Below are positions 1-64,000 of a stretch of DNA of 64,000 nucleotides, in pieces; position 1 is the stretch's first letter; the number at the start of each line of letters is the position of its first letter. This DNA comes from Brevibacterium sp. UMB1308A (GTDB taxonomy: Bacteria; Actinomycetota; Actinomycetes; Actinomycetales; Brevibacteriaceae). Made by a program: the position numbers and the translations under genes. The notes below the pieces were generated by a model. It searched no databases, had not been told where the DNA came from, and was given only the letters and a program-made list of their open reading frames with translations. The stretch lies in NCBI RefSeq assembly GCF_030230605.1, contig NZ_JASPDO010000011.1:1-64000 (forward strand). Direction: 5' to 3'.

Positions 1-103
1 CTCCGACAAGGATGGGCAGGAAGACACCCCTGACACGCCAGGCCCATACACACATTTTGAGCATTAACCCGCAAGGTTCCCGGCACGTGTCAGATGTGAG
101 CTC

Positions 104-730
104 TTAGCCCAGCAAAACGTCCTTGGTCTGGTTGCGTGCGCGGTCGAAGCGAGCCGCTACGTCTTCCCAGTTCACAACGTTCCACCATGCCTTGACGTAG
201 TCAGGCTTGACGTTCTGGTAGTCGAGGTAGAACGCGTGCTCCCACATGTCCAGCTGCAACAGTGGGACGTATCCAACCTGGACGTTGCCCTGCTGGTCGT
301 ACAGCTGCTCAATGGTAAGGCGCTGACCCAGCATGTCCCAACCCAGGATTGCCCAACCGGAGCCCTGGATCGAAGTAGCAACACCAGTGAACTGGCCCTG
401 GAACTTGTCGAAGCCACCGAACTGGTCGTCGATTGCAGCAGCGAGTTCGCCTTCTGGCTTGTCGCCACCGTCTGGGCTCATGTTGTTCCAGAAGATCGAG
501 TGGTTGACGTGTCCACCCAGGTTGAAGGACAGGTCCTTCGACAGCTTGCCGATCGTGGAGAAGTCGCCCTTTTCGCGAGCTTCAGCCATCTGTTCAAGAG
601 CGGTGTTTGCGCCCTTGACGTAGGTGGCGTGGTGCTTGTCGTGGTGAAGTTCCATGATCTTGGCCGAAATGTGTGGCTCAAGTGCGGCGTAGTCGTAGGG
701 CAGGTCCGGGAGCGTGTACTGCTCAACCAT
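104..730 (-). CDS. sodA: Superoxide dismutase (Fe/Mn family)
   Basis: Cytoplasmic superoxide dismutase of 208 residues, the usual length. The four metal ligands can be placed at His29 (in MELHHDKHH), His77 (in GGHVNHS), Asp161 and His165 (in LDMWEH). In the region where mycobacterial Fe-SODs carry a His (YDH), this protein has Gln (YDQQGN); I infer manganese or cambialistic use, not proven. The ATG start has a strong AGGAGG ribosome site seven or so bases upstream. It follows the M16 peptidase gene on the same strand but has its own candidate promoter with an inverted repeat at 790-819. No terminator is evident in bases 1-103 downstream, where I see nothing else. Confidence 0.97.
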
Positions 731-781
731 GTTTTCCTCCTCAAAAAAGGTACTGGTAGTCGTCTGACCACCACTAACTTG

Positions 782-819
782 AGCCTATCGCGCAAACGAT
801 GACGTTACAACGTTTGCGC
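782..819 (-). promoter_or_regulatory. Candidate sodA promoter with overlapping inverted repeat
   Basis: On the minus strand a -35-like TTGTAA (805-810) and a -10-like TAGGCT (782-787) are 17 bp apart. A perfect 9-bp inverted repeat, GCGCAAACG (790-798) with CGTTTGCGC (811-819), overlaps the spacer and encloses the -35. There is no T-run after it, so an operator is more likely than a terminator. The binding protein is unknown; peroxide- or metal-responsive control of a dismutase would be an inference. Confidence 0.4.
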
Positions 820-873
820 AACTGAGACTATCGTCAGAGTTCGATGCGTCTCACTCACCGCAACCGCGCCCGC

Positions 874-2154
874 CTACTTCAACCGCACGTTGTCCGCAGG
901 CCCCAAGGAACACAAAGCCCACGGCCCACCAAACAATCTTTGCGCCAGGGCCTGCACGTCCTCGGCCGTCACGCCACGGACCCGCTCAACTAGTTCAGCC
1001 GCATCGACCAGTGGCCGGTTGGACAATTCGCTCTTAGCTAAACGGTTCATCCGAATCGCGGTCGACTCCATCCCCAACACAGTGGCAGCCGACACTTGCG
1101 CGGCGGTGTCTGCCACCTCGGCGGCCATGGGACCCTCACTAGCCAACCGCTGGCACTGCTCAACGCACAAGTCCACAACCTGCTGGGCAACCGCGGGCGC
1201 GCAACCGGCGTAGATCCCAAAGTCCCCCACGTCCGAATACTGCGACCCCGTGGTGTGCACGGCATACGCCAGGCCACGTTCTTCGCGCACGGTCTGGAAC
1301 AAGCGACTGGACATGCCACCGCCCAGCAACGAAGCCAGGACGGTGAGGGTGAACCGGTCGTCGTGGCCGTCGTGCAACCCCGCAACACCCATGATGAGGC
1401 TCTGTTGTTCGGTGGGGCGGGCAATGTGCCGCTCCCCCGGTGAAAAGACGGGGGTCATCCTGCCCGAGGTCGTTCCCACTGGCGCTGCCGCCTCCGGCAG
1501 GTGCTGGGTTGCGCGCCAGACAAGGTCAACCAGGTCTTCATGGTCAGCCCCGCCAGCGGCTGAGAAGATCAACCGGGGTCCTACGTACGCATCCCGGTAG
1601 TGGTGCTGAAGTTCGTCGTGGACCAGTGCCTGGATACGTTCTTTTGTGGCACCAACGGGCCGGCCCAAAGGTGAACCTGCGTAGATGAGTTCGTCGTACG
1701 CTTCGAACAGGACATCTTCTGGGTCGTCTGCGCCCATGGCCAGTTCGTCCAGGATCACGGTGCGTTCTCGCTCAAATTCGGCGACGTCCAAGGTGGATGC
1801 CAGCACCATGTCCCACAGGGTTGCGCACACATCTGGCAGGTCAGCGACCAAGCACCGCGAATAGTAGGCCGTGCATTCTTTGGCCGTCATCGCATTGGCT
1901 TCGCCACCTGTACGGTCGAATGTGCGCGCAATATCTTTTGCACTGCGTGTGGCCGTGCCCTTGAACAGCATGTGCTCAAGGAAGTGCGTGGAGCCAGCGT
2001 TGTCGTCAGTTTCGTCGCGCGAACCTGATCCGACCCACACCCCTACGGTCTCGGACTGGATCCCGGGGATTGTTTCTGAAATAACGCGAATGCCGTTGGG
2101 GAGGGTAGTGCGATAAATCCCACTACCCTCCCCAAGGAGAGTTTCTGTTAGCAA
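874..2154 (-). CDS. M16-family zinc metallopeptidase (insulinase-like)
   Basis: A 426-residue M16 peptidase of the processing-peptidase/PqqL type. The inverted zinc motif HxxEH is complete: His57, Glu60 and His61 (HFLEH), with the distal ligand Glu137 exactly 76 residues later (ILDEL). A second, inactive M16 half follows, as in the family. The TTG start lies 16 bases after the pnp stop codon, so it is the downstream member of a pnp operon, an arrangement common in Actinobacteria. No signal peptide is visible, so it should act in the cytoplasm on short peptides. The natural substrate is unknown. The start is the weakest part of the call because no good ribosome site precedes the TTG. Confidence 0.93.
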   Translation of the reverse strand: MLTETLLGEGSGIYRTTLPNGIRVISETIPGIQSETVGVWVGSGSRDETDDNAGSTHFLEHMLFKGTATRSAKDIARTFDRTGGEANAMTAKECTAYYSRCLVADLPDVCATLWDMVLASTLDVAEFERERTVILDELAMGADDPEDVLFEAYDELIYAGSPLGRPVGATKERIQALVHDELQHHYRDAYVGPRLIFSAAGGADHEDLVDLVWRATQHLPEAAAPVGTTSGRMTPVFSPGERHIARPTEQQSLIMGVAGLHDGHDDRFTLTVLASLLGGGMSSRLFQTVREERGLAYAVHTTGSQYSDVGDFGIYAGCAPAVAQQVVDLCVEQCQRLASEGPMAAEVADTAAQVSAATVLGMESTAIRMNRLAKSELSNRPLVDAAELVERVRGVTAEDVQALAQRLFGGPWALCSLGPADNVRLK

Positions 2155-2170
2155 TAGTCAACCAGCAGAT

Positions 2171-4420
2171 TTAGTCTTCGTTAGCTTCTTCTTTAGCTTC
2201 TTCAGAAGATTCAGCGTCTTCGTCGATGACAGGCTGCAGGCTGAGCTTGCCACGGTCATCAACCTTGGTGATTTCCACCTGGATCTTCTGACCAACGCCC
2301 AGAACGTCTTCTGCGTCTTCGACACGCTTGCCACCGTTGAGCTTCTTGAGCTCAGAAATGTGGAGCAGGCCGTCCTTGCCTGGGGTGAGCGATACGAACG
2401 CACCAAAGCTCATGAGCTTCACAACGGTACCCAGGTAACGTTCACCGACTTCTGGAACCTGCGGGTTAGCAATCGCGTTGATTGCTGAACGTGCAGCTTC
2501 AGCTGCTGGCCCGTCCGTTGCACCAATGAATACGGTTCCGTCATCTTCGATCGAGATGTCAGCACCGGTGTCTTCCTGGATCTGGTTGATCATCTTGCCC
2601 TTAGGACCAATAACTTCACCGATCTTGTCAACTGGGATGTTGACGGTGATGATGCGTGGTGCCGTTGGGGCCATCTCGCCAGGTTCGGCGATCGCTTCCG
2701 TGAGCACGTCCAGAATGGCCAGGCGGGCTTCGCGAGCCTGCTTGAGGGCTGCGGCCAGAACCGAGGCTGGGATTCCGTCAAGCTTGGTGTCCAGCTGGAT
2801 CGCGGTGATGAAGTCCTTGGTTCCGGCGACCTTGAAGTCCATGTCACCAAAGGCGTCTTCTGCACCCAGGATGTCGGTCAGCGCAGCGTAAGCGGTCTGC
2901 TTGCCCTGGTCGGTGTCGATGACATCAGACACGAGCCCCATGGCAATACCAGCAACAGGTGCGCGCAGTGGGACACCTGCCGAAAGCAGGGACATGGTGG
3001 ACGCACATACCGAACCCATGGAGGTGGATCCGTTCGACCCCAGTGCTTCCGACACCTGACGGATTGCGTATGGGAAGTCTTCACGCGATGGGATAACAGG
3101 AACGAGAGCGCGTTCTGCAAGCGCACCGTGTCCGATTTCGCGACGCTTAGGGCTTCCCACACGGCCAGTTTCACCGGTGGAGTATGGCGGGAAGTTGTAG
3201 TGGTGGATGTAACGCTTGGACGTCACTGGGGTCAGTGAGTCGATCTGCTGTTCCATCTTGAGCATGTCCAGCGTGGTGACACCCATGATCTGGGTTTCGC
3301 CACGTTCGAACAGTGCCGAACCGTGCACGCGAGGCAGAATGTTGGTTTCTGCTGTTAGCGGGCGGATGTCCTTGAGCCCACGTCCGTCAATGCGGACGCG
3401 TTCAGTGAGGATACGCTTGCGCACGATCTCCTTGGTCATGGAGTTCAGCGCACCCACAATCTCAGAGTCGCGGCCTTCGAATTTCTCGCCGAGGTCGTCC
3501 AAGAGTGAGTAGAGAAGTTCGTCTCCCGCTGCTTCGCGTTCCTGCTTGTCAGCGATCTGGAAGTTCTGGGTCTGCTTGTCCCACGCGAGTTCGCGCACGG
3601 CTTCGTAGACGTCGTCTTCGTAGTCTTTGAAGAGTTCGAACTCTGCGGTTGGCTTGGCAACGCGGTCAGCGAGTTCCTGCTGTGCACGTACCAGTTCACG
3701 GATGAACGGCTTTGAAGCTTCGAGACCTTCAGCGACAACTTCTTCCGTTGGCTTACGTGCTCCACCCTGGATGAGGTCCCAAGAGTTTTCGCTTGCTTCT
3801 GCTTCGACCATCATGATGGCGACGTCGTCGCCAACGACGCGACCGGCAACAGCCATGTCGAAAACAGCGTTTTCTAGCTGTGAGTAGTTGGGGAATGCAA
3901 CCCACTGGTCGTCGATGAGAGCGATGCGCACACCACCGATAGGACCAGAGAATGGAAGTCCGCCCAGCTGTGTGGACATGGATGCTGCGTTGATTGCGAG
4001 CGTGTCGTACAGGTGGTCTGGGTGCATGGACAGCACAGTGACCACGATCTGAACTTCGTTACGCAGTCCCTTCACGAAGGAGGGGCGCAGAGGACGGTCA
4101 ATCAGGCGGCACGCCAGGATTGCGTCAGTGGTTGGGCGTCCTTCACGGCGGAAGAACGAGCCAGGAATTTTGCCGGCTGCGTACATGCGTTCTTCCACAT
4201 CAACTGTGAGTGGGAAGAAGTCGAACCCTTCGCGTGGGTTCTTGCTGACGGCTGTTGCTGAGAGCAGCGTGGTTTCGCCGTCAAGTGTTGCGGTGGCACA
4301 TCCTGCGGCCTGCTGGGCCAAACGTCCGGTGCCAAATTCGATTTCGTGCTTTCCAAATTTGCCGTTGTCAATAACTGCAACAGCGGTTTCGGGATTGATT
4401 CCCAAGATGTCTCCGTTCAT
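2171..4420 (-). CDS. pnp: Polyribonucleotide nucleotidyltransferase (PNPase)
   Basis: Phosphorolytic 3'-5' exoribonuclease of 749 residues with the full family architecture: two RNase PH-like core domains separated by an all-helical linker, a KH domain (near residues 595-655, with the IGPKGK loop) and a C-terminal S1 domain (from about 658, [13 protein letters not shown]). The tail ends in a Glu/Asp-rich stretch. It works in mRNA turnover and RNA quality control. The gene sits downstream of rpsO, but a strong terminator lies between them, so pnp probably has its own promoter and a structured leader. The M16 peptidase gene follows closely. Confidence 0.98.
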
Positions 4421-4427
4421 TGATGGA

Positions 4428-4498
4428 CCGCGGGGCGCCTATTCTTCTGTGCGCGTCTACCCGGTCATCGATCGAGACCCACGCGATGCGTACCGCGG
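4428..4498 (-). ncRNA. Structured 5' leader of pnp (possible Actino-pnp RNA)
   Basis: The leader just upstream of pnp contains nested self-complementary segments: CCGCGG (4428-4433) with CCGCGG (4493-4498), CGCGT (4452-4456) with ACGCG (4481-4485), and GGTC (4463-4466) with GACC (4475-4478). A conserved RNA motif called Actino-pnp is known in 5' leaders of actinobacterial exoribonuclease genes and is thought to mediate autoregulation. Whether this leader matches that model is inference from position and pairing only; a covariance-model search would decide. Confidence 0.35.
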
Positions 4499-4565
4499 AG
4501 GCCACTGTCGACCACCGGATCATGTTCCCGCGACATGGACTTTGCCAGTCTATCAAGAGGGCAAC

Positions 4566-4598
4566 AAAAATCCCCCACCCACAGGGGGTGAGGGATTT
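4566..4598 (-). terminator. Intrinsic terminator after rpsO
   Basis: Read on the minus strand, a hairpin of 7 bp, one C-A mismatch and 5 bp (arms AAATCCC...CACCC and GGGTG...GGGATTT) is followed directly by TTTTTGTTGC. It lies about 45 bases after the rpsO stop and separates rpsO from pnp. Confidence 0.85.
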
Positions 4599-4644
4599 CA
4601 GCAGTTCGTTCACCTATGCATTCACATACGTAAACGATGAAACC

Positions 4645-4914
4645 TTAGCGACGCAGACCCAGGCGTGCGATCAGCGAACGGTAGCGTTCGATGTCAGTGT
4701 CGGCCAGGTACTTGAGCAGACGACGACGCTGACCGACCAGAAGCAGCAGACCACGGCGTGAGTGGTGGTCGTGCTTGTGAGTCTTGAAGTGTTCGGTCAG
4801 GTCGGAGATACGACGTGACAGAACAGCAACCTGAACCTCAGGAGAGCCGGTGTCGCCCTCGTGGGTTGCGTATTCTTTGATGATTTCCTGCTTGACCTTA
4901 GGATCAAGAGCCAT
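4645..4914 (-). CDS. rpsO: 30S ribosomal protein S15
   Basis: Ribosomal protein S15, 89 residues, the normal bacterial length. It has the conserved [11 protein letters not shown] segment and the 16S-binding [10 protein letters not shown] helix. It is a primary binder of the central domain of 16S rRNA. The ATG start has an AAGGAG ribosome site. The gene is monocistronic by appearance: ribF lies about 180 bases upstream on the same strand and a terminator follows. Confidence 0.98.
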
Positions 4915-5093
4915 TGGCTACTCCTTACATGTTCGTTGCGCGGCGCCCGAGTCTTACACATCGAGCACTATGGAACCGCGGCCGGAAAAACGGCAAGGAC
5001 TACCTTAACACGAATCTTGTGGCCACTGCGAACTCAGCGGTCCCCCACCTCGGGCCGCCCTGAGCCGCGCTGAGCTGACCTCACAGCGCGCTT

Positions 5094-6044
5094 TTAGGCC
5101 TTTTGCCGTTCGGCTTCCAAAACCGCAGACACGTTTTTCACATCGTCACGCATCTGCTCAATGAGTGCGTCCATGCCGGAAAACTCGATCTGCCCGCGAA
5201 TGTGCGCAACAAACTCCACGCGCGCAGGTTCGCCGTACACGTCCATATCGGGGAACTCAACACCCACAACATTGACCTCAACACGGCGGTCATCACCGTC
5301 GAACGTGGGGTTTGACCCCACCGAAATTGCGCCAGGCTGTTGCCGACCATCGGCAAAGTACACCCACCCTGCATACACGCCGTCAGACGGAATCAAACCA
5401 GCCACGTCACCACCGATGTTGGCGGTAGGGAATCCCATTTCACGACCTCGGGCATTGCCATTGACCACCGTTCCGGTAACCACGTGGGGCCTGCCCAACA
5501 TGCGCGCGGCGTCTTCTACATTGCCGTCCAGCAGCAGGGAGCGGATGTGCGTGGAAGAAACCCGGGAAAGGCCCTCACCGTCGCCGAGGTCGTCGATCGC
5601 CACCACAGTTTCGACACCGTGACGCCGCCCCAGGTTTTGCAGGGTGGCCAAATCGCCTTCGTTCCCGCGACCAAAACGCACATCGCGACCTACCACGATG
5701 GCTCGCACTCCCACGTCGCGAGCCAAAAACTCAATAAACTCTTCAGCACTCTGGTCTGCGAACTCAAGCGAATACGGCTGCACCAGGGTAGCGTCCACGC
5801 CGGTCGCTGCGATGCGCTTGAGCTTTTCATCGAGCCCAGTAATGAGCTGGGGTTTGTGATCAGGGCGGTGCACGGCCGCCGGGTGCGGATCAAATGTCAT
5901 TGCCAGACTGGTGAGACCTCGCTCATCAGCCACGCGCACAAGCGTTCGTAAAACCGCTTGATGACCAATGTGCACACCGTCGAAATTACCCAGAGTGAGC
6001 GCGCATAGATGGGCGGCCTCATCAGCGGACCGAATAACCTCCAC
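5094..6044 (-). CDS. ribF: Bifunctional riboflavin kinase / FAD synthetase
   Basis: Makes FMN from riboflavin and then FAD from FMN. The N-terminal nucleotidyltransferase half has the LGNFDGVHIGH motif (about residues 18-28) and the SSTHIRSLL motif; the C-terminal flavokinase half has GFPTAN. I chose the GTG at 6044 (316 residues, beginning MEVIRSAD) because AAAGGAG lies 5 bases upstream and homologues start here; the frame stays open to another GTG at 6080. It stands between rpsO and a SatD-like pair, and truB lies further upstream, an order usual in Actinobacteria. Confidence 0.96.
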   Translation of the reverse strand: MEVIRSADEAAHLCALTLGNFDGVHIGHQAVLRTLVRVADERGLTSLAMTFDPHPAAVHRPDHKPQLITGLDEKLKRIAATGVDATLVQPYSLEFADQSAEEFIEFLARDVGVRAIVVGRDVRFGRGNEGDLATLQNLGRRHGVETVVAIDDLGDGEGLSRVSSTHIRSLLLDGNVEDAARMLGRPHVVTGTVVNGNARGREMGFPTANIGGDVAGLIPSDGVYAGWVYFADGRQQPGAISVGSNPTFDGDDRRVEVNVVGVEFPDMDVYGEPARVEFVAHIRGQIEFSGMDALIEQMRDDVKNVSAVLEAERQKA

Positions 6045-6119
6045 ACGCACTCCTTTTCTCAGCGCATTCCTTTTGCGCACACACGCACTACGACTCCCAA
6101 GCGTTAGCCAGGGATTACT

Positions 6120-6551
6120 TTACACAACCTGCGCCAGCCAGAAGGCGACTGCCCCAACACCGCAGCCCACACCCAAGGACGCGAACGTACCAATGATGAA
6201 CCGCTCACCTGCGGCACGCGAACTCTTCAGTTCAGGAATCCGCCCCAGACCTTTTACTGCGATGATGACGGCCAACACTTCTCCACGCCCCAGCGCTACG
6301 GCCGCCGCAGCTAGCGCGCGTTCCAGCACTCCGATCATGAGGCCACCACGCATCACACCCGTGCTGGCATCCGGTTGCGCATCTGAGTTGGTTTCCGGGG
6401 TGGCGCCCTCGTCACTTTCTAGCTCGCCGAGGTCGCTCTCACCTGCCCCGTCTTCGCGGGCCGCCAGCCGCAAGACTCCAGAAGTTACAGGCACACCCAC
6501 AGCTGCCGCGAGTAGCGCGGCACCAGCGGCGATAAGCAGGTCAATGAGCAT
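6120..6551 (-). CDS. Small membrane protein partnered with SatD-like regulator
   Basis: A 143-residue protein with an N-terminal hydrophobic helix (about 1-30), an acidic Ser/Glu/Asp-rich linker (about 35-70) and two further hydrophobic segments in the C-terminal half (around 88-102 and 118-142). I recognise no catalytic motif. Its start overlaps the end of the SatD-like gene by 11 bases, so the two are translationally coupled and probably work together. In other actinobacteria a comparable small membrane protein sits beside the SatD-like gene. The function is unknown. Confidence 0.75.
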   Translation of the reverse strand: MLIDLLIAAGAALLAAAVGVPVTSGVLRLAAREDGAGESDLGELESDEGATPETNSDAQPDASTGVMRGGLMIGVLERALAAAAVALGRGEVLAVIIAVKGLGRIPELKSSRAAGERFIIGTFASLGVGCGVGAVAFWLAQVV

Positions 6552-7164
6552 GTGTTTCCCAAGGTTGATGAGCTCGGTGAAGCAATCGTTCAGCGCAGTC
6601 GATCGCTTCCATGATGCCTGCAGCCCGTCCAGCTCGCAAAGACTTCGACACGGCCTGTTGCGAGATCCCTAGGCTCTGAGCAATGTCCGCCTGAGAAGGA
6701 CTAGGCGCATCTCGAAACGCGTCAATCACACGCCACTGAGTATCTGTGGCTCGGGCAATTAAGTCGAACAAAAGTCGTAGAACAGTCTGTGCATCTTGGG
6801 AATCTTGAACAGCTTCTTCGCGCGACATCGATGTGTGGACACACAGAGGTGACCACGAGTTTTTTGCGGCCTCTACAGCGCTACGGGCCGCAATAAAAGC
6901 CTCACCACGGGCTTGGTCCGAACTGTCTGGGAGCGGCTGTTCCACCTCGCCTACCCCAATTCCAACAGACCATTGCCCGGCACGCGCGATGCCGATACAC
7001 GCTTGAACGACGTGAAGCGCCGAGTCAAAAACAGCTTGCGCTTCATCGCCCACAGTTCGCACAAACGGAAGAACCGTGGGCACGCCTTTCAGAGCACTGA
7101 GGAGCTCAGGAATGCGGTCCGGCGCGGTGCGTGACCCCTGCTGGTCGACGGTCAGAACGAACAT
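6541..7164 (-). CDS. SatD-like DNA-binding protein
   Basis: A 207-residue protein. The N-terminal two thirds match the SatD-type pattern: TVDQQGSR at the start, FVRTVGDEAQ in the middle, and a GIGVGEVEQPLP segment. The C-terminal part is a helix-turn-helix (PSQADIAQSLGISQQAVSKSLR). I chose ATG 7164: homologues begin MFVLTxDQ, and a TACACT -10 box ends 6 bases upstream, implying a leaderless mRNA. The frame is open to TTG 7194. Two identical dyad sites lie at the promoter, so autoregulation by this protein is a fair inference. SatD was named for acid tolerance in Streptococcus mutans; the ligand is unknown. Confidence 0.75.
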   Translation of the reverse strand: MFVLTVDQQGSRTAPDRIPELLSALKGVPTVLPFVRTVGDEAQAVFDSALHVVQACIGIARAGQWSVGIGVGEVEQPLPDSSDQARGEAFIAARSAVEAAKNSWSPLCVHTSMSREEAVQDSQDAQTVLRLLFDLIARATDTQWRVIDAFRDAPSPSQADIAQSLGISQQAVSKSLRAGRAAGIMEAIDCAERLLHRAHQPWETHAH

Positions 7165-7170
7165 AGTAGG

Positions 7171-7240
7171 AGTGTAGCGCACATTCACAGACAAACAACC
7201 TTTTCAGGTTGTAAAACGAAATACAACCTCTAATGGTTGT
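7171..7240 (-). promoter_or_regulatory. Promoter and twin dyad operator of the SatD-like gene
   Basis: Two perfect copies of the dyad ACAACC-N6-GGTTGT lie at 7195-7212 and 7223-7240, with centres exactly 28 bp apart. On the minus strand the -10 box TACACT is at 7171-7176, so the nearer site covers the -35 region and the second lies further upstream, partly inside the 3' end of truB. This is a typical geometry for cooperative repression or autoregulation. The regulator is inferred to be the adjacent HTH protein. Confidence 0.6.
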
Positions 7241-8192
7241 GTAGATCGGAGGGCTGAGCAAAACCGGTGGCAACTTTCAATGCACGCCCACCAGCGCGTG
7301 GCTCCAGCACGCCAACCAATGTTCCCTGATACAAACCGGCACACAGCTGCCCACCACTACCTGCTGGAGCGTCAATAAATTTACCGTGGGCCACATCGAT
7401 CGCCTGCTCCCCACTCAACTCCACGGTGGGCAGGACAGCTCTTGCCACCTCGGCCAGCGACACAAGGGGCACAGGCGCAACGCCCTCCCCCAGCGCTTCA
7501 TAAGACGGCAGGTCCACAGCCTGATCGAGAGTGAAGGGCCCAACCCGGTCACGACGCAACCGAGTCAAATGCCCATACACCCCCAGATAGTCTCCGAGGT
7601 CGCGGGCAAGGGCGCGGATATACGTGCCGGAAGAACAGTCCACGCTCGCCTCAAGGTCCACGCATTCACACGCAGGTGAACCCTCATACTCACACGCCAC
7701 CAGCTCAGGCGCAGAAACATCAAAACGCGAGACCGTCACCTGGCGCGCTTTGAGCTGCACGTCTTCTCCAGCACGCACCAAATCATATGCCCGCTTACCA
7801 TCCACCTTGATCGCGGAAACAGCGCTGGGCACTTGCTCAATCTGTCCCGTTAAGCGCTCAACCTCACGCACAATCGACGCCTGATCCAGGCCACGAACAG
7901 CATCTGCGGGAGCAAATCTGTCAGGTGCAGAGTCAGCGTCATCGGTGGGAGTCGAGGCCCCCAAACGGATGGTGGCCGAATATGTCTTATCAGCGCCCAC
8001 TAAATACGTGAGGAGCTTGGTTCCTTTACCTAGCCCCAGGACCAAAACACCTGTGGCCATGGGGTCGAGCGTTCCCGCGTGCCCAACTTTAGACGTGCCA
8101 AACCATTTACGAACCCGCGAAACAACGGCGTGGCTCGACATGCCACCGGGCTTGTCGACGACAAGGATGCCCGTGGGGCCGGGAGCGCCCAC
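7230..8192 (-). CDS. truB: tRNA pseudouridine(55) synthase
   Basis: Converts U55 in the T-loop of tRNAs to pseudouridine. 320 residues, a usual length for the actinobacterial form. The catalytic aspartate is Asp43 in HAGTLDPMATG, with the KPGGMSSH motif before it and the SGTYIRAL motif in the second half. The GTG start is three bases after the stop of the upstream secreted-protein gene. Its last codons overlap the second operator site of the SatD-like gene. Confidence 0.97.
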   Translation of the reverse strand: MGAPGPTGILVVDKPGGMSSHAVVSRVRKWFGTSKVGHAGTLDPMATGVLVLGLGKGTKLLTYLVGADKTYSATIRLGASTPTDDADSAPDRFAPADAVRGLDQASIVREVERLTGQIEQVPSAVSAIKVDGKRAYDLVRAGEDVQLKARQVTVSRFDVSAPELVACEYEGSPACECVDLEASVDCSSGTYIRALARDLGDYLGVYGHLTRLRRDRVGPFTLDQAVDLPSYEALGEGVAPVPLVSLAEVARAVLPTVELSGEQAIDVAHGKFIDAPAGSGGQLCAGLYQGTLVGVLEPRAGGRALKVATGFAQPSDLHNH

Positions 8193-8195
8193 GAA

Positions 8196-9038
8196 TCAGT
8201 TCACCGAAATGTGAACGTGGTCAAAGTGGTTAGCAGTATCGCCACCACGGTTCTCCATGGGGCGACCCTTCCAACCGGTGTATGGAGCGTAAATCTTCTG
8301 CTCCCAAATCACGTACTTAATGTTGAGTTCTTTGCGGTTCTTGATGAGGAACGCAGTGATCTCGTCACCAACCTGGCCACGGATCATCGCGTCGACAGCC
8401 TGACCGTTGTTGTGGTCCGAACCCGGGTCGTTACGGCGTCCACCGTAGGACTTGACCTGAGGGAAGTTCGCGCACACTGCGCGGTACGCCGAAATTGCAT
8501 TTGGAGTGAGTCCGCTTTCAATGGATGCGGAGACGCCACATGGAGCTCCGCTCACTGGCTTGTCAGAGCTTCCAGGGTCAACAGAGTCGCCACCGCCTGC
8601 ACTTGCGGCCGATCCCGACGAACTAGACGATCCTGACGATGCAGACTTCGTCTCTTCTGGAGCCGACTTTGCTTCAACCTTGGACAGGCCAGAAGCAAAA
8701 GCTGACATGTCCTGGTCCTTACCGTCAACCGAAATGCCTTCCGATGCGGTGAAGTCTTGTTCTTTATTCTCAGGAGCGTGCGATTCGGCTACGACCTGGG
8801 AGTCCTGAGAGTCATTACCACCGGCAACCATGGTGGCAGTTGTCACCAGTGCTGCACCTGCAGCCACGGGAACGACAACGGCAGCGAGCATGGGACGACG
8901 GCGCACGCTTCGCATAACGCCAGTTGCGGTTGTCGCCTTGTCATCCGTGCGGCGACCACGAGGCTTGGCACCAACTACCGCCCACATAAAGTCGCTGACT
9001 GAGGTCTTCGACTTCTGAGGTGCTGAGTGTTTACCCAT
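8196..9038 (-). CDS. Membrane-anchored/secreted protein with M15-like C-terminal domain
   Basis: 280 residues. A basic N-terminus is followed by one hydrophobic segment (about 50-70, signal anchor), a long Ser/Gly/Glu-rich low-complexity linker (about 75-165) and a C-terminal domain of about 110 residues. That domain has GSDHNNGQAVD near 207-217 and FDHVH at the very end, a His/Asp arrangement like D,D-carboxypeptidase (M15/VanY) zinc sites. This domain type is common at the end of secreted actinobacterial proteins. A cell-wall role is likely; peptidase activity is inference. The gene ends three bases before truB and has AAGGGA upstream of its ATG. Confidence 0.8.
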   Translation of the reverse strand: MGKHSAPQKSKTSVSDFMWAVVGAKPRGRRTDDKATTATGVMRSVRRRPMLAAVVVPVAAGAALVTTATMVAGGNDSQDSQVVAESHAPENKEQDFTASEGISVDGKDQDMSAFASGLSKVEAKSAPEETKSASSGSSSSSGSAASAGGGDSVDPGSSDKPVSGAPCGVSASIESGLTPNAISAYRAVCANFPQVKSYGGRRNDPGSDHNNGQAVDAMIRGQVGDEITAFLIKNRKELNIKYVIWEQKIYAPYTGWKGRPMENRGGDTANHFDHVHISVN

Positions 9039-9095
9039 CGATACAGTCCCTTAATACGCTCGTGATCATTTCGTTACCAATGAAAAGTTTAACGG

Positions 9096-9131
9096 CCAGA
9101 GGCCCCTTGTCAAACGACAAGGGGCCTCTGG
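9096..9131 (-). terminator. Intrinsic terminator after rbfA
   Basis: A perfect 16-bp stem (9096-9111 with 9116-9131; CCAGAGGCCCCTTGTC and its complement) with an AAAC loop lies 15 bases past the rbfA stop. Read on the minus strand it is followed by GTTAAACTTTTC, a modest U-tract. It closes the rimP-nusA-ylxR-infB-rbfA operon. Confidence 0.85.
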
Positions 9132-9145
9132 GTCAAGAATGTCGC

Positions 9146-9583
9146 TTAGACACCCTCTTCGCTTTCGCGAGGCTTCCGGTACGGATCAGCCTCACCAGCG
9201 GGTTTAGCGTTCTTTGCGAGTTCCGCCACACGGGCATCGGATTCCTGCGCTTTCGCGATGAGCGTGTCAAGCTCAGCGGCAGCTGCAGGCACCGAGTCTG
9301 CAACAAACTCCAAGCTAGGCGTGAGACGAATCTGTAGCCCTTTCCCCACCTCGGAACGAATGAGTCCCTTAGCGGAGTCCAGAGCAGCCTTCGTCGCAGC
9401 TAACTGGTCGTCATCCCCGAACACCGTGTAGAACACGGTCGCGTTCTGCAGATCACCCGTGACACGAACATCGGTCACCGTGATGAAGCCCAGGCGCGGG
9501 TCCTTGACACGCTTCTCCAGCGTCTGCGCAACGATCACTTTAATGCGATCCGCTATTTTGCGGGCACGTGTGGAATCAGCCAT
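9146..9583 (-). CDS. rbfA: 30S ribosome-binding factor A
   Basis: Assembly factor for the small ribosomal subunit that binds near the 5' helix of 16S rRNA. 145 residues with the family pattern [10 protein letters not shown] at the start and [21 protein letters not shown] in the KH-like core. The C-terminus is a charged tail (ending [10 protein letters not shown]). The gene starts 17 bases after infB and is the last gene of the operon. Confidence 0.97.
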
Positions 9584-9600
9584 GAGTAGTGTCCTTCCAG

Positions 9601-12549
9601 TTAGTCACGTGGCTTTTCGCGCATTTCGAAGGTTTCGATCATGTCACCTTCACGAATGTCGTTGAAGCTTCCAAGACCGATACCACATTCGAAGCCTTCG
9701 CGAACCTCTGTTGCGTCGTCCTTGAAACGGCGCAAGGATTCGACCGTGAGCTTGTCGCCCACAACGACCCCGTCGCGTGTGACGCGAGCACCAGCGTTGC
9801 GCTTGATGACACCGTCCTTGACCATACAACCTGCAATGTTTCCGAACTTGGAAGAACGGAACACTTCGCGGATTTCGGCGGATCCGGTGTGGACTTCTTC
9901 GTACTCTGGCTTGAGCATGCCCTTGAGCGAAGATTCGATGTCGTCGATCGCATCGTAAATCACCGAGTAGTAGCGCACGTCCACGCCTTCGGCATCCGCG
10001 AGGTCGCGAGCCTTGGCTTCCGGACGCACGTTGAAACCAATAACGATCGCGTTGTCCACGGTCGCCAGGTTGATATCGTTTTCGGTAATTGCACCCACCC
10101 CACGGTGGATGATGCGCAGGTCCACTTCATCGCCAACATCAATCTTGAGCAACGAGTCTTCCAGAGCTTCGACCGCACCGGAGACGTCACCCTTAAGAAT
10201 GAGGTTGAGCATGTCAACCTTGCCTTCTTCAAGGGCCTTGGTGAAGTCTTCAAGGCTAATGCGCTTGCGGCTACGAGCCTGTGCAGCGTTACGTTCAATA
10301 GCGTCACGCTTTTCAGCGATCTGACGAGCTGTACGGTCGTCATCGGTGACCAGGAAGCTGTCACCAGCCCGCGGAACACTCGACAGACCCAGCACCTGGA
10401 CAGGGCGCGAAGGTCCTGCTTCTTCCAGTTGCTGACCGTTTTCATCAAACATGGCACGCACACGACCAAAGCTGGTTCCACACACGATCGCATCACCTTG
10501 GCGCAAGGTTCCCGATTCGACCAGAACCGTTGCCACTGCACCACGACCCTTATCCAGTTTGGCTTCGATCGCGATACCGCGTGCAGGCTTATCAGGGTTG
10601 GCCTTGAGGTCAAGAGCAGCGTCCGTGGTAAGCAGAACAGCTTCGAGAAGGTCGTCAATACCCTTACGCTGAAGCGCCGAAATCGGCACGAACATGGTGT
10701 CACCACCGTAGTCTTCAGCAACCAGGTTGTATTCCGTGAGCTGCTGCATGACCTTCGACGGGTTCGCCGTGTCTTTATCGATCTTGTTCACTGCCACCAC
10801 GATCGGGACATCTGCCGCCTGAGCGTGGTTGAGCGCTTCAATCGTCTGTGGCATCACACCGTCGTCAGCTGCGACCACCAGGATCGCAACGTCGGTGGAC
10901 TTGGCACCACGGGCACGCATCGCGGTAAACGCTTCGTGACCTGGGGTGTCAAGGAACGTGATGGGGCGCTTGTCGCCTTCGTGGTCCACGCTCACCTGGT
11001 ATGCACCGATGTGCTGGGTAATACCACCGGCTTCCCCAGACACCACGTTCGACGAACGGATCGCGTCCAAAAGCTTGGTCTTACCGTGGTCAACGTGACC
11101 CATAACGGTGACGACAGGCGGACGTGGAACCATGTCTTCTTCATCTTCTTCTGCTTCTGCATCAAGGTCGATGTCAAAGGCTTCAAGAAGCTCACGGTCT
11201 TCGTCTTCTGGGGACACAATCTGGATCTTGTAGCCCAGTTCTTCACCCAAAATCTTGAATGTGTCTTCGTCCAACGACTGGGTGATGGTTGCCATCTCGC
11301 CCAGATGGAAAAGCACAGTCACCAGGTTGGTTGGATCAGTGTTGATCTTTTCTGCGAAGTCAGCCAGCGAGGAGCCACGACGCAAACGCAGGGGTGTTTC
11401 GCCGTCGCCGCGGGGCACCTTGACACCGCCGACGACGGGAGCCTGCATTTCTTCGAGCTCCTGGCGCTTCGCCCTCTTGGACTTGCGTCCCTTCGAGCGT
11501 CCGGTTCCGCGACCGAATGCACCCTGGGTGCCACCTCGGCCGCCACGACCTCCGCGTCCACCCGGACGACCGCCGCCACCTGGGCGACCGCCACCTGGTC
11601 CTCCCGGTCCGCCGGGTCCACCTGGACCACCGGGTCCTCCTGGGCCACCGTGGCCGCCACCACGTGACGGTGCTGGTTTAGCCAGAGCGGAGTTCTTGAG
11701 CATCGCAGGGTTGGGGCGTGGTGCGCCTGGACGTGCGCCTGGCTTGGGGCCGCCGCCTGGGCGTGGCCCGCGTCCCGGGCGTGGTGCGCGGTCGTCACCA
11801 CCGCGTGGTCCTGGTTTGGCGCCTGGTTTAGGCATACCCTGCGAGGAAGCGAACGGGTTGTTGCCTGGGCGTGCTCCTGGGCGACCCGGCTTAGGACCTG
11901 GCTTGGCGCCTGGTTTAGGCATGCCCTGCGAAGACGCAAACGGGTTGTTGCCCGGGCGTGCTCCTGGGCGACCCGGCTTGGGTCCTGGCTTAGCTCCCGA
12001 GGCGGCCGCGCCTGGCTTTGGAACACCTGGCTTGGGTGCAGGCTTAGGAGTGGCTCCGCCTGGTTTGGGCGCCGAGGTCGAAGCAGCTGGCTTCTGAGCG
12101 TCTGGTTTTTCTGTAGCTGGCTTGCCAGCAGCAGGTGCTGGTTTAGGAGCTGCAGGTTTCTTGGCAGGCGCTTCCTTAGGTGCGGTCTCCTTTGCTCCTG
12201 CCTTGGGGGCTCCGGGCTTAGGTGCCGCTGGCTTGGCTGCCGCAGTCTTAGTGGCAGAAGTTTTAGCGGTAGTCGACTTGGCCGCTCCGGGCTTTGCCGC
12301 GGAAGATTTGGCTGCTGCCGTCTTCGTTGCTGTTTTCTTAGCGCCAGCCTTCGAGCCACTTGCTGGCTTGTCACCAGCAGAGTCTGCGTTGCTTGACGCG
12401 TACAGTTCTTTCACACGCCTAACAACAGGCGCTTCAACTGTTGAAGATGCTGAGCGAACAAACTCGCCCAGTGATTCAAGTTTTGCCAGCACATCTTTGC
12501 TGGTAGTGCCGAGCTCTTTCGCGAGCTCATGGACACGGGGCTTAGCCAC
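9601..12549 (-). CDS. infB: Translation initiation factor IF-2
   Basis: GTPase that places initiator tRNA on the 30S subunit; 982 residues, long like other actinobacterial IF-2. The N-terminus has an IF2_N helix bundle (first ~55 residues), then roughly 300 residues rich in Ala, Pro, Lys and Gly, including a tandem repeat. The GTPase domain carries G1 GHVDHGKT at 484-491, DTPGHE (G3) and NKID (G4), followed by domains II-IV. The GTG start has AGGAG upstream. The low-complexity half is divergent by nature and is not a sign of transfer. Confidence 0.98.
11831..12004 (-). repeat. Tandem 87-bp repeat inside infB
   Basis: Two consecutive 87-bp units, each encoding the same 29 residues ([10 protein letters not shown]...NNPFASSQG), lie in the low-complexity N-terminal half of IF-2 (about residues 182-240), with a partial third unit continuing into the arginine/glycine-rich part. 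Synonymous differences between units show the duplication is not brand-new. Confidence 0.85.
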
Positions 12550-12678
12550 ATTTCTCCTGTCCGGGTTCCTTCCGGACAGGAAGGAACCTCATCGTAAGTG
12601 AACAGATCTCATTTCACTGCTCACAACCAATAAGTCTGGGTGTCATTTCTGAGCACTCACTACGTGGTTTCCATTTCG

Positions 12679-12927
12679 CTAACTACTTTCCGTAATCGGT
12701 AGATCGGGAACTTCTAGGTTACGCACCCGAAGCGCCCGTGCGAACGCGTTCTTTTTTCGCGCTGTTTTCCAACACGCTTGTGTAGGGTGAATCCACATTC
12801 CCCTGCCAGGGAGTGTGCGTTGGGTGTCTGCAGTCAACGAACCCTGAACAGAGACAAACCGTGAGAGTTTGCTTGTGGGTTCTACTTTTCTGCACCCCAC
12901 ACACATGCGGATAGGTTCACAAGACAC
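12679..12927 (-). CDS. ylxR: YlxR-family RNA-binding protein (DUF448)
   Basis: 82 residues. The family signature is present: RMCVGCRK near the start and GRGMWIHP (usually GRGAYLC) around residue 41, followed by a basic region (KTARKKNAFARAL). YlxR proteins bind RNA and, in some bacteria, influence RNase P; the exact role here is not known. The GTG start follows a GGATAGG box, about 30 bases after nusA, in the conserved order nusA-ylxR-infB. A 128-base gap separates it from infB, in which I see no further gene. Confidence 0.93.
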   Translation of the reverse strand: MSCEPIRMCVGCRKVEPTSKLSRFVSVQGSLTADTQRTLPGRGMWIHPTQACWKTARKKNAFARALRVRNLEVPDLPITESS

Positions 12928-12957
12928 CTATCCATTCTACACATTCGCCAAATGGCT

Positions 12958-13920
12958 CTAATCAGTACCTACAATGTCGATTTTCCACCCGGTCAGTTTC
13001 GCTGCCAAACGCGCGTTCTGGCCTTCTTTCCCAATCGCCAACGAAAGCTGGTCGTTCGGAACAAAAGCGCGCGCCATCTTCGCAGACTCATCGAGCACTT
13101 CTACTTTGGACGCTTTGGCAGGCGAGAGAGCGTTGGCCACGAATTTGGCCGGGTTTTCGTTGTAATCGACAATGTCGATTTTTTCTTCACCAAGTTCACC
13201 CATGACAGCGCGCACACGGGAACCGTACTCACCAATGCAAGCACCCTTTGCGTTCAGGCCCGGCACCTTGGCCGCTACTGCGATCTTGGTGCGGTGTCCC
13301 GCTTCCCTGGCAAGTGACACGAGTTCCACTTGACCGTCAGCGATTTCTGGGACTTCGTGTGCGAACAGTTTGCGCACCAGGTTTGGGTGTGAACGTGAAA
13401 CGGTGACGGATGGGCCCTTTTGGCCTTTGTGCACATCGGTGATGTACACGCGGATACGACGACCGTGTTCATAGGTTTCCCCTGGCACCTGTTCGTGCGG
13501 CGGTAGCACAGCTTCCACATCACCGAGGTTCACTTGAACCATGTCTTCGTACTTGCCCTGTTGGATCACGCCAGAGACGATCTCACCTTCGTGGTTCTTA
13601 AACGAACCCAAAACCGATTCGTCTTCAACGTCACGCAAACGCTGGTGGATCACGTTGCGGGCAGTCTGAGCGGCAATGCGCCCAAAGCCTTCGGGAGTGT
13701 CGTCGAATTCGCCAATCGGGTTGTCGTCGTCATCGAATTCGACTGCCCAAATGGTAGCCTTGCCGGTTTTCGTGTCGAGTTCAGCGCGGGCGTCAGGGTA
13801 GTACCCTTCTGTGCGCTGATACGCAATGAGAAGAGCCTGTTCGATCAGATCCACGAGCACTTTCATTGGAATTTCGCGCTCACGCTCGATCATTCTTAGC
13901 GCGCTCAGGTCGATGTCCAC
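12958..13920 (-). CDS. nusA: Transcription termination/antitermination protein NusA
   Basis: Binds RNA polymerase and nascent RNA to control pausing and termination. 320 residues: N-terminal polymerase-binding domain (1-~125), S1 domain (~130-195, [11 protein letters not shown]), then KH1 (around [13 protein letters not shown]) and KH2 ([17 protein letters not shown]). The C-terminal acidic repeats of E. coli NusA are absent, as usual in Actinobacteria. The GTG start is preceded by GGAAGG. It is the second gene of the rimP operon. Confidence 0.97.
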
Positions 13921-14016
13921 GTATCTGGCCTTCCGTTTTGCCGCTTATCCGGCTCTATTGAAATGTCAGCTGTTCACGAATGAACGTGTAGGTGTAACCC
14001 TAATGGATTCACGAGG

Positions 14017-14478
14017 CTAGCGGAATTTTAAAACGACCTTTGCTTTCGTAATGTCTGAAAACGGGATCACATAATCTACTTTTTTCGCGTCCATCAACGT
14101 GATGCCTTTATCCGTCACATCGACGAGTTCACCGGTATAAGCGGGGCCATTGGTACGCACATCCAGATTGCGGCCTCGGTTCCGCAGGAAGTGACGTTTC
14201 TCAGTAAGTTCTCGGGTTGCTCCCGGCGATGTGACCTCCAAGTCATAGGGCTTGTCGTTAAACAATTCCACGTCGTCAATGAGTTCTGACACGATCTTTG
14301 TGGCCTGGGCGATCGTGTCCAAAGAGACCGGGTCCGAGGTGTCGGTGTCCAAATCGATCACGACAGTGACCTTGCGGTACTGTCCCGCGGCGTGAGCTTT
14401 CACGTCTTCGACAATGAGTCCCTCTTCTGACAGTGGAGTGCGGATCAGATCGGTGACCTGTTGAGCTTCATTCTTCAT
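14017..14478 (-). CDS. rimP: Ribosome maturation factor RimP
   Basis: Assembly factor for the 30S subunit, 153 residues from the ATG at 14478, which has a GAAGGAG box at the right distance; the frame runs on upstream without a ribosome site. The N-terminal alpha/beta domain and the C-terminal SH3-like domain (ending VIPFSDITKAKVVLKF) are both complete, with the hallmark LEVTSPGATRELT. It is the first gene of the nusA operon and is divergent from a DUF4439 lipoprotein gene. Confidence 0.95.
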   Translation of the reverse strand: MKNEAQQVTDLIRTPLSEEGLIVEDVKAHAAGQYRKVTVVIDLDTDTSDPVSLDTIAQATKIVSELIDDVELFNDKPYDLEVTSPGATRELTEKRHFLRNRGRNLDVRTNGPAYTGELVDVTDKGITLMDAKKVDYVIPFSDITKAKVVLKFR

Positions 14479-14585
14479 GTGGACTCCTTCCAGAACCGTT
14501 ACACGAGACTCTACTGGCACAAGGCACGTCAAGCGACCTTTTGAGTTCATTTCACTGGGCCTGTCCCTTCGCTAAGATTGCCATT

Positions 14586-15536
14586 ATGCAAGGAAAAGGG
14601 ACGCTGGGTCGCAGGAGTTTTTTGGCCCTCACAGCCGCAGTTGCGCTGACAAGTGGGTGCGGAATCCGGGTTGATTCCGACCCCGAGCTTCCCACTCTCA
14701 CCCCAACCGACACGGTGCGCAACCGTGTGGCACGGATCCTTGAGAACACGCAAGCGACGGGAGAAGAGACGTCGGTTCGCGACCGGTTGAGCAAAGCGGT
14801 GGGCCCGGTGTGGGCCCCACCCAGCGAACTTGCAACCGAGTCCCCTTCCCCTGAACCCCAACGCAATTTCAAAGACGCGCTTACCGAAATCCATTCCGCA
14901 ATCACAGGCGACTTCACCAGCCTCGCAGGGGCCACCTCGGCGACCCTTGCCGACGTAGCAGTAGGCGCAGCCCTGGTCCTTCTGCGCGACTTCAAAGCCG
15001 AGGAACGCAAGCTCGTCGACTCCTTTTCCCCGGTTGTCAACCCCACACCAGCACCGGAACAAAACTCCGAAGAGGACAAGGCTGACGAACACAAGGACGA
15101 ATCAGAAGACGAAGAAGGGAAGAAAACCGACGGCTTGGCGGAATTCATTTCCGCCTGCCACAAGAGTTCGTACGCGTACCAACGCTTAGCCGTGTTTGAA
15201 GACGAAAAATCGCCATACGGCATGTTTGTGAGAGACCGTCACGACCTCTTGGCCCACGCGGCAGAAGAAGCCAGGTCCTTTGCCACCTCGGTCGGAGTCG
15301 AAAACCTGCCCGCTAACAAACCCGCGTGGCAACTCCCCAGCGACCCGCGCGACACCAAAAAACTCGCAATAGAAGCCGAAAGCCTCCTCACCGCGACTCT
15401 CCCAAGCGTTTTCACTTTTGCACACCCCCAAGACCCGCAGACTGAAAAGGAAGTACACGCGTTTGCCCTGCGCCACCTGTACGAATCCGCCCGCGCAACC
15501 CAAAAGGCGGGTAAGTTTGAGCTGTTGAGGTTTTAG
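14586..15536 (+). CDS. Lipoprotein with DUF4439 (ferritin-like) domain
   Basis: 316 residues from ATG 14586. It has a twin-arginine-like start (GRRSFLALTAAVA) and a lipobox LTSGC, so it should be exported and lipid-anchored. The C-terminal part (about 185-316) is helical and matches the DUF4439 pattern of actinobacterial rimP neighbours; it includes YAYQRLAVFE and ALRHLYESA. A Glu/Asp/Lys-rich linker lies at about residues 160-185. Function is unknown. It is divergent from rimP and followed after 8 bases by the kinase-like gene, so the two probably form an operon. Confidence 0.82.
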   Translation: MQGKGTLGRRSFLALTAAVALTSGCGIRVDSDPELPTLTPTDTVRNRVARILENTQATGEETSVRDRLSKAVGPVWAPPSELATESPSPEPQRNFKDALTEIHSAITGDFTSLAGATSATLADVAVGAALVLLRDFKAEERKLVDSFSPVVNPTPAPEQNSEEDKADEHKDESEDEEGKKTDGLAEFISACHKSSYAYQRLAVFEDEKSPYGMFVRDRHDLLAHAAEEARSFATSVGVENLPANKPAWQLPSDPRDTKKLAIEAESLLTATLPSVFTFAHPQDPQTEKEVHAFALRHLYESARATQKAGKFELLRF

Positions 15537-15544
15537 GAGAAGCT

Positions 15545-16564
15545 GTGAAGGTTCCGGAGTCACTACTAGGTGCGGTGGGCGAACTCATTGGCCCCGAACG
15601 CGCCGACGCATGGGCTGCAGCACTCCCCTTCATGTTCAACGAACTGTGCGACAGGTGGTCACTCACTCCAGACCCCGTACCCGGTTCACCCTGGGCAGGA
15701 GCCGAAAGCCTGGTTGTCCCGGTCCTGACAAAAGAGAACTACCAGGCGATTGTGCGCTTCGCCTCCCCTAACTCCGCGAACCCGCATGTCCACGCGCAAG
15801 TACTAGAAGCTCTGCGTGCATGGAACGGACGCGGTGCGGTGCGGATCATCCAAGAAGACTCGTCTTTCCGCGCAACTTTGCAAGAACGGTTGATCACCGC
15901 TGAAAACCTCTCCACGGTCCCGCTTGACCAGGTGCCACCCATTTGGGGGCAACTGGTTCGAGTCCTCACCGTGCACGGGGGGCGTGGATTTGTTCGCGTG
16001 CAAGACATTGCACAAGGGTGGCTCAACAAGTTCAACAGCAACGTACAGGCACTTGCCGACTACCGCAGCTTCCGCCCCGAAGACCGCCAAGTCATTGACC
16101 AGGCGCACATGTGGACCACGCGGCTGGCGCAGTCACAAGAGTCGTACTTGCTGCACGCCGACCTGCACTACTACAACATTCTGGCCGGCCACCCCGACGC
16201 CAACGGGATCTCCACGTGGAAGGCAATTGACCCGCAACCGCTTCTGGGGCCCGCAGCGTATATGGTGGCGCCCATGCTGTGGAACCGGCTCTACGAAATC
16301 CCCACACCTGATCCCGCGCAACAAGCCAAGTGGCTGTATGACTTTGCGGTCTCGCTGTGCCAGCACGCCGGGATTGACCCACAGTTTGGGTTGGGAGCGT
16401 CGATCGCCCGCGAAGTTGCCAACATGTTTTGGTACCTCAAATCCGCCCGAGGTGGTACCCAGAAAGCCTACGGAGATGCCGACCGCAGTTTGTGGGTTGC
16501 CCGCGCGCTAGCCGGAATGGGGTCTTATGGCGTCAATGCGCACTCCCTGAAGAAACTGGGGTGA
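15545..16564 (+). CDS. Aminoglycoside/hydroxyurea phosphotransferase-like protein
   Basis: 339 residues of the protein-kinase-like APH(6)/hydroxyurea kinase family. The catalytic loop is LLHADLHYYNIL with the metal-binding IDPQPLLG further on, the normal order. Such genes are chromosomal and common in Micrococcales next to rimP, so an antibiotic-resistance role should not be assumed; the natural substrate is unknown. The GTG start has AGGAG at a good distance and follows the DUF4439 gene by 8 bases. It ends 6 bases before the convergent TSUP gene. Confidence 0.85.
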   Translation: MKVPESLLGAVGELIGPERADAWAAALPFMFNELCDRWSLTPDPVPGSPWAGAESLVVPVLTKENYQAIVRFASPNSANPHVHAQVLEALRAWNGRGAVRIIQEDSSFRATLQERLITAENLSTVPLDQVPPIWGQLVRVLTVHGGRGFVRVQDIAQGWLNKFNSNVQALADYRSFRPEDRQVIDQAHMWTTRLAQSQESYLLHADLHYYNILAGHPDANGISTWKAIDPQPLLGPAAYMVAPMLWNRLYEIPTPDPAQQAKWLYDFAVSLCQHAGIDPQFGLGASIAREVANMFWYLKSARGGTQKAYGDADRSLWVARALAGMGSYGVNAHSLKKLG

Positions 16565-16570
16565 AGGCAC

Positions 16571-17401
16571 CTACAGGTTTTCGCGGATCATGTCGAAACC
16601 CAGTTTGAGCACCAGGGCGCTGACCACAACCACGAACACCACGCGCACAAACTTGGAACCTTTAGAAATCGCGAGTTTGGCACCAAAGAACCCGCCGATC
16701 ACGTTCCCCACAGCCACTGCGAGCCCAGCTTTCCACACAACGAAGCCAGCAGGCACGAAGAACAGCAGCGACCCAAAGTTGGTGGCCCAGTTCATCACCT
16801 TTGCGCTCGCTGAAGCCTGCAAGAAACTAAAGCCCACAACCGCGACAAGACCAATGACCAAGAACGAACCCGTCCCGGGCCCCAGTGCGCCGTCGTACAT
16901 GCCCACCAGCAGGCCAATGAGCCACGACACCCCGTGATGCATACGCGGACGCTCACTAAACCGTAAACGCGCCTCAGTACCCAAAGACGGTTTGGCCAGC
17001 GTAAAAACACCCACCCCAATGAGCACGACAAGAATGATGGGGGTAAACGCTTTTTCAGGGATCTGTGAAGCAACCAGAGCGCCCATTACGGCACCGATCA
17101 ACGCGAAAATCGCGCCCGGCACGGTGACCGATTTGTCGACCTTCACTTTGGCTAAGTACGTGGTGGCAGACACTGTCGTGCCACAGATCGAACCAATCTT
17201 GTTGGTGGCGACAGCCTGGATCGGCGTCATGCCTGGCACCAGCAAAAGCGCAGGCAACTGGATCAGGCCACCGCCACCTACAACAGCGTCGATCCAGCCA
17301 GCCAAAGCGCTTGCCAACACCAGGAGAAGAATCGTGGTGATGTCTAGATCAACATGTGCGACAGCAAGAGCTTCAGGCTGGCTGAGGATCGCGGTCAGCA
17401 T
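16571..17401 (-). CDS. TSUP-family membrane transporter (TauE/SafE)
   Basis: 276 residues with about eight hydrophobic segments in the two-fold repeat typical of the sulfite exporter TauE/SafE family; the repeats start at DAVVGGGGLIQLP and MYDGALGPGTGSFLV. These are inner-membrane permeases for sulfite, sulfonates or other organic anions. The specific substrate cannot be told. Its ATG lies two bases after the proS stop, so it is co-transcribed with proS, although there is no obvious functional link. Confidence 0.9.
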   Translation of the reverse strand: MLTAILSQPEALAVAHVDLDITTILLLVLASALAGWIDAVVGGGGLIQLPALLLVPGMTPIQAVATNKIGSICGTTVSATTYLAKVKVDKSVTVPGAIFALIGAVMGALVASQIPEKAFTPIILVVLIGVGVFTLAKPSLGTEARLRFSERPRMHHGVSWLIGLLVGMYDGALGPGTGSFLVIGLVAVVGFSFLQASASAKVMNWATNFGSLLFFVPAGFVVWKAGLAVAVGNVIGGFFGAKLAISKGSKFVRVVFVVVVSALVLKLGFDMIRENL

Positions 17402-17403
17402 TC

Positions 17404-19233
17404 TTACTGTTCAAGCAATTCGATGTTGTTAATCGCATCCAGCTTCTGCGCGATAGCGTCAATGATCTTCTGACCGGCAGTGTCAACGGGCAGGTTCGTG
17501 GTTTCGCCAGTAGCACGGTCACGCAGTTCAACCACGCCGTCTTTGAGGCCTCGGCCCACCACAACGACCGTGGGCATACCCAAAAGTTCAGCGTCACCGA
17601 ACTTCACACCGGGGCTCACCTTTGGACGATCATCCAGCAGGACCGTGTATCCGGCCTTCTCAACTTCTGCCGTGAGCTCTTCAGCCACGTCAAAGACCTG
17701 TGCGTCTTTTCCGGTCGCAACAATGTGAACATCGGCAGGTGCCACATTTGCTGGCCACACCAGGCCCTTGTCGTCGGCGTGTTCTTCAGCAATGCAGGCC
17801 AGAACACGCGACACGCCAATTCCGTATGAACCCATCGTCACCACGCGAGCTTTTCCGTTTTCATCCAAAACAGAAAGCCCCAAGGCTTCTGCGTAACGGG
17901 TTCCAAGCTTGAAGATCTGACCAACTTCGACACCGCGCGCCAGCTGAAGCTCACCCGAGCCGTCGGGGGCAGGGTCACCAGCGACGACCTCGGCGGCCTC
18001 AATGAACTCATCACCCACAAAGTCACGGCCCGCAACCAAACCAAACACGTGCTTATCGATTTCGTTTGCACCTGTGACCCAGCGGGTGCCCTTGACCACG
18101 CGCGGGTCCAGCAGATAGCGAATCTTGGTGGAGCCTTCCAGACCCAGAACCGCCTGATCCAGGCTGTTTCCTGGCCCAATGAAACCTTTCACCAGCTCAG
18201 GGTGCTTTTCCAGGTCCTCATCCGTTGCCGGTTCCAGATCGACTTCGCCGGATCCCAGCATGCCGGTTCCAGCGGCACGTCCCAGATCAACGTCACGGTC
18301 ACCGGGCAAACCGATAACAACCACTTCGCGTTCACCGTCAGGGTGAACCACTGTGCACACGACGTTCTTCAGCGTGTCGGCCGCGGTCCACGGACGGTCT
18401 TCACGCGGGTGGTGCGTGTTAGCAAAGTCCACCAGAGTAGCGATCGTGGTGGTTCCAGGGCTGTGTACCACTTGGGCCGCTGGGGCGTCGGAGTAGTCCA
18501 GTTCCTCAGGCACAACCGTGGTGACAGCCTCGACGTTTGCGGCGTATCCGCCGTCGGTACGTACGTAGGTGTCTTCACCCACCTCGGATGGGTACAGGAA
18601 TTCGTGGGTTCCGGAACCACCCATAGCGCCGGGGGTGGCTTCCACCATGACGAACGGCAGCTGCAACCGGTTGTGCACGTTGATGTAGGCCTTGCGCATT
18701 TTTTCGTACGCAGCGTCCAGCCCCGCCTCGTCAATGTCGAAAGAGTACGCGTCTTTCATGATGAATTCGCGCCCACGCAACAGACCCGCACGTGGCCGGG
18801 CTTCATCACGGTACTTGGTCTGGATCTGGTACAGGCTGGCGGGCAAGTCTTTGTATGACGAATACAGGTCCTTGACCAGAAGCGTGAACACTTCTTCGTG
18901 GGTGGGCGCTAGAAGGTAGTCGGCCTTTTTGCGGTCTTGAAGGCGGAAAATACCTTCACCAAAAGCTTCCCAGCGGCCAGACTTATCATAAGGCTCAGCG
19001 GGCAAGAGCGCAGGGAAGTGGACTTCCTGCGAGCCAGCTTTGTTCATTTCATCGCGAACAATAGCCTCGACCTTGTCCAACACCCGCAAGCCCAACGGCA
19101 ACCACGTGTAGATTCCTGGAGCTGAACGGCGAATGTAGGACGCACGGTGTAACAGCTTGTGGCTCTTGACGTCTGCGTCTGCGGGCTCTTCTTTGAGAGT
19201 GCGCACAAAAAGCGTGGACATCCGCAAGGGCAT
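17404..19233 (-). CDS. proS: Prolyl-tRNA synthetase
   Basis: Class II synthetase that charges tRNA-Pro; 609 residues, the long bacterial form. Motif 2 is in [16 protein letters not shown], an editing INS (YbaK-like) domain occupies about 225-410, motif 3 is in [11 protein letters not shown], and an anticodon-binding domain fills the C-terminal 110 residues (starting PADVHIV). The ATG start follows CAGGAG. It is divergent from the S4 gene. Confidence 0.98.
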
Positions 19234-19317
19234 AGATCTAACTCCTGATTCAACTCATTGATTGGCCAAAACCGGGCCTGGGCACAGATTACCACCTGGT
19301 GTTCTATGCTCGAATGC

Positions 19318-19710
19318 ATGATTGAGCCCACGTTTGACTCTCACGGTTCGCAGCGCATCGACTCGTGGCTGTGGGCAGTGCGCATTTTCAAGACCCGCAC
19401 CTTGTCAGCTTCCGTTATCAAGGGTGGTCACGTGCGGGTTAACGGTGAAAAAGTCAAAGCGTCGTACAAGGTCAAAATTGGCGACGAAGTCCACATCCGC
19501 CGCCACGGAATTGACCGGATTCTGGTGGTGCAAGGGTTTTTAGCTACCCGAGGTCCCGCCTCGGTTGCGCGCGCATGTTACGTGGACAACTCCCCCGAAC
19601 CCAGCCCGCTTCTCCGTGCCCCCGTCCCGCGGCGCGACAAGGGCACGGGCCGGCCCACGAAAAAGGACCGCCGCGCACTGGATAAGTTACGCGGACGGTC
19701 CTCCTTCTAA
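19318..19710 (+). CDS. S4-domain RNA-binding protein (Hsp15-like)
   Basis: 130 residues from ATG 19318. An N-terminal S4 domain (about 11-70: QRIDSWLWAVRIFKTRT...GGHVRVNG) is followed by a basic tail (DKGTGRPTKKDRR). The match is to the Hsp15/HslR type, which rescues stalled 50S subunits carrying peptidyl-tRNA in E. coli. The frame stays open upstream to 19258, but the later ATG fits homologues. It is divergent from proS and convergent with the cytochrome gene. Confidence 0.88.
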   Translation: MIEPTFDSHGSQRIDSWLWAVRIFKTRTLSASVIKGGHVRVNGEKVKASYKVKIGDEVHIRRHGIDRILVVQGFLATRGPASVARACYVDNSPEPSPLLRAPVPRRDKGTGRPTKKDRRALDKLRGRSSF

Positions 19711-19755
19711 GCCAGGCTCCCGGCTCCTCGCTCTTAGCGGCTAGACACGAAGCCC

Positions 19756-20748
19756 TTATCGGGTCGTTACGTTTCCGAACTTGCCGGCTACTGGGGCCAT
19801 GAAGATTGGGCGGATCACTACCCAAGCGGCAGCCATGACGACGAGTGCAACCAGGAACAAGATCAGACCCAGAATTGGTTTGTCTGGTGCGGCAGCGAAC
19901 ATGTGGCTCAGGTTTGCGAACGGCCCCTTGCCTGCTGCAATCGCAGTTGCGAACACCAGGAACACGTGAACAGCGGTGAATGCAACGAAGTAGATCATGA
20001 CTGGGAAGTGGATCTTCGCTGCGTGTTCAACACGGTACACGTCGTTGAACTTGCCCTTGATTGGCCAGACTTCCGACATGCGCAGACCGGTGATCATGGC
20101 CAGCGGGGTAGCAATGAACACGGTGGTGAAGTAAGCCAGCTGCTGAAGACCGTTGTAGTTGATCCAACCGTTCTCCATTGGCCAGTTCATGGAGGCGTAC
20201 TGCAGGGCAGCCGACAGCGCGTTGGGGAACACTTCCCAGCTGGTAGGTACGATACGCATCCACTGGCCTGTTACGAACAGCAGGATAAAGAAGATGACAC
20301 CGTTGAGCACCCACAGCGTGTCGAACGAGAAGTGGATGAGGTGGTTCATCGACATCTTCTTGGGTTCACCCTTAGTCTTGATGAACTTGGTGTTGTCGCG
20401 TGTCCAGAACGAGTCTGGTTTAGGCGTGGTGCGAATGAGCCAACCCGAACGCACGATCAGCAGCATGAAGAACATGTTGAGGAAATGCTGCCAGTTCAAC
20501 CATGCGGGGAACCCTACTGGCGCGCCTTCTGGAAGTTCGTACTCACCTGGGTACTTCTCAATGAAAGCTGCAACAGAGTCGAGGCTCCGCAACCAGTTGG
20601 CGATCAGTACCACGATGACAATCGCGACAATTGCTACGCCTGCCCAGATTGCGGGCTTGATCAGGGACTTGGGATCAAAGGATGCGCCCTTCTTCCCCTT
20701 CTTTCCCTTCTTCTTTTTCTTCTTCTTATTCGAAGTTGCCATCATCAT
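19756..20748 (-). CDS. Cytochrome b561-type integral membrane protein with poly-lysine N-terminus
   Basis: 330 residues from the first of three tandem ATGs (20748). The N-terminus is a short tail of lysines (KKKKKKKGKKGKKG), then one membrane helix and four further helices with paired histidines (WQHFLN, LIHFSFD, VEHAAKIHF, AVHVFLVF) resembling the Ni-hydrogenase/formate-dehydrogenase cytochrome b domain that binds two b hemes. I expect quinone-linked electron transfer, but no dehydrogenase subunit is encoded nearby, so the partner is unknown. The gene is alone, convergent with the S4 gene. The 180 bases upstream hold no gene that I can see. Confidence 0.75.
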   Translation of the reverse strand: MMMATSNKKKKKKKGKKGKKGASFDPKSLIKPAIWAGVAIVAIVIVVLIANWLRSLDSVAAFIEKYPGEYELPEGAPVGFPAWLNWQHFLNMFFMLLIVRSGWLIRTTPKPDSFWTRDNTKFIKTKGEPKKMSMNHLIHFSFDTLWVLNGVIFFILLFVTGQWMRIVPTSWEVFPNALSAALQYASMNWPMENGWINYNGLQQLAYFTTVFIATPLAMITGLRMSEVWPIKGKFNDVYRVEHAAKIHFPVMIYFVAFTAVHVFLVFATAIAAGKGPFANLSHMFAAAPDKPILGLILFLVALVVMAAAWVVIRPIFMAPVAGKFGNVTTR

Positions 20749-20928
20749 ATTTAACGTCCGTATGTTCAGGGAGGCATGCGCGCCTCGACCGACAGGTACC
20801 GGCCAAAGGCCGAATTCAAACACCTCAATGCTAGATCATTCTGAGATTTCCATGTGCATTGGCCCACCTTATGTGACAGCGTGAGCGGTCTCGTCCCACG
20901 CATTGAACCGCCTCAGGGTGGCCCGGTG

Positions 20929-21762
20929 TCAGTACATGACTGTGGCGAATTCGCCTATTTGGCGGTAGCCCGCGCGCGCATACGCGCCCAGTGCCGAGGT
21001 GTTAAACGAGTTGACGTACAGACTCACCGTGGGTGCGTACGCAAGGGCGTGTCGTGTCACGGAAACCATGGCTCGGCTGGCGATACCTTGGCCGCGGTAG
21101 GAGGGGTGGACCCACACGCCTTGTACTTGAACGGCTCGACTGGAGATGATGCCTAGGTCGGCTTTGAAGATCACTGTGTCAGCGTCGGTGAGCACCAGCG
21201 TGTGGCCACCGGACAAGAGTGATCGCACGCGCGCCCGGTACCCGGAAGGGTTCGGGCGTTCAGGTGAGAATCCCACTTCTTCAGTGAACATTGCCACAGA
21301 TGCCGCGTACACCTGTTCATAGTCTTCAGCCATTGCGACTCGCACCGGGATTTCGTCAACTGCCGGCCGCTCACAAGCCACAAGTAGCGGTTGATGCGGT
21401 CGGATACCCCGTGGCGGCCCCCATGTCAGCCTGCGGTACACATCCAATACCGGGGCCCGGTGCCCTACTACGGAACACGTGTAACGACCTCGGCGGTTTA
21501 GGACCGCAGCTACATCAGCGGTTCCGTTAAGTGACGGAGTGAGCGGAGTGACGGAATACCCAATCCAAAACGCTGACTCTGGTGTCAGCGCACTCCCCTG
21601 TTCGCTGGGGGCACCCCACATGACTCCGGAAGGTGCGTCAATTTGGGCGGTTCCAGCACCGTCAACCAGTCGTTGAATGGTGATGGTGCCTGCTGGGTCG
21701 CCCGCGCATACGCCCTGCACCCACGGTGTGTGATGGTGAAGCAGGGGCGCTAGTCGGATCAA
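20929..21762 (-). CDS. GNAT N-acetyltransferase with N-terminal DUF4081
   Basis: 277 residues. The C-terminal half is a GNAT fold with the acetyl-CoA binding motif [15 protein letters not shown] (about 218-232) and the [20 protein letters not shown] segment; the N-terminal half is the actinobacterial DUF4081 extension. The substrate is unknown. The TTG start overlaps the ispG stop by four bases (TTGA), so translation is coupled to ispG, a linkage common in Actinobacteria. Confidence 0.9.
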
Positions 21763-22904
21763 CCGACGACAACCTCTGCTTCACCGGACGGGTCGCCGTT
21801 CTCTTCAGCGATACGCAGGGCTTCTTCGATCAGGGTTTCCACGATCTTGGATTCCGGCACAGTCTTGATGACTTCACCCTTGACGAAGATCTGGCCCTTG
21901 CCGTTTCCAGATGCGACACCCAGGTCGGCTTCGCGAGCTTCACCGGGTCCGTTGACAACGCACCCCATGACGGCCACACGCAGCGGCACATCCAGGCCTT
22001 TGAGACCTTCAGTGACTTTGTCGGCTAGTTCGTACACGTCAACCTGCGCACGCCCACATGACGGGCACGACACGATTTCCAGCTTGCGCTGTTTGAGGTT
22101 GAGCGACTGCAGGATCTGGGTTCCCACCTTGACTTCTTCAACCGGCGGGGCAGACAGCGACACGCGAATCGTGTCACCGATCCCTTCTGCCAACAGCGCG
22201 CCAAACGCGGTCGCAGATTTGATGGTCCCTTGGAAGGCTGGGCCGGCTTCGGTCACGCCGAGGTGGAGCGGCCAGTCTCCGCGTTCGGCAAGCTGGCGGT
22301 AGGCCTCCACCATGATGACGGGGTCGTGGTGTTTCACGGAGATTTTGAAGTCGTGGAAGTCGTGCTCTTCGAACAGTGAGGCTTCCCATACGGCCGATTC
22401 GACCAGGGCCTCTGGAGTAGCTTTTCCGAACTTCTGCATGATGCGCTTGTCCAGTGACCCGGCGTTGACACCAATGCGGATCGAGGTGCCGTGGTCTTTG
22501 GCAGCCTGGGCAATTTCTTTGACCTGGTCGTCAAACTTGCGAATGTTTCCGGGGTTCACACGTACAGCGGCACACCCGGCTTCGATCGCGGCGTACACGT
22601 ACTTGGGCTGGAAGTGGATGTCAGCGATGACTGGGATTTGGGACTTCTGGGCGATCGCCGGGAGAGCTTCAGCGTCGTCGGCACTTGGGCAGGCCACGCG
22701 CACAATGTCACACCCGGCGGCGGTGAGTTCAGCGATCTGTTGGAGCGTGCCGTTGATGTCCGTGGTTTTGGTGGTTGTCATGGACTGCACACTCACGGGA
22801 TAGTCTGATCCCACACCCACACTTCCAACTTTGATTTGGCGGGTTTTGCGCCGAGGCGCCAAAACAGTGGGAGTCGATGGCATTCCAAGATTTACGGCAG
22901 GCAT
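21759..22904 (-). CDS. ispG: 4-hydroxy-3-methylbut-2-en-1-yl diphosphate synthase (flavodoxin-dependent)
   Basis: Seventh enzyme of the MEP isoprenoid pathway: reduces cyclic MEcPP to HMBPP using a [4Fe-4S] cluster. 381 residues, with a TIM-barrel N-terminus ([18 protein letters not shown]) and the cluster cysteines in SCPSCGR and [10 protein letters not shown] of the C-terminal domain. It lies with dxr, another MEP enzyme, and the protease rseP; this grouping is typical of Actinobacteria. Confidence 0.98.
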
Positions 22905-22966
22905 TCTTTCCCTTCCACGCGGTATGAGTTCATTCTATGTCTTCGTGAGTGCGATGTGTGCTGGGC

Positions 22967-24478
22967 CTATCCGCCAAACAGATCACGCAAGGTAATCGGA
23001 TTGAACAGGTCCACATAGAGCAACAGGAATGTCATGACCAGCATGACTCCCACGACCCCATAGGTGAGCGGTAGCAAACGGGCGGTGTCGAACGGACCAA
23101 CGATGCCACGACCTCGGGCCAGGTTGATTCGCCGGCGAGCGCCTTCGTACAGCGCGACCGCAATGTGACCGCCGTCCAGGGGCAGCAATGGCACCAGGTT
23201 GAAGGCGAACAGGAAGAAGTTCAAGGAGGCTACGAGGCTTAAGCCCAGTTGAACTTTGTCCACGACATCGAACAGATCCGTGGACACGATTTCGCCGGCG
23301 ACGCGCCCGATTCCCACAACACCGATTGGTCCGTCAGCAGGCCGGTCTCCCCCGCTGATGGCGATCTGACCGATTTCGACCAGGCGCTGCGGCAAGTGGA
23401 ACAGCGCGCTGAAGGTCTGAGTGATCGAGGACCATACCGTGGCGGGGAATTCGCTTACCGGGATGGGGTTGAGCTCTTGTGTGGGTGAGACTCCCAGGAA
23501 CCCGGCTTGTTCGGTTTCAGGGATGCCGTCGGAGTTGACGATGGGGGCGCCGTTTTCGTCAGTTTTGGGGCGTTCCGAGGTGATAATCGGCACGTCCTTG
23601 GTGATCACCTGGCCGTCGCGCTCCAGTTTAATGGGCACCGTGGTTCCAGCGGCTGCGCGGATCTGTTCGGTCATGTGATCCCAGGACTCAACCGGGGTTC
23701 CCCCGATTTCGAGGATTTTGTCGCCGGGTTTGATGCCGGTTTCCCACGCTGGGGTGAGCTGGTCTTTAGGTGTGCAGTCGTCGTTTCCTGCCGCTTGGCG
23801 GGCTTGAGCTTCTGAGGCGGGGACGGCACATTCGACCACGGTCGCAACGGTGGTGGAAGGGCCAGGCACCCCGATTCCTAAAAGCACGAGCGCCAGGATT
23901 GCGATTCCCAACAGCAGGTTCATGAACGGCCCACCGAACATCACCACCAGGCGTTTGGGCAGGTTCAACGCGTAGAACGTGCGGTGTTCTTCACCTGGTT
24001 CGATGCCGCGGTTGGAAAATTCGCGGGCGTCGGCCAGGGTGTTTTCAAACAGGCGCCCCTTCCGAGGTGTCCCGTCCTCCCGCGTGTCGGTCACCACGGG
24101 TTGTTGGGGGTCGGTGTGGTCCTGGGCCTGCGAATGAGCCAGCTCCTGGTTTGCGTGACGTTTCTTGGCTGCCTCACGCACGATCCCTTGAACGGTTTTT
24201 TCGTTTGGCACGTCTTGTGCGCGCGTGTGCGTGGCTTCTTTGGGCGGGTACATTCCCGGCATCGCGATAAACCCGCCCAAGGGCAAGAGTTTGATTCCGT
24301 AGCGAGTTTCGCCGCGTTTAAAGGACACCAGGGTTGGGCCAAAGCCAATCATGTAATTGGTGACCTTGACGCCGAACTTCTTGGCAGGCACCAAGTGGCC
24401 GATTTCGTGGAGTCCGATCGACAGGCCAATTGCGGCCAAGAACAGGATGACTCCCAGAATGTACAGCAGGACTGTCAT
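22967..24478 (-). CDS. rseP: Site-2 zinc metalloprotease (RseP/Rip1 family)
   Basis: Intramembrane protease of 503 residues. The HEXXH motif (His24, Glu25, His28 in GLHEIGHL) is in the first membrane helix, a PDZ domain with inserted acidic loop occupies about 205-380, and the LDGGH motif is in a C-terminal helix. A charged cytoplasmic-side loop (about 80-165, rich in Gln, Lys, Glu) follows the first helix pair, as in Micrococcales homologues. It probably cleaves an anti-sigma factor or a signal-peptide remnant. ATG 24478 overlaps the dxr stop (ATGA). Confidence 0.95.
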   Translation of the reverse strand: MTVLLYILGVILFLAAIGLSIGLHEIGHLVPAKKFGVKVTNYMIGFGPTLVSFKRGETRYGIKLLPLGGFIAMPGMYPPKEATHTRAQDVPNEKTVQGIVREAAKKRHANQELAHSQAQDHTDPQQPVVTDTREDGTPRKGRLFENTLADAREFSNRGIEPGEEHRTFYALNLPKRLVVMFGGPFMNLLLGIAILALVLLGIGVPGPSTTVATVVECAVPASEAQARQAAGNDDCTPKDQLTPAWETGIKPGDKILEIGGTPVESWDHMTEQIRAAAGTTVPIKLERDGQVITKDVPIITSERPKTDENGAPIVNSDGIPETEQAGFLGVSPTQELNPIPVSEFPATVWSSITQTFSALFHLPQRLVEIGQIAISGGDRPADGPIGVVGIGRVAGEIVSTDLFDVVDKVQLGLSLVASLNFFLFAFNLVPLLPLDGGHIAVALYEGARRRINLARGRGIVGPFDTARLLPLTYGVVGVMLVMTFLLLYVDLFNPITLRDLFGG

Positions 24479-25671
24479 GCGTTCACCCATTCGTGTGCCC
24501 AGGTGCGGGCGTGTGCGTCAGCTTCCAAAACTTGTTCAAGTGTAAGGCCACCGGTGACGTTGTTTTCTACGTTCAGCTGGTCTGCCTTGTCCAAGGCTGC
24601 GGCCAGGCCGTTACTGATTGCGGTGAAGGTGATGTGCCCGTCGTGGAACGCGTCCACGAAAACTTCATTGCTGGCGTTGTACCACGCGGGGTGCACTCCA
24701 CCGGCTCGCCCTGCCCGGGCCGCCAACCCCAAGGCTGGGAACGCATTGTGGTCCACCGGCTCAAAGGTCCACGTCACGGGTTGTGTCCAGTCGTTTGGCG
24801 CCGTGGCTGCTGGAATGTGCTCTTCATATCCCAAGGCGTACGCGATCGGAAGTTTCATGTCCGGTGGCGACACTTGCGCCAGCGTGGAGCCGTCCACAAA
24901 CTGCACCATGGAATGAATGTTGCTCTGCGGGTGAACCACGACGTCGATCCGGTCGTATGGCACGTCAAACAGCAGGTGCGCTTCAATCACTTCGAGCCCC
25001 TTGTTCACCAGGCTCGCGGAGTTGGTAGTGATCACCCGCCCCATGTCCCACGTGGGGTGTTTAAGAGCCTGTTGCGGAGTCACACGCTCTAACTGTTCGC
25101 GGGTCATGCCTCGGAAAGGACCGCCCGAGGCGGTTAAGACTAACCTGTCGACCTCCCCGTGAGTGCCCGCGCGCAAGGCTTGCCACAGGGCAGAGTGTTC
25201 CGAGTCGACGGGCAGAAGGCGAGCGCCCGTTGAGGTTGCCAGGTCAGTGATCATGGTGCCCCCGATGATGAGGGACTCTTTGTTCGCTAAGGCCGTGTCT
25301 GTTCCGGCCTGCAAACTGGCATGGGTGGCGGTCAGTCCGGCCGCTCCCGTGATGGCGTTGAGCACCGTGTCGGTGGGCATGGCTGCGATCCTTGCGGCCG
25401 CCTCGGGGCCACACACAATCTCACGCACCGGGTTCGGTTTACCTGCTTCGCTGGCAGCTGCGTCTACAGCGGAGGCAACTACCGCCTCGGCGTGGGCAGC
25501 ACACCCAATGACAGGCACCCCGAACTCAACAGCCTGACGGGCCAACAACTCAACGTTGGCGCCCGCAGACAGCGCGGACACACGAAAACGGTCAGGGTGA
25601 GCAGAAATCAGCTCTAACGCCTGCGTTCCGATCGAACCAGTAGAACCTAGAATCGCGATTTGTCGAACAGC
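24475..25671 (-). CDS. dxr: 1-deoxy-D-xylulose 5-phosphate reductoisomerase
   Basis: Second enzyme of the MEP pathway, converting DXP to MEP with NADPH and a divalent metal. The NADPH loop is GSTGSIG near the N-terminus; the catalytic loops are seen in SEHSALWQ and TASGGPFRG. I place the start at GTG 25671 (398 residues, MAVRQIAILGS), which fits homologues; the frame is open 18 codons further. Its stop overlaps the rseP start. Promoters for this gene and the divergent dehydrogenase must share 25672-25827. Confidence 0.96.
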   Translation of the reverse strand, partial: AVRQIAILGSTGSIGTQALELISAHPDRFRVSALSAGANVELLARQAVEFGVPVIGCAAHAEAVVASAVDAAASEAGKPNPVREIVCGPEAAARIAAMPTDTVLNAITGAAGLTATHASLQAGTDTALANKESLIIGGTMITDLATSTGARLLPVDSEHSALWQALRAGTHGEVDRLVLTASGGPFRGMTREQLERVTPQQALKHPTWDMGRVITTNSASLVNKGLEVIEAHLLFDVPYDRIDVVVHPQSNIHSMVQFVDGSTLAQVSPPDMKLPIAYALGYEEHIPAATAPNDWTQPVTWTFEPVDHNAFPALGLAARAGRAGGVHPAWYNASNEVFVDAFHDGHITFTAISNGLAAALDKADQLNVENNVTGGLTLEQVLEADAHARTWAHEWVNA

Positions 25672-25827
25672 CACCTGACAATCTTGACACGGTAACTGCA
25701 GAAGACGCTGAGCCAGCCTTGGCACCTCGGGTCGGTTTTAGTGACACGGAACACGCAATGTACAGTGCAGATAGACGTTTCAGATACGCATTCGCACAAA
25801 CACATCATCGGAAACAAGGAGACAAAC

Positions 25828-27021
25828 GTGGCAAAGACGCAAACGCCGGACGAAATCCTGCAAATCGACTCGGTTTTTAGCAAAGAAGACCTCGAATGGG
25901 CCGGTGTGGTTCGCAAGTGGGCCGATGACAACCTGCGCGACAAGATCGGCGACTGGTACTTAGAAGGCACTATCCCTGCTCGTGAACTCGCCAAGGAACT
26001 GGGACAGCTGGGCGTTCTGGGAATGCACTTGGAAGGCTACGGATGTGCAGGGTCCAGCGCGACCCAGTACGGTCTGGCGTGCCGTGAACTCGAAGCTGTG
26101 GACTCCGGGCTGCGTTCACTGGTGTCCGTGCAGGGGTCGCTTGCGATGTTCGCGATCCACCACTGGGGTTCAGAAGAACAGAAGAACGAATGGCTGCCAC
26201 GCATGGCACAGGGTGAAGCCATTGGGTGCTTTGGTCTGACCGAACCCGATGTGGGATCTGACCCGTCCAACATGCGCACCGTGGCAAAGCGCGACGGTGA
26301 CGACTGGGTGCTCAACGGTGCAAAGATGTGGATCACCAACTCCCCTGTTGCCGATGTCGCCGTTGTGTGGGCCAAGACCGACGAAGAAGACGACAAGGGT
26401 CGCCCCGTGATCCGCGGTTTCGTAGTTCCGACCGACACACCTGGTGTTGAGTGCCCCAAGGTTCAGCGCAAGCTGTCGCTGCGCGCTTCCATCACGGGTG
26501 AAATCGTGCTGGACAACGTGCGCCTCCCAGCTGACGCCATGATGCCTAAGGCAAAGGGTCTGCGTGGGCCGCTCACGTGCTTGTCTGAGGCTCGTTTTGG
26601 GATTGTGTTTGGTGCTACGGGTGCTGCGCGCGACGCGCTTGAGCAGGCGCTCATGTACACCGGTTCACGCATCCAGTTCGACAAGCCACTCGCGGCATTC
26701 CAGATCACGCAGCAGAAGCTGGCAAAGGCATTTGGCCAGTACTCGCAGATCACCCTGCTGGCAGCCCACCTGGGCAAGCTCAAGGACACCACGGGTGTTC
26801 GTCCTGAGCAGATCAGCCTGGGCAAGATGGTCACCGCTGACACCGCGATGAACATCTGCCGTGACCTGCGTGCGCTGTTCGGTGGATCGGGTATCACCAG
26901 CGAATACTCGCCACTGCGCCACGCCATCAACCTGGAAACCGTTCTCACGTACGAAGGAACCCACGAGGTTCACCAGCTCACGTTGGGACGGTCGCTCACC
27001 GGCATCAACGCGTTCGCGTAA
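25828..27021 (+). CDS. Acyl-CoA dehydrogenase, glutaryl-CoA dehydrogenase-like
   Basis: FAD-dependent dehydrogenase, 397 residues from GTG 25828 with AAGGAG six bases upstream. It has the flavin-binding TEPDVGSDPSNM and WITNSP segments and the catalytic base Glu376 in TYEGTHE, the position used by glutaryl-CoA and isobutyryl-CoA type enzymes; the ending GRSLTGINAF is characteristic of glutaryl-CoA dehydrogenases. No other lysine or glutarate degradation genes are nearby, so substrate is inferred by family only. It is monocistronic with its own terminator. Confidence 0.9.
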   Translation: MAKTQTPDEILQIDSVFSKEDLEWAGVVRKWADDNLRDKIGDWYLEGTIPARELAKELGQLGVLGMHLEGYGCAGSSATQYGLACRELEAVDSGLRSLVSVQGSLAMFAIHHWGSEEQKNEWLPRMAQGEAIGCFGLTEPDVGSDPSNMRTVAKRDGDDWVLNGAKMWITNSPVADVAVVWAKTDEEDDKGRPVIRGFVVPTDTPGVECPKVQRKLSLRASITGEIVLDNVRLPADAMMPKAKGLRGPLTCLSEARFGIVFGATGAARDALEQALMYTGSRIQFDKPLAAFQITQQKLAKAFGQYSQITLLAAHLGKLKDTTGVRPEQISLGKMVTADTAMNICRDLRALFGGSGITSEYSPLRHAINLETVLTYEGTHEVHQLTLGRSLTGINAFA

Positions 27022-27049
27022 AGGGACACGCATAGATCACATAGATTGA

Positions 27050-27095
27050 AGTGGCTGGGAACGGTTGAGCTGTTCCTGGCCACTTTCGCGTTTTG
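27050..27095 (+). terminator. Intrinsic terminator after acyl-CoA dehydrogenase gene
   Basis: Arms AGTGGCTGGGAAC (27050-27062) and GTTCCTGGCCACT (27072-27084) pair with two imperfect positions, followed by TTCGCGTTTT. It lies about 30 bases after the stop codon on the plus strand. Confidence 0.7.
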
Positions 27096-27122
27096 GCTTC
27101 ACGTTTTAGGGTGGCTCGTCGC

Positions 27123-27746
27123 CTAAGCGTAAGTCGCGATTGCTTCCAAGGCGGTCAGGCGTTGAGCCTGGGGCACGTCTTGGCCGGGGCACTGAACCAC
27201 CGCATCGGGGCGAAGCTCCACCACAGCAGCCGGTTCAACGCGCGCGTCACGCACAACCGTGTCTAGAACAAACTCGTTACCTTCAAACAGGGCAACAGCG
27301 CCCTCAAAATGACTGGGCAACGCCTTCACAGGCTTAGAAAACGCCTGGTGAGCACCTCGTTCGCTGGGACTCTGAGCTGGAGTCTCCCCCGCCACAACCC
27401 GAACCGAGGCATCTGGGTCTGCGGGCGCCACACACGCGCCCACACGCCACGCGCCCAACCTCACCAAGTGAGCAGTCAGCGGGGACACGTCAGAGGCAAC
27501 GGAAACGCACGTCCCTTCACCCACATCCATGAGGCGCAAAACGCCGGCGAACTTAGCACAGCGGTCTAACACCTCGGCGAAGGTGAGCTCCACCAGCTCC
27601 CCAAAACAGTTGCGGTCGCGCACAAACACGTCATCAGCGCGCCCCATCGCAACGGGAAAATCCAACAGCTCATACACCGGGTTCATGAGCCCCGGATGGC
27701 CCTCCCCGCGAACCCCGGGCCGGGCAAACCAGTGGATATCAGTCAA
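27123..27746 (-). CDS. Small protein resembling the N-terminus of AMP-dependent ligases
   Basis: 207 residues. The segment LTFAEVLDRCAKFAGVLRLMDVGEGTCV followed by LVRLGAWRVGACVAPADPD looks like the N-terminal substrate domain of acyl-CoA synthetases, but the ATP-binding signature and the C-terminal domain are missing. This resembles the actinobacterial TIGR03089 family of short AMP-ligase-like proteins, one per genome; I am not certain of membership. The TTG start overlaps the end of the DivIVA-like gene by 8 bases, so they are coupled. A true truncation is less likely because the frame is clean and in an operon. Confidence 0.6.
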   Translation of the reverse strand: MTDIHWFARPGVRGEGHPGLMNPVYELLDFPVAMGRADDVFVRDRNCFGELVELTFAEVLDRCAKFAGVLRLMDVGEGTCVSVASDVSPLTAHLVRLGAWRVGACVAPADPDASVRVVAGETPAQSPSERGAHQAFSKPVKALPSHFEGAVALFEGNEFVLDTVVRDARVEPAAVVELRPDAVVQCPGQDVPQAQRLTALEAIATYA

Positions 27747-28296
27747 CCGAAGCCATCACTTCAACAACACGGTCAATAAACGCATCAACCTGGTCTTCGT
27801 TGTAAGCCTTCTTACCCTTGCGGATCTTAAACAGGACGCGACGAACCTCGTCAACGCTCATCGCCAAGCCATCGGTGAAGTAGGCGTTGATCTTGTCGCA
27901 CATTTTGTCGACTTCTTCAATGTCGTAGCCAATGGCGCCACGCTCCGCCAAGTTAAAACGCTCTCCCGGCTCACGGCTCAAACGCCCCCGCAGGGAGCCA
28001 GCCGCACGGGTGAGCTCATCAACCCAGGCCTGCTCACCAGATGTGGTAATCAACTGTTCACGGCTACGCTTAGCGAACGCGTCTTCCAAACGGTCAAGAG
28101 CAGCGTCGACAACCCCCACGTGGTAGCCGCCACGCTTCAAGTCAAAACCGACCGTGCGCACCGCGCGCGCATCCAAGTCACCAGGCTGAGGGGTTTCGCG
28201 CTCAAAGCTTTCGCGGGCGCGCTTGAAGAAGCTGTCGACCTGAGCAGGGTCATAACCGTTCTTCCACCCCGACATCTTGGGGAAGTTCTGTTCCAA
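27739..28296 (-). CDS. DivIVA-domain protein with repeated motifs
   Basis: 185 residues made of repeated DivIVA-type helical hairpin starts: NGYDPAQVDSFFKRA (about 13), GYHVGVVDAALDRLEDAF (about 57), GYDIEEVDKMCDKI (about 124) and AYNEDQVDAFIDRVVEVM (about 165). DivIVA domains act at cell poles and septa or in cell-wall synthesis; this short multi-motif form has no long coiled coil. The TTG start has AAGGAG five bases upstream and follows rlmN by about 10 bases. Its partner is the AMP-ligase-like protein. Confidence 0.85.
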   Translation of the reverse strand: MEQNFPKMSGWKNGYDPAQVDSFFKRARESFERETPQPGDLDARAVRTVGFDLKRGGYHVGVVDAALDRLEDAFAKRSREQLITTSGEQAWVDELTRAAGSLRGRLSREPGERFNLAERGAIGYDIEEVDKMCDKINAYFTDGLAMSVDEVRRVLFKIRKGKKAYNEDQVDAFIDRVVEVMASVD

Positions 28297-28305
28297 AGCG
28301 TCTCC

Positions 28306-29631
28306 TTAGTCCTCATCCTCAGCAGCCAGCTGACCACACGCGCCGTCGATGTCTTTACCGCGTGTGTCTCGAATTGTAGTCGGAACCCCCGCCTTGACGA
28401 GCCTGCGCACGAACTCAGCGGCGACCTCGGGCTCGGAAGCCGTCCACACGGAACCCGGCGTGGGATTCAGCGGAATGGGGTTCACGTGAACCCAGCCACG
28501 ACCTCGGGCGTTGAGCTTCTTAGCCAGTAGCTCGGCGCGCCACGCGTGGTCGTTCATGTCCTTAATGAGCGCGTATTCGATCGACACGCGCCGGCCGGTG
28601 GTTTTGTAGTAGTCATATGCGGCGTCGATCGCTTCGTCTGCGTTCCACCGCGTGTTGACCGGGATCATTTCGTCGCGCAGGTCGTCATCCGGTGCGTGCA
28701 GGCTCAGAGCGAAGGTGACCGGGATGTTTTCCGCGGCGAGTTTCTTGATTCCCGGCACCAAACCCACGGTTGACACGGTGATGCGGCGCGGCGACATGCC
28801 CAGGCCGGCTGGCGCAGGGGTGGTGAAGCGGCGTACCGCGTTCATGACGCGCTTGTAGTTGGCTAGCGGTTCGCCCATTCCCATGAACACCACGTTGGTC
28901 ACGCGGTCGTGTACCCCGGCCGAGGTGGTTGTGGAGTTTTCGGGGTTGGGGGTGGCTTCCGAGGTGGCTGAGTTTTCGGAGGCATCGGCTTCGGAGCCAA
29001 CTTCCGCGGCTTCTTCGCCAAGGTAGTTAGTGGTTGCCCCGGCGGTGGGGGCCAGTTCACCGGCTGCGATTACGCGGTTGGCTTGGATGACTTGGTCGAC
29101 GATTTCAGCCGTTGACATGTTGCGGGTGAGGCCCTGCTGGCCGGTTGCACAGAATGGGCAGTTCATTCCGCACCCACACTGGGAGGACACGCACAAGGTG
29201 ATGCGGTTGCGGTAGCGCATGAGCACGGATTCAACCATGGCGCCGTCGAAAAGTCGCCACAGGAACTTAATCGTGTCGCCGTCTTCTGTGCGTAGGCGCC
29301 TGACTTCGGTGAGCAATGGTGGGAAGAACTCTGCGGCGAGTTCCTCACGCTGATCAGCTGGCAAATCTGTCATGTCAGCTGGATCGGTGGTGTTGTGTAC
29401 GTAGTAATGGGTGGCCAGCTGCTTGGCACGGAACCCGGGAAGCCCTTTGTCTTTTACAGCTTGCGTCAGTTCCTCGAGCGACAGGTCTGCTAAGTGCTGA
29501 GGGGGTTGTTTTACCCGAGGCGAACGGAAGTTTAGGAGCGGACGACCGTCCCGCATGGGGGTTTTCGAGGTCGTTCCGTCCTCATGTTCGACAACTGGGC
29601 GTACCTGACGAGGTGTTAAATTCTGGGCCAT
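28306..29631 (-). CDS. rlmN: Dual-specificity 23S rRNA/tRNA adenine C2-methyltransferase
   Basis: Radical SAM enzyme that methylates A2503 of 23S rRNA and A37 of some tRNAs. 441 residues, longer than usual. The cluster cysteines are Cys154, Cys158 and Cys161 (CGMNCPFC), and the GMGEPLANY motif is at about 251-259. Between them, residues ~192-241 form an acidic Ser/Thr/Glu-rich insertion without an obvious fold; most homologues have only a few residues here. The frame is clean. It lies between cdsA and the DivIVA-like gene. Confidence 0.96.
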
Positions 29632-29690
29632 GGCCCTCCCAGTATCGCACGAATCGGCTCAGACAAACACTTCACGTGGTGCACGGTTCC

Positions 29691-30626
29691 TTAGAGAAGG
29701 AGGCCCGGCAGGAAGTGGAACAGTGCGAGGGCCACGGGTGCAGTTGGAAGGATCGAGTCCAGCCGGTCCATGACTCCCCCATGCCCCGGTAGCAGGGTGC
29801 CCATGTCTTTCAGGCCAAGGTCACGTTTGATCATGGATTCGGAGAAGTCACCCAGGGTGGCAAAAGCGGGGATAACTACTCCCAAAACAAGGCCTGCCCA
29901 CCACGGAGCACCGAACGCCAATACCACCATGCAGATGCCCACAACAGTGGAGAACAGTGCCGAACCAGCGAACCCTTCCCATGACTTCTTAGGCGAAATA
30001 CTTGGCGCAATGGGGTGTTTGCCCCACAGAACACCAAAGGTGTAACCGCCCGTGTCACTAGCAACCACCATGGCAAGGAAGGTGATCACCAACATGTTGC
30101 CCATGGGGAAGGACAGCATGTAGGCGATAAAAGAACCCATGAGCCCCACATACGTGAGGGCGAAGATGCTCAAGCACACATCTTTCACCGGATTGAGCCG
30201 GTGACGGCGAATCTGGTTGTAGATGAGGATGAACCCGCACCCTAAACTGAACGCCACCCAGAGTGCTTCACGCCCTAGGAAGTAGGCAGCAAGAATCATG
30301 GTTCCCGCCGAAATCATGGTGGGCACGCGCGCCACTTTAGATCCGGACCGGCTCAGCGCATTCGACAGTTCCCACGTCGCTGCCATGACACCGACCAGCG
30401 CCACAATCAAAAACAGCTCAGGGATGAATACCAGGCTGGCAAGAACAGCGCCACCCAGCACCAGGCCAACCGCGATAGCCGCAGGCAGGTTGCGTCCGGC
30501 GCGCCCGTAATCCTGTTTAGGCGGTTGGGGTGCCTGCGGGTTGGGTTCAGTCCCAGTGATGCGATTCTGAGAAGTCGAAGATGCGCCAGTCGAAGCGTTC
30601 GACTGGCGCTCGTCGTAGGACGACAA
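29691..30626 (-). CDS. cdsA: Phosphatidate cytidylyltransferase
   Basis: Makes CDP-diacylglycerol for phospholipid synthesis. About 311 residues from a TTG one base after the frr stop; the frame runs on into frr but that part is a shadow. The N-terminal 40 residues are polar, then eight or so membrane helices follow, and the family signature is present near the C-terminus (KRDLGLKDMGTLLPGHGGVMDRLDS). Order pyrH-frr-cdsA-rlmN is conserved in Actinobacteria. The exact start is uncertain. Confidence 0.93.
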   Translation of the reverse strand: MSSYDERQSNASTGASSTSQNRITGTEPNPQAPQPPKQDYGRAGRNLPAAIAVGLVLGGAVLASLVFIPELFLIVALVGVMAATWELSNALSRSGSKVARVPTMISAGTMILAAYFLGREALWVAFSLGCGFILIYNQIRRHRLNPVKDVCLSIFALTYVGLMGSFIAYMLSFPMGNMLVITFLAMVVASDTGGYTFGVLWGKHPIAPSISPKKSWEGFAGSALFSTVVGICMVVLAFGAPWWAGLVLGVVIPAFATLGDFSESMIKRDLGLKDMGTLLPGHGGVMDRLDSILPTAPVALALFHFLPGLLL

Positions 30627-30627
30627 A

Positions 30628-31185
30628 TCAGACTTCAAGCAACTCTTTTTCTTTAGCGGCCAGAAGCGAGTCGATTTCGTCAACCTTCTTCTTGGTGATT
30701 TCGTCGAGTTCACCAAGAGCGTGCTTGACTTCGTCTTCTCCGGCTTCGCCGTCCTTCTGGATGCGTTCCAGCTGCTCTTTGGCCTTACGGCGCACGTTGC
30801 GTACTGAGATGCGGCCTTCTTCAGCGTCACCCTTAACGATCTTGACGTACTCCTTACGGCGCTCTTCGGTGAGTTCCGGGAGAGTCACGCGGATAACGTT
30901 TCCGTCGTTAGCGGGGTTGGCACCGATGTCGGAGTTACGCAGGGCGTTCTCGATGTCTGTCAGAGCACCTCGGTCATATGGGGTGATGAGAATGGTGCGC
31001 GCTTCAGGCACCTGGAACGAGGCCAGCTGCTGCATAGGTGTGGGAGTTCCGTAGTACTCCACGGGAATGTTGGCAAACAGGCCGGGGTTCGCACGACCGG
31101 TACGCACGTTGCCGAAAGCGGCCTGAGTGGCTTCGATAGCACCGTCCATTTTGGCGCTGGCTTCTTTAAGAATTCCGTTGATCAC
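30628..31185 (-). CDS. frr: Ribosome recycling factor
   Basis: Splits post-termination ribosomes together with EF-G. 185 residues, the standard length, with the conserved RTGRANPGLF and YYGTPTPMQQLA segments and the C-terminal KKKVDEIDSLLAAKEKELLEV. It lies between pyrH and cdsA on the same strand. Confidence 0.98.
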   Translation of the reverse strand: MINGILKEASAKMDGAIEATQAAFGNVRTGRANPGLFANIPVEYYGTPTPMQQLASFQVPEARTILITPYDRGALTDIENALRNSDIGANPANDGNVIRVTLPELTEERRKEYVKIVKGDAEEGRISVRNVRRKAKEQLERIQKDGEAGEDEVKHALGELDEITKKKVDEIDSLLAAKEKELLEV

Positions 31186-31260
31186 TGTCTTCTCCTTGGG
31201 ACGTTATGTCTAATCCTACCTGGGCGAATCTGGGCGACTAGCGTTAAGCGCTGACCTGCT

Positions 31261-32013
31261 TTAAGCGCTGACGACCGTGCCGATGTCTTCACCCATAATC
31301 GCGCGGCGCAAATTCCCGTCGCCTTCCATGCCAAACACACGCATGGGAAGGGCGTTGTCCATGCACAAGCTGAACGCGGTCGCGTCAACAACTTTGAGAC
31401 CTCGGGTCAGTGCGTCCTGGAACGTGATGTGGTCGAGTTTGGTTGCCGACGGGTCCTTCTTTGGGTCCGCGGTGTACACGCCGTCCACGCCGTTCTTGGC
31501 GATAAGAACTTCGTCGGCGTGGATTTCGAGTGCACGCTGTGCCGCCACGGTGTCGGTTGAGAAGAACGGCAGTCCAGCACCCGCACCGAAAATCACCACG
31601 CGGTCTTTTTCCATGTGTCGCATGGCGCGACGTGGAATGTACGACTCAGCCACCTGGCTCATAGGAATCGCGGTCTGGACGCGCGTATCCAATCCTTGCT
31701 GTTCCAAGAAGTCCTGCAGAGCAAGGCAGTTCATCACGGTGCCCAACATACCCATGTAGTCCGCACGAGTACGGTCCATTCCGCGTTGCTGCAGTTCCGC
31801 CCCGCGGAAGAAGTTGCCGCCACCTACGACGATACTGATTTCCACCTCGGGCACGGTGGGCACAATCTGCTTAGCGATTGACGCAACAATATCTGGGTTC
31901 ACCCCGACGGATCCCCCACCGAAAACTTCACCTGACAGTTTCAGAAGCACTCGCCTGCGATCAGTACGAACCGGATGCATTGCGTGGCTAGAAAAATGAA
32001 CAGGCGATTCCAT
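31261..32013 (-). CDS. pyrH: Uridylate kinase
   Basis: Phosphorylates UMP to UDP. 250 residues of the amino-acid-kinase fold with [21 protein letters not shown] and the [14 protein letters not shown] nucleotide loop. The ATG start follows GAGGAT. It lies in the usual rpsB-tsf-pyrH-frr group, although a peroxiredoxin gene has been inserted between tsf and pyrH here. Confidence 0.98.
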
Positions 32014-32096
32014 GGGATCCTCACGTCAGAACTTGCGGGCCACCTCTAATACTAACGTTCGCCAGCGGTCTTTGTGTAAGCGCCGCCGAGGTCGTT

Positions 32097-32729
32097 CTAG
32101 TTTTCGCGGATCCGAGCCGTGCGCAGATAAGGGAAGGCCTCTTCGACGTCGTCAAAACGTTCGCGGGCTTCGTCAGTTGTGATGCCTGTTGGGACGATGA
32201 TCTTGTCGCCGTCTTTCCAGTCCACTGGGGTTGCGACTTCAGCGCGCTCAGCGGTTTGGAGGGCGTCGATCACGCGCAGGATTTCGTCAAAGTTACGCCC
32301 GGTTGACTTGGGGTAGGTCATGGTCAGGCGGATCTGCTTGGCCGGGTCAATGACGAACACCGAACGCACGGACGACGTGTCCCCCTCGTTGGGGTGGATC
32401 ATGCCGTAAAGTTCAGCGACCGTCTTGTCTGGGTCCGCGATGATGGGGTACTCCACGGTGGTGTTGTTGTAGGAGTTGATGTCCGGGATCCAGCTGGTGT
32501 GTTCTTCATTGGAGTCCACGGACAGGGCGATTGGCTTAACGCCACGCATTGCCCATTCCTCGCTCAGTTGCGCAACGCGACCCAGTTCGGTGGTGCATAC
32601 GGGGGTGAAGTCTGCGGGGTGTGAGAAGAACACCACCCAGCTATCACCAGCCCAGTCGTGGAAGGAGATCTCACCGGCCGAGGTTTCGGTGGTGAAATCA
32701 GGGGCTACGTCACCGAGCATGAGGGTCAT
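32097..32729 (-). CDS. Peroxiredoxin, 1-Cys (Prx6-type)
   Basis: Thiol peroxidase of 210 residues from ATG 32729, which has AAAGGA upstream. The peroxidatic cysteine is Cys45 in DFTPVCTTE, and the C-terminal extension (GDKIIVP, then a long tail) is the Prx6 type; no resolving cysteine is visible, so reduction needs an outside thiol. It sits between tsf and pyrH, which are adjacent in many relatives, downstream of the tsf terminator. Confidence 0.93.
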   Translation of the reverse strand: MTLMLGDVAPDFTTETSAGEISFHDWAGDSWVVFFSHPADFTPVCTTELGRVAQLSEEWAMRGVKPIALSVDSNEEHTSWIPDINSYNNTTVEYPIIADPDKTVAELYGMIHPNEGDTSSVRSVFVIDPAKQIRLTMTYPKSTGRNFDEILRVIDALQTAERAEVATPVDWKDGDKIIVPTGITTDEARERFDDVEEAFPYLRTARIREN

Positions 32730-32891
32730 CGTTGGTCCTTTCGATTGCGGGTGTTCCTTACAGGCTATGCGCTGGGTGTGACTTTGGGCTCGCGGCGCGG
32801 TAAAGATCAGGTCCCGCTTGGGTAAAGACCACGTGAACTTGGGGGCTTCATCCCAACGTGGCACGTCCCTACAGGGCACCCGGCAAAACAG

Positions 32892-32923
32892 AACGTGCCA
32901 CCACAAAAATGTGGTGGCACGTT
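32892..32923 (-). terminator. Intrinsic terminator after tsf
   Basis: A 13-bp perfect stem (AACGTGCCACCAC at 32892-32904 with its complement at 32911-32923) and a short A-rich loop lie 20 bases past the tsf stop; on the minus strand TGTTTTG follows. It separates rpsB-tsf from the peroxiredoxin gene. Confidence 0.85.
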
Positions 32924-32942
32924 GCGTTAGCTAGCGCTTAGA

Positions 32943-33770
32943 TTAGGATCCAACACGCACGCGAGCGAAACCGGTTGCCTTGATGCCAGCTTCGTCCAGA
33001 ACGGACTGAACCGACTTCTTTGGCTCCTTGGCAAAGCCCTGGTCCAGCAGAACGTTTTCCTTGAAGAATCCGTTCACGCGACCTTCAACGATTTTTGGCA
33101 GAGCAGCTTCTGGCTTGCCTTCGTTCTTTGCGGTTTCCAGAGCGATTTCGCGCTCCTTTTCAACCAGGTCAGCTGGGACGTCTTCGCGGCTGAAGTACTT
33201 AGGTGCAAGAGCAGCAATGTGCACAGCTACGTCGTGTGCAGCCTGGTCGTTGTCACCTTCGTAAGCCAGCAACACACCAACCTGCGGAGGCAGGTCCTTG
33301 TTGGTGCGGTGCAGGTAGGAAGCGAGCTTGGCACCTTCGAGGCGTACAACCTTCTTGAGGTCAACCTTTTCACCCAGGGAGGCACCACCTTCGGTGATGA
33401 TCTGGGAGACAGGCTTGCCGTCGATTTCCACGTTCTTGAACTCTTCAGCGTCCGAAGCGTTGTTCGCAACTGCCAGTTCCAGAATTTCATCAGCCAGGCT
33501 GATGAACTTGTCGGACTTAGCAACGAAGTCGGTTTCGGAGTTGAATTCGATCATGGTTCCGACGCCACCGTCGGTCTTGATAGCAACAAGACCGTCCGAG
33601 GTGGAACGTCCTTCGCGCTTGGTGGCACCCTTGAGGCCTTTAACGCGCAGGATTTCAATAGCCTTAGCCTGGTCGCCCTGAGCTTCGTCAAGAGCCTTCT
33701 TCACGTCCATCATGCCTGCACCGGTCTTTTCGCGCAGAGCCTTGATGTCAGCGGCGGTGTAGTTTGCCAT
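32943..33770 (-). CDS. tsf: Elongation factor Ts
   Basis: Nucleotide exchange factor for EF-Tu; 275 residues. It has the N-terminal UBA-like TGAGMMDVKKAL, the EFNSETDFVAK motif and ends in the coiled/core domain with KSVQSVLDEAGIKATGFARVRVG. It lies downstream of rpsB, and both are followed by a terminator. Confidence 0.98.
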   Translation of the reverse strand: MANYTAADIKALREKTGAGMMDVKKALDEAQGDQAKAIEILRVKGLKGATKREGRSTSDGLVAIKTDGGVGTMIEFNSETDFVAKSDKFISLADEILELAVANNASDAEEFKNVEIDGKPVSQIITEGGASLGEKVDLKKVVRLEGAKLASYLHRTNKDLPPQVGVLLAYEGDNDQAAHDVAVHIAALAPKYFSREDVPADLVEKEREIALETAKNEGKPEAALPKIVEGRVNGFFKENVLLDQGFAKEPKKSVQSVLDEAGIKATGFARVRVGS

Positions 33771-33824
33771 GTGATCTCCTAAAGTCGAGAGGATTTATGT
33801 GCTTAGGGTTACAGCACTAACGTG

Positions 33825-34766
33825 TCAGGCTTCAGTCGACTTGTTGTCGGCGTCAGCGGCGGCTTCTTCCTTGGATTCTGCCTGAGCTGCTTCAGCCTTG
33901 GGTTCTTCCTGAGCGTCAGCAGCCTTGGTTTCGTCCTTGGCTTCCTTGGTTTCTTCTGCCCTGGCTTCGTCAGCCTTAGCGTTGTCTTCGCCCTTACCTT
34001 CGAGGAGTTCGCGCTCCCACTCTGGCATTGGTTCAACGTCAACAGCGGAAACGTTCTTTTCACCTTCGTCAGACGAGTGGCGCTTGAGCAGACCTTCGGC
34101 AACTGCGTCTGCAACGACGCGGGTCAGAAGGGCTACGGAGCGGATCGAGTCGTCGTTACCTGGGATTGGGTAGTCAACTTCGTCAGGGTCGCAGTTGGTG
34201 TCGAGGATACCCACGATTGGGATACCCAGCTTCTTAGCTTCGTCAACAGCCAGGTGTTCCTTCTTGGTGTCAACGATCCACACTGCTGAAGGGGTGCGCT
34301 GCATGTCGCGGATACCGCCCAGGGTGCGCTCAAGCTTTTCCTTTTCGCGCGACAGGATGAGCAGTTCCTTCTTGGTGTGACCTGAACCAGCTACGTCGTC
34401 GAAGTCGATTTCTTCGAGTTCCTTCAGACGGCGCAGACGACCGGAGATGGTCTGGAAGTTGGTGAGCATACCGCCCAACCAGCGCTGGTTCACGTATGGC
34501 TGACCAACGCGCTGTGCCTGTTCGGCAATAGCTTCCTGGGCCTGCTTCTTGGTTCCGACAAACATGATCGATCCGCCGTGCGCAACGGTTTCTTTGATGA
34601 ACTCAAATGCGGTGTCGATGTAGCCCAGCGTCTGCTGCAGGTCAATGATGTAGATGCCGTTACGTTCCGTGAAAATGAAACGCTTCATCTTGGGGTTCCA
34701 GCGACGAGTCTGGTGACCAAAGTGAACACCGGAGTCGAGCAACTGGCGAGTGGTGACGACGGCCAT
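33825..34766 (-). CDS. rpsB: 30S ribosomal protein S2
   Basis: 313 residues. The S2 core (to about residue 240) is normal, with [17 protein letters not shown] at the start and [16 protein letters not shown]. The last ~70 residues are an extended Ala/Glu/Lys/Asp-rich acidic tail, common in Actinobacteria. The ATG has a strong AAAGGAGG box. A leader of at least 150 bases with promoter sequences lies upstream. Confidence 0.98.
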
Positions 34767-35147
34767 GCCGACGCCCTCCTTTCATGGCGCTTACGCGCGT
34801 TCGGGCACAGGTTCCAACTGGGTTGACCCTGTGCGGATTTCGGTTTGTTCCTGGTATCCGTGGCGGGAGCCCACGCTTCACCCACGTGTCCTGCTGGAGG
34901 ATTATGTGTGGATAAAACGCACCTGAGGCACCGCTCGTGTGTCGGATACGCGTAGTCAAGAGTTCTGACACTCCTGCTGGCCCTATTTTATGCAGGTCAC
35001 GCGCGAGTAGCCAAATAGTTACTTGAGGCACAGCTCGTGTGGATTGTTTTTCGTTCTCGTGGCAGAGGCACTGTGGAAGATTTCGCGGTTTCCACAGCGT
35101 TGGGTTCGGGTCTTTTGTCAGCGCTGATCACATAGTGCGATGAGTAC
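34767..35147. promoter_or_regulatory. Divergent promoter region rpsB / M23-M15 gene with repeats
   Basis: This 381-base gap holds no gene I can support. It contains an 18-bp direct repeat with one mismatch, TGAGGCACcGCTCGTGTG at 34924-34941 and TGAGGCACaGCTCGTGTG at 35024-35041, exactly 100 bp apart, and a dyad CTGTGGAA (35071-35078) with TTCCACAG (35090-35097) about 50 bases before the M23-M15 start. Both may be regulator sites. The leader of rpsB presumably starts here too. Confidence 0.5.
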
Positions 35148-36146
35148 ATGATTTCTCGAATTTTGACTGTAGTTTCGTGGCTCGTATTAGCACTGACGCT
35201 GATGAGTGCCACATATGTTCCAGATTCCGTGGTGCATGCGTCACCCGGTGAGCGCTCAGATGAACCGTCCGGCACGTGGATGACTCCGGTGCCTGGGTTT
35301 GAAGTGATCCGTGGTTTCGATAAGCCAGACAAGAATTGGCAGTCCGGGCACCGAGGTGTCGATGTCCTGGCGCTGCCCGGTGAGCCCGTGCGTGCCCCAG
35401 GTTTTGGCGTGGTGCGGTTCGTGGGAGTGATCGCGGGGAAGCGCGTGATGAGTGTCGAGGTGGGTAACTATGTGGTGAGTTATGAGTCGGTGGACAGCGA
35501 TTTGAAGAAGGGCGACGACATTACTCCGGGGATGCACATGGCTAAGGTGTCCTCACCGTCTCACTGCCCGCAGGGGTGTGTACATGTGGGTGTGTGGCGT
35601 AAGGACCGGGCAAAGGATTACCTCAACCCGGTGAATTTCTTCGCCTCAGGCGCATCGATCCTGTTGCCAGAGGCACAAGCGCCTAAGCCCGTGGCGGTCG
35701 ACCAACAGCCGAGTTATAAAGGCAAAGGTAAAGGAGCAGGCCCGTGGGGTGGGCACCAAAACGGGCGAATCCCCTCAGTCGCGATGTGCGCTGTGAAGTC
35801 TGCGCCTGGGCACATGCTCAGATGTGACGCAGCACGGGCCTTCGATGAGTTATCGGCAGCGTTCAAGGCCAAATTTGGCCGGCCGATTTCGGTCACTGAC
35901 TCCTATCGCACGTATGAGCAGCAGGTGATTTTGAAGAAGCGCAAAGGCAGGATGGCTGCCACCCCGGGCAGGTCGAACCACGGGTGGGGCCTTGCCGTGG
36001 ACCTCGGCGGTGGCATCAACCGCTTTGGAACAGCGGAGCACCGGTGGTTGCGTGCGAACGGCCCCAAGTACGGGTGGGATCACCCGGGCTGGGCACGCCA
36101 AGGCGGGTCATTGCCCGAGCCGTGGCACTGGGAATTCATGGGCTAA
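35148..36146 (+). CDS. Secreted M23-M15 double-domain cell-wall peptidase
   Basis: 332 residues. An N-terminal signal peptide (about 1-30, cleaved near VVHASP) is followed by an M23-like domain (about 45-165; GHRGVDVLALPGEPV and CVHVGVW) and, after a Lys/Gly linker (about 188-200), a VanY/M15 domain (about 205-332) with SNHGWGLAVDL and PWHWEF, the latter giving a full His-Asp-His zinc set. In the M23 domain the usual final HxH is HVG, so that half may bind rather than cleave. An M23 protein next to rpsB is usual in Actinobacteria; the added M15 domain is less so. Confidence 0.85.
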   Translation: MISRILTVVSWLVLALTLMSATYVPDSVVHASPGERSDEPSGTWMTPVPGFEVIRGFDKPDKNWQSGHRGVDVLALPGEPVRAPGFGVVRFVGVIAGKRVMSVEVGNYVVSYESVDSDLKKGDDITPGMHMAKVSSPSHCPQGCVHVGVWRKDRAKDYLNPVNFFASGASILLPEAQAPKPVAVDQQPSYKGKGKGAGPWGGHQNGRIPSVAMCAVKSAPGHMLRCDAARAFDELSAAFKAKFGRPISVTDSYRTYEQQVILKKRKGRMAATPGRSNHGWGLAVDLGGGINRFGTAEHRWLRANGPKYGWDHPGWARQGGSLPEPWHWEFMG

Positions 36147-36239
36147 ACGGGCGGGCTGAGTGAGGAATACCCTGATTCGGTACAGAAAGTGACCATGGAC
36201 TACATGGAATAGTTCGCGCGAAGTGTGTGTTTCGCGAGT

Positions 36240-36905
36240 ATGAGCACACGTATTGCAATCATTGGTGGACACGGAAAAATTGCTCGTCTGGTCACTGAAC
36301 GCAAAGGTGACGTCAGTATCACCAGCGTGGTGAGAAACCCTGATCATGTCGATGAGCTCAACGCTATGGGCGCTCACCCAGTAGTTCTCGATGTGGAGAC
36401 AGCGGCGGTTTCAGAACTGGCCCAGGTCGTTAAAGGTCACGACGCCGTTGTGTTCCTCGCTGGTGCGGGCGGAGGTTCGGGTGTGTTCCGGAAATACACC
36501 TCGGACTTGAAAGCCGCGATCACTTCCCAGCAGGCAGCCAAGGAAGCGGGCGTGAGCCGGTTCGTACAGGTGTCGTTCGTTGGGGCCGAGCACCCAACTG
36601 CGGAAGGCACTGACCCGGTCTTTGCCGCGTACTGGGATGCAAAACGTATTGCTGATGACTCGCTTCGGGCATCTGACTTGGACTTCACGATTGTCAAGCC
36701 TGGGCTTCTGACAGATGAGCCCGAGACCGGGAAGCTTTCGGTTTCCCAGGGTGAGGTGCGTAAGGGTTCGACTACGGCGCGTGCCGATGTAGCGAACTTC
36801 ATTCTGCACATCGTGACCGATGAGCGCACGTACGGGAAGGACCTGGACATCCTCGACGGTGACACCCCATTTGCTGAGTCTTTGGACGCGTACTTGGCAC
36901 AGTAA
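36240..36905 (+). CDS. NAD(P)-binding atypical short-chain dehydrogenase
   Basis: 221 residues from ATG 36240. A Rossmann start (IAIIGGHGKIARLV), VVFLAGAG and the YxxxK-like YWDAKRIADD belong to the atypical SDR group with NAD(P)H-binding domain (NmrA/YwnB-like). Members act on small quinones or sense redox state; no substrate can be named. It follows the M23-M15 gene on the same strand and converges with xerC with only 6 bases between. Confidence 0.88.
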   Translation: MSTRIAIIGGHGKIARLVTERKGDVSITSVVRNPDHVDELNAMGAHPVVLDVETAAVSELAQVVKGHDAVVFLAGAGGGSGVFRKYTSDLKAAITSQQAAKEAGVSRFVQVSFVGAEHPTAEGTDPVFAAYWDAKRIADDSLRASDLDFTIVKPGLLTDEPETGKLSVSQGEVRKGSTTARADVANFILHIVTDERTYGKDLDILDGDTPFAESLDAYLAQ

Positions 36906-36911
36906 GTGAAT

Positions 36912-37901
36912 TTAGGCGCGTGGGTGGGCCTGCGTGTAGGAATCTTTAAGTTTGCCCAGGCTCACGTGCGTGTATATCTGGGTTGAGCTCAGGGTGGCGT
37001 GGCCCAGGAACTCTTGCACTTGGCGGATGTCGGCCCCGTTTTCAACCATGTGGGTGGCAGCCGAGTGGCGTAGACCGTGGGGCGAGATTTCCGGTGAGTT
37101 GGCTCGTTTGGCCGTCGCCTTGTGGACCACATCGCGTACTTGGCGCTGGTTGATTCTGCCACCTCGGACGCCTACAAACAGGGCTTCTTGACCTTCACTG
37201 GCCAGGTGGTTTCTGACTTCTAACCATTCGGTGAGGGCTCGTTGCGAGGGGCCACCGAATGGGATTCGGCGTTGTTTGTTTCCTTTTCCTAGAACCGTGA
37301 TGAGTCCGGCGGTCCAGTCGACGTCGGTGGTGTCGAGATTGACGAGTTCGGATACGCGCATGCCGGTGGCGTACAGCAGTTCGACGAGTGCGATGTCGCG
37401 TGTACGTGTAGCGCGTTGGGTCTTGTTGAGGTTCGCGTCGTCGGCGGGTGGCTCAAAAGGTTGTGTGAGCACGTCTTCTGTGTGGGACTGCTGTAAAACG
37501 GTGGGCAGGCGGGTGGCTTTTTTGGGCGTGGATAGTCTGCTGGCCGGGTTGGTGGCGGTGATGCCGGCCCGGGTGGTGAAGGTGAAGAACGACCGGATAC
37601 CGGCGATGCGACGGGCGAGGGTTCCGGACGAGGCACCTTGAGCAGATAGGTGTAGGAGCCACTGGCGGAGGTTGCCGATTTCAACGTCGGCCAAAGGGAT
37701 GGGGTCACCGTTGCCGTCGTGGGTGAGGAATTGCATGAGGTTGGTGGCGTCGGCGATGTAGTTGCGCACGGTGTGTTCCGATGCGTTCTTGTGTACCGTC
37801 AGTTCGTTGTGAAAGCGGTCGAGTGCGTCGAGGTATTCGGCACTCAACCGGTCATGCTGAGGTTCGCCAGTTGCGTTGGCGTTGTGGGGGGAAGTCGCCA
37901 T
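36912..37901 (-). CDS. xerC: Tyrosine site-specific recombinase XerC
   Basis: 329 residues. The catalytic set is complete: Arg182 (GMRVSEL), Lys207 (LGKGNKQ), His275 and Arg278 (HGLRHSAATH), His301 (LGHATL) and Tyr310 (QIYTH). The N-terminal SAM-like core-binding domain is at about 20-125. It should resolve chromosome dimers at dif together with XerD. Its place beside rpsB and, further on, dprA is the chromosomal xerC location of Actinobacteria, so it is a core gene and not the integrase of the adjacent island. Confidence 0.95.
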   Translation of the reverse strand: MATSPHNANATGEPQHDRLSAEYLDALDRFHNELTVHKNASEHTVRNYIADATNLMQFLTHDGNGDPIPLADVEIGNLRQWLLHLSAQGASSGTLARRIAGIRSFFTFTTRAGITATNPASRLSTPKKATRLPTVLQQSHTEDVLTQPFEPPADDANLNKTQRATRTRDIALVELLYATGMRVSELVNLDTTDVDWTAGLITVLGKGNKQRRIPFGGPSQRALTEWLEVRNHLASEGQEALFVGVRGGRINQRQVRDVVHKATAKRANSPEISPHGLRHSAATHMVENGADIRQVQEFLGHATLSSTQIYTHVSLGKLKDSYTQAHPRA

Positions 37902-37949
37902 TCTTTAAGGGTACGCCAGGTTCGCATCTCTAGCGACAGCGCTCCATGT

Positions 37950-39125
37950 TTATGGCAGTACCTTCTGACTTTGAAGGGTCTGTACGGTTCGAGAAATGTT
38001 TTGGCCGGAAAGGATGACGTATGCATGTCTGTCCGCTGAGCACGTGATGGGACCACGGTCACCTGCGGCTTTCATGATCCCTGCATCTTTTACATCCTCA
38101 TGTTGGCGAACGCAGGCTAACCACTGTTCGTCGGTATGTGGGCACTCACTCAGGTCCGGGAAGAATACGGCTGACTGTTCGCCACGCGGCGCATCGTTTG
38201 GCAATCGCTGGTGCTGGTAAGCGCTGAACAGTATGTTGAATGCTGTTGCTCCGACGCTCCACTCCATGAGGTCAGCAATATGATCTCCCCCAACGCGTCC
38301 ATGTGCTTCGATCAAACGGGGCTGACCATCTTCCAGTATGAATTCGATGTGTGAGAGCCCGAACTGATAGTTGGCAGAATCGAGGACGGTTCGTGTAGCA
38401 TCGAACAAGCGATCACGCGACTCTTCAGAAATACGAGCTGGCTGATGATGTCCAGTCTCAACGAGACCAGTTATTCCGCCAGTTACTTTCTCGGTCACGA
38501 CCAGCGGGCTATGTTGGCCTGCCCACGAAATAGTTTCGACTGAAAACTCCGGCCCGACAAACCGTTGTTCGACTAGGTATTGACCGGGCTCAACCGCCAG
38601 GTCTTGGAGTTCTACTTCTGAAACGACGCTACGGACATCTCGACTACCAGAACCCGAGTTGGGTTTAAGGACGAGGCCGTGCTGTGTCTGTCGGAAAAAA
38701 TCCTGAAGTCTGGAGTCTGTGCCTGTTGTCAGGTCGAGCATCGAATGCAGCCCGTTTATAGGTGACCGCTCGGGAAGAGCTTCGCGTAGCCGATGCTTAT
38801 CGCGCATAATTTCAAGACTTGTAAACGAAGCAAACTTTCCTTCTGCAAGCCCCAATGCACTGTTTATAAGTGCGGCTACTTGAGACGTGTCGTCACCTAG
38901 GCCAACACACAGTGCATCACCCTGCTCACCTTTTGCACTAATGAAAGGTTCGAGCGCCCTAACCACGCTGAGGGCGTCGAGAGGGTCATGTACCTCGACT
39001 GTTTCGCCGTCGAAGTTTTCGAGCGATGACAAAAACTGAGCGTTCGCGACAGGAACAATCTCCGCACCAGCATTGTGGGCAGCATCAATCACTTCCTGGC
39101 GCGGAGTGAGAGTATAGAAATTCAT
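37950..39125 (-). CDS. ATP-grasp ligase (first island copy)
   Basis: 391 residues with an N-terminal pre-ATP-grasp domain (1-~100), the MRDKHRL turn (about 108-114), the glycine loop LKPNSGSGS (about 153-161), Glu187 (VEQRF), and metal ligands in HIEF (Glu261) and LIEAHGRVGGD (Glu273), where His275 stands in place of the usual Asn. This is the carboxylate-amine ligase type that forms peptide or amide bonds through an acyl phosphate, as in BacD-like L-amino-acid ligases. ATG overlaps the MFS stop (ATGA), so it is the last gene of a three-gene operon. Substrates are unknown. Confidence 0.85.
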   Translation of the reverse strand: MNFYTLTPRQEVIDAAHNAGAEIVPVANAQFLSSLENFDGETVEVHDPLDALSVVRALEPFISAKGEQGDALCVGLGDDTSQVAALINSALGLAEGKFASFTSLEIMRDKHRLREALPERSPINGLHSMLDLTTGTDSRLQDFFRQTQHGLVLKPNSGSGSRDVRSVVSEVELQDLAVEPGQYLVEQRFVGPEFSVETISWAGQHSPLVVTEKVTGGITGLVETGHHQPARISEESRDRLFDATRTVLDSANYQFGLSHIEFILEDGQPRLIEAHGRVGGDHIADLMEWSVGATAFNILFSAYQHQRLPNDAPRGEQSAVFFPDLSECPHTDEQWLACVRQHEDVKDAGIMKAAGDRGPITCSADRHAYVILSGQNISRTVQTLQSQKVLP

Positions 39126-40321
39126 GATCCAGCCTTTCGACGTGAAAGAACAACTGCTCCGGTAAAGCCCAATACAGCTAAAGGGACCGCCAAATACATC
39201 ACTGACGCAGGAGAATCGAAGTGTTCGATCAAAGCACCGCCTGCGCTCGCACCTATGAGTGATGACACGCCTGCTGCGGTGGCTGTGGCTCCGTAGGCAC
39301 GTGTCAAACCAGTTCCTTCTCTACGGAGCTGAGCTGTGACTTCGTCCAGTGTGGGACTCACAAGAAGTTCAGCCAGACTAAAGAGTGTTGCAAAGAGGAT
39401 CACTGTCGCTGGCCCCGCTGGAATTGGTAGAACCAGAAAGCTTCCGACGAACAACAGAAACCCGATGGCCAAAACATAAGAAGATCGAACGGGTTTGAGG
39501 AGTTTCACTAACAGTGGGTATTGCAGAACAAGGATGAGAATCGCGTTTCCGGTATACACCCATGGAGATCCAAGTGGCGTGCCAAAGCCACTTTCCGCAT
39601 AGAGTGGCACGACGAGTGGCCACTGAGAATAAATCCCCCAGTACGCCAGTGTGCATCCAATCAAAACGAAAAACAGTCGGTCAAGCCGACGCCTGTCGCT
39701 TCGCATGCGAGTTTTCGTGTCTTGGCCGCTTTCTTCCGGTGGTTTGAACTTCACAAACAGTAAACCCAAACCAAGCAACACATATGAAGTAACAACCGAC
39801 AAAACAATGACGGAGAACGAGGCAACCACAAAAACGACGCCGCCGATCGACGGCCCTACGAGCGCGCCAAGGTTAACGGCGATAGATCGCATTGTGATCG
39901 TTCGGCGGTCAGACGAAGCCCTCATGAGTTCAGTTTTCAATGCGAGAGCTGTCGAAGAACTCCCAAGGCTTGCAACAACGGCGCCAACCGCGTACGTCAG
40001 TACGTTGCTGTCAAACGCAAAAACGAGGAGGCCCACGCTGCGAAGAGCCAAACCACCTATTGCCAGTGTTCTCGATCCTAATCTGGCGTTGACTGCCCCT
40101 ATCAGTCCAGAGAGAATTTGCCCGGTGCCTGAGAGAAGGCCAAGAATCAATCCAGTAGCGCCAGCACCAACACCACGATCGATGAGTTCAAGAGTGATCA
40201 GCGGGTAGAACATGAATGTCGTGATCCCGCTGATCACAATTGCAACGAGAAACACCCAGGTGGATGATGTCGCTGCATCAACTGATTCTATTGAACCATT
40301 TTTGGAAGGGTCAGGCATCAT
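39122..40321 (-). CDS. MFS transporter of ATP-grasp operon
   Basis: 399 residues with about 12 membrane helices in two halves joined by a charged loop (KFKPPEESGQDTKTRMRSDRRRLDR, split here around residue 205). It is flanked on both sides by ATP-grasp ligases with 4-base overlaps at each junction, so all three are translated as a unit. By comparison with BacE in bacilysin operons, I infer export of the ligase product and perhaps self-protection. No substrate motif supports this directly. Confidence 0.85.
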   Translation of the reverse strand: MMPDPSKNGSIESVDAATSSTWVFLVAIVISGITTFMFYPLITLELIDRGVGAGATGLILGLLSGTGQILSGLIGAVNARLGSRTLAIGGLALRSVGLLVFAFDSNVLTYAVGAVVASLGSSSTALALKTELMRASSDRRTITMRSIAVNLGALVGPSIGGVVFVVASFSVIVLSVVTSYVLLGLGLLFVKFKPPEESGQDTKTRMRSDRRRLDRLFFVLIGCTLAYWGIYSQWPLVVPLYAESGFGTPLGSPWVYTGNAILILVLQYPLLVKLLKPVRSSYVLAIGFLLFVGSFLVLPIPAGPATVILFATLFSLAELLVSPTLDEVTAQLRREGTGLTRAYGATATAAGVSSLIGASAGGALIEHFDSPASVMYLAVPLAVLGFTGAVVLSRRKAGS

Positions 40322-41454
40322 TGGACATCCACCGTTAGCGCTTGCGAGGCCGCAAGAGCTCTGTCTTGCGCCAGGGCAGGAGTTGCTGCTGTGGCGTACA
40401 CGTTTCCGATGCGCGCCTTGTACGACGTGGTGTCCGTGATGTGGTCACCTATCGACTTTGACGGAATCCACCCGGGCTGCCCCGGATAAAACCGCAGATT
40501 ATCAAGCCTCTCTATACCGCGAAGTTGGCCAGTTTGAGTGGAATAGATGCTCACATGACTATGGCCTGCACAAACTTCACGGATCTCAGGGAGGTGAGGT
40601 TCCATGTTGAGGGCATCAGCGACAGCCAGAGCGTACGGGTCAAAGTTGGTGCATGTGTCAATTGCAGGTGTGATCAAAGCGCCGGGCATCCGCGCGTTAA
40701 GTTCGACCAGCGCAAACCCGGTGGCAGTCTCAATGAACTCTACGTGTGCGAACCCAACGTCGTACTGTAGCTTCGCAAGGAGGCTCTTCCCCCATTGTTC
40801 GACCTCAGCTTCCCACGGTGTCCCATACTCGTGGGGAAAGGTTTTGACGTTTTCGAGAAAGACTGGTGGGGCCGTCAAAATTCGGTTTGTGATGCCGAAG
40901 AAAACAGTGGAGTTGCCGTTTGACCAGAACTCGGCCGAATACAGCGGTCCACGATAGTAGGGTTCGGTTACGAAAGCGTCCTGGTCTCCCGCAGAAGCGC
41001 GAAGTTCTTCCAGTTCGTGCTCGGTGTGAACAAGGTCAATGCCGAGTGATCCAGTTCCATTACGTGGCTTGACTATTTTAGGAAAATCACTGACAGGCGT
41101 GGCGGAATACGCGGAGAGTTCCCGTTGCACCCACTCCTTGTCACGGAAATTCTTGAGACGAGAGCTTGAAAATCGACGTGGAAAATCAAACTCTTCACGT
41201 AACTCAGCCGCAATCACACCCCATGTGTCAGTAGAGCTAAAAACGGCACCTATGTTATTTCGCTCGGCTCTAATGTATGCGCGCAATTGTTCGTGATCGT
41301 TTGTGGGGAATGTGAGTACGTCAGCACCTTCTGTATCAGAATAAATCGAAGGGTCCGAGGCAAGAAGCCTGAGTTTGTAACCACGTTTCTGCGCGTGCTC
41401 CGCCATCCTGTTGACGCCGAGGGTCATCGCCTCCACAGCTAAAAGTGTCTTCAA
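40318..41454 (-). CDS. ATP-grasp ligase (second island copy, operon lead gene)
   Basis: 378 residues from TTG 41454, which has AAGGGGG eight bases upstream; the frame is open to 41556 without a better site. FRDKEWVQREL (about 103-113), the glycine loop VKPRNGTGSLG (128-138), Glu164 (VTEPYY), Glu239 (HVEFIE) and the metal set Glu251/Asn253/Arg255 (VELNARMPG) are all present, so it looks fully active. It resembles carbamoyl-phosphate/PylC-like amino-acid ligases. As the first gene of the operon it probably makes the first bond; the other ligase may add a second residue. The product is unknown. Confidence 0.85.
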   Translation of the reverse strand: MKTLLAVEAMTLGVNRMAEHAQKRGYKLRLLASDPSIYSDTEGADVLTFPTNDHEQLRAYIRAERNNIGAVFSSTDTWGVIAAELREEFDFPRRFSSSRLKNFRDKEWVQRELSAYSATPVSDFPKIVKPRNGTGSLGIDLVHTEHELEELRASAGDQDAFVTEPYYRGPLYSAEFWSNGNSTVFFGITNRILTAPPVFLENVKTFPHEYGTPWEAEVEQWGKSLLAKLQYDVGFAHVEFIETATGFALVELNARMPGALITPAIDTCTNFDPYALAVADALNMEPHLPEIREVCAGHSHVSIYSTQTGQLRGIERLDNLRFYPGQPGWIPSKSIGDHITDTTSYKARIGNVYATAATPALAQDRALAASQALTVDVQ

Positions 41455-41455
41455 C

Positions 41456-41578
41456 TCTGGCGCCCCCTTTGCACTACCGCCTCGGTCCAGCAGGAACTCC
41501 CACCTGTTTGAATCATTAACTACGGGTGACAGGCTAGCACGGAAGAGCACGATCAAACCGCCGTCTTTCTGGCGCCCC
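41456..41578. repeat. 11-bp direct repeat flanking the ATP-grasp operon leader
   Basis: TCTGGCGCCCC occurs at 41456-41466, just upstream of the operon start codon, and again at 41568-41578, ending in the stop codon of the first orphan dprA tail. The 100-odd bases between hold the operon's promoter and leader, in which I see no gene. A similar GGCGCC lies next to the stop of intact dprA (46639). Confidence 0.55.
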
Positions 41579-41760
41579 TAACCACTCTTCTTCCACCCGC
41601 GGGTGTCCTTTGCAGGTCGGTCTTTCATCATGTGCACACCAACTACCGACCGTGCTTCGTTGACCGTCACGCCAGCTTTGCTGGCCACCGAATCCAAACC
41701 CGCGCCCCTCACAGTGGGATTTCCCAGGACCTAGATCGCGGATCCCAGCTCATGCCCACG
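41578..41760 (-). pseudogene. Orphan copy A of the dprA 3' end joined to an abiEii 3' remnant
   Basis: Bases 41578-41718 repeat the last ~140 bases of dprA (encoding TVRGAGLDSVASKAG...GWKKSG and a stop), differing at several positions. Immediately beyond (41709-41760) the minus strand still reads SWDPRSRSWEIPL and stop, the C-terminus of an AbiEii-like protein, identical in structure to the junction at 45053. So this is what is left of an earlier abiE cassette plus dprA tail. Confidence 0.85.
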
Positions 41761-42027
41761 CCCCGCTGCACGGTCGAGGCGATGCGCGGGGTATGAGTGA
41801 AGACATGCTAACCTCCGGCGTATGCCGCTCAACGATAAACGAACTCGCCGACCTCACTTTCGCTTCTGACAAGACACTGGTGTTCTGAGCCGTCAAGCAC
41901 CACACCGCCCCGGGACGAAACGTCACTGACCTCGAATCGCTAATTCAGCTTGCAGAGACATTCCGACTTGCGTCGGCACCAACTGGACTTTGCACCCACG
42001 CTCGTCACTCACCACGAAAGATACCGA
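41761..42027. other. Degenerate spacer before the second MFS gene
   Basis: No gene can be supported. A short open frame at 41807-41890 (MLTSGVCRSTINELADL...) could be a remnant. Just before 42028 GAAAG gives a weak ribosome site for the MFS gene. Confidence 0.4.
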
Positions 42028-43287
42028 ATGAATACCGGTTCTAAACTCCACGCACCGATTAGTGAACACGAACGTGCCCGCGTGCACAAACGCACGCTCA
42101 CAGTTGTGATCCTGAGCCAGATCCTTGGGGGTGCTGGCCTGGCTGCCGGGATCGCTGTAGGAGCGCTGCTTGCGCAAGACATGCTCGGCTCCGATGCTCT
42201 CTCCGGCTTGCCGACTGGCCTATTCACGCTTGGCTCGGCCCTCGCCGCCTACCTTGTGGGCCGCTCCACACAGCGATTCGGTCGCCGCATGGGCTTGGCC
42301 TGCGGGTTCATCACCGGTGGGATCGGCGCTCTCGGCGTCGTGATCGCCGCAATCGCAGACAACGCTCCACTGTTGTTCGTTGCTTTGTTCGTCTACGGCT
42401 CAGGCACTGCGACGAACCTGCAAGCCCGCTATGCTGGCACAGACCTGGCACTGCCCAGCAGGCGCGGGTTCGGAGCGAGCATGGCGATGGTCGCCACCAC
42501 GATCGGTGCCGTCGCAGGCCCCAACCTCATCGAGCCAATGGGCGTTTTCGCTGACGCGATAGGCGTGCCAACTCTGGCGGGTCCGTTCATCCTGGCAGCG
42601 GTTGCCTATACCGTGGCTGGTCTCTTCCTGTTCGCATTCCTCCGCCCCGACCCCTACCTGCTTGCACGAGACATAGCCCAACACGAAACAACCCAAGTCG
42701 CCCAGAGTGATCAGGCCACGACACTACCGAAAGTCGGGGTGAGCGCATACGTCGGCGCGACGGTAATGGTGCTCACGCAGATCGTCATGATCGCGATCAT
42801 GTCGATGACTCCGGTACACATGAGAGCCCACAACTACGGAATGGACGCGATTGGTCTCGTGATCGGACTCCATATCGGAGCGATGTGGCTACCCTCACTA
42901 TTCACCGGCACCCTCGTCGACAAACTTGGTCGCACCCCAATGGTGATCGCGTCCGGAGTCACACTGTTGCTCGCCGGGCTCTTGGCAGCACTTGCTCCTG
43001 CCGATTCTCTCGGACTGCTAATCCTTGCGCTCGTACTGCTCGGCCTCGGATGGAACTTTGGCCTAATCGCAGGCACAGCGCTCGTGGTCGATGCAACAGT
43101 GCCGCAGAACCGACCTAAGACACAGGGCACCATCGATGTGCTCATCGCGCTCGCCGGCGCCGCCGGCGGGGTGGCATCCGGGGCCGTCTTGCACGCCACG
43201 AGCTACCAGGTGCTGTCCATTGGCGGCGGCACCCTCGTTACCCTCCTAATCTCCGTTCTCTTCTGGGCACGGAACGAACAGCGCTGA
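42028..43287 (+). CDS. MFS transporter
   Basis: 419 residues with 12 predicted membrane helices and the MFS loop motif GRSTQRFGRRMG between helices 2 and 3. A second related loop, VDKLGRTPMV, follows helix 8. It is a drug/proton-antiporter-like permease, substrate unknown. It lies inside the island, between two orphan dprA tails, on the opposite strand to the ATP-grasp operon. The start ATG 42028 fits homologues; the frame is open upstream to 41950. Confidence 0.85.
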   Translation: MNTGSKLHAPISEHERARVHKRTLTVVILSQILGGAGLAAGIAVGALLAQDMLGSDALSGLPTGLFTLGSALAAYLVGRSTQRFGRRMGLACGFITGGIGALGVVIAAIADNAPLLFVALFVYGSGTATNLQARYAGTDLALPSRRGFGASMAMVATTIGAVAGPNLIEPMGVFADAIGVPTLAGPFILAAVAYTVAGLFLFAFLRPDPYLLARDIAQHETTQVAQSDQATTLPKVGVSAYVGATVMVLTQIVMIAIMSMTPVHMRAHNYGMDAIGLVIGLHIGAMWLPSLFTGTLVDKLGRTPMVIASGVTLLLAGLLAALAPADSLGLLILALVLLGLGWNFGLIAGTALVVDATVPQNRPKTQGTIDVLIALAGAAGGVASGAVLHATSYQVLSIGGGTLVTLLISVLFWARNEQR

Positions 43288-43332
43288 GGCGAAAGCTCAC
43301 TGCTTCCCACCACGAGAGCGTTACCCTTTTCC

Positions 43333-43467
43333 ATGAAAGAGAAGAATATGTCTGGGCTGAGCAAAGCCGCCGTGTGGTTGCGTGAACGAGGCATCGATGC
43401 GAAAGCGATGGATGAGGGCATCATCGAGTGGAGAGCGAACAAAGACATCATTCTCAACGTCGCTTGA
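43333..43467 (+). pseudogene. Short frame resembling the C-terminal end of a rhodanese domain
   Basis: 44 codons, MKEKNMSGLSKAAVWLRERGIDAKA followed by DEGIIEWRANKD (written here in part). The pattern 'AAxxLRERGIDAxAxxxGIIxW' is like the end of rhodanese sulfurtransferases, but the catalytic cysteine loop is missing. It follows the MFS gene by 45 bases and may be a remnant of a fused or neighbouring gene. Low certainty. Confidence 0.35.
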
Positions 43468-43676
43468 AAACCCGAGACTTACGAACCTCAGAGCACACCG
43501 CACTTCCTGCATACGCGCAACACTTCGAGACTCATAGGGGATTTGGGACCGCTCTGTTTGTAGGCTGGATAGACCATCGATCGACTTGTACGGCCCGGAC
43601 GAGCATTGACGCCTGGCTGGTGTCGCGATGTGTTCATGCGCTCTCTCCTTGTTCAAGGAGGTGCACTTTCCACTCC

Positions 43677-43973
43677 GCGCCGGCCATTACCGAGCAGGCG
43701 ATCACCTGGCACCAGTTTGACACCGAGACCTTCGACCTCGGACGCGACGAAGTGCCGGTCAGAGGCGCAGACCTATCGATCGGGCTCTACTCCCCCGAAC
43801 GTTGCATCGCCGACGCGTTCCGTCTCCGCGGCCAGCTCGGCTACGAGATCGCACGAGACTCACTCAGGGAGTGATTGCGTCGTGGAGGGAAGCCCAACAA
43901 CCTGATTCAGATCGCCTTGCAGCTCCCCCGGGCCAAGACTCCGATCATCCGCGCCTTGGAGACACTGTTATGA
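43677..43973 (+). pseudogene. AbiEi antitoxin remnant with in-frame nonsense codon
   Basis: The plus strand reads ITWHQFDTETFDLGRDE, then SIGLYSPERCIADAFRL, YEIARDSLRE, a TGA at 43872-43874, and in the same frame LRRGGKPNNLIQIALQL, PRAKTPIIRALETLL and stop. This is collinear with the C-terminal half of the intact AbiEi at 45952-46530 (TWHSFAPDTFTLGRE, AIYSPERTIIDCFRL, ALRRW, LALEVLL). The TGA stands where a Trp (TGG) is expected, so a single G-to-A change explains it. The N-terminal half is absent. A 32-codon frame overlapping its stop (ATGA at 43970) marks the lost partner. Confidence 0.8.
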
Positions 43974-44055
43974 CGCGCGGCGAAGAGGTCGACGTCGACC
44001 TGATCGGATACATTGATACTCCCAACAAGTACTACAGCCCTGCGAGAACCCTTAG

Positions 44056-44817
44056 ATGCACCACATGAATGACCTAGACCCTCTAATTGTTAGCCTCACT
44101 GGATCGGTTACACTCTCTGCTCCGATCGTGTCTGCAATCGAGTCAGGCGAGTTGGAACCAGAAGGAGCGTTCGCACGTTTTTCTGGCACGTGTCACGCCT
44201 TGGCTCCGCAGTGGTTTGATTCAAACCAGCTTCAGGCGCATGAAGCGTTTTGGTGCTTCGATGATGGTGCACAAATCGACCAGACAATCAGCGGTGAACT
44301 GGCCTGGTTCCAAACAGGCGTTTACACCTCATCGGTCGCACTGCAATCCGTCCCTCTACTGGTCCATGCTGCAGGAGAGGCTGTCAAACAGCTAGGCACT
44401 TCCAGCTTCGACAGCATCCGCGTTCAAGTGCCACATGCGAGAGGCGGCTTTGGTGAGGAAGCAATCCAGCAGCTCGTGGACCAGTTTTCAGCGCTAGCCA
44501 ATGTGCGGTCTGCTGTTGAAGTACATGCGCAATTACTGTGCCGAAGGCACCACAAACGGTGGACCTCAGAAGCTACGACATGGTTCGACAGTACCTACCT
44601 GGTGCCACTAGCCTTGCAAAACTTAGAAATGGCGCAGGACCGTGTGAATCTTGACAACCGGTGGGCGCTCCGACAAGCGCAAAGCTTGTGTACTGCAGTA
44701 TTTTCTGCTCCTGAATGGTCTTTATCACTGGCATCAACAATTGCTGTGCTCATGGTCGAAGCAACACGCGCAACTTGCACCAATGGCACTGTAATTGTGG
44801 AAGTCAAACGCGGATGA
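44056..44817 (+). CDS. Unrecognised protein in the accessory island
   Basis: 253 residues, or 250 if it starts at ATG 44065; neither has a good ribosome site. I do not recognise the family. No membrane helix or signal is evident. Its features are a Trp-rich middle (APQWFDS, EAFWCFDD, LAWFQTG), a single RRHHKRW basic cluster near residue 163-170, and a C-terminus ending VIVEVKRG. The frame is clean through 760 bases and codon use looks like real coding sequence. It lies between an abiE remnant and an orphan dprA tail, on the strand opposite to the intact abiE pair. Confidence 0.6.
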   Translation: MHHMNDLDPLIVSLTGSVTLSAPIVSAIESGELEPEGAFARFSGTCHALAPQWFDSNQLQAHEAFWCFDDGAQIDQTISGELAWFQTGVYTSSVALQSVPLLVHAAGEAVKQLGTSSFDSIRVQVPHARGGFGEEAIQQLVDQFSALANVRSAVEVHAQLLCRRHHKRWTSEATTWFDSTYLVPLALQNLEMAQDRVNLDNRWALRQAQSLCTAVFSAPEWSLSLASTIAVLMVEATRATCTNGTVIVEVKRG

Positions 44818-44921
44818 TACGAGTTACTGCGTCGATGCGCTCTTGATGGTTTGTTGCCAACCGACTGCGGGGTACGACGCGCTGTCATGATGCCGCTCTC
44901 ACCACGCACAGAACAGAGCCT

Positions 44922-45062
44922 CTAACCAGTCTTCTTCCACCCGTGGGTGTCCTTTGCAGCTCGGCCTTTCATCATGAGCACACCAACCACCGACCGTGCT
45001 TCGTTGACCGTCACCCCAGCTTTGCTGGCCACCGAATCCAAACCCGCGCCCCTCACAGTGGG
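44922..45062 (-). repeat. Orphan copy B of the dprA 3' end
   Basis: 141 bases encoding the same final DprA residues (TVRGAGLDSVASKAG...HGWKKTG, stop at 44922). It is closer to copy A (41578) than to intact dprA (46644). The 3' end of abiEii reads into it, its stop codon (45053-45055) lying inside the repeat. Upstream frames read IRRTRAGPQSNG..., the abiEii sequence in another frame. Confidence 0.92.
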
Positions 45063-45955
45063 ATTTCCCAGGACCGCGACCGCGGATCCCAGGTCGTGCC
45101 CGTTGCTCTGCGGTCCAGCACGGGTTCGGCGTATGCGAGGCACTCGGCGAGGAGGTCGGCGAAATGCTCTGGCGTAGTGGCTGCAAGGCGCTGTTTACGC
45201 CGCCAGTTCTGCCACCTCCGCTCGGCCAGGTCGGGCATGGTCTCCAGTAGCGGTCGCATTGAGTCCAACTGCGTGTGGCGGTGGTCTGCGACGGCTTCGA
45301 GAGCGGCGCGTTGGTCGGCGTAGGTGATGCGGCGTGTGCCGACAATCCAAGCAATGTCGACGAAGTCGCGCCAGCGGGTGTTCACCTCGCCGCGCTCGAG
45401 AGCGGTGACGATCTTCTCTGCAAGAACCATGTGGTCGGGGTACCCGCGCAAGCGGAGCGTTCCACCAAGTAAGCATGGCAGTTCCTGCTCGACCGGTGCG
45501 GGCCAGATCGGATCGCCAAAGTTAACGTCAACGTGCAAAGCAATACGTGCGGTGGCCAGACGAACGTTGAGTTTGACACGGACGCCGGTATAGACCGCGT
45601 CATCACGGATCGACTCACCGGAGACAGAGCCGAGTTCGAAGACCAAGCCGTCATCGGGTTGTTGAACGATGATCTCCCGGACACGAGCCTCAACGTCGAG
45701 GATGTAGTTGGGGAACCCGGTGGCGGCGAGGTCGATGTCTCGGGTGGGTCGGCGCGCGGCGAACGCAGCCATGAGCACGCCACCTTTGAGAACGAAGTCG
45801 TTCGAAACCTTTGAAGCAACCAGGCGGACGAGGAATCCTTCGAGGGCGTACAGGGTGAAGTACTCTGCCGGATCGCGACGGTGGGCGCGGGCGATGTTGC
45901 GCAAGTCGTTATACACCTGACCGGCGCGGGTGTTACGGTTCGGCGCCGGAGTCAC
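45053..45955 (-). CDS. abiEii: AbiEii-type nucleotidyltransferase toxin
   Basis: 300 residues from GTG 45955, which overlaps the abiEi stop (GTGA). The nucleotidyltransferase motif is intact: LKGGVLMAAFAARRPTRDIDL with Gly58-Gly59, Asp73 and Asp75. AbiEii/MenT-type toxins transfer nucleotides to RNA (tRNA or other acceptors) and give phage abortive infection in a type IV or II-like system with AbiEi. The last codons (PL, stop) come from the dprA tail copy, showing that the gene was joined to it. Also possible is a stand-alone nucleotidyltransferase, but the partner makes AbiE most likely. Confidence 0.9.
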   Translation of the reverse strand: MTPAPNRNTRAGQVYNDLRNIARAHRRDPAEYFTLYALEGFLVRLVASKVSNDFVLKGGVLMAAFAARRPTRDIDLAATGFPNYILDVEARVREIIVQQPDDGLVFELGSVSGESIRDDAVYTGVRVKLNVRLATARIALHVDVNFGDPIWPAPVEQELPCLLGGTLRLRGYPDHMVLAEKIVTALERGEVNTRWRDFVDIAWIVGTRRITYADQRAALEAVADHRHTQLDSMRPLLETMPDLAERRWQNWRRKQRLAATTPEHFADLLAECLAYAEPVLDRRATGTTWDPRSRSWEIPL

Positions 45956-46530
45956 AGCAGCACCTCCAACGCCAGGCGCAGCCTCGGCTTCGCCTTGGGG
46001 AAGGCATCGGCCATGCGCAGCAACCTCGCCGGCGTTGACCCGGTGCGGGGCAACCACCGCCGGAGTGCATCGTAGGCAGTCTCGCTGCCCTCGTGATGCA
46101 TGAGTCGGAAACAGTCGATGATGGTCCGCTCGGGCGAGTAGATCGCCATCGTCACACCCGGAGCAACACGGTGTGTTTCACGTCCGAGGGTGAAGGTGTC
46201 GGGGGCGAAGCTGTGCCATGTCACGTGGTCGAACCCGGCCGGATGCCTGGTTCCGCGAGGTAAGGCGATGTCGGTGTCGAACGGGATAACGTCGGTGAGG
46301 TCATGATGCGCGAGCGCGCTAGTCAGACACATTGTCGCCTCCGATCGCACAGCGGTCGCGGAGGCGAGAGAAACAAAGCGCTCATCAAGCATGCCGGGGT
46401 ACAGATACACGCCACGTCCCACACGCTCGATCTCCTCAGCCGCGAGCAGGTCGTATACCTCGTCCTTGCGCAGTCCCGCCATACGTGCCTGTTCGAGTGT
46501 GAACACCGGCGCCAGGTTAATAGTCGTCAC
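45952..46530 (-). CDS. abiEi: AbiEi-type antitoxin / transcriptional repressor
   Basis: 192 residues from GTG 46530, seven bases after GGAGGT; an upstream GTG at 46539 is possible. N-terminal winged helix (FTLEQARMAGLRKDEVYDLLAAEEIERVGRGVYLYPG) and a C-terminal antitoxin domain with IYSPERTIIDCFRLMHHEGSETAYDALRRW. AbiEi proteins neutralise AbiEii and repress their own promoter at inverted repeats. A dyad lies directly upstream. The order antitoxin then toxin with a 4-base overlap is standard. Confidence 0.9.
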   Translation of the reverse strand: MTTINLAPVFTLEQARMAGLRKDEVYDLLAAEEIERVGRGVYLYPGMLDERFVSLASATAVRSEATMCLTSALAHHDLTDVIPFDTDIALPRGTRHPAGFDHVTWHSFAPDTFTLGRETHRVAPGVTMAIYSPERTIIDCFRLMHHEGSETAYDALRRWLPRTGSTPARLLRMADAFPKAKPRLRLALEVLL

Positions 46531-46543
46531 GTCGGTCACCTCC

Positions 46544-46572
46544 TACATGTACACACATCAAGTGTATGTGTA
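46544..46572 (-). promoter_or_regulatory. Candidate AbiEi operator
   Basis: An imperfect dyad, TACACACAT (46550-46558) with GTATGTGTA (46564-46572), overlaps a palindrome TACATGTA (46544-46551) immediately before the abiEi ribosome site. AbiEi of other species autoregulates through inverted repeats at this place. The assignment is inference. Confidence 0.45.
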
Positions 46573-46643
46573 AACAGTTAGAAACAAAAGAGGGTGACGG
46601 TAACTCGCAACACCACCCGGAATCATCAAGCGTTACGGCGCCT

Positions 46644-46784
46644 CTAGCTGCTCTTCTTCCAGCCGCGAGCATCTTTAGCCGCTCGTCCTTTCATCATGAG
46701 CACACCAACCACCGACCGTGCTTCGTTCACCGTCACCCCAGCTTTGCTGGCCACCGAATCCAAACCTGCACCCCGCACCGTGGG
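46644..46784 (-). repeat. Parent copy C of the dprA 3'-end repeat
   Basis: The final 141 bases of intact dprA; the two orphan copies at 41578-41718 and 44922-45062 are collinear without gaps. Just past the stop codon the three copies still share a GCC-T/C before CTA (GGCGCCT, AGAGCCT, GGCGCCC), so the homologous block reaches slightly beyond the gene. Confidence 0.92.
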
Positions 46785-47819
46785 CAACGCGGCGAACACC
46801 CGCAACTCACGCTCATCCAAATCATCCGTGATCCTCAACTCCGCCTGCGTTGCATACGAATCCCCCTCACGCACCGCGTCCAAACCACCGACAAGCTCTT
46901 TGACCTCCTCGGTCGACGTCACCACAACCGCCGCCCCATCACGCAACAGCCGGTGACAACCACTCGACTGAGGATCAGTCACCCGCCCCGGAACAGCCCC
47001 CACCGGGCGCCCCAACTCGGCCGCCCGATGCGCCGTATTGATCGCACCCGACCTAAACCCCGCCTGCACCACCACAGTCGCACCAGACAACGCAGCAATC
47101 AGCCGATTCCTCGCAAGAAACCTGTGCCTCATCGCAGTTGCACCAGGCGGGCACTCCGACACAATTAACCCCGCGTCAGCAACAGCGCGCAACAAATCAA
47201 CATTGCCCTTGGGATACAACGAATCCACTCCCCCAGCCATAAACGCCACTGTCGCTGGCCCATTCGCACCTCGCATCGCACCCTCGTGTGCCGCCGAGTC
47301 AATCCCGTACGCCCCACCAGACACAACCGTGACCCCATCCCGGGCCAACTCAAACCCCAACGACCTCGCCACACTCACCCCGTAGTCAGACGGCGCCCGC
47401 GCCCCCACAAGCGCAATCGCTTTCGACGCCATCACCTTCAACGACCCAGCACCGCGCACCCACACACCCAACGGACGCTCATCACCCAGATCATCCAACG
47501 CAGGCGCCCACTCGTTGCCACCTCGGACAATGAGCCTGCACCCCAGCTTGCCCATCACCCGCACATCCCTTGTAGCATCCAGCATGTTCACCCGCGCAGA
47601 CCACCGCTCAACAGCCGTCGCAAAATCAGCCGAGGAAACCTCGACACCGGCATCGTGCAAGGCCCTCACCACCCGGGACTCAGCGACCTCGCCCCGCACG
47701 CACGCCAACACCTGTTCAGGCCCCACCACGTCCACGCACACGCTCAACAACCGGTCCCCCGGTTCAGACAGACGCATGACATCGGCCATCGCCAAAACCA
47801 CATCATCCACAACGCTCAC
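46644..47819 (-). CDS. dprA: DNA-processing protein DprA
   Basis: 391 residues. Loads RecA on incoming single-stranded DNA in natural transformation. It has the N-terminal SAM-like part, the Rossmann-fold core with LVGARAPSDYGVSVA and the hallmark SGGAYGIDSAAHEGAM, and a C-terminal winged-helix region (VRGAGLDSVASKAGVTVNEARSVVG, shown in part). That last ~45-residue segment is the piece duplicated at 41578 and 44922. GTG start overlaps the comM stop. The 3' end is the insertion point of the island. Confidence 0.95.
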   Translation of the reverse strand: MSVVDDVVLAMADVMRLSEPGDRLLSVCVDVVGPEQVLACVRGEVAESRVVRALHDAGVEVSSADFATAVERWSARVNMLDATRDVRVMGKLGCRLIVRGGNEWAPALDDLGDERPLGVWVRGAGSLKVMASKAIALVGARAPSDYGVSVARSLGFELARDGVTVVSGGAYGIDSAAHEGAMRGANGPATVAFMAGGVDSLYPKGNVDLLRAVADAGLIVSECPPGATAMRHRFLARNRLIAALSGATVVVQAGFRSGAINTAHRAAELGRPVGAVPGRVTDPQSSGCHRLLRDGAAVVVTSTEEVKELVGGLDAVREGDSYATQAELRITDDLDERELRVFAALPTVRGAGLDSVASKAGVTVNEARSVVGVLMMKGRAAKDARGWKKSS

Positions 47820-49345
47820 CCTTCCCTGGTCCGTAACGTGTACGCGTGCGCTAAGTCGTCACCCGTTGGGCGTTCCCGGCCGGCCAAGTCCGCCACCGTC
47901 GTTGCAATCCGCACAATCCGGTCATAGCCCCGCATAGTCAGATCACCTCGGTCCATCGCCACATCCAACGGCGCAGTCTCCTGCGGCGTAAACGCGAACA
48001 AAGCACGCAACCAACTGCCGGGCGCCCGAGCATTCGTCGTCCACGCCTGACCCTCATACCTACTGACCTGGATCCGCCTGGCCTCAGCTACCCGAGCAGC
48101 CACATCCGCCGTAGACTCCCGCACTTCACGCGCATGAACGTCTGCAGCGGACAACGGCAACATATCCATCTGAATGTCGATCCGGTCCAACAGTGGCCCC
48201 GACAACCGATCCCGGTACCGCCTCTTGGCAATCGGCGTACACCGGCATGCCTTCCCATCGCCCACCGCCGAACCACACGGACACGGATTCGCCGCCAACA
48301 CCAGCTGAAACTCCGCCGGTAGCGTCACCGTCCCCCACGCCCGGCCAATCTCACACCGGCTGTTCTCCAACGGCTGCCGCAACGCCTCAAGCACGTCGCG
48401 GTGAAACTCCGGGGCCTCGTCCATGAAAAGTACGCCCCGGTGAGCACGGGAAAACACGCCTATCGAGGTGGGTTTGGAACCGCCCACCATGGCCGCCGAG
48501 GTCGTTGAGTGGTGCGGAGCTTCAAACGGTGGCGTTGTGTCCAGTCCGAATTCCGGGTTTAACGTCCCGTCGATGGATCGCAGTGAGAAGGTTTCGATGG
48601 CTTGCTCTTCACTGAGCGCTGGCAAAAGGCCAGGCAAGCAACCGGCGAGCATGGTTTTTCCCGCACCCGGTGACCCGATCATGAGAATGTGGTGGCCACC
48701 TGCTGCCGCGACTTCGAGCGCGTATCGTGCTTCGTCCTGGCCTTGCACCTCTGATAAGTCGTTTACGGACAGCGGTTTTCGTCCCTTAGTCGTGTGCCGC
48801 TCCACTGGCGGCAGTTGAGGGACTTGGACGTCCCCACCAAAGTGGTTCACCACTTCGCCTAGCGAGTTAGCGGCGATCACGTTAAGACCCGTCAACATCC
48901 GCGCCTCTTTTTCGTTCGCCTGTGACACGACCACTGTTGTGAGCCCGGCTTGTTTAGCCGCGATGAGCGTGGGCACGACACCGTTGACGGGGTGGAGCCG
49001 TGAGTCCAAACCCAGCTCAGCGCAAAACACCACCCGGTCTGTTTCTTGCGGGATTCTGCGTTCTGCTTGAAGGATCGCCACCGCGATTCCTAGGTCAAAA
49101 TTGGTCCCGTACTTCTTCACGCTGGCTGGTGAAAGGTTCACGGTGATGCGTTGAGCACTCATCGCAAATCCCAGGTTCGCCACCGAGGCGCGCACGCGTT
49201 TCTTTGCCTCATTCACGGACGTATCAGGCAAACCCACTACGTCAATTCCGGGCAGACCACTGTTGATGCTGGCTTCAATGGCTATAGGTGTGCCTTGTGT
49301 TCCCCACAACGCGACCGCGGTAGACCGTCCGACGTGCAAACTCAT
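47816..49345 (-). CDS. comM: ComM / YifB-family Mg-chelatase-like AAA+ ATPase
   Basis: 509 residues from ATG 49345, overlapping the yraN stop (ATGA). N-terminal Lon-like domain with LPGIDVVGLPD, a Walker A in GSPGAGKTML, Walker B LFMDEAPEF, and a C-terminal Mg-chelatase domain with a zinc-like cluster CPCGSAVGDGKACRC. ComM is a branch-migration helicase that helps integrate transforming DNA. It is coupled to dprA, so two transformation proteins are translated together. Confidence 0.95.
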   Translation of the reverse strand: MSLHVGRSTAVALWGTQGTPIAIEASINSGLPGIDVVGLPDTSVNEAKKRVRASVANLGFAMSAQRITVNLSPASVKKYGTNFDLGIAVAILQAERRIPQETDRVVFCAELGLDSRLHPVNGVVPTLIAAKQAGLTTVVVSQANEKEARMLTGLNVIAANSLGEVVNHFGGDVQVPQLPPVERHTTKGRKPLSVNDLSEVQGQDEARYALEVAAAGGHHILMIGSPGAGKTMLAGCLPGLLPALSEEQAIETFSLRSIDGTLNPEFGLDTTPPFEAPHHSTTSAAMVGGSKPTSIGVFSRAHRGVLFMDEAPEFHRDVLEALRQPLENSRCEIGRAWGTVTLPAEFQLVLAANPCPCGSAVGDGKACRCTPIAKRRYRDRLSGPLLDRIDIQMDMLPLSAADVHAREVRESTADVAARVAEARRIQVSRYEGQAWTTNARAPGSWLRALFAFTPQETAPLDVAMDRGDLTMRGYDRIVRIATTVADLAGRERPTGDDLAHAYTLRTREG

Positions 49346-49695
49346 TGGGCATTCCTCACGTGAGTGAGAACAGGCTGACCGGAGTTCCACACAATGCCAA
49401 TCACATCGACACGGAACTCAGGCACCCATTCGGGTTGAGCAGATAACCACGCAATCGCCAACCCACGCAACGTGCGCATCTTGAAATAACTGACGTGCTC
49501 AAGCGGGTGGCCAGCGCGCACAGTGTTGCGGGTTTTGACCTCGACAAAAACAACGGAGTCACCGTCGCGGGCGATGATGTCGATCTCGCCTCGCCGGCAC
49601 CGCCAATTACGGTCCAGGATGTGCCACCCCAGACCTGTTAAATGGTCCGTTGCGAACTGTTCACCCAGCGCGCCAAGAGTCTGATTGCGTTCCAT
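49342..49695 (-). CDS. YraN-family endonuclease-like protein
   Basis: 117 residues of UPF0102: LGEQFATDHLTGLGWHILDRNWRCRRGEIDIIARD, written in part, with the restriction-endonuclease-like E-x-D...VFVEVKTR core. Its physiological role is unsettled. It starts the yraN-comM-dprA operon, common in Actinobacteria. Confidence 0.93.
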   Translation of the reverse strand: MERNQTLGALGEQFATDHLTGLGWHILDRNWRCRRGEIDIIARDGDSVVFVEVKTRNTVRAGHPLEHVSYFKMRTLRGLAIAWLSAQPEWVPEFRVDVIGIVWNSGQPVLTHVRNAQ

Positions 49696-49842
49696 GCTTC
49701 AACACTGAACGCACAACGCACTCACGCCTAGACGCACTCAGCTAGCTGTGGAAACACCGCGGGCATCCACAGGAACGGCGCCACCTCAACGCAACCCCGC
49801 TACCAGGCAAAACTCACTATCCACAGGGAAACATCCCCTGTT

Positions 49843-51114
49843 TCAGGCGCTTTCCCCAAGTTCAGTGCCGTCAGACGCCTGGGTTTCTTTCTTCATCCAG
49901 TCCTTGCCGTCAACCGCGCGGGCAACCATCATCGACGACACGGTGTCACCGGCAGCGTTGATGGTGGTCGCAGGCGGGTCAACCAGAGTACCGATCACCG
50001 AAATGATGGGCAGGGCCGCTGGCGGGAACCCGTACATGGAAACGATCATGAGCTCACCAAGGAACCCACCGGACGGAATCCCGGACATCACCATTCCCGA
50101 AAGCAACGCAATCAGCACCGCGATCGCGAGCGCTTGAGGGGTGAAAATGTCACGCTCGAAAACAGCGAACAAGAACGCGATCTTCAAAATCGCAGACAGG
50201 CACGACCCTTCCATGTGGATTGTCGCACCAATCGGAATGATCGTTTCGCGAATATCGGCCGGAACACCAATGCGCTTTGCCGCACGCAAGTTGCTTGGAA
50301 TCGACGCAACAGAGCTTCCGGTTCCCAAGGACACGGCGGTTGGCGCCAAAATGTTTGCCCACATGCGACGCATACCTGCCACGCCGCCCGCGAGCCACGA
50401 ATACAGTGTGAACGCCGCGAAGAAGTACACGATCGCCACGGGGTAGTACACGGCGAAGGCACGGACGTAACCGCCAACCAGCTGGCTGCCCAGTTCACCG
50501 ATCAACGCCGCAAAGTACGCACCCAAACCAATAGGTGCGTAGTACATGACCAGTCCGGTCATCTTCATGAACACTTCGTTACCGGAGTCGAGGAAACTGC
50601 GGAACACCGCGCCTTTTTCCTTGACCAAGTTGGCTGACAGCCCCACCAGAACAGCGAACACGATCAGCGGCAACATGTGCTTCGTGGAGATCACGTCGCT
50701 GAAATCCTCCACCGTGAAAGCACCCACGATCTGATCGCCAATAGACAGTTCTTCCTGCTCTTCAGGCATTTCGTCCATGCTGACCTGCACGTTGTCGAGC
50801 GGTCGGAAAATCCCCAACGCCAGCAGCATGACGCTCGAAGCGACAATCCCTGTGGCAATGAACACCGCCATCATGGACCCCATGATGCGCCCTAGGCGGG
50901 TAGCAGAGTTCATGTTCGCAACGGCAGATGCGATTGAAAAGAACACCATGGGCACCACCAGGGTGAACATCATGTTGATGAACACGGTCCCAAACGGCTT
51001 CAAAACCGTGGCGCTTTCGCCCATGATGAGTCCCACGATCGCACCAACGACCACGCCGGTGAGGATCAGAATCGGGAACCGGTAGTTCTTCCATCCACCT
51101 GGTTGCGCAGTCAT
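49843..51114 (-). CDS. Dicarboxylate/amino-acid:cation symporter (DAACS)
   Basis: 423 residues with eight membrane helices and two re-entrant loops; SLGTGSSVASIPSNL is the serine-rich HP1 motif (written in part), with SGIPSGGFLGEL in HP2. These proteins import glutamate, aspartate, serine or C4-dicarboxylates with Na+ or H+. Substrate is not certain. AAGGAG lies upstream of the ATG. The gene seems monocistronic; a 145-base gap upstream and a 147-base gap downstream hold no gene. Confidence 0.93.
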   Translation of the reverse strand: MTAQPGGWKNYRFPILILTGVVVGAIVGLIMGESATVLKPFGTVFINMMFTLVVPMVFFSIASAVANMNSATRLGRIMGSMMAVFIATGIVASSVMLLALGIFRPLDNVQVSMDEMPEEQEELSIGDQIVGAFTVEDFSDVISTKHMLPLIVFAVLVGLSANLVKEKGAVFRSFLDSGNEVFMKMTGLVMYYAPIGLGAYFAALIGELGSQLVGGYVRAFAVYYPVAIVYFFAAFTLYSWLAGGVAGMRRMWANILAPTAVSLGTGSSVASIPSNLRAAKRIGVPADIRETIIPIGATIHMEGSCLSAILKIAFLFAVFERDIFTPQALAIAVLIALLSGMVMSGIPSGGFLGELMIVSMYGFPPAALPIISVIGTLVDPPATTINAAGDTVSSMMVARAVDGKDWMKKETQASDGTELGESA

Positions 51115-51259
51115 ACGTGGTGCTCCTTGCGACTGGGGGTTAGGTCATCAACACAGAGGTGTGCCTACAAAAATTACCGCGGTTGCACTACTTGCGCCAG
51201 TGACGCGCCCCAGGCTCGCCTTCAGTTACCCGGTTACCTACCGGATTCTTACTGGACTG

Positions 51260-51574
51260 CTACCGGATTCCACGGGGTGGTTCAAAGTCGGATTTCGCGA
51301 TCTCTTCAATGTTGACGTCCTTGAACGTCAGAACATGAACGGTCTTGACGAACCGGGCGGACCTCCATGTGTCCCACACCCACGCGTCGCGCAACGTCAG
51401 TTCAAAATAGACTTCACCGTCACTCTGATGAGCCTTGAGATCCACCTGATTGGCCAAATAAAAACGCCGTTCCGTCTCCACCACGTACGTAAAGAGCCCA
51501 ACAACGTCCCTGTATTCCCGGTAGAGCGCCAGTTCGAGTTCGGCTTCGTACTCTTCGAGGTCCTCCGTGCTCAT
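51260..51574 (-). CDS. DUF2469-family protein
   Basis: 104 residues, the actinobacterial DUF2469 family (start MSTEDLEEYEAELELALYREY, here given in part; core VETERRFYLANQVDL, RDAWVWDTWR). These are conserved beside rnhB. The function is not known. The protein has no membrane segment and is acidic at the N-terminus. Confidence 0.93.
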   Translation of the reverse strand: MSTEDLEEYEAELELALYREYRDVVGLFTYVVETERRFYLANQVDLKAHQSDGEVYFELTLRDAWVWDTWRSARFVKTVHVLTFKDVNIEEIAKSDFEPPRGIR

Positions 51575-51618
51575 GCCTTCAGCTTACCCACTGCGTCAGC
51601 GAATTGGCCGCCCGCAAG

Positions 51619-52314
51619 CTACTTCCCCAAGCGAAACGACTTCCGGTGCCACGAGGTCACGCCCAGGTCCGCAATCGCTTGCTTGTGCGCAGGCGACGGG
51701 TACCCCACATTGTTCACCCATCCGTACCCGGGGTGTTCACGGTCCAGCGAACTCATCACCGCGTCCCTATCGACTTTGGCGATCAAACTGGCCGCAGCTA
51801 TTGGAATCCGCTGGTCATCCCCACCCACATACATGCGCACCGGGGGCACCTCCATATGGCTCACGTCGCCGCCCAGCAGGCCCGGTTCGGTGCCCAACCA
51901 GTTGAACTTCCCGTCCAGCATCACCAGATCAGCCGCTGGCAACTGGGCGAGCGCCCGCCGTCCCGCCAGGCTCAACGCGGCAGAAATCCCCATCGCGTCG
52001 ATCTCCTGCGGACTCGCGTACGCAACCACCGCATGCTCCCAGGTGGCACGGACGCTCTCAGCTGCTAACGACCTCGGCCGTGGGGATAACTTCTTCGAAT
52101 CCCGCAACCCGGCTGGGAACCCGCCGGCGCACAGCGCCTCCAGGTCGCACCACACGCCTCCCACGCCCACTGGCCCGGCAATGCAACCGCGACCCACTTC
52201 GTCCATGCCCACGACGCTGGTAACCCCGGCGTCTAACAGCGCGCGTTCCTCGCTTACGTCAGAAAGCCCTCCCCGAGGTGTCCCCCGGCCCCGAGGTGCT
52301 GGCGAGTTGGTCAC
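51619..52314 (-). CDS. rnhB: Ribonuclease HII
   Basis: Cleaves RNA in RNA-DNA hybrids and removes misincorporated ribonucleotides. 231 residues; active-site GMDEVGRG (Asp38, Glu39) and later acidic residues in VMLDGKFNW and AKVDRDAVM. The GTG start overlaps the lepB stop (GTGA). It lies between DUF2469 and lepB, conserved in Actinobacteria. Confidence 0.97.
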   Translation of the reverse strand: MTNSPAPRGRGTPRGGLSDVSEERALLDAGVTSVVGMDEVGRGCIAGPVGVGGVWCDLEALCAGGFPAGLRDSKKLSPRPRSLAAESVRATWEHAVVAYASPQEIDAMGISAALSLAGRRALAQLPAADLVMLDGKFNWLGTEPGLLGGDVSHMEVPPVRMYVGGDDQRIPIAAASLIAKVDRDAVMSSLDREHPGYGWVNNVGYPSPAHKQAIADLGVTSWHRKSFRLGK

Positions 52315-53033
52315 GATGGGTCGGGGACCTTGTCGAAAGTGTCAGGAGCTGTCACCCACGAGAACCGGTTGGTGGGCCACGAAATCACGAACACTGTGCC
52401 AACAACTTCGTCTTCTGGCACAAACGGGCCACCTTCGGAGTCGCCGTTGAAGCGTGAGTCAGCGCTGTTGCTTCGGTTATCCCCCATGACCCAGTAGTGG
52501 CCCTGCGGCACGTCGACGGAGAATTCCACTTCCGATGGTGGGGCGCCCGGTTTGATGTACGTTTCGTCGATCGCGACACCGTTAACCATGATGCGGCCTT
52601 GGTCATCGCAACATTCGACGTGGTCACCGCCCACACCAATGACGCGTTTGATCAGTTGCTGGCCCGCGTTTGAGGGCGCCAGGCCAACGAACTCAAGGAA
52701 CGGGTTGGGCTTGTATTCTTCCGCAGTCCCAGGGGGCAGCCACCCGCCTGGGTCGTTGAACACCACGATGGAACCGCGTTTAGGGTGTGCGAACGGCAAC
52801 TGGTTGACCATGATCCGGTCATCGATTTGCAGCGTGTCTTCCATGGAGGCCGACGGGATGTAGAACGACCGCACTACCCATGCTTTCAACGCCGTGGACA
52901 CGATCAGCGCGATCACCACAATGATCGCGATTTCCCTGAGTGACGCTAGGAACTTTTGGGTCGCCGTGCGTGAGTCCTTCTTGGCTTTCTTGGACTTCTT
53001 GGGTTCGTGCTGCTCTTCCGCCGTATCTTCCAT
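52311..53033 (-). CDS. lepB: Signal peptidase I (first of tandem pair)
   Basis: Removes signal peptides at the outer face of the membrane. 240 residues from ATG 53033. A lysine-rich cytoplasmic tail and one membrane helix (about 33-53) precede the catalytic Ser63 (IPSASMEDT) and Lys129 (LIKRVIG), with the GDNR box MGDNRSNSADSR. It follows a second, related gene by only 11 bases. Confidence 0.95.
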   Translation of the reverse strand: MEDTAEEQHEPKKSKKAKKDSRTATQKFLASLREIAIIVVIALIVSTALKAWVVRSFYIPSASMEDTLQIDDRIMVNQLPFAHPKRGSIVVFNDPGGWLPPGTAEEYKPNPFLEFVGLAPSNAGQQLIKRVIGVGGDHVECCDDQGRIMVNGVAIDETYIKPGAPPSEVEFSVDVPQGHYWVMGDNRSNSADSRFNGDSEGGPFVPEDEVVGTVFVISWPTNRFSWVTAPDTFDKVPDPS

Positions 53034-53044
53034 CACCGGGAATT

Positions 53045-53719
53045 CTACCCTTCTTCCGTTCTGTCAATAGACGAACCGTGCCCAATCACCACGCCCACAG
53101 CGTCTGACACCCGGATCATGCCCCCGCCCGGGCGGCTGAGCAGATTACGTGAGTCGGTGGAGTTGGCTCGGTTGTCGCCCATGAGCCATAGGCGGTCCGG
53201 TGGCACTTCAACGTCGAAGTCCACGTCCGAGGCGCGGGCGGCTTGAGTGCCTCCGTCACCTGGCTCACTTCCAGCGCCTTCCTCACCTGCGCCCGCCAGG
53301 TACGGTTCGTCCAACGGTTCGCCGTTGACCAGGAGTTTCCCGTCATCGTTACAGCACTTCACGCGGTCACCGGCCACACCAATGACGCGCTTGACATAAA
53401 ACACGTCGCGCGGGCCGATACCAAACCACGATCCCACCTTCTGTCCCAACGACGAATTCTGCCCCGACACGAAAGACCCGCGCCCGTCGATAACCACAAT
53501 GTCACCTCGGCCAATGGAACCCGTTAGAGCGTCAGGCCGCCACACAGCGATCCGGTCATCCGCGGAAATCGTGGGCTCCATGGACTCACTGGGAACCGTA
53601 AAAGTCTGGACCACCAGCCCACGCACCAACCCGGCTAGCACCAGCGCGGCCACAACAACTGCGGATAACAAAAACCACGGGCGCCGCCTCAAAGGCACAC
53701 CCGTGGTTGTTTGTGTCAT
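53045..53719 (-). CDS. lepB: Signal peptidase I (second of tandem pair)
   Basis: 224 residues with one N-terminal membrane helix (about 14-35), catalytic Ser46 (VPSESMEPT) and Lys110 (YVKRVIG), and MGDNRANSTDSR. A Gly/Glu-rich insertion (about 142-160) is unlike the neighbour. The two copies are clearly diverged, so the duplication is old; tandem type I signal peptidases occur in several actinobacteria and may divide substrates. Confidence 0.94.
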   Translation of the reverse strand: MTQTTTGVPLRRRPWFLLSAVVVAALVLAGLVRGLVVQTFTVPSESMEPTISADDRIAVWRPDALTGSIGRGDIVVIDGRGSFVSGQNSSLGQKVGSWFGIGPRDVFYVKRVIGVAGDRVKCCNDDGKLLVNGEPLDEPYLAGAGEEGAGSEPGDGGTQAARASDVDFDVEVPPDRLWLMGDNRANSTDSRNLLSRPGGGMIRVSDAVGVVIGHGSSIDRTEEG

Positions 53720-53730
53720 TCGACCAGAAA

Positions 53731-54072
53731 TTAGCGCTTCTCGCGAATACGAGCAGCCTTACCGCGCAGATCGCGCATGTAGTAGAGCTTCGCACGACGG
53801 ACAATACCGCGGCTCAGAACTTCAATCTTGTCGACAACAGGTGAGTGGATGGGGAAAATACGTTCCACCGCTACACCAAAGCTAATCTTGCGGACGGTGA
53901 AGGTTTCGGAAACGCCGTGGCCCTGGCGTCGGATAACGACACCTTTGAACACCTGGATACGTTCGCGGTTACCTTCAACAACGCGAACGTGAACGTTCAC
54001 GGTGTCACCGGCGCGGAATTCCGGCAGGTCCGACTTCATTGACTTTGAGTCAAGAGCATCAAGCTTCTGCAT
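53731..54072 (-). CDS. rplS: 50S ribosomal protein L19
   Basis: 113 residues from ATG 54072, which has TAGGAG upstream. Conserved [16 protein letters not shown] and [15 protein letters not shown]. It lies between trmD and the signal peptidase pair, the usual actinobacterial order. Confidence 0.97.
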
Positions 54073-54163
54073 TGTTTTTCTCCTACTTGCAGTGCCCCGG
54101 ATCACTCAAGCACGATCAGTCTAGGTATTGGACCCTAGAGAGATGGAGTCGTCTGCTCACTGG

Positions 54164-54195
54164 GACTTTCTTGCCCTCCGAGGCAGGCGAAAGTC
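54164..54195 (-). promoter_or_regulatory. Hairpin in the trmD-rplS gap
   Basis: GACTTTC (54164-54170) and GAAAGTC (54189-54195) form a 7-bp stem, with a possible inner TGCC/GGCA pairing. It sits in the 187-base gap before rplS with no clear T-run, so it could be a leader structure for L19 or a weak terminator for trmD. No gene is present in the gap. Confidence 0.35.
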
Positions 54196-54259
54196 GGCAA
54201 ACGCAAGGCACCAGTTTAGTCGCGGGTGGGCGCGGTGGCAAATGCGGGTGGGCGCGCTG

Positions 54260-55084
54260 TTATGCGTCGCGCTGTTCCGGTGCCTGCCCCGCCTCGCGCT
54301 CCTCCTGTGCCTTCCGCACAACCTCCAGGTCGTGCGCGTCGAGGTCGTCCGAATTCAGCTTCTCGATCAAGTCTGGCCGTACCCGCAAGGTGCGTTCCAG
54401 ACGCTGATCGCGTCGCCACCGTGCGATCGCCCCGTGGTTGCCTGACAGCAGAATCGGCGGCACTTCGTGTCCTCGCCATTGCGCTGGCTTGGTGTAAACC
54501 GGGTATTCCAGCAGGCCGTCTTCGTAGCTTTCCTCTTCGAGTGACCCAGGGTTGCCAATGACTCCGGGGATCAGCCTGGCGATCGCTTCGACCATCACCA
54601 TTGTGGCGACCTCACCGCCGTTGAGCACGTAGTCGCCAATCGAGAACATCTGCACGCGCGCCTGCTCGCCGGCCCAGTCGATCACGCGCTGGTCGATACC
54701 TTCGTATCGCCCGCACGCGAACACCAGGTGATCTTCTTCCGCAAGTGCCCGCGCGTGTGCTTGTGTGAAAGGGGTTCCAGCGGGACTGGGAACAATGACC
54801 GTCGCCGAGGTGTCCCCCACCTGTTCCTGTCCCTCGCCTTCACGCGGTTCAGGGCGAGTGTTTAACACGGAGTCGAGCGCTTCACCCCAGGGCTCCGGTT
54901 TCATGACCATGCCCGCTCCCCCGCCGTAGGGAGTGTCGTCTACTGTGCGGTGACGGTCGTATGTCCAGTCGCGCAGGTCGTGAACATTGACCTGCAACAG
55001 GCCGTCTACCTGCGCTTTGCCAATCAGGGAAAGCTGAAGTGGTGTGAGGTATTCGGGGAAAATCGAGAAAACGTCAATGCGCAT
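54260..55084 (-). CDS. trmD: tRNA (guanine(37)-N1)-methyltransferase
   Basis: Methylates G37 of tRNAs to prevent frameshifting. 274 residues from ATG 55084, one base past the rimM stop. It has the trefoil-knot SAM segments: [15 protein letters not shown] and [15 protein letters not shown], and the SRN-like dimer region [13 protein letters not shown]. Confidence 0.97.
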
Positions 55085-55085
55085 G

Positions 55086-55583
55086 TCACATGTCCAGAAG
55101 GCCCGCGGGCGGATCGATCTCCACACGGTTGTTGTCCAGATCCACCACTGGCACGATCTCTTCAACGAACGGGATCATCACTTCCCGGCCGGAATCTGCA
55201 AGCTCCACGTGGATGAGGTCTTGGGCCGCCCCTGGAGTCACCGCACTCACAGTGCCAATGACAGATCCACTGTGGACGACCTCGGCGCCCACAAGGTCGT
55301 CAATGTACCACGCGTCTTCGTCATCAGTTTCGCTCACGTCCACAGTGATCAGGGTGTTGCGGATTTCTTCAGCGCGGTTGCGGTCCGGCACTTCGTCGAA
55401 CGTCAACATGAGGCGGTCGCGGTGCCAGCGAGCGCGCGTCAGTGTGAGGGGGCCGATGTCGGGGTCGGTGCCAAAGGTCGCACCTGGCGTGAAGCGTTCG
55501 TCGGGGTCGTCGGTGCGGACCTCTACGGTCATCTCACCGCGAATGCCGTGGGGTTTGCCCAAGCGGGCGACAACTTGGCTCAT
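55086..55583 (-). CDS. rimM: 16S rRNA-processing protein RimM
   Basis: 165 residues. 30S assembly factor that binds S19; the N-terminal RimM barrel starts [19 protein letters not shown] and the PRC-barrel half has [12 protein letters not shown] and [16 protein letters not shown] (in part). In most actinobacteria rpsP and a KH-domain protein gene lie directly upstream; here an insertion sequence begins 63 bases before the start codon. Confidence 0.95.
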
Positions 55584-55646
55584 GGTCCTCTTTCACGTCC
55601 GGGAACAGTTAAAGGGTACTAAACCCACTGGTGAAACGGCGCAAAG

Positions 55647-57087
55647 GGGGATGCGGACGGATTCTTGGAGGATTCCGTTATGTCGTATACCAAGGAGCAG
55701 CGGCGTTTGGCTTTGCGGGTTTTTAAGCGTACGAAGTCGGTAACGAAGACGATTCGTGAGCTTGGTTATCCTGGGCGGCGGACGATGCATAGGTGGGTGC
55801 GTGAGGGCGTGTCACCCCGACGTCGGCGTAAGCAAGCGAAGGCTTCGGCTAGTTACCCGGTTGAGGTGAAGTTGCAGGTTGTTGAGCTTTTTCATGCTGG
55901 TTGGCGACCTGAGGAGATTGTTGTCCAGTGTGGTGTGCGTTCACGGTCGAATGTGTATTCCTGGGTGCGATGTCACCGAGAAGAGGGAGAATGGGGGTTG
56001 ATGTCTAAAAAAGAACGCGCACAACGTGCTCGCACACCGACCCGTGCCTCATTTGAAAAGTCCTTGCCTGATGACCCTGCTGTGCTGAAGAAGCAGATGA
56101 CGCAGCTGCTTGTCGAGAAAGCTGTGTTGGAAAAGGAGCTGGAACTTATAAAAAAAGACGACAGCGTCATCCCCGGTCAGCTGAGCAATAGTCACAAGAC
56201 CTGTGTGGTTGACGCTTTACGCACCACGTACCCTCTTGCATTACTGCTGGTTGTTATTGGTCTTGCACCATCAAGCTTCTATTACCACCTACAGCAGCAC
56301 CGCAGGCCTGATAAGCATGCTCATGTTCGTGAAATGCTCCATCAGATCAGTGACCAGTCATACAACACCTACGGGTACAGGCGTATCTGGTGGGAGTTGC
56401 GTCATCGAGGGATCATCATGAGTGAAAAAGTCGTGAGACGACTCATGCGTGAAGAAGGGATCACCCCACGGTTTCCGAAGCGTAAGTGGAAGTACTCCAG
56501 TTACCAAGGAGAAATCTCGCCAGCCCCGCCTAACCTGGTTAACCGTAAGTTTCACACCAATCGTCCAAACCGGTTGTGGCTTACCGATATCAGTGTGTTT
56601 ACAGCCAACGAAGGCCGTGTCTACCTATCTGCCATTATCGACTGTTTTGACGGCAAAGTCGTAGCAGCAAAAACAAGCACGCACCCCACCATGGAACTAG
56701 CAGAAGAAACCTTACACGCCGCAATCACAGCAGAACGGCCAGAAGCAGATGGGTCTTTAATCATCCACTCAGACCGAGGCGCGCACTACCGCGGAAAAAC
56801 CTGGCAACAACTGACTTCGAAACACCAGATCGTTCGATCAATGTCGAAAAAAGGTTGTACCCCTGATAACGCGGCATGCGAAGGGTTCTTCGGGCGGATG
56901 AAAAACGAGATGTACTACGGCAAAAAATGGCGAACCACACAAGAACTCGAAAACGCTATCGCCGCATACATCGAGTTCTACAACAACCACCGAATCAAAA
57001 CCAGCCTCAACGGCCTCACCATCGCCAAACACCGAGCACTTAAAGTAGCATGAAACCGAAACTGTCTAACAAAATGTCCGCACCCCC
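55647..57087 (+). mobile_element. IS3-family insertion sequence (complete)
   Basis: 1,441 bp. Its ends are imperfect inverted repeats (left GGGGATGCGGAC..., right end read inward GGGGGTGCGGAC..., about 17 of the first 24 positions alike). A 3-bp direct repeat AAG flanks it (55644-55646 and 57088-57090), matching the 3-4 bp target duplication of the IS3 family. It encodes one transposase. An alternative boundary at the inner TG...CA dinucleotides (55652-57082) would have no flanking duplication. It lies between rimM and the tRNA-Ala region. Confidence 0.85.
55680..57053 (+). CDS. IS3-family transposase, OrfA-OrfB fused in one frame
   Basis: 457 residues from ATG 55680 (GGAG 9 bases upstream). 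N-terminal helix-turn-helix part with two HTH segments (about 1-110), a leucine-zipper-like helix (LLVEKAVLEKELELI) and the rve integrase core with Asp303 (WLTDIS), Asp365 (IHSDRG) and Glu401 (ACEGFF), a D-(35)-E spacing. In most IS3 elements OrfA and OrfB are in different frames joined by -1 slippage. Here both lie in one frame, yet a run of A at 56150-56156 at the junction keeps a slippery A-AAA-AAG-like pattern; -1 slippage would instead stop at 56189-56191 and give an OrfA-like product of about 170 residues. Confidence 0.93.
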   Translation: MSYTKEQRRLALRVFKRTKSVTKTIRELGYPGRRTMHRWVREGVSPRRRRKQAKASASYPVEVKLQVVELFHAGWRPEEIVVQCGVRSRSNVYSWVRCHREEGEWGLMSKKERAQRARTPTRASFEKSLPDDPAVLKKQMTQLLVEKAVLEKELELIKKDDSVIPGQLSNSHKTCVVDALRTTYPLALLLVVIGLAPSSFYYHLQQHRRPDKHAHVREMLHQISDQSYNTYGYRRIWWELRHRGIIMSEKVVRRLMREEGITPRFPKRKWKYSSYQGEISPAPPNLVNRKFHTNRPNRLWLTDISVFTANEGRVYLSAIIDCFDGKVVAAKTSTHPTMELAEETLHAAITAERPEADGSLIIHSDRGAHYRGKTWQQLTSKHQIVRSMSKKGCTPDNAACEGFFGRMKNEMYYGKKWRTTQELENAIAAYIEFYNNHRIKTSLNGLTIAKHRALKVA

Positions 57088-57219
57088 AAGTGAGCAAAAC
57101 TACGCAATGCAATGCGTCGTACTGTTCGCTTTGCGCTGTCCGTCATTGGGCCATCACCTCCGCACCGCTCAGCTTTGCGCCACCTAAGGTCGGCTACATC
57201 ACCACACGCTCCGACCGCA

Positions 57220-57316
57220 TTTACCCAACACAGCTCGATCCAATGTGTTGGGTAAACACCCCTTTTGTTCGTTTTGTTCACGTTTTTGGGTGAAAAACAG
57301 GCCTTTACCCAACACA
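57220..57316. repeat. Cluster of TTTACCCAACACA repeats
   Basis: The 13-mer TTTACCCAACACA is at 57220-57232, its exact complement at 57244-57256 (an inverted pair with an 11-base spacer), and again directly at 57304-57316; a weaker version, TAGTGGGTAAC, is near 57340. T-rich sequence follows the inverted pair. This could be a regulator binding cluster or a hairpin. The whole 57088-57408 stretch between the IS and the tRNA terminator holds no gene I can support. Confidence 0.6.
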
Positions 57317-57408
57317 GCAAGTCCAAAACTACTCGCGTGTAGTGGGTAACTGGGTTGCGGACCAAAAAAGGGGGAACGATGACCCGACACACCAACGCTC
57401 CAGAACAC

Positions 57409-57445
57409 AAAAATCTCGGGACATCGAGTGAACGATGTCCCGAGA
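57409..57445 (-). terminator. Terminator of tRNA-Ala
   Basis: A perfect 13-bp stem (TCTCGGGACATCG at 57414-57426 with its complement at 57433-57445) and 6-base loop lies 10 bases past the 3' end of the tRNA; on the minus strand TTTTTGTG follows (57413-57406). Confidence 0.9.
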
Positions 57446-57455
57446 CTTCACACTG

Positions 57456-57528
57456 TGGAGGTAAGGGGATTCGAACCCCTGACCTTCTCCATGCCATGGA
57501 GACGCGCTACCAACTGCGCCATACCCCC
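57456..57528 (-). tRNA. tRNA-Ala (anticodon GGC)
   Basis: 73 bases without an encoded CCA. The acceptor arms GGGGGTA and TACCTCC pair (one G-U), the anticodon stem TCTCC/GGAGA encloses loop ATGGCAT with anticodon GGC, and the T arm GGTTCGAATCC is standard. Decodes GCC/GCT alanine codons. A strong terminator follows. Confidence 0.97.
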
Positions 57529-57620
57529 GAGCACTCGATCTATCTTAAAGTTTCGGCTCACGGAATGCAAAACCACTCTCAAACCAAACGTCCAGCTTGA
57601 CGCAATAAGCTGGTCCCATC

Positions 57621-58571
57621 ATGGACTTTATTGACTCAGTCGCCACGACTTTCTACATCCCCGTGGAAGCAGGAACGCTTACCACCTCGGCGTGGCTCTA
57701 CCCTCCCAGCTACGTTGAAACCACCTCGGCGACGTCCGTACACCGCCCCATCCTTTTCATTCACGGATTCCGCGGCGATCACCACGGAATGGCGCTCATC
57801 GCGCACAATCTGCGCACCCACGAAGCCCTGGTCCCCGACCTTCCCGGTTTCGGCCAGACTCCCCCGCTGCCAACCACAACCCTCGACTCGTACACCAAAT
57901 TCATCGACGAACTGTACGCACAAGCTACGAACCGCTTCGGCACAGAACCTGTGCTGGCCGGGCATTCGTTCGGCTCGATCCTGGCGGCCCACTGGGCTGC
58001 AAACAACCCCACCATTCCCGGGCTCGTACTCATGAACCCCATCACCATCTCCCCTCGCGACAGCGCCGGCAAGATCGCAACCAAAATCACCGAACTGTAC
58101 TACCACCTCGGCCGGGACCTGCCCACACACCTGGGCCGTAGCCTGCTCTCCAACTGGCTAATCGTCCGTGCCATGAGCATGACCATGGCCACCACCAACG
58201 ACCCTGGCCTGCGCAAATACATCCACGAACAGCACCACCGCTACTTCTCCACCTTCTCTGACCCCCACACGCTCAGTGACGCTTTCGACGTCTCCATGAT
58301 CGCCAACGTCGCCGAGGTGTCAGGCCGGCTGACAATGCCCGTGTTAGTGATTGCCGGGAAGCGCGACTTCATTGTGCCCATTCAGTCAACAAACCGGTTC
58401 ATCGATTCACTGCCCAACGCCCGAGCCCGCGTTTTCGACGGGGTCGGCCACCTGGTGCACTACGAAGCCGCTGAAGCGACCGCCAGAGAAATTGAAGACT
58501 TCGCACACGACCTTAGCGACACTCAAGACTCACAAGACCCTACACACTACACCCAACTAGAAAGGACCTGA
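57621..58571 (+). CDS. Alpha/beta-fold hydrolase
   Basis: 316 residues. Oxyanion segment LFIHGFRGDHHGM, nucleophile elbow AGHSFGS with Ser116, acid in AGKRDFIVP and the base in DGVGHLVHYE make a full triad. It could be an esterase, lipase or C-C hydrolase; substrate unknown. No strong ribosome site. The next gene begins one base after its stop, so they form an operon. Confidence 0.9.
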   Translation: MDFIDSVATTFYIPVEAGTLTTSAWLYPPSYVETTSATSVHRPILFIHGFRGDHHGMALIAHNLRTHEALVPDLPGFGQTPPLPTTTLDSYTKFIDELYAQATNRFGTEPVLAGHSFGSILAAHWAANNPTIPGLVLMNPITISPRDSAGKIATKITELYYHLGRDLPTHLGRSLLSNWLIVRAMSMTMATTNDPGLRKYIHEQHHRYFSTFSDPHTLSDAFDVSMIANVAEVSGRLTMPVLVIAGKRDFIVPIQSTNRFIDSLPNARARVFDGVGHLVHYEAAEATAREIEDFAHDLSDTQDSQDPTHYTQLERT

Positions 58572-58572
58572 C

Positions 58573-58854
58573 ATGGCTCTTGTTAAGATCAACCAACTTT
58601 CAGTACCTGAAGGAAAGGGCGAAGAGCTAGAAGCTCGTTTCGCCGCACGCAAAAAGTCCGTTGACCAGGAACCAGGTTTCTTAGGTTTCGAGCTTCTGCG
58701 CCCAACTGGCGACAACACTGACTACTTTGTAGTCACCCGGTGGGAAGACGAGGAGTCATTCCAAAACTGGGTTGCTAAACGCCACCCACGCAACCCAAAC
58801 GAAACAGTGTCTGCTGCTAAAGGGATGCTCGAATTCGAAGTTGTAGAACTCTAA
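58573..58854 (+). CDS. Antibiotic biosynthesis monooxygenase (ABM) domain protein
   Basis: 93 residues, a single ABM ferredoxin-like fold: VKINQLSVPEGKGEELEARFA, GFLGFELLRP and FVVTRWEDEESFQNWV (each in part). The sequence FLGFELL with the W-x-D-x-E-S-F-x-x-W pattern is close to heme-degrading IsdG/HmoB/MhuD-like proteins, so heme handling is a reasonable guess, but not certain. ATG has AAAGGA upstream, and it overlaps in operon fashion with the hydrolase gene. Confidence 0.85.
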   Translation: MALVKINQLSVPEGKGEELEARFAARKKSVDQEPGFLGFELLRPTGDNTDYFVVTRWEDEESFQNWVAKRHPRNPNETVSAAKGMLEFEVVEL

Positions 58855-58896
58855 GCTACGAGGCCTCTAAATTGCGGGGCCTTTAAGCTACGGGAC

Positions 58897-59361
58897 CTAC
58901 CGCCACTCGCCGTAAAAGTCACGGTGTGGCTTAGCTTTGCCTTCACGTTCAGCTTGCTTTGCTTCGCGGTAGGCCTGAGCCGCCAGCTTTGAATCCTCGT
59001 CAGGGTCTTTCGCATACGCCAGGCGGTTAGGAACCGTCGCCCTGGACACGGGAGACCCTGACACAAACGTGGCACGCGATAGCACGTTCGACGCTACAGA
59101 CGACACCGCGATCAACGCAAGAAACGCCACCACAGCGGCAAATGTACGCCACACACTGAAACCTTCGGCCCACAGCGAATGAACGTAGGCCGCTACCAAA
59201 ATCATGGGCATGCCAAGACCGGTGACGGGCGAAAACACGTTAATGCGAGACAGCGCATCGCGTGCCCTGAACATGGCTATTGACGAGCCCAAAACAATGA
59301 GGCACCCACCAATGCCAAACACCCCTACCAAGACGGTGAAGAGAATATCCATGCCACTCAC
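58897..59361 (-). CDS. mnhG: Mrp/Mnh cation:proton antiporter subunit G
   Basis: 154 residues with three membrane helices (FGIGGCLIVLGSSIAMFRARDALSRIN at the start, in part), the MnhG/PhaG family. The C-terminal half (about 100-154) is a longer charged cytoplasmic tail than usual. It is the last gene of the antiporter operon and its start overlaps the mnhF stop. Confidence 0.9.
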   Translation of the reverse strand: MSGMDILFTVLVGVFGIGGCLIVLGSSIAMFRARDALSRINVFSPVTGLGMPMILVAAYVHSLWAEGFSVWRTFAAVVAFLALIAVSSVASNVLSRATFVSGSPVSRATVPNRLAYAKDPDEDSKLAAQAYREAKQAEREGKAKPHRDFYGEWR

Positions 59362-59618
59362 CTGTGCCCTCGAGTGAGAATGCGGGACAGGGCAACGGTC
59401 GCCAGAATCCCCAACAACGACGACAAGAAGAATACGTCTATAACGATAGAGATGTTCACCAACATCCCAATAAATGCGAGGATTCCCACCGCTGAGAAGT
59501 ACACAAGGTCTCCCACCACGGCACGCGACCCGGACTCAGGTGCGGTGAGCGCGCGCACCAGCCCCAAGACAATCGAGACGACGAGAATGGCAATGCACGT
59601 CCACAGAATGATCGTCAT
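59358..59618 (-). CDS. mnhF: Mrp/Mnh cation:proton antiporter subunit F
   Basis: 86 residues with three membrane helices, including GLVRALTAPESGSRAVVGDLVYFSAVG (in part), the MnhF/MrpF pattern. It overlaps mnhG and mnhE by 4 bases each. Confidence 0.92.
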   Translation of the reverse strand: MTIILWTCIAILVVSIVLGLVRALTAPESGSRAVVGDLVYFSAVGILAFIGMLVNISIVIDVFFLSSLLGILATVALSRILTRGHR

Positions 59619-60040
59619 GATTCCTCTTCCGTCGTCTGTTGCTTGCTTTCAGAATCATCCGTGTGCGCCAAGCCTGCAGACTCTGGGATCTCGCCAGGAG
59701 CTCGACCACGGAGCGTGCGCAAAAGTCGAGACTCCATATCAAACAGCCCCTCTAAAGCGTCCTCTTCCGACTCAGAGAACAAGCAGTGGACAAAAAGGGT
59801 GGGTGGTGCGGTAGCCGTTCCCGGCCCTGTTGCGACCACCAGGGTGCCCGGGGTGATCGTAATGGATGAGGCATAAAGTGTAATTTCAATGTCTGTCACG
59901 CACCGCATGGGCACTTCGACGATCATCGGCTTTCCGTAATCGCCTGTTTTGAACAGGTTGAAAATGATGTCCAGCGTCCCGCTGACGATCTCCTTACCCA
60001 ACCATGCCAAATATCCAATTGACCGTAGCGCAATCATCAC
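59615..60040 (-). CDS. mnhE: Mrp/Mnh cation:proton antiporter subunit E
   Basis: 141 residues. It starts with a membrane-proximal segment and has the MnhE core: MRCVTDIEITLYASSITITPGTL (in part) and LFVHCLF. The usual two N-terminal helices are shortened here compared with the ~160-residue family. It overlaps both neighbours. Confidence 0.88.
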   Translation of the reverse strand: MMIALRSIGYLAWLGKEIVSGTLDIIFNLFKTGDYGKPMIVEVPMRCVTDIEITLYASSITITPGTLVVATGPGTATAPPTLFVHCLFSESEEDALEGLFDMESRLLRTLRGRAPGEIPESAGLAHTDDSESKQQTTEEES

Positions 60041-61563
60041 CGTCCAAGCACCTCCTTCACGTATGGATCAACGTTCAGAAGTGCGTCCGCTGCATCCTGA
60101 ATGACTGGCATAATCGCTTGCCCACCCACGAACATTGCCACTGACACTGCAATCATGAACGCACCTGGTACCAGGAGTGGCCAGCGTACACGCACATCAT
60201 CGGTGAGATCTGTTGCCGGAGCTCGGCCGGTAGCCGGTGAATCCGGGTGGTACTGGGCCATGTCTTCACCCCAAAATGTGTTCTTCCACAATCTTTGCAG
60301 GACCAGGAGTGACACAATCGACGCCACAATCACCATGACCACCACGGCAATAGTGCCTGGTGTTACGTTCTCCATGAGGGCGCGGACAAGCCCCATCTTT
60401 CCCCACAGTCCCGAGGTGGGTGGCAACCCGATAAGGGAAAATAGTCCGATGATCATAAGGACAGACGCGACTCGTTCTCGCCTGATCAAACCAGAGAGCT
60501 TTTTAAACGCTCCGGTACCGTAGGTCTGCTCAATCGCACCAATCGTCAGCAAAAGTCCAGACATGGTGACAATGTGGTGAACCATGTAGAAGATGCCTGC
60601 CGACACTGCGGCTGTCGTGAGCACTGCTACACCAATCAAAATATGGCCCACACCTGCCGTCATCTGGAACGCAAAGATGTTACGAACGCGGATTTCGCCA
60701 AACCCAGAGAACGCTCCCACAGCAATCGTCAACACCACGATGATCAGAAGCACGTCTTCCCACCTTGGGTGCCCTCCAAAGACGGAGACGTACACTCGGT
60801 AGATTCCGTAGATCGCAACCTTTGAGTGGGTCGATGCAAACAGTGACATCATTCCCGCCGAGGTGTTGGGATAGGAACGTACCAACCACCCGTGGACCGG
60901 CGCGGCACCGGCTTTAATGAGAAGCGCCAGAACGACGATTCCAACCGCTAGTGCCGCTTGCGGCGACACGTTGCCTAAGCGACTTTGGTCAGCCAATACG
61001 GCGATATTCACGGTGCCTGTTGCGGCATAGATAAAACCGACACCAATGACAAGAAGTGTGGACGTCAACAAGTTCACAATCACGAACATGCGCCCCACGC
61101 CTAAGCGACGCCACGTACCTGTCACTGCGATCAGTGCATAGGACGGAAGAACCATCACCTCGATAAAGACAAAGAAGTTAAAGAGGTCCCCGGTGAGCAT
61201 GGCACCGTTAACACCCGTGAGCATTAAAAGGATGAGCGTGGGCACGAACCGGTACTGATCTTCACCCGTAGTTCGCAAGAACGCACATGACGCCACGACG
61301 GCCAGTGACGTGATCACCAGCATGACCGCAGTAAAGGTGTCCGCAACAAACGGAATCGCCAACCCGTGCACATACCCACCAACGGAGTGGGCTATGGTGC
61401 GCCCGTCTGCGGTTACACCGATCAAGTAAACGCCACCTACACATGTAGCGAGTGGTACTCCCAAGAGAAAAAACAGGTTGATCGAGCGGGAACGCACGAA
61501 TGTGGTGATCGCTGAGGCAGCAAGAGGGACAACGATAAACAGAAGAAGAAGCGAACCGTTCAC
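60037..61563 (-). CDS. mnhD: Mrp/Mnh cation:proton antiporter subunit D
   Basis: 508 residues, 14 membrane helices of the complex-I NuoN/M-like proton channel family; the conserved lysine and glutamate helices include NFFVFIEVMVLPSY and the lysine region HSKVAIYGIYR. It belongs to a six-gene antiporter in which every stop overlaps the next start. Confidence 0.95.
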   Translation of the reverse strand: MNGSLLLLFIVVPLAASAITTFVRSRSINLFFLLGVPLATCVGGVYLIGVTADGRTIAHSVGGYVHGLAIPFVADTFTAVMLVITSLAVVASCAFLRTTGEDQYRFVPTLILLMLTGVNGAMLTGDLFNFFVFIEVMVLPSYALIAVTGTWRRLGVGRMFVIVNLLTSTLLVIGVGFIYAATGTVNIAVLADQSRLGNVSPQAALAVGIVVLALLIKAGAAPVHGWLVRSYPNTSAGMMSLFASTHSKVAIYGIYRVYVSVFGGHPRWEDVLLIIVVLTIAVGAFSGFGEIRVRNIFAFQMTAGVGHILIGVAVLTTAAVSAGIFYMVHHIVTMSGLLLTIGAIEQTYGTGAFKKLSGLIRRERVASVLMIIGLFSLIGLPPTSGLWGKMGLVRALMENVTPGTIAVVVMVIVASIVSLLVLQRLWKNTFWGEDMAQYHPDSPATGRAPATDLTDDVRVRWPLLVPGAFMIAVSVAMFVGGQAIMPVIQDAADALLNVDPYVKEVLGR

Positions 61564-61892
61564 TGTGTGCGCCTTTCTCCAGTTTCAGGTATACGGTCTT
61601 GGTCATCGTCGTGACCCAAAACTGCCAGTGCCAACATGAAAATAGTGACCGCAAGGGTAATCACGATCGCCGTCAACACAAACGCTTGAGGAAGAGGGTC
61701 GGCAGCTTCTGACACGGCGCTTCGTCCCGCAATAGGTTCTCCCCGCCACGCCGACACACCAGATAGGAGAAGTGCAAAGTTAGCTGCGTGGGAGATGAGC
61801 GCCAGACCAAAAATTGTGCGCACCATTGAGCGCTGCAACATGAGGTACACCCCACCGGACACCAAGACCCCGACCGTGATTGCGATAATCAT
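61560..61892 (-). CDS. mnhC: Mrp/Mnh cation:proton antiporter subunit C
   Basis: 110 residues with three membrane helices, like NuoK: GVYLMLQRSMVRTIFGLALISHAANFALLLSG (in part) and LTAIVITLAVTIF. It overlaps mnhD and mnhA. Confidence 0.95.
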   Translation of the reverse strand: MIIAITVGVLVSGGVYLMLQRSMVRTIFGLALISHAANFALLLSGVSAWRGEPIAGRSAVSEAADPLPQAFVLTAIVITLAVTIFMLALAVLGHDDDQDRIPETGERRTQ

Positions 61893-64000
61893 TCGCCACG
61901 CTCCTTTGGTTGGTCTCCGTACGCAATGTGCTTGGTTCTCAGCCCCACACGTTTCTTGTCTTCTGGTTTCTCTGCTTCTAAGAACTCATGTGCTTTTGGC
62001 TTAGCTCCACGCATCGTCTCCAACGGTCCACGAAGCTCACCGTAAAGCATTTCGTCAGTACGTTCACGGGTGCGTTCAATGTCTCCAACATCGCGCATCA
62101 TCAAACCGTCGACCAAAACGTCATCGCCGGCAGGCGTAAATGCCGAGTCAGAGGTACCAAGCAGGTTGAAGGAAACCAGTAGCATACCCACAACCGCCAT
62201 GTACACACCTACGTCAAATGCCATTGACGAGGTGAAGTGCTGGCCCAAAATGTACCCGTGAATCGGTTCGAGGAACGAGCCCTTGACGATCAGCCCCACA
62301 AGGCCTGTCAGAACCGCAACCAAAACACCGCCACCAATGAGCAGAATCGGCAGCCGGGGTGGACCAATCGCCCGGTCCTTTGAGGTGGCCATATACAAAA
62401 GACCAGCAATCGCGGAACCGACCAGCGCGGCAATAAAGCCTCCACCTGGTTCATTGTGTCCGCGCCAAAAAATCAAGAGCGAACCAATGGCAAGGAGTGG
62501 AGCAACCACCTTCACCATGAGTTGCATCGCAATCACATTTGGCCAGGCTTCCGTCACGGCTGCAAACGCGGTACTTCCACGTGGGCGAACAGCCAACCAC
62601 GGACGTCTGGGCATTTCTGGCACTTCGGAAGCCGGTGGGTCAATGTAGCGGTCACGGACGGACGAGAACACGGCAACAATCGCGATTCCCGCCATACCCA
62701 AAACAGCGAGCTCACCCTGTGTATCCAGTGCACGGAACTCCACCAGAATGGTATTGACGATGTTGTCTCCACCGGAGATCTCAGGCGCCTTAGTCAGGTA
62801 GTACATGGCAATGTCAGACCTAGCCCTGCGCCCTGACAGCATCCACACTGCCAAAGCGACCGAACTACCCACAGCTATCGCGAAAATACCGCGCATCACC
62901 TGAAGTTTGACCGAATACTTCCAGAACGTGCGGGGCAACTTCTGCAAGATCAACATGAACACGATGATGGTCATGGTTTCAACGAGTAGCTGAGTCAGAG
63001 TGACGTCAGGAGCCCCCAGCGCCATAATCTGCACCGTGGCCATGATTCCAACAGCGGACAGACCAATGACCGCAGTCAGACGTGAACGCGACAAACACAC
63101 CACGAGCGTGGCGAACGTAATAACAATGAGAAGCGCGAAGTCGATGGGCCTGTTGAGATTAGGCACAAACTTGGGCAAACCTGGGCCAGTGTAGATCGCA
63201 ATCGCCGATCCAAAAATAACCACCGCTAAAAACCCAAGGTTCATAGCGACATGGCGTGACGCGCGTTCACTTGCAACAACAGAAACGAGTGCCTCACCCA
63301 CCCGTTCAAGCCCGGCAACGATCCGGTCAATAACATCGGCTCCGGTAAACGGAATAGCGGCGCGGTTAAAGAACTCCCACACCCGTGCACGGTTCAATGC
63401 CACTAGCACACCGCACGCGATGATGACGAACGACGCAATGAGTTCAGGTGTGATTCCGTGGAACATGGAAAGGTGGACATGGTGCGCAGCTTCTCCCTGC
63501 GCCGCCGAGGTGCCCGCAGCTACCCCTGGCTCAATTACTCCCAGCGTAAAGGCTAGGGGAACCGACAAAACGATCGGCAGGGCCGCGAACGTGACCATCA
63601 CAAAGTCACTGTGGCCCAATTTCTCAGGGGCAACCTCGGGACCGTCAATGAACGCCCCGAAAACAATCTTGATGCAGTAACTGATTGTCAGAACTGAAGC
63701 ACCGGCAACCAGGACGAGGGCAATCCAACCAAGAGCGTGGCCACCTCCCCCAGCGGAACTCACCGCGGTGAGAAGCATTTCCTTTGAGACGAATCCCATC
63801 AGGGGTGGAATACCCGCCATCGACGCGGCACCAATCGCCGTGATCGCGAAACTGACCGGAGCAACCTTGATCAAACGAGGAATTTCGCCAAATGTGCGCG
63901 TGTGGCCCAAGTGGTCAACCACACCGACCATCATGAACAAGCCAGACTTGAACATTGCGTGAGAAATGACGTGCACGAGCCCTGCGGTCAAAGCGAACTC
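61889..64000 (-). CDS. mnhA: Mrp/Mnh antiporter subunit A with fused B domain (partial)
   Basis: The gene runs off the right edge; at least 700 residues are in the window and the N-terminal part is missing. Seen here are NuoL-like helices (HAMFKSGLFMMVGVVDH; ASMAGIPPLMGFVSKE), then the MnhA C-terminal domain, and after about residue 500 an MnhB-like domain (LLIFWRGHNEPGGGFIAAL). No separate mnhB exists in the operon, so A and B are one protein, as in other Actinobacteria. The complex exports Na+ against protons and supports pH and salt tolerance. Confidence 0.95.
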   Translation of the reverse strand, partial: EFALTAGLVHVISHAMFKSGLFMMVGVVDHLGHTRTFGEIPRLIKVAPVSFAITAIGAASMAGIPPLMGFVSKEMLLTAVSSAGGGGHALGWIALVLVAGASVLTISYCIKIVFGAFIDGPEVAPEKLGHSDFVMVTFAALPIVLSVPLAFTLGVIEPGVAAGTSAAQGEAAHHVHLSMFHGITPELIASFVIIACGVLVALNRARVWEFFNRAAIPFTGADVIDRIVAGLERVGEALVSVVASERASRHVAMNLGFLAVVIFGSAIAIYTGPGLPKFVPNLNRPIDFALLIVITFATLVVCLSRSRLTAVIGLSAVGIMATVQIMALGAPDVTLTQLLVETMTIIVFMLILQKLPRTFWKYSVKLQVMRGIFAIAVGSSVALAVWMLSGRRARSDIAMYYLTKAPEISGGDNIVNTILVEFRALDTQGELAVLGMAGIAIVAVFSSVRDRYIDPPASEVPEMPRRPWLAVRPRGSTAFAAVTEAWPNVIAMQLMVKVVAPLLAIGSLLIFWRGHNEPGGGFIAALVGSAIAGLLYMATSKDRAIGPPRLPILLIGGGVLVAVLTGLVGLIVKGSFLEPIHGYILGQHFTSSMAFDVGVYMAVVGMLLVSFNLLGTSDSAFTPAGDDVLVDGLMMRDVGDIERTRERTDEMLYGELRGPLETMRGAKPKAHEFLEAEKPEDKKRVGLRTKHIAYGDQPKERGE

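Follow-up and report, generated by a model that had tools for sequence, protein, structure and literature searches.

We found in Brevibacterium sp. UMB1308A a three-gene operon, ligB-MFS-ligA, which we read, with a confidence somewhat better than even, as a shortened and still working NRPS-independent peptide pathway, the retained core of a longer operon of other bacteria. The unit is maintained in Brevibacterium and forms the middle of a six-gene operon elsewhere, so that its function is probably the synthesis and export of a small peptide. The operon lies in a window of 64,000 nucleotides, the whole stretch of DNA that was analysed, and is undescribed in the open-licence literature searched.

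Two ATP-grasp ligase genes coupled to a transporter gene

The three genes are intact open reading frames located on the minus strand in the order ligB, MFS, ligA. The ligB gene (40318..41454) has a TTG start and codes for an LAL-type ATP-grasp ligase of 378 aa; the MFS transporter, a presumed exporter of 399 aa, is coded by positions 39122..40321; and ligA (37950..39125) codes for an LAL-type ATP-grasp ligase of 391 aa with a histidine residue, His275, in its metal motif. The MFS gene overlaps each neighbour by 4 bases, and both junctions, ligB/MFS and MFS/ligA, read ATGA, as the sequence-only reading had noted. The ligB open reading frame has also a longer version from a TTG at 41556 (40318-41556); since the homologs in the alignment mostly start near the equivalent of the shorter TTG start at 41454, with P0035 and P0061 called from further upstream, the start at 41556 is unlikely. 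In Pfam, LigB matched ATP-grasp_4/_3 and LAL_C2 (46.9 bits for a cut-off of 29.4), LigA matched ATP-grasp_4/_3, with LAL_C2 at 20.0 bits, under the cut-off, and the middle protein was MFS_1, in which a crude hydropathy scan showed segments that merged or overlapped rather than the 12 separate helices that had been proposed.

Both ligases are closest to L-amino-acid ligases

The Pfam, NCBIfam and PDB searches placed both ligases in the ATP-grasp superfamily, near the L-amino-acid ligases. With family profiles, the L-amino-acid ligase BL00235 (3vot) was the top solved match of LigA (7.2e-16) and of LigB (1.5e-12). It also ranked first in the Foldseek search of the PDB for both AlphaFold models (mean pLDDT of 92.0 for LigA and 91.7 for LigB), with TMq values of 0.75-0.77 and 0.83-0.84, respectively, and an identity over the fold alignments of just 17-19%. 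The next profile matches were 4dim (titled phosphoribosylglycinamide synthetase, 2.5e-14) and then BacD, the next L-amino-acid ligase, for LigA, and another L-amino-acid ligase (30vh) and 4dim for LigB; BacD was absent from the LigB profile matches and from the best 50 LigB fold matches listed, the third of which was an acyl-CoA carboxylase. By fold, 4dim was third for LigA, and RizA was at rank 5 for LigA and rank 4 for LigB. The lower fold matches of both models, 4dim, acyl-CoA and biotin carboxylases, PurK and PurT, are expected within one superfamily. The single LigB sequence gave no match in the PDB at E <= 0.1, and weak carbamoyl-phosphate-synthase-like matches were obtained for LigB (5.4e-4) and for LigA (2pn1, 8.7e-6).

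Because an L-amino-acid ligase came first by profile and by fold for both proteins, a housekeeping identity of the PurK or CarB kind was rejected. PRK02186 ('argininosuccinate lyase'; 103.6 and 106.8 bits, far under the cut-off of 625) and PylC, far under its NCBIfam cut-off, were discarded as well. The kinship to L-amino-acid ligases that had been proposed thus held in the profile and structure searches, and the gene neighbourhood was conserved. The Brevibacterium unit differs from BL00235, BacD and RizA in sequence (14-19% identity over the fold alignments) and in the coupling of two ligases with one transporter, with a third ATP-grasp protein in the long form described below.

The metal-site glutamate residues and the motif arginine are kept in the alignments of both ligases. 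The LigA alignment covered the window protein and 19 of 34 homologs, leaving aside P0001, P0003, P0004, P0008, the fragments P0015 and P0025 and the distant P0026-P0034; the LigB alignment covered the window protein and 30 of 32 homologs, leaving aside the fragments P0037 and P0064. In LigA, E261, E273 and R277 are invariant (n=20), and in LigB E239, N253 and R255 are invariant (n=31) with E251 conserved at 90% or more. The histidine that had been noticed in place of asparagine in the LigA metal site is real: the motif reads EAHGR, and all 20 LigA sequences of the alignment have His275. We considered this residue as a mark of inactivity and dropped the idea, since the aligned residue is glycine in BL00235 and alanine in BacD, so that the change from asparagine to histidine alone is no sign of an inactive ligase.

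Other bacteria carry the three genes as the core of a longer, six-gene operon

In all three non-Brevibacterium genomes that hold close relatives of both ligases and were readable in context, we found a six-gene operon with the order GHMP kinase, SbnA-like PLP enzyme, LigB, MFS, LigA and GshB-like ATP-grasp, hereafter the long form. These are Curtobacterium S6 (L004/L034), Sphingomonas Leaf242 (L032 and L033) and the genome G898 (L060). The two Sphingomonas loci are the two ends of a contig of 34,129 bases with ligB split across them, and the contig is therefore probably circular. The proposal that these genes by themselves form a minimal pathway was accordingly not borne out, and the remark that nothing else belongs to the operon stands for the Brevibacterium window and fails for the long form.

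The GHMP kinase and the PLP enzyme of the long form are probably precursor-making. The PLP enzyme had TIGR03945 (SbnA) as best NCBIfam match, with 128.7 bits, far below the cut-off of 349.95, and in the PDB sequence search cystathionine beta-synthases came first (1.8e-21), with SbnA 5d87 at 4.5e-14. The resemblance to 2,3-diaminopropionate synthesis is limited to this SbnA match: none of the six genes is an SbnB-like partner, and a GHMP kinase gene precedes the PLP gene. The GHMP kinase matched no NCBIfam family, and its best PDB match was an unrelated protein (E 0.029). With the GshB-like protein as query, 36 matches were obtained at E <= 1e-30, and neither Brevibacterium nor Corynebacterium was among their organism names, most of the matches carrying no name. 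Eight of them share the size of the longest contig with LigA relatives (2740, 3292, 7068, 34129, 37856, 43671, 718624 and 1706657), and the Qipengyuania tags LCM19_02190 (LigA) and LCM19_02195 (GshB) look adjacent.

Distribution and linkage of the unit

Close relatives number 25 for LigA (P0001-P0025; 38-93% identity) and 32 for LigB (43-98% identity). For seven of the 25 LigA relatives, the longest contig has the same size as that of a LigB relative (7068, 14079, 14937, 34129, 37856, 1706657 and 2236339), which implies, indirectly, that the two proteins of each pair come from one contig; the names among these pairs are Sphingomonas, Qipengyuania, Allorhizobium and Corynebacterium. The unit recurs in Actinomycetota and Alphaproteobacteria, and the neighbourhood survey showed both ligase genes and the MFS gene together as a unit.

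The LigA family is rare in the sampled genomes. With counts that include genomes already known to hold LigA, a match at E <= 1e-3 was found in 1 of 57 Brevibacterium genomes and in 1 of 99 of all genomes searched, a match at 1e-40 in 7 of 394 genomes of the class (one close, the six others at 3e-44 to 8e-41), and a match at 1e-60 in 1 of 396 genomes of the order of Sphingomonas and in 2 of 245 genomes of the family of Curtobacterium S6. Solitary LigB relatives are present in Arcanobacterium and Actinomycetaceae MAGs and in Mobiluncus porci; these genomes gave no adjoining MFS relative, no GHMP or GshB match, no LigA match except LigB itself, as judged by coordinates, and PLP matches of 24-27% only, so that LigB may exist without the precursor genes.

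Gene layouts vary in the distant Streptomyces relatives, unlike the six-gene order. The S. globosus plasmid carries PLP, ATP-grasp, MFS, LigA-like and glutathione synthase genes, with no GHMP match in the stretch; S. xanthii has a PLP gene, two ATP-grasps and an MFS gene, with an ATP-grasp and a GshB-like gene about 9 kb further on; and S. clavifer has GHMP, PLP, LigB-like and MFS genes together with a methyltransferase. In the long form, the amino acid derived from the PLP enzyme is probably a substrate of LigB, since a PLP gene adjoins a LigB-like ligase gene in S. clavifer, NBC_00648, NBC_01591 and S. xanthii. Streptomyces-like LigA relatives from the survey of the class, with 141-242 bits to the LigA profile (G122, G188, G201, G240, G393 and G424; loci L042-L047) were set aside: GHMP, MFS and GshB gave nothing above 40 bits in their loci, and PLP matches of about 50 bits were found in two of them.

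The Brevibacterium short form is under purifying selection

The nearest genome compared was that of B. mcbrellneri ATCC 49030, with 33% of sampled 31-letter words in common with the window. This genome, 99% complete, contains only the ligB-MFS-ligA core of the long form; it gave no GHMP or GshB match, and its best PLP match had just 27% identity, so that the function of the short form may differ. Within the window no GHMP or PLP remnants were found at E <= 1, and two short GshB matches (0.26 and 0.56) away from the operon were taken as chance; genes of these kinds might still be present in the source genome beyond the window.

Purifying selection acts on the core as it does on four neighbouring genes. 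The dN/dS values against B. mcbrellneri were 0.171 for ligA, 0.114 for MFS and 0.098 for ligB, each calculated from few substitutions (25 to 51 changed sites per gene), and 0.118 for xerC, 0.167 for the NAD-binding gene, 0.076 for M23/VanY and 0.102 for rpsB.

In the LigA tree of 29 rows, which omits P0015, P0025 and P0026-P0034, the six-row clade of the window is nested in an 11-row clade (97/99 support) together with Curtobacterium S6 and P0006. P0008, a shorter protein (343 aa) named B. aurantiacum, groups with P0006 and not with the window. Short and long forms require at least three changes over the 17 labelled rows, the 12 others having no short or long label; the short labels of P0001, P0002 and two Corynebacterium rows are soft, as they rest on the absence of a GshB match on an equal-sized contig.

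The operon lies on an island between dprA and xerC

The island is flanked by xerC (36912..37901, minus strand) and dprA (46644..47819, minus strand), the two genes that had been named as its borders. A match to xerC at E <= 1e-80 was found in 10 of 21 Brevibacterium genomes searched, and dprA adjoins xerC in eight of nine loci, B. mcbrellneri excluded, the ninth having no dprA in the flank; the island is therefore missing from eight of the nine other Brevibacterium loci examined, in agreement with the island setting suggested from the sequence. A 184-base repeat with the dprA 3' end is present in three minus-strand copies in the window: at 41574..41757, upstream of ligB; at 44918..45101, overlapping the abiEii end, with 93% identity to the copy upstream of ligB; and at 46640..46823, at the intact dprA 3' end, with 72% over the whole length to the same copy. 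The three copies are the trace expected of repeated insertion at the 3' end of dprA. Stretches resembling the repeat are also present in B. mcbrellneri, and no integrase was found among the island proteins scanned. An AbiE module lies next to the operon; PADLOC gave no match for the ligases, and an anti-phage role for them was discarded.

Discussion

LigB and LigA would each activate a carboxylate with ATP as an acyl phosphate and then couple it to an amine; the resulting di- or tripeptide would be exported by the MFS protein. In the long form, the GHMP kinase and the SbnA-like PLP enzyme would supply a special amino acid and the GshB-like ATP-grasp would add a further residue; the Brevibacterium short form would work with ordinary amino acids or with a building block supplied from another source. 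The peptide may serve in antagonism, as a signal or in metal binding.

Bacilysin clusters contain one ATP-grasp ligase, an MFS exporter and anticapsin-making genes. The Brevibacterium operon has in common with them the ligase and exporter pair; the single ligase and the anticapsin-making genes set them apart, and none of the latter was found among the proteins scanned beside the operon.

Phosphonoalamide synthesis likewise uses two distinct ATP-grasp ligases, PnaC making dipeptides and PnaB joining them to a special amino acid to give tripeptides (PMC11867202); we liken the two systems by description. There the special amino acid is phosphonoalanine, made via transamination (PMC11867202), whereas the long form has a GHMP kinase and an SbnA-like enzyme at this place and Brevibacterium has neither.

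The product might instead be a metal-binding peptide or aminopolycarboxylate serving metal uptake and not antagonism, which we hold to be unlikely. Relatives of the long-form PLP enzyme (47-55% identical) adjoin iron-type ABC importers, DUF364 and MFS genes in SGAir0924, S. melanogenes and Tsukamurella, but these stretches contain no annotated ligase. The NBC_00648 importer precedes the PLP gene and LigB-like ligase, a ferric-reductase-like gene and a (2Fe-2S)-binding protein are located near the S. clavifer locus, and a second PLP gene of Curtobacterium S6 is close to a DUF364 gene; however, neither importer nor DUF364 was recognised beside the six-gene operons, where the flanking open reading frames were inspected by eye and not by profile scan, or among the island proteins scanned, and B. 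mcbrellneri has no GHMP match and the PLP match at 27% only.

That the Brevibacterium operon is a leftover which no longer makes anything appears quite improbable: it lacks three of the six long-form genes, but the remaining three are intact open reading frames with dN/dS of 0.10-0.17, and the LigA length of 391 aa is unchanged in P0001-P0004 at 87-93% identity. We give still less credit to a resistance device in which the ligases would conjugate a toxic amino-acid-like compound from outside and the MFS protein would expel it. A short operon of modifying enzymes and a transporter on an accessory island beside an AbiE module would suit such a function, yet the relatives couple the same genes to apparently precursor-making genes, and synthesis is favoured for this reason.

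Taken as a peptide pathway, the unit may, more tentatively and at somewhat less than even confidence, represent a whole family of NRPS-independent peptide systems, undescribed in the literature searched, with a GHMP kinase, an SbnA-like synthase, three ATP-grasp ligases and an MFS pump, that is exchanged between Actinomycetota and Alphaproteobacteria by way of small replicons and islands and was cut more than once to a two-ligase core making a peptide alone in Brevibacterium and perhaps Corynebacterium. In genomes, the peptide products of stand-alone ATP-grasp ligases are easily missed, and the conserved six-gene cassette with its natural three-gene reduction is a compact and testable pathway. 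Comparison of the long and the short form would reveal how the two ligases act when a dedicated special amino acid is supplied and when it is not.

Accessory genes of the island and DUF364-associated loci

Besides the ligase operon, which encodes two ATP-grasp ligases and a presumed exporter, the island between xerC and dprA contains a second MFS transporter gene (41950-43287, plus strand), for which no similarity to the MFS gene of the ligase operon was detectable. It also contains an ORF of 253 amino acids (44056-44817), with zero matches in Pfam, NCBIfam and PADLOC, and an AbiEi/AbiEii toxin-antitoxin pair (45053-46539). In B. mcbrellneri, the nearest relative compared, an abiEii reading frame was located directly upstream of ligB; this reading frame is shorter and its end differs. 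A repeat of 184 bases was found in three copies in the window (41574-41757, 44918-45101 and 46640-46823), each with the dprA 3′ end. The layout of these repeats looks as if AbiE, the second MFS gene and the ligase operon had been inserted stepwise at the dprA end.

In Curtobacterium S6, an extra PLP gene, accompanied by a weak GHMP match, lies close to a DUF364 gene (L031:6897-11118), this second PLP gene being additional to that of its own six-gene operon, the long form of the ligase operon. The plasmid loci of SGAir0924, S. melanogenes and Tsukamurella (L049, L050 and L051) combine an iron-type ABC importer with DUF364, MFS, GHMP kinase and PLP enzyme genes. Literature searches naming DUF364 gave, among the matches listed, no paper on a system of this type. 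This gene set is possibly a metallophore system.
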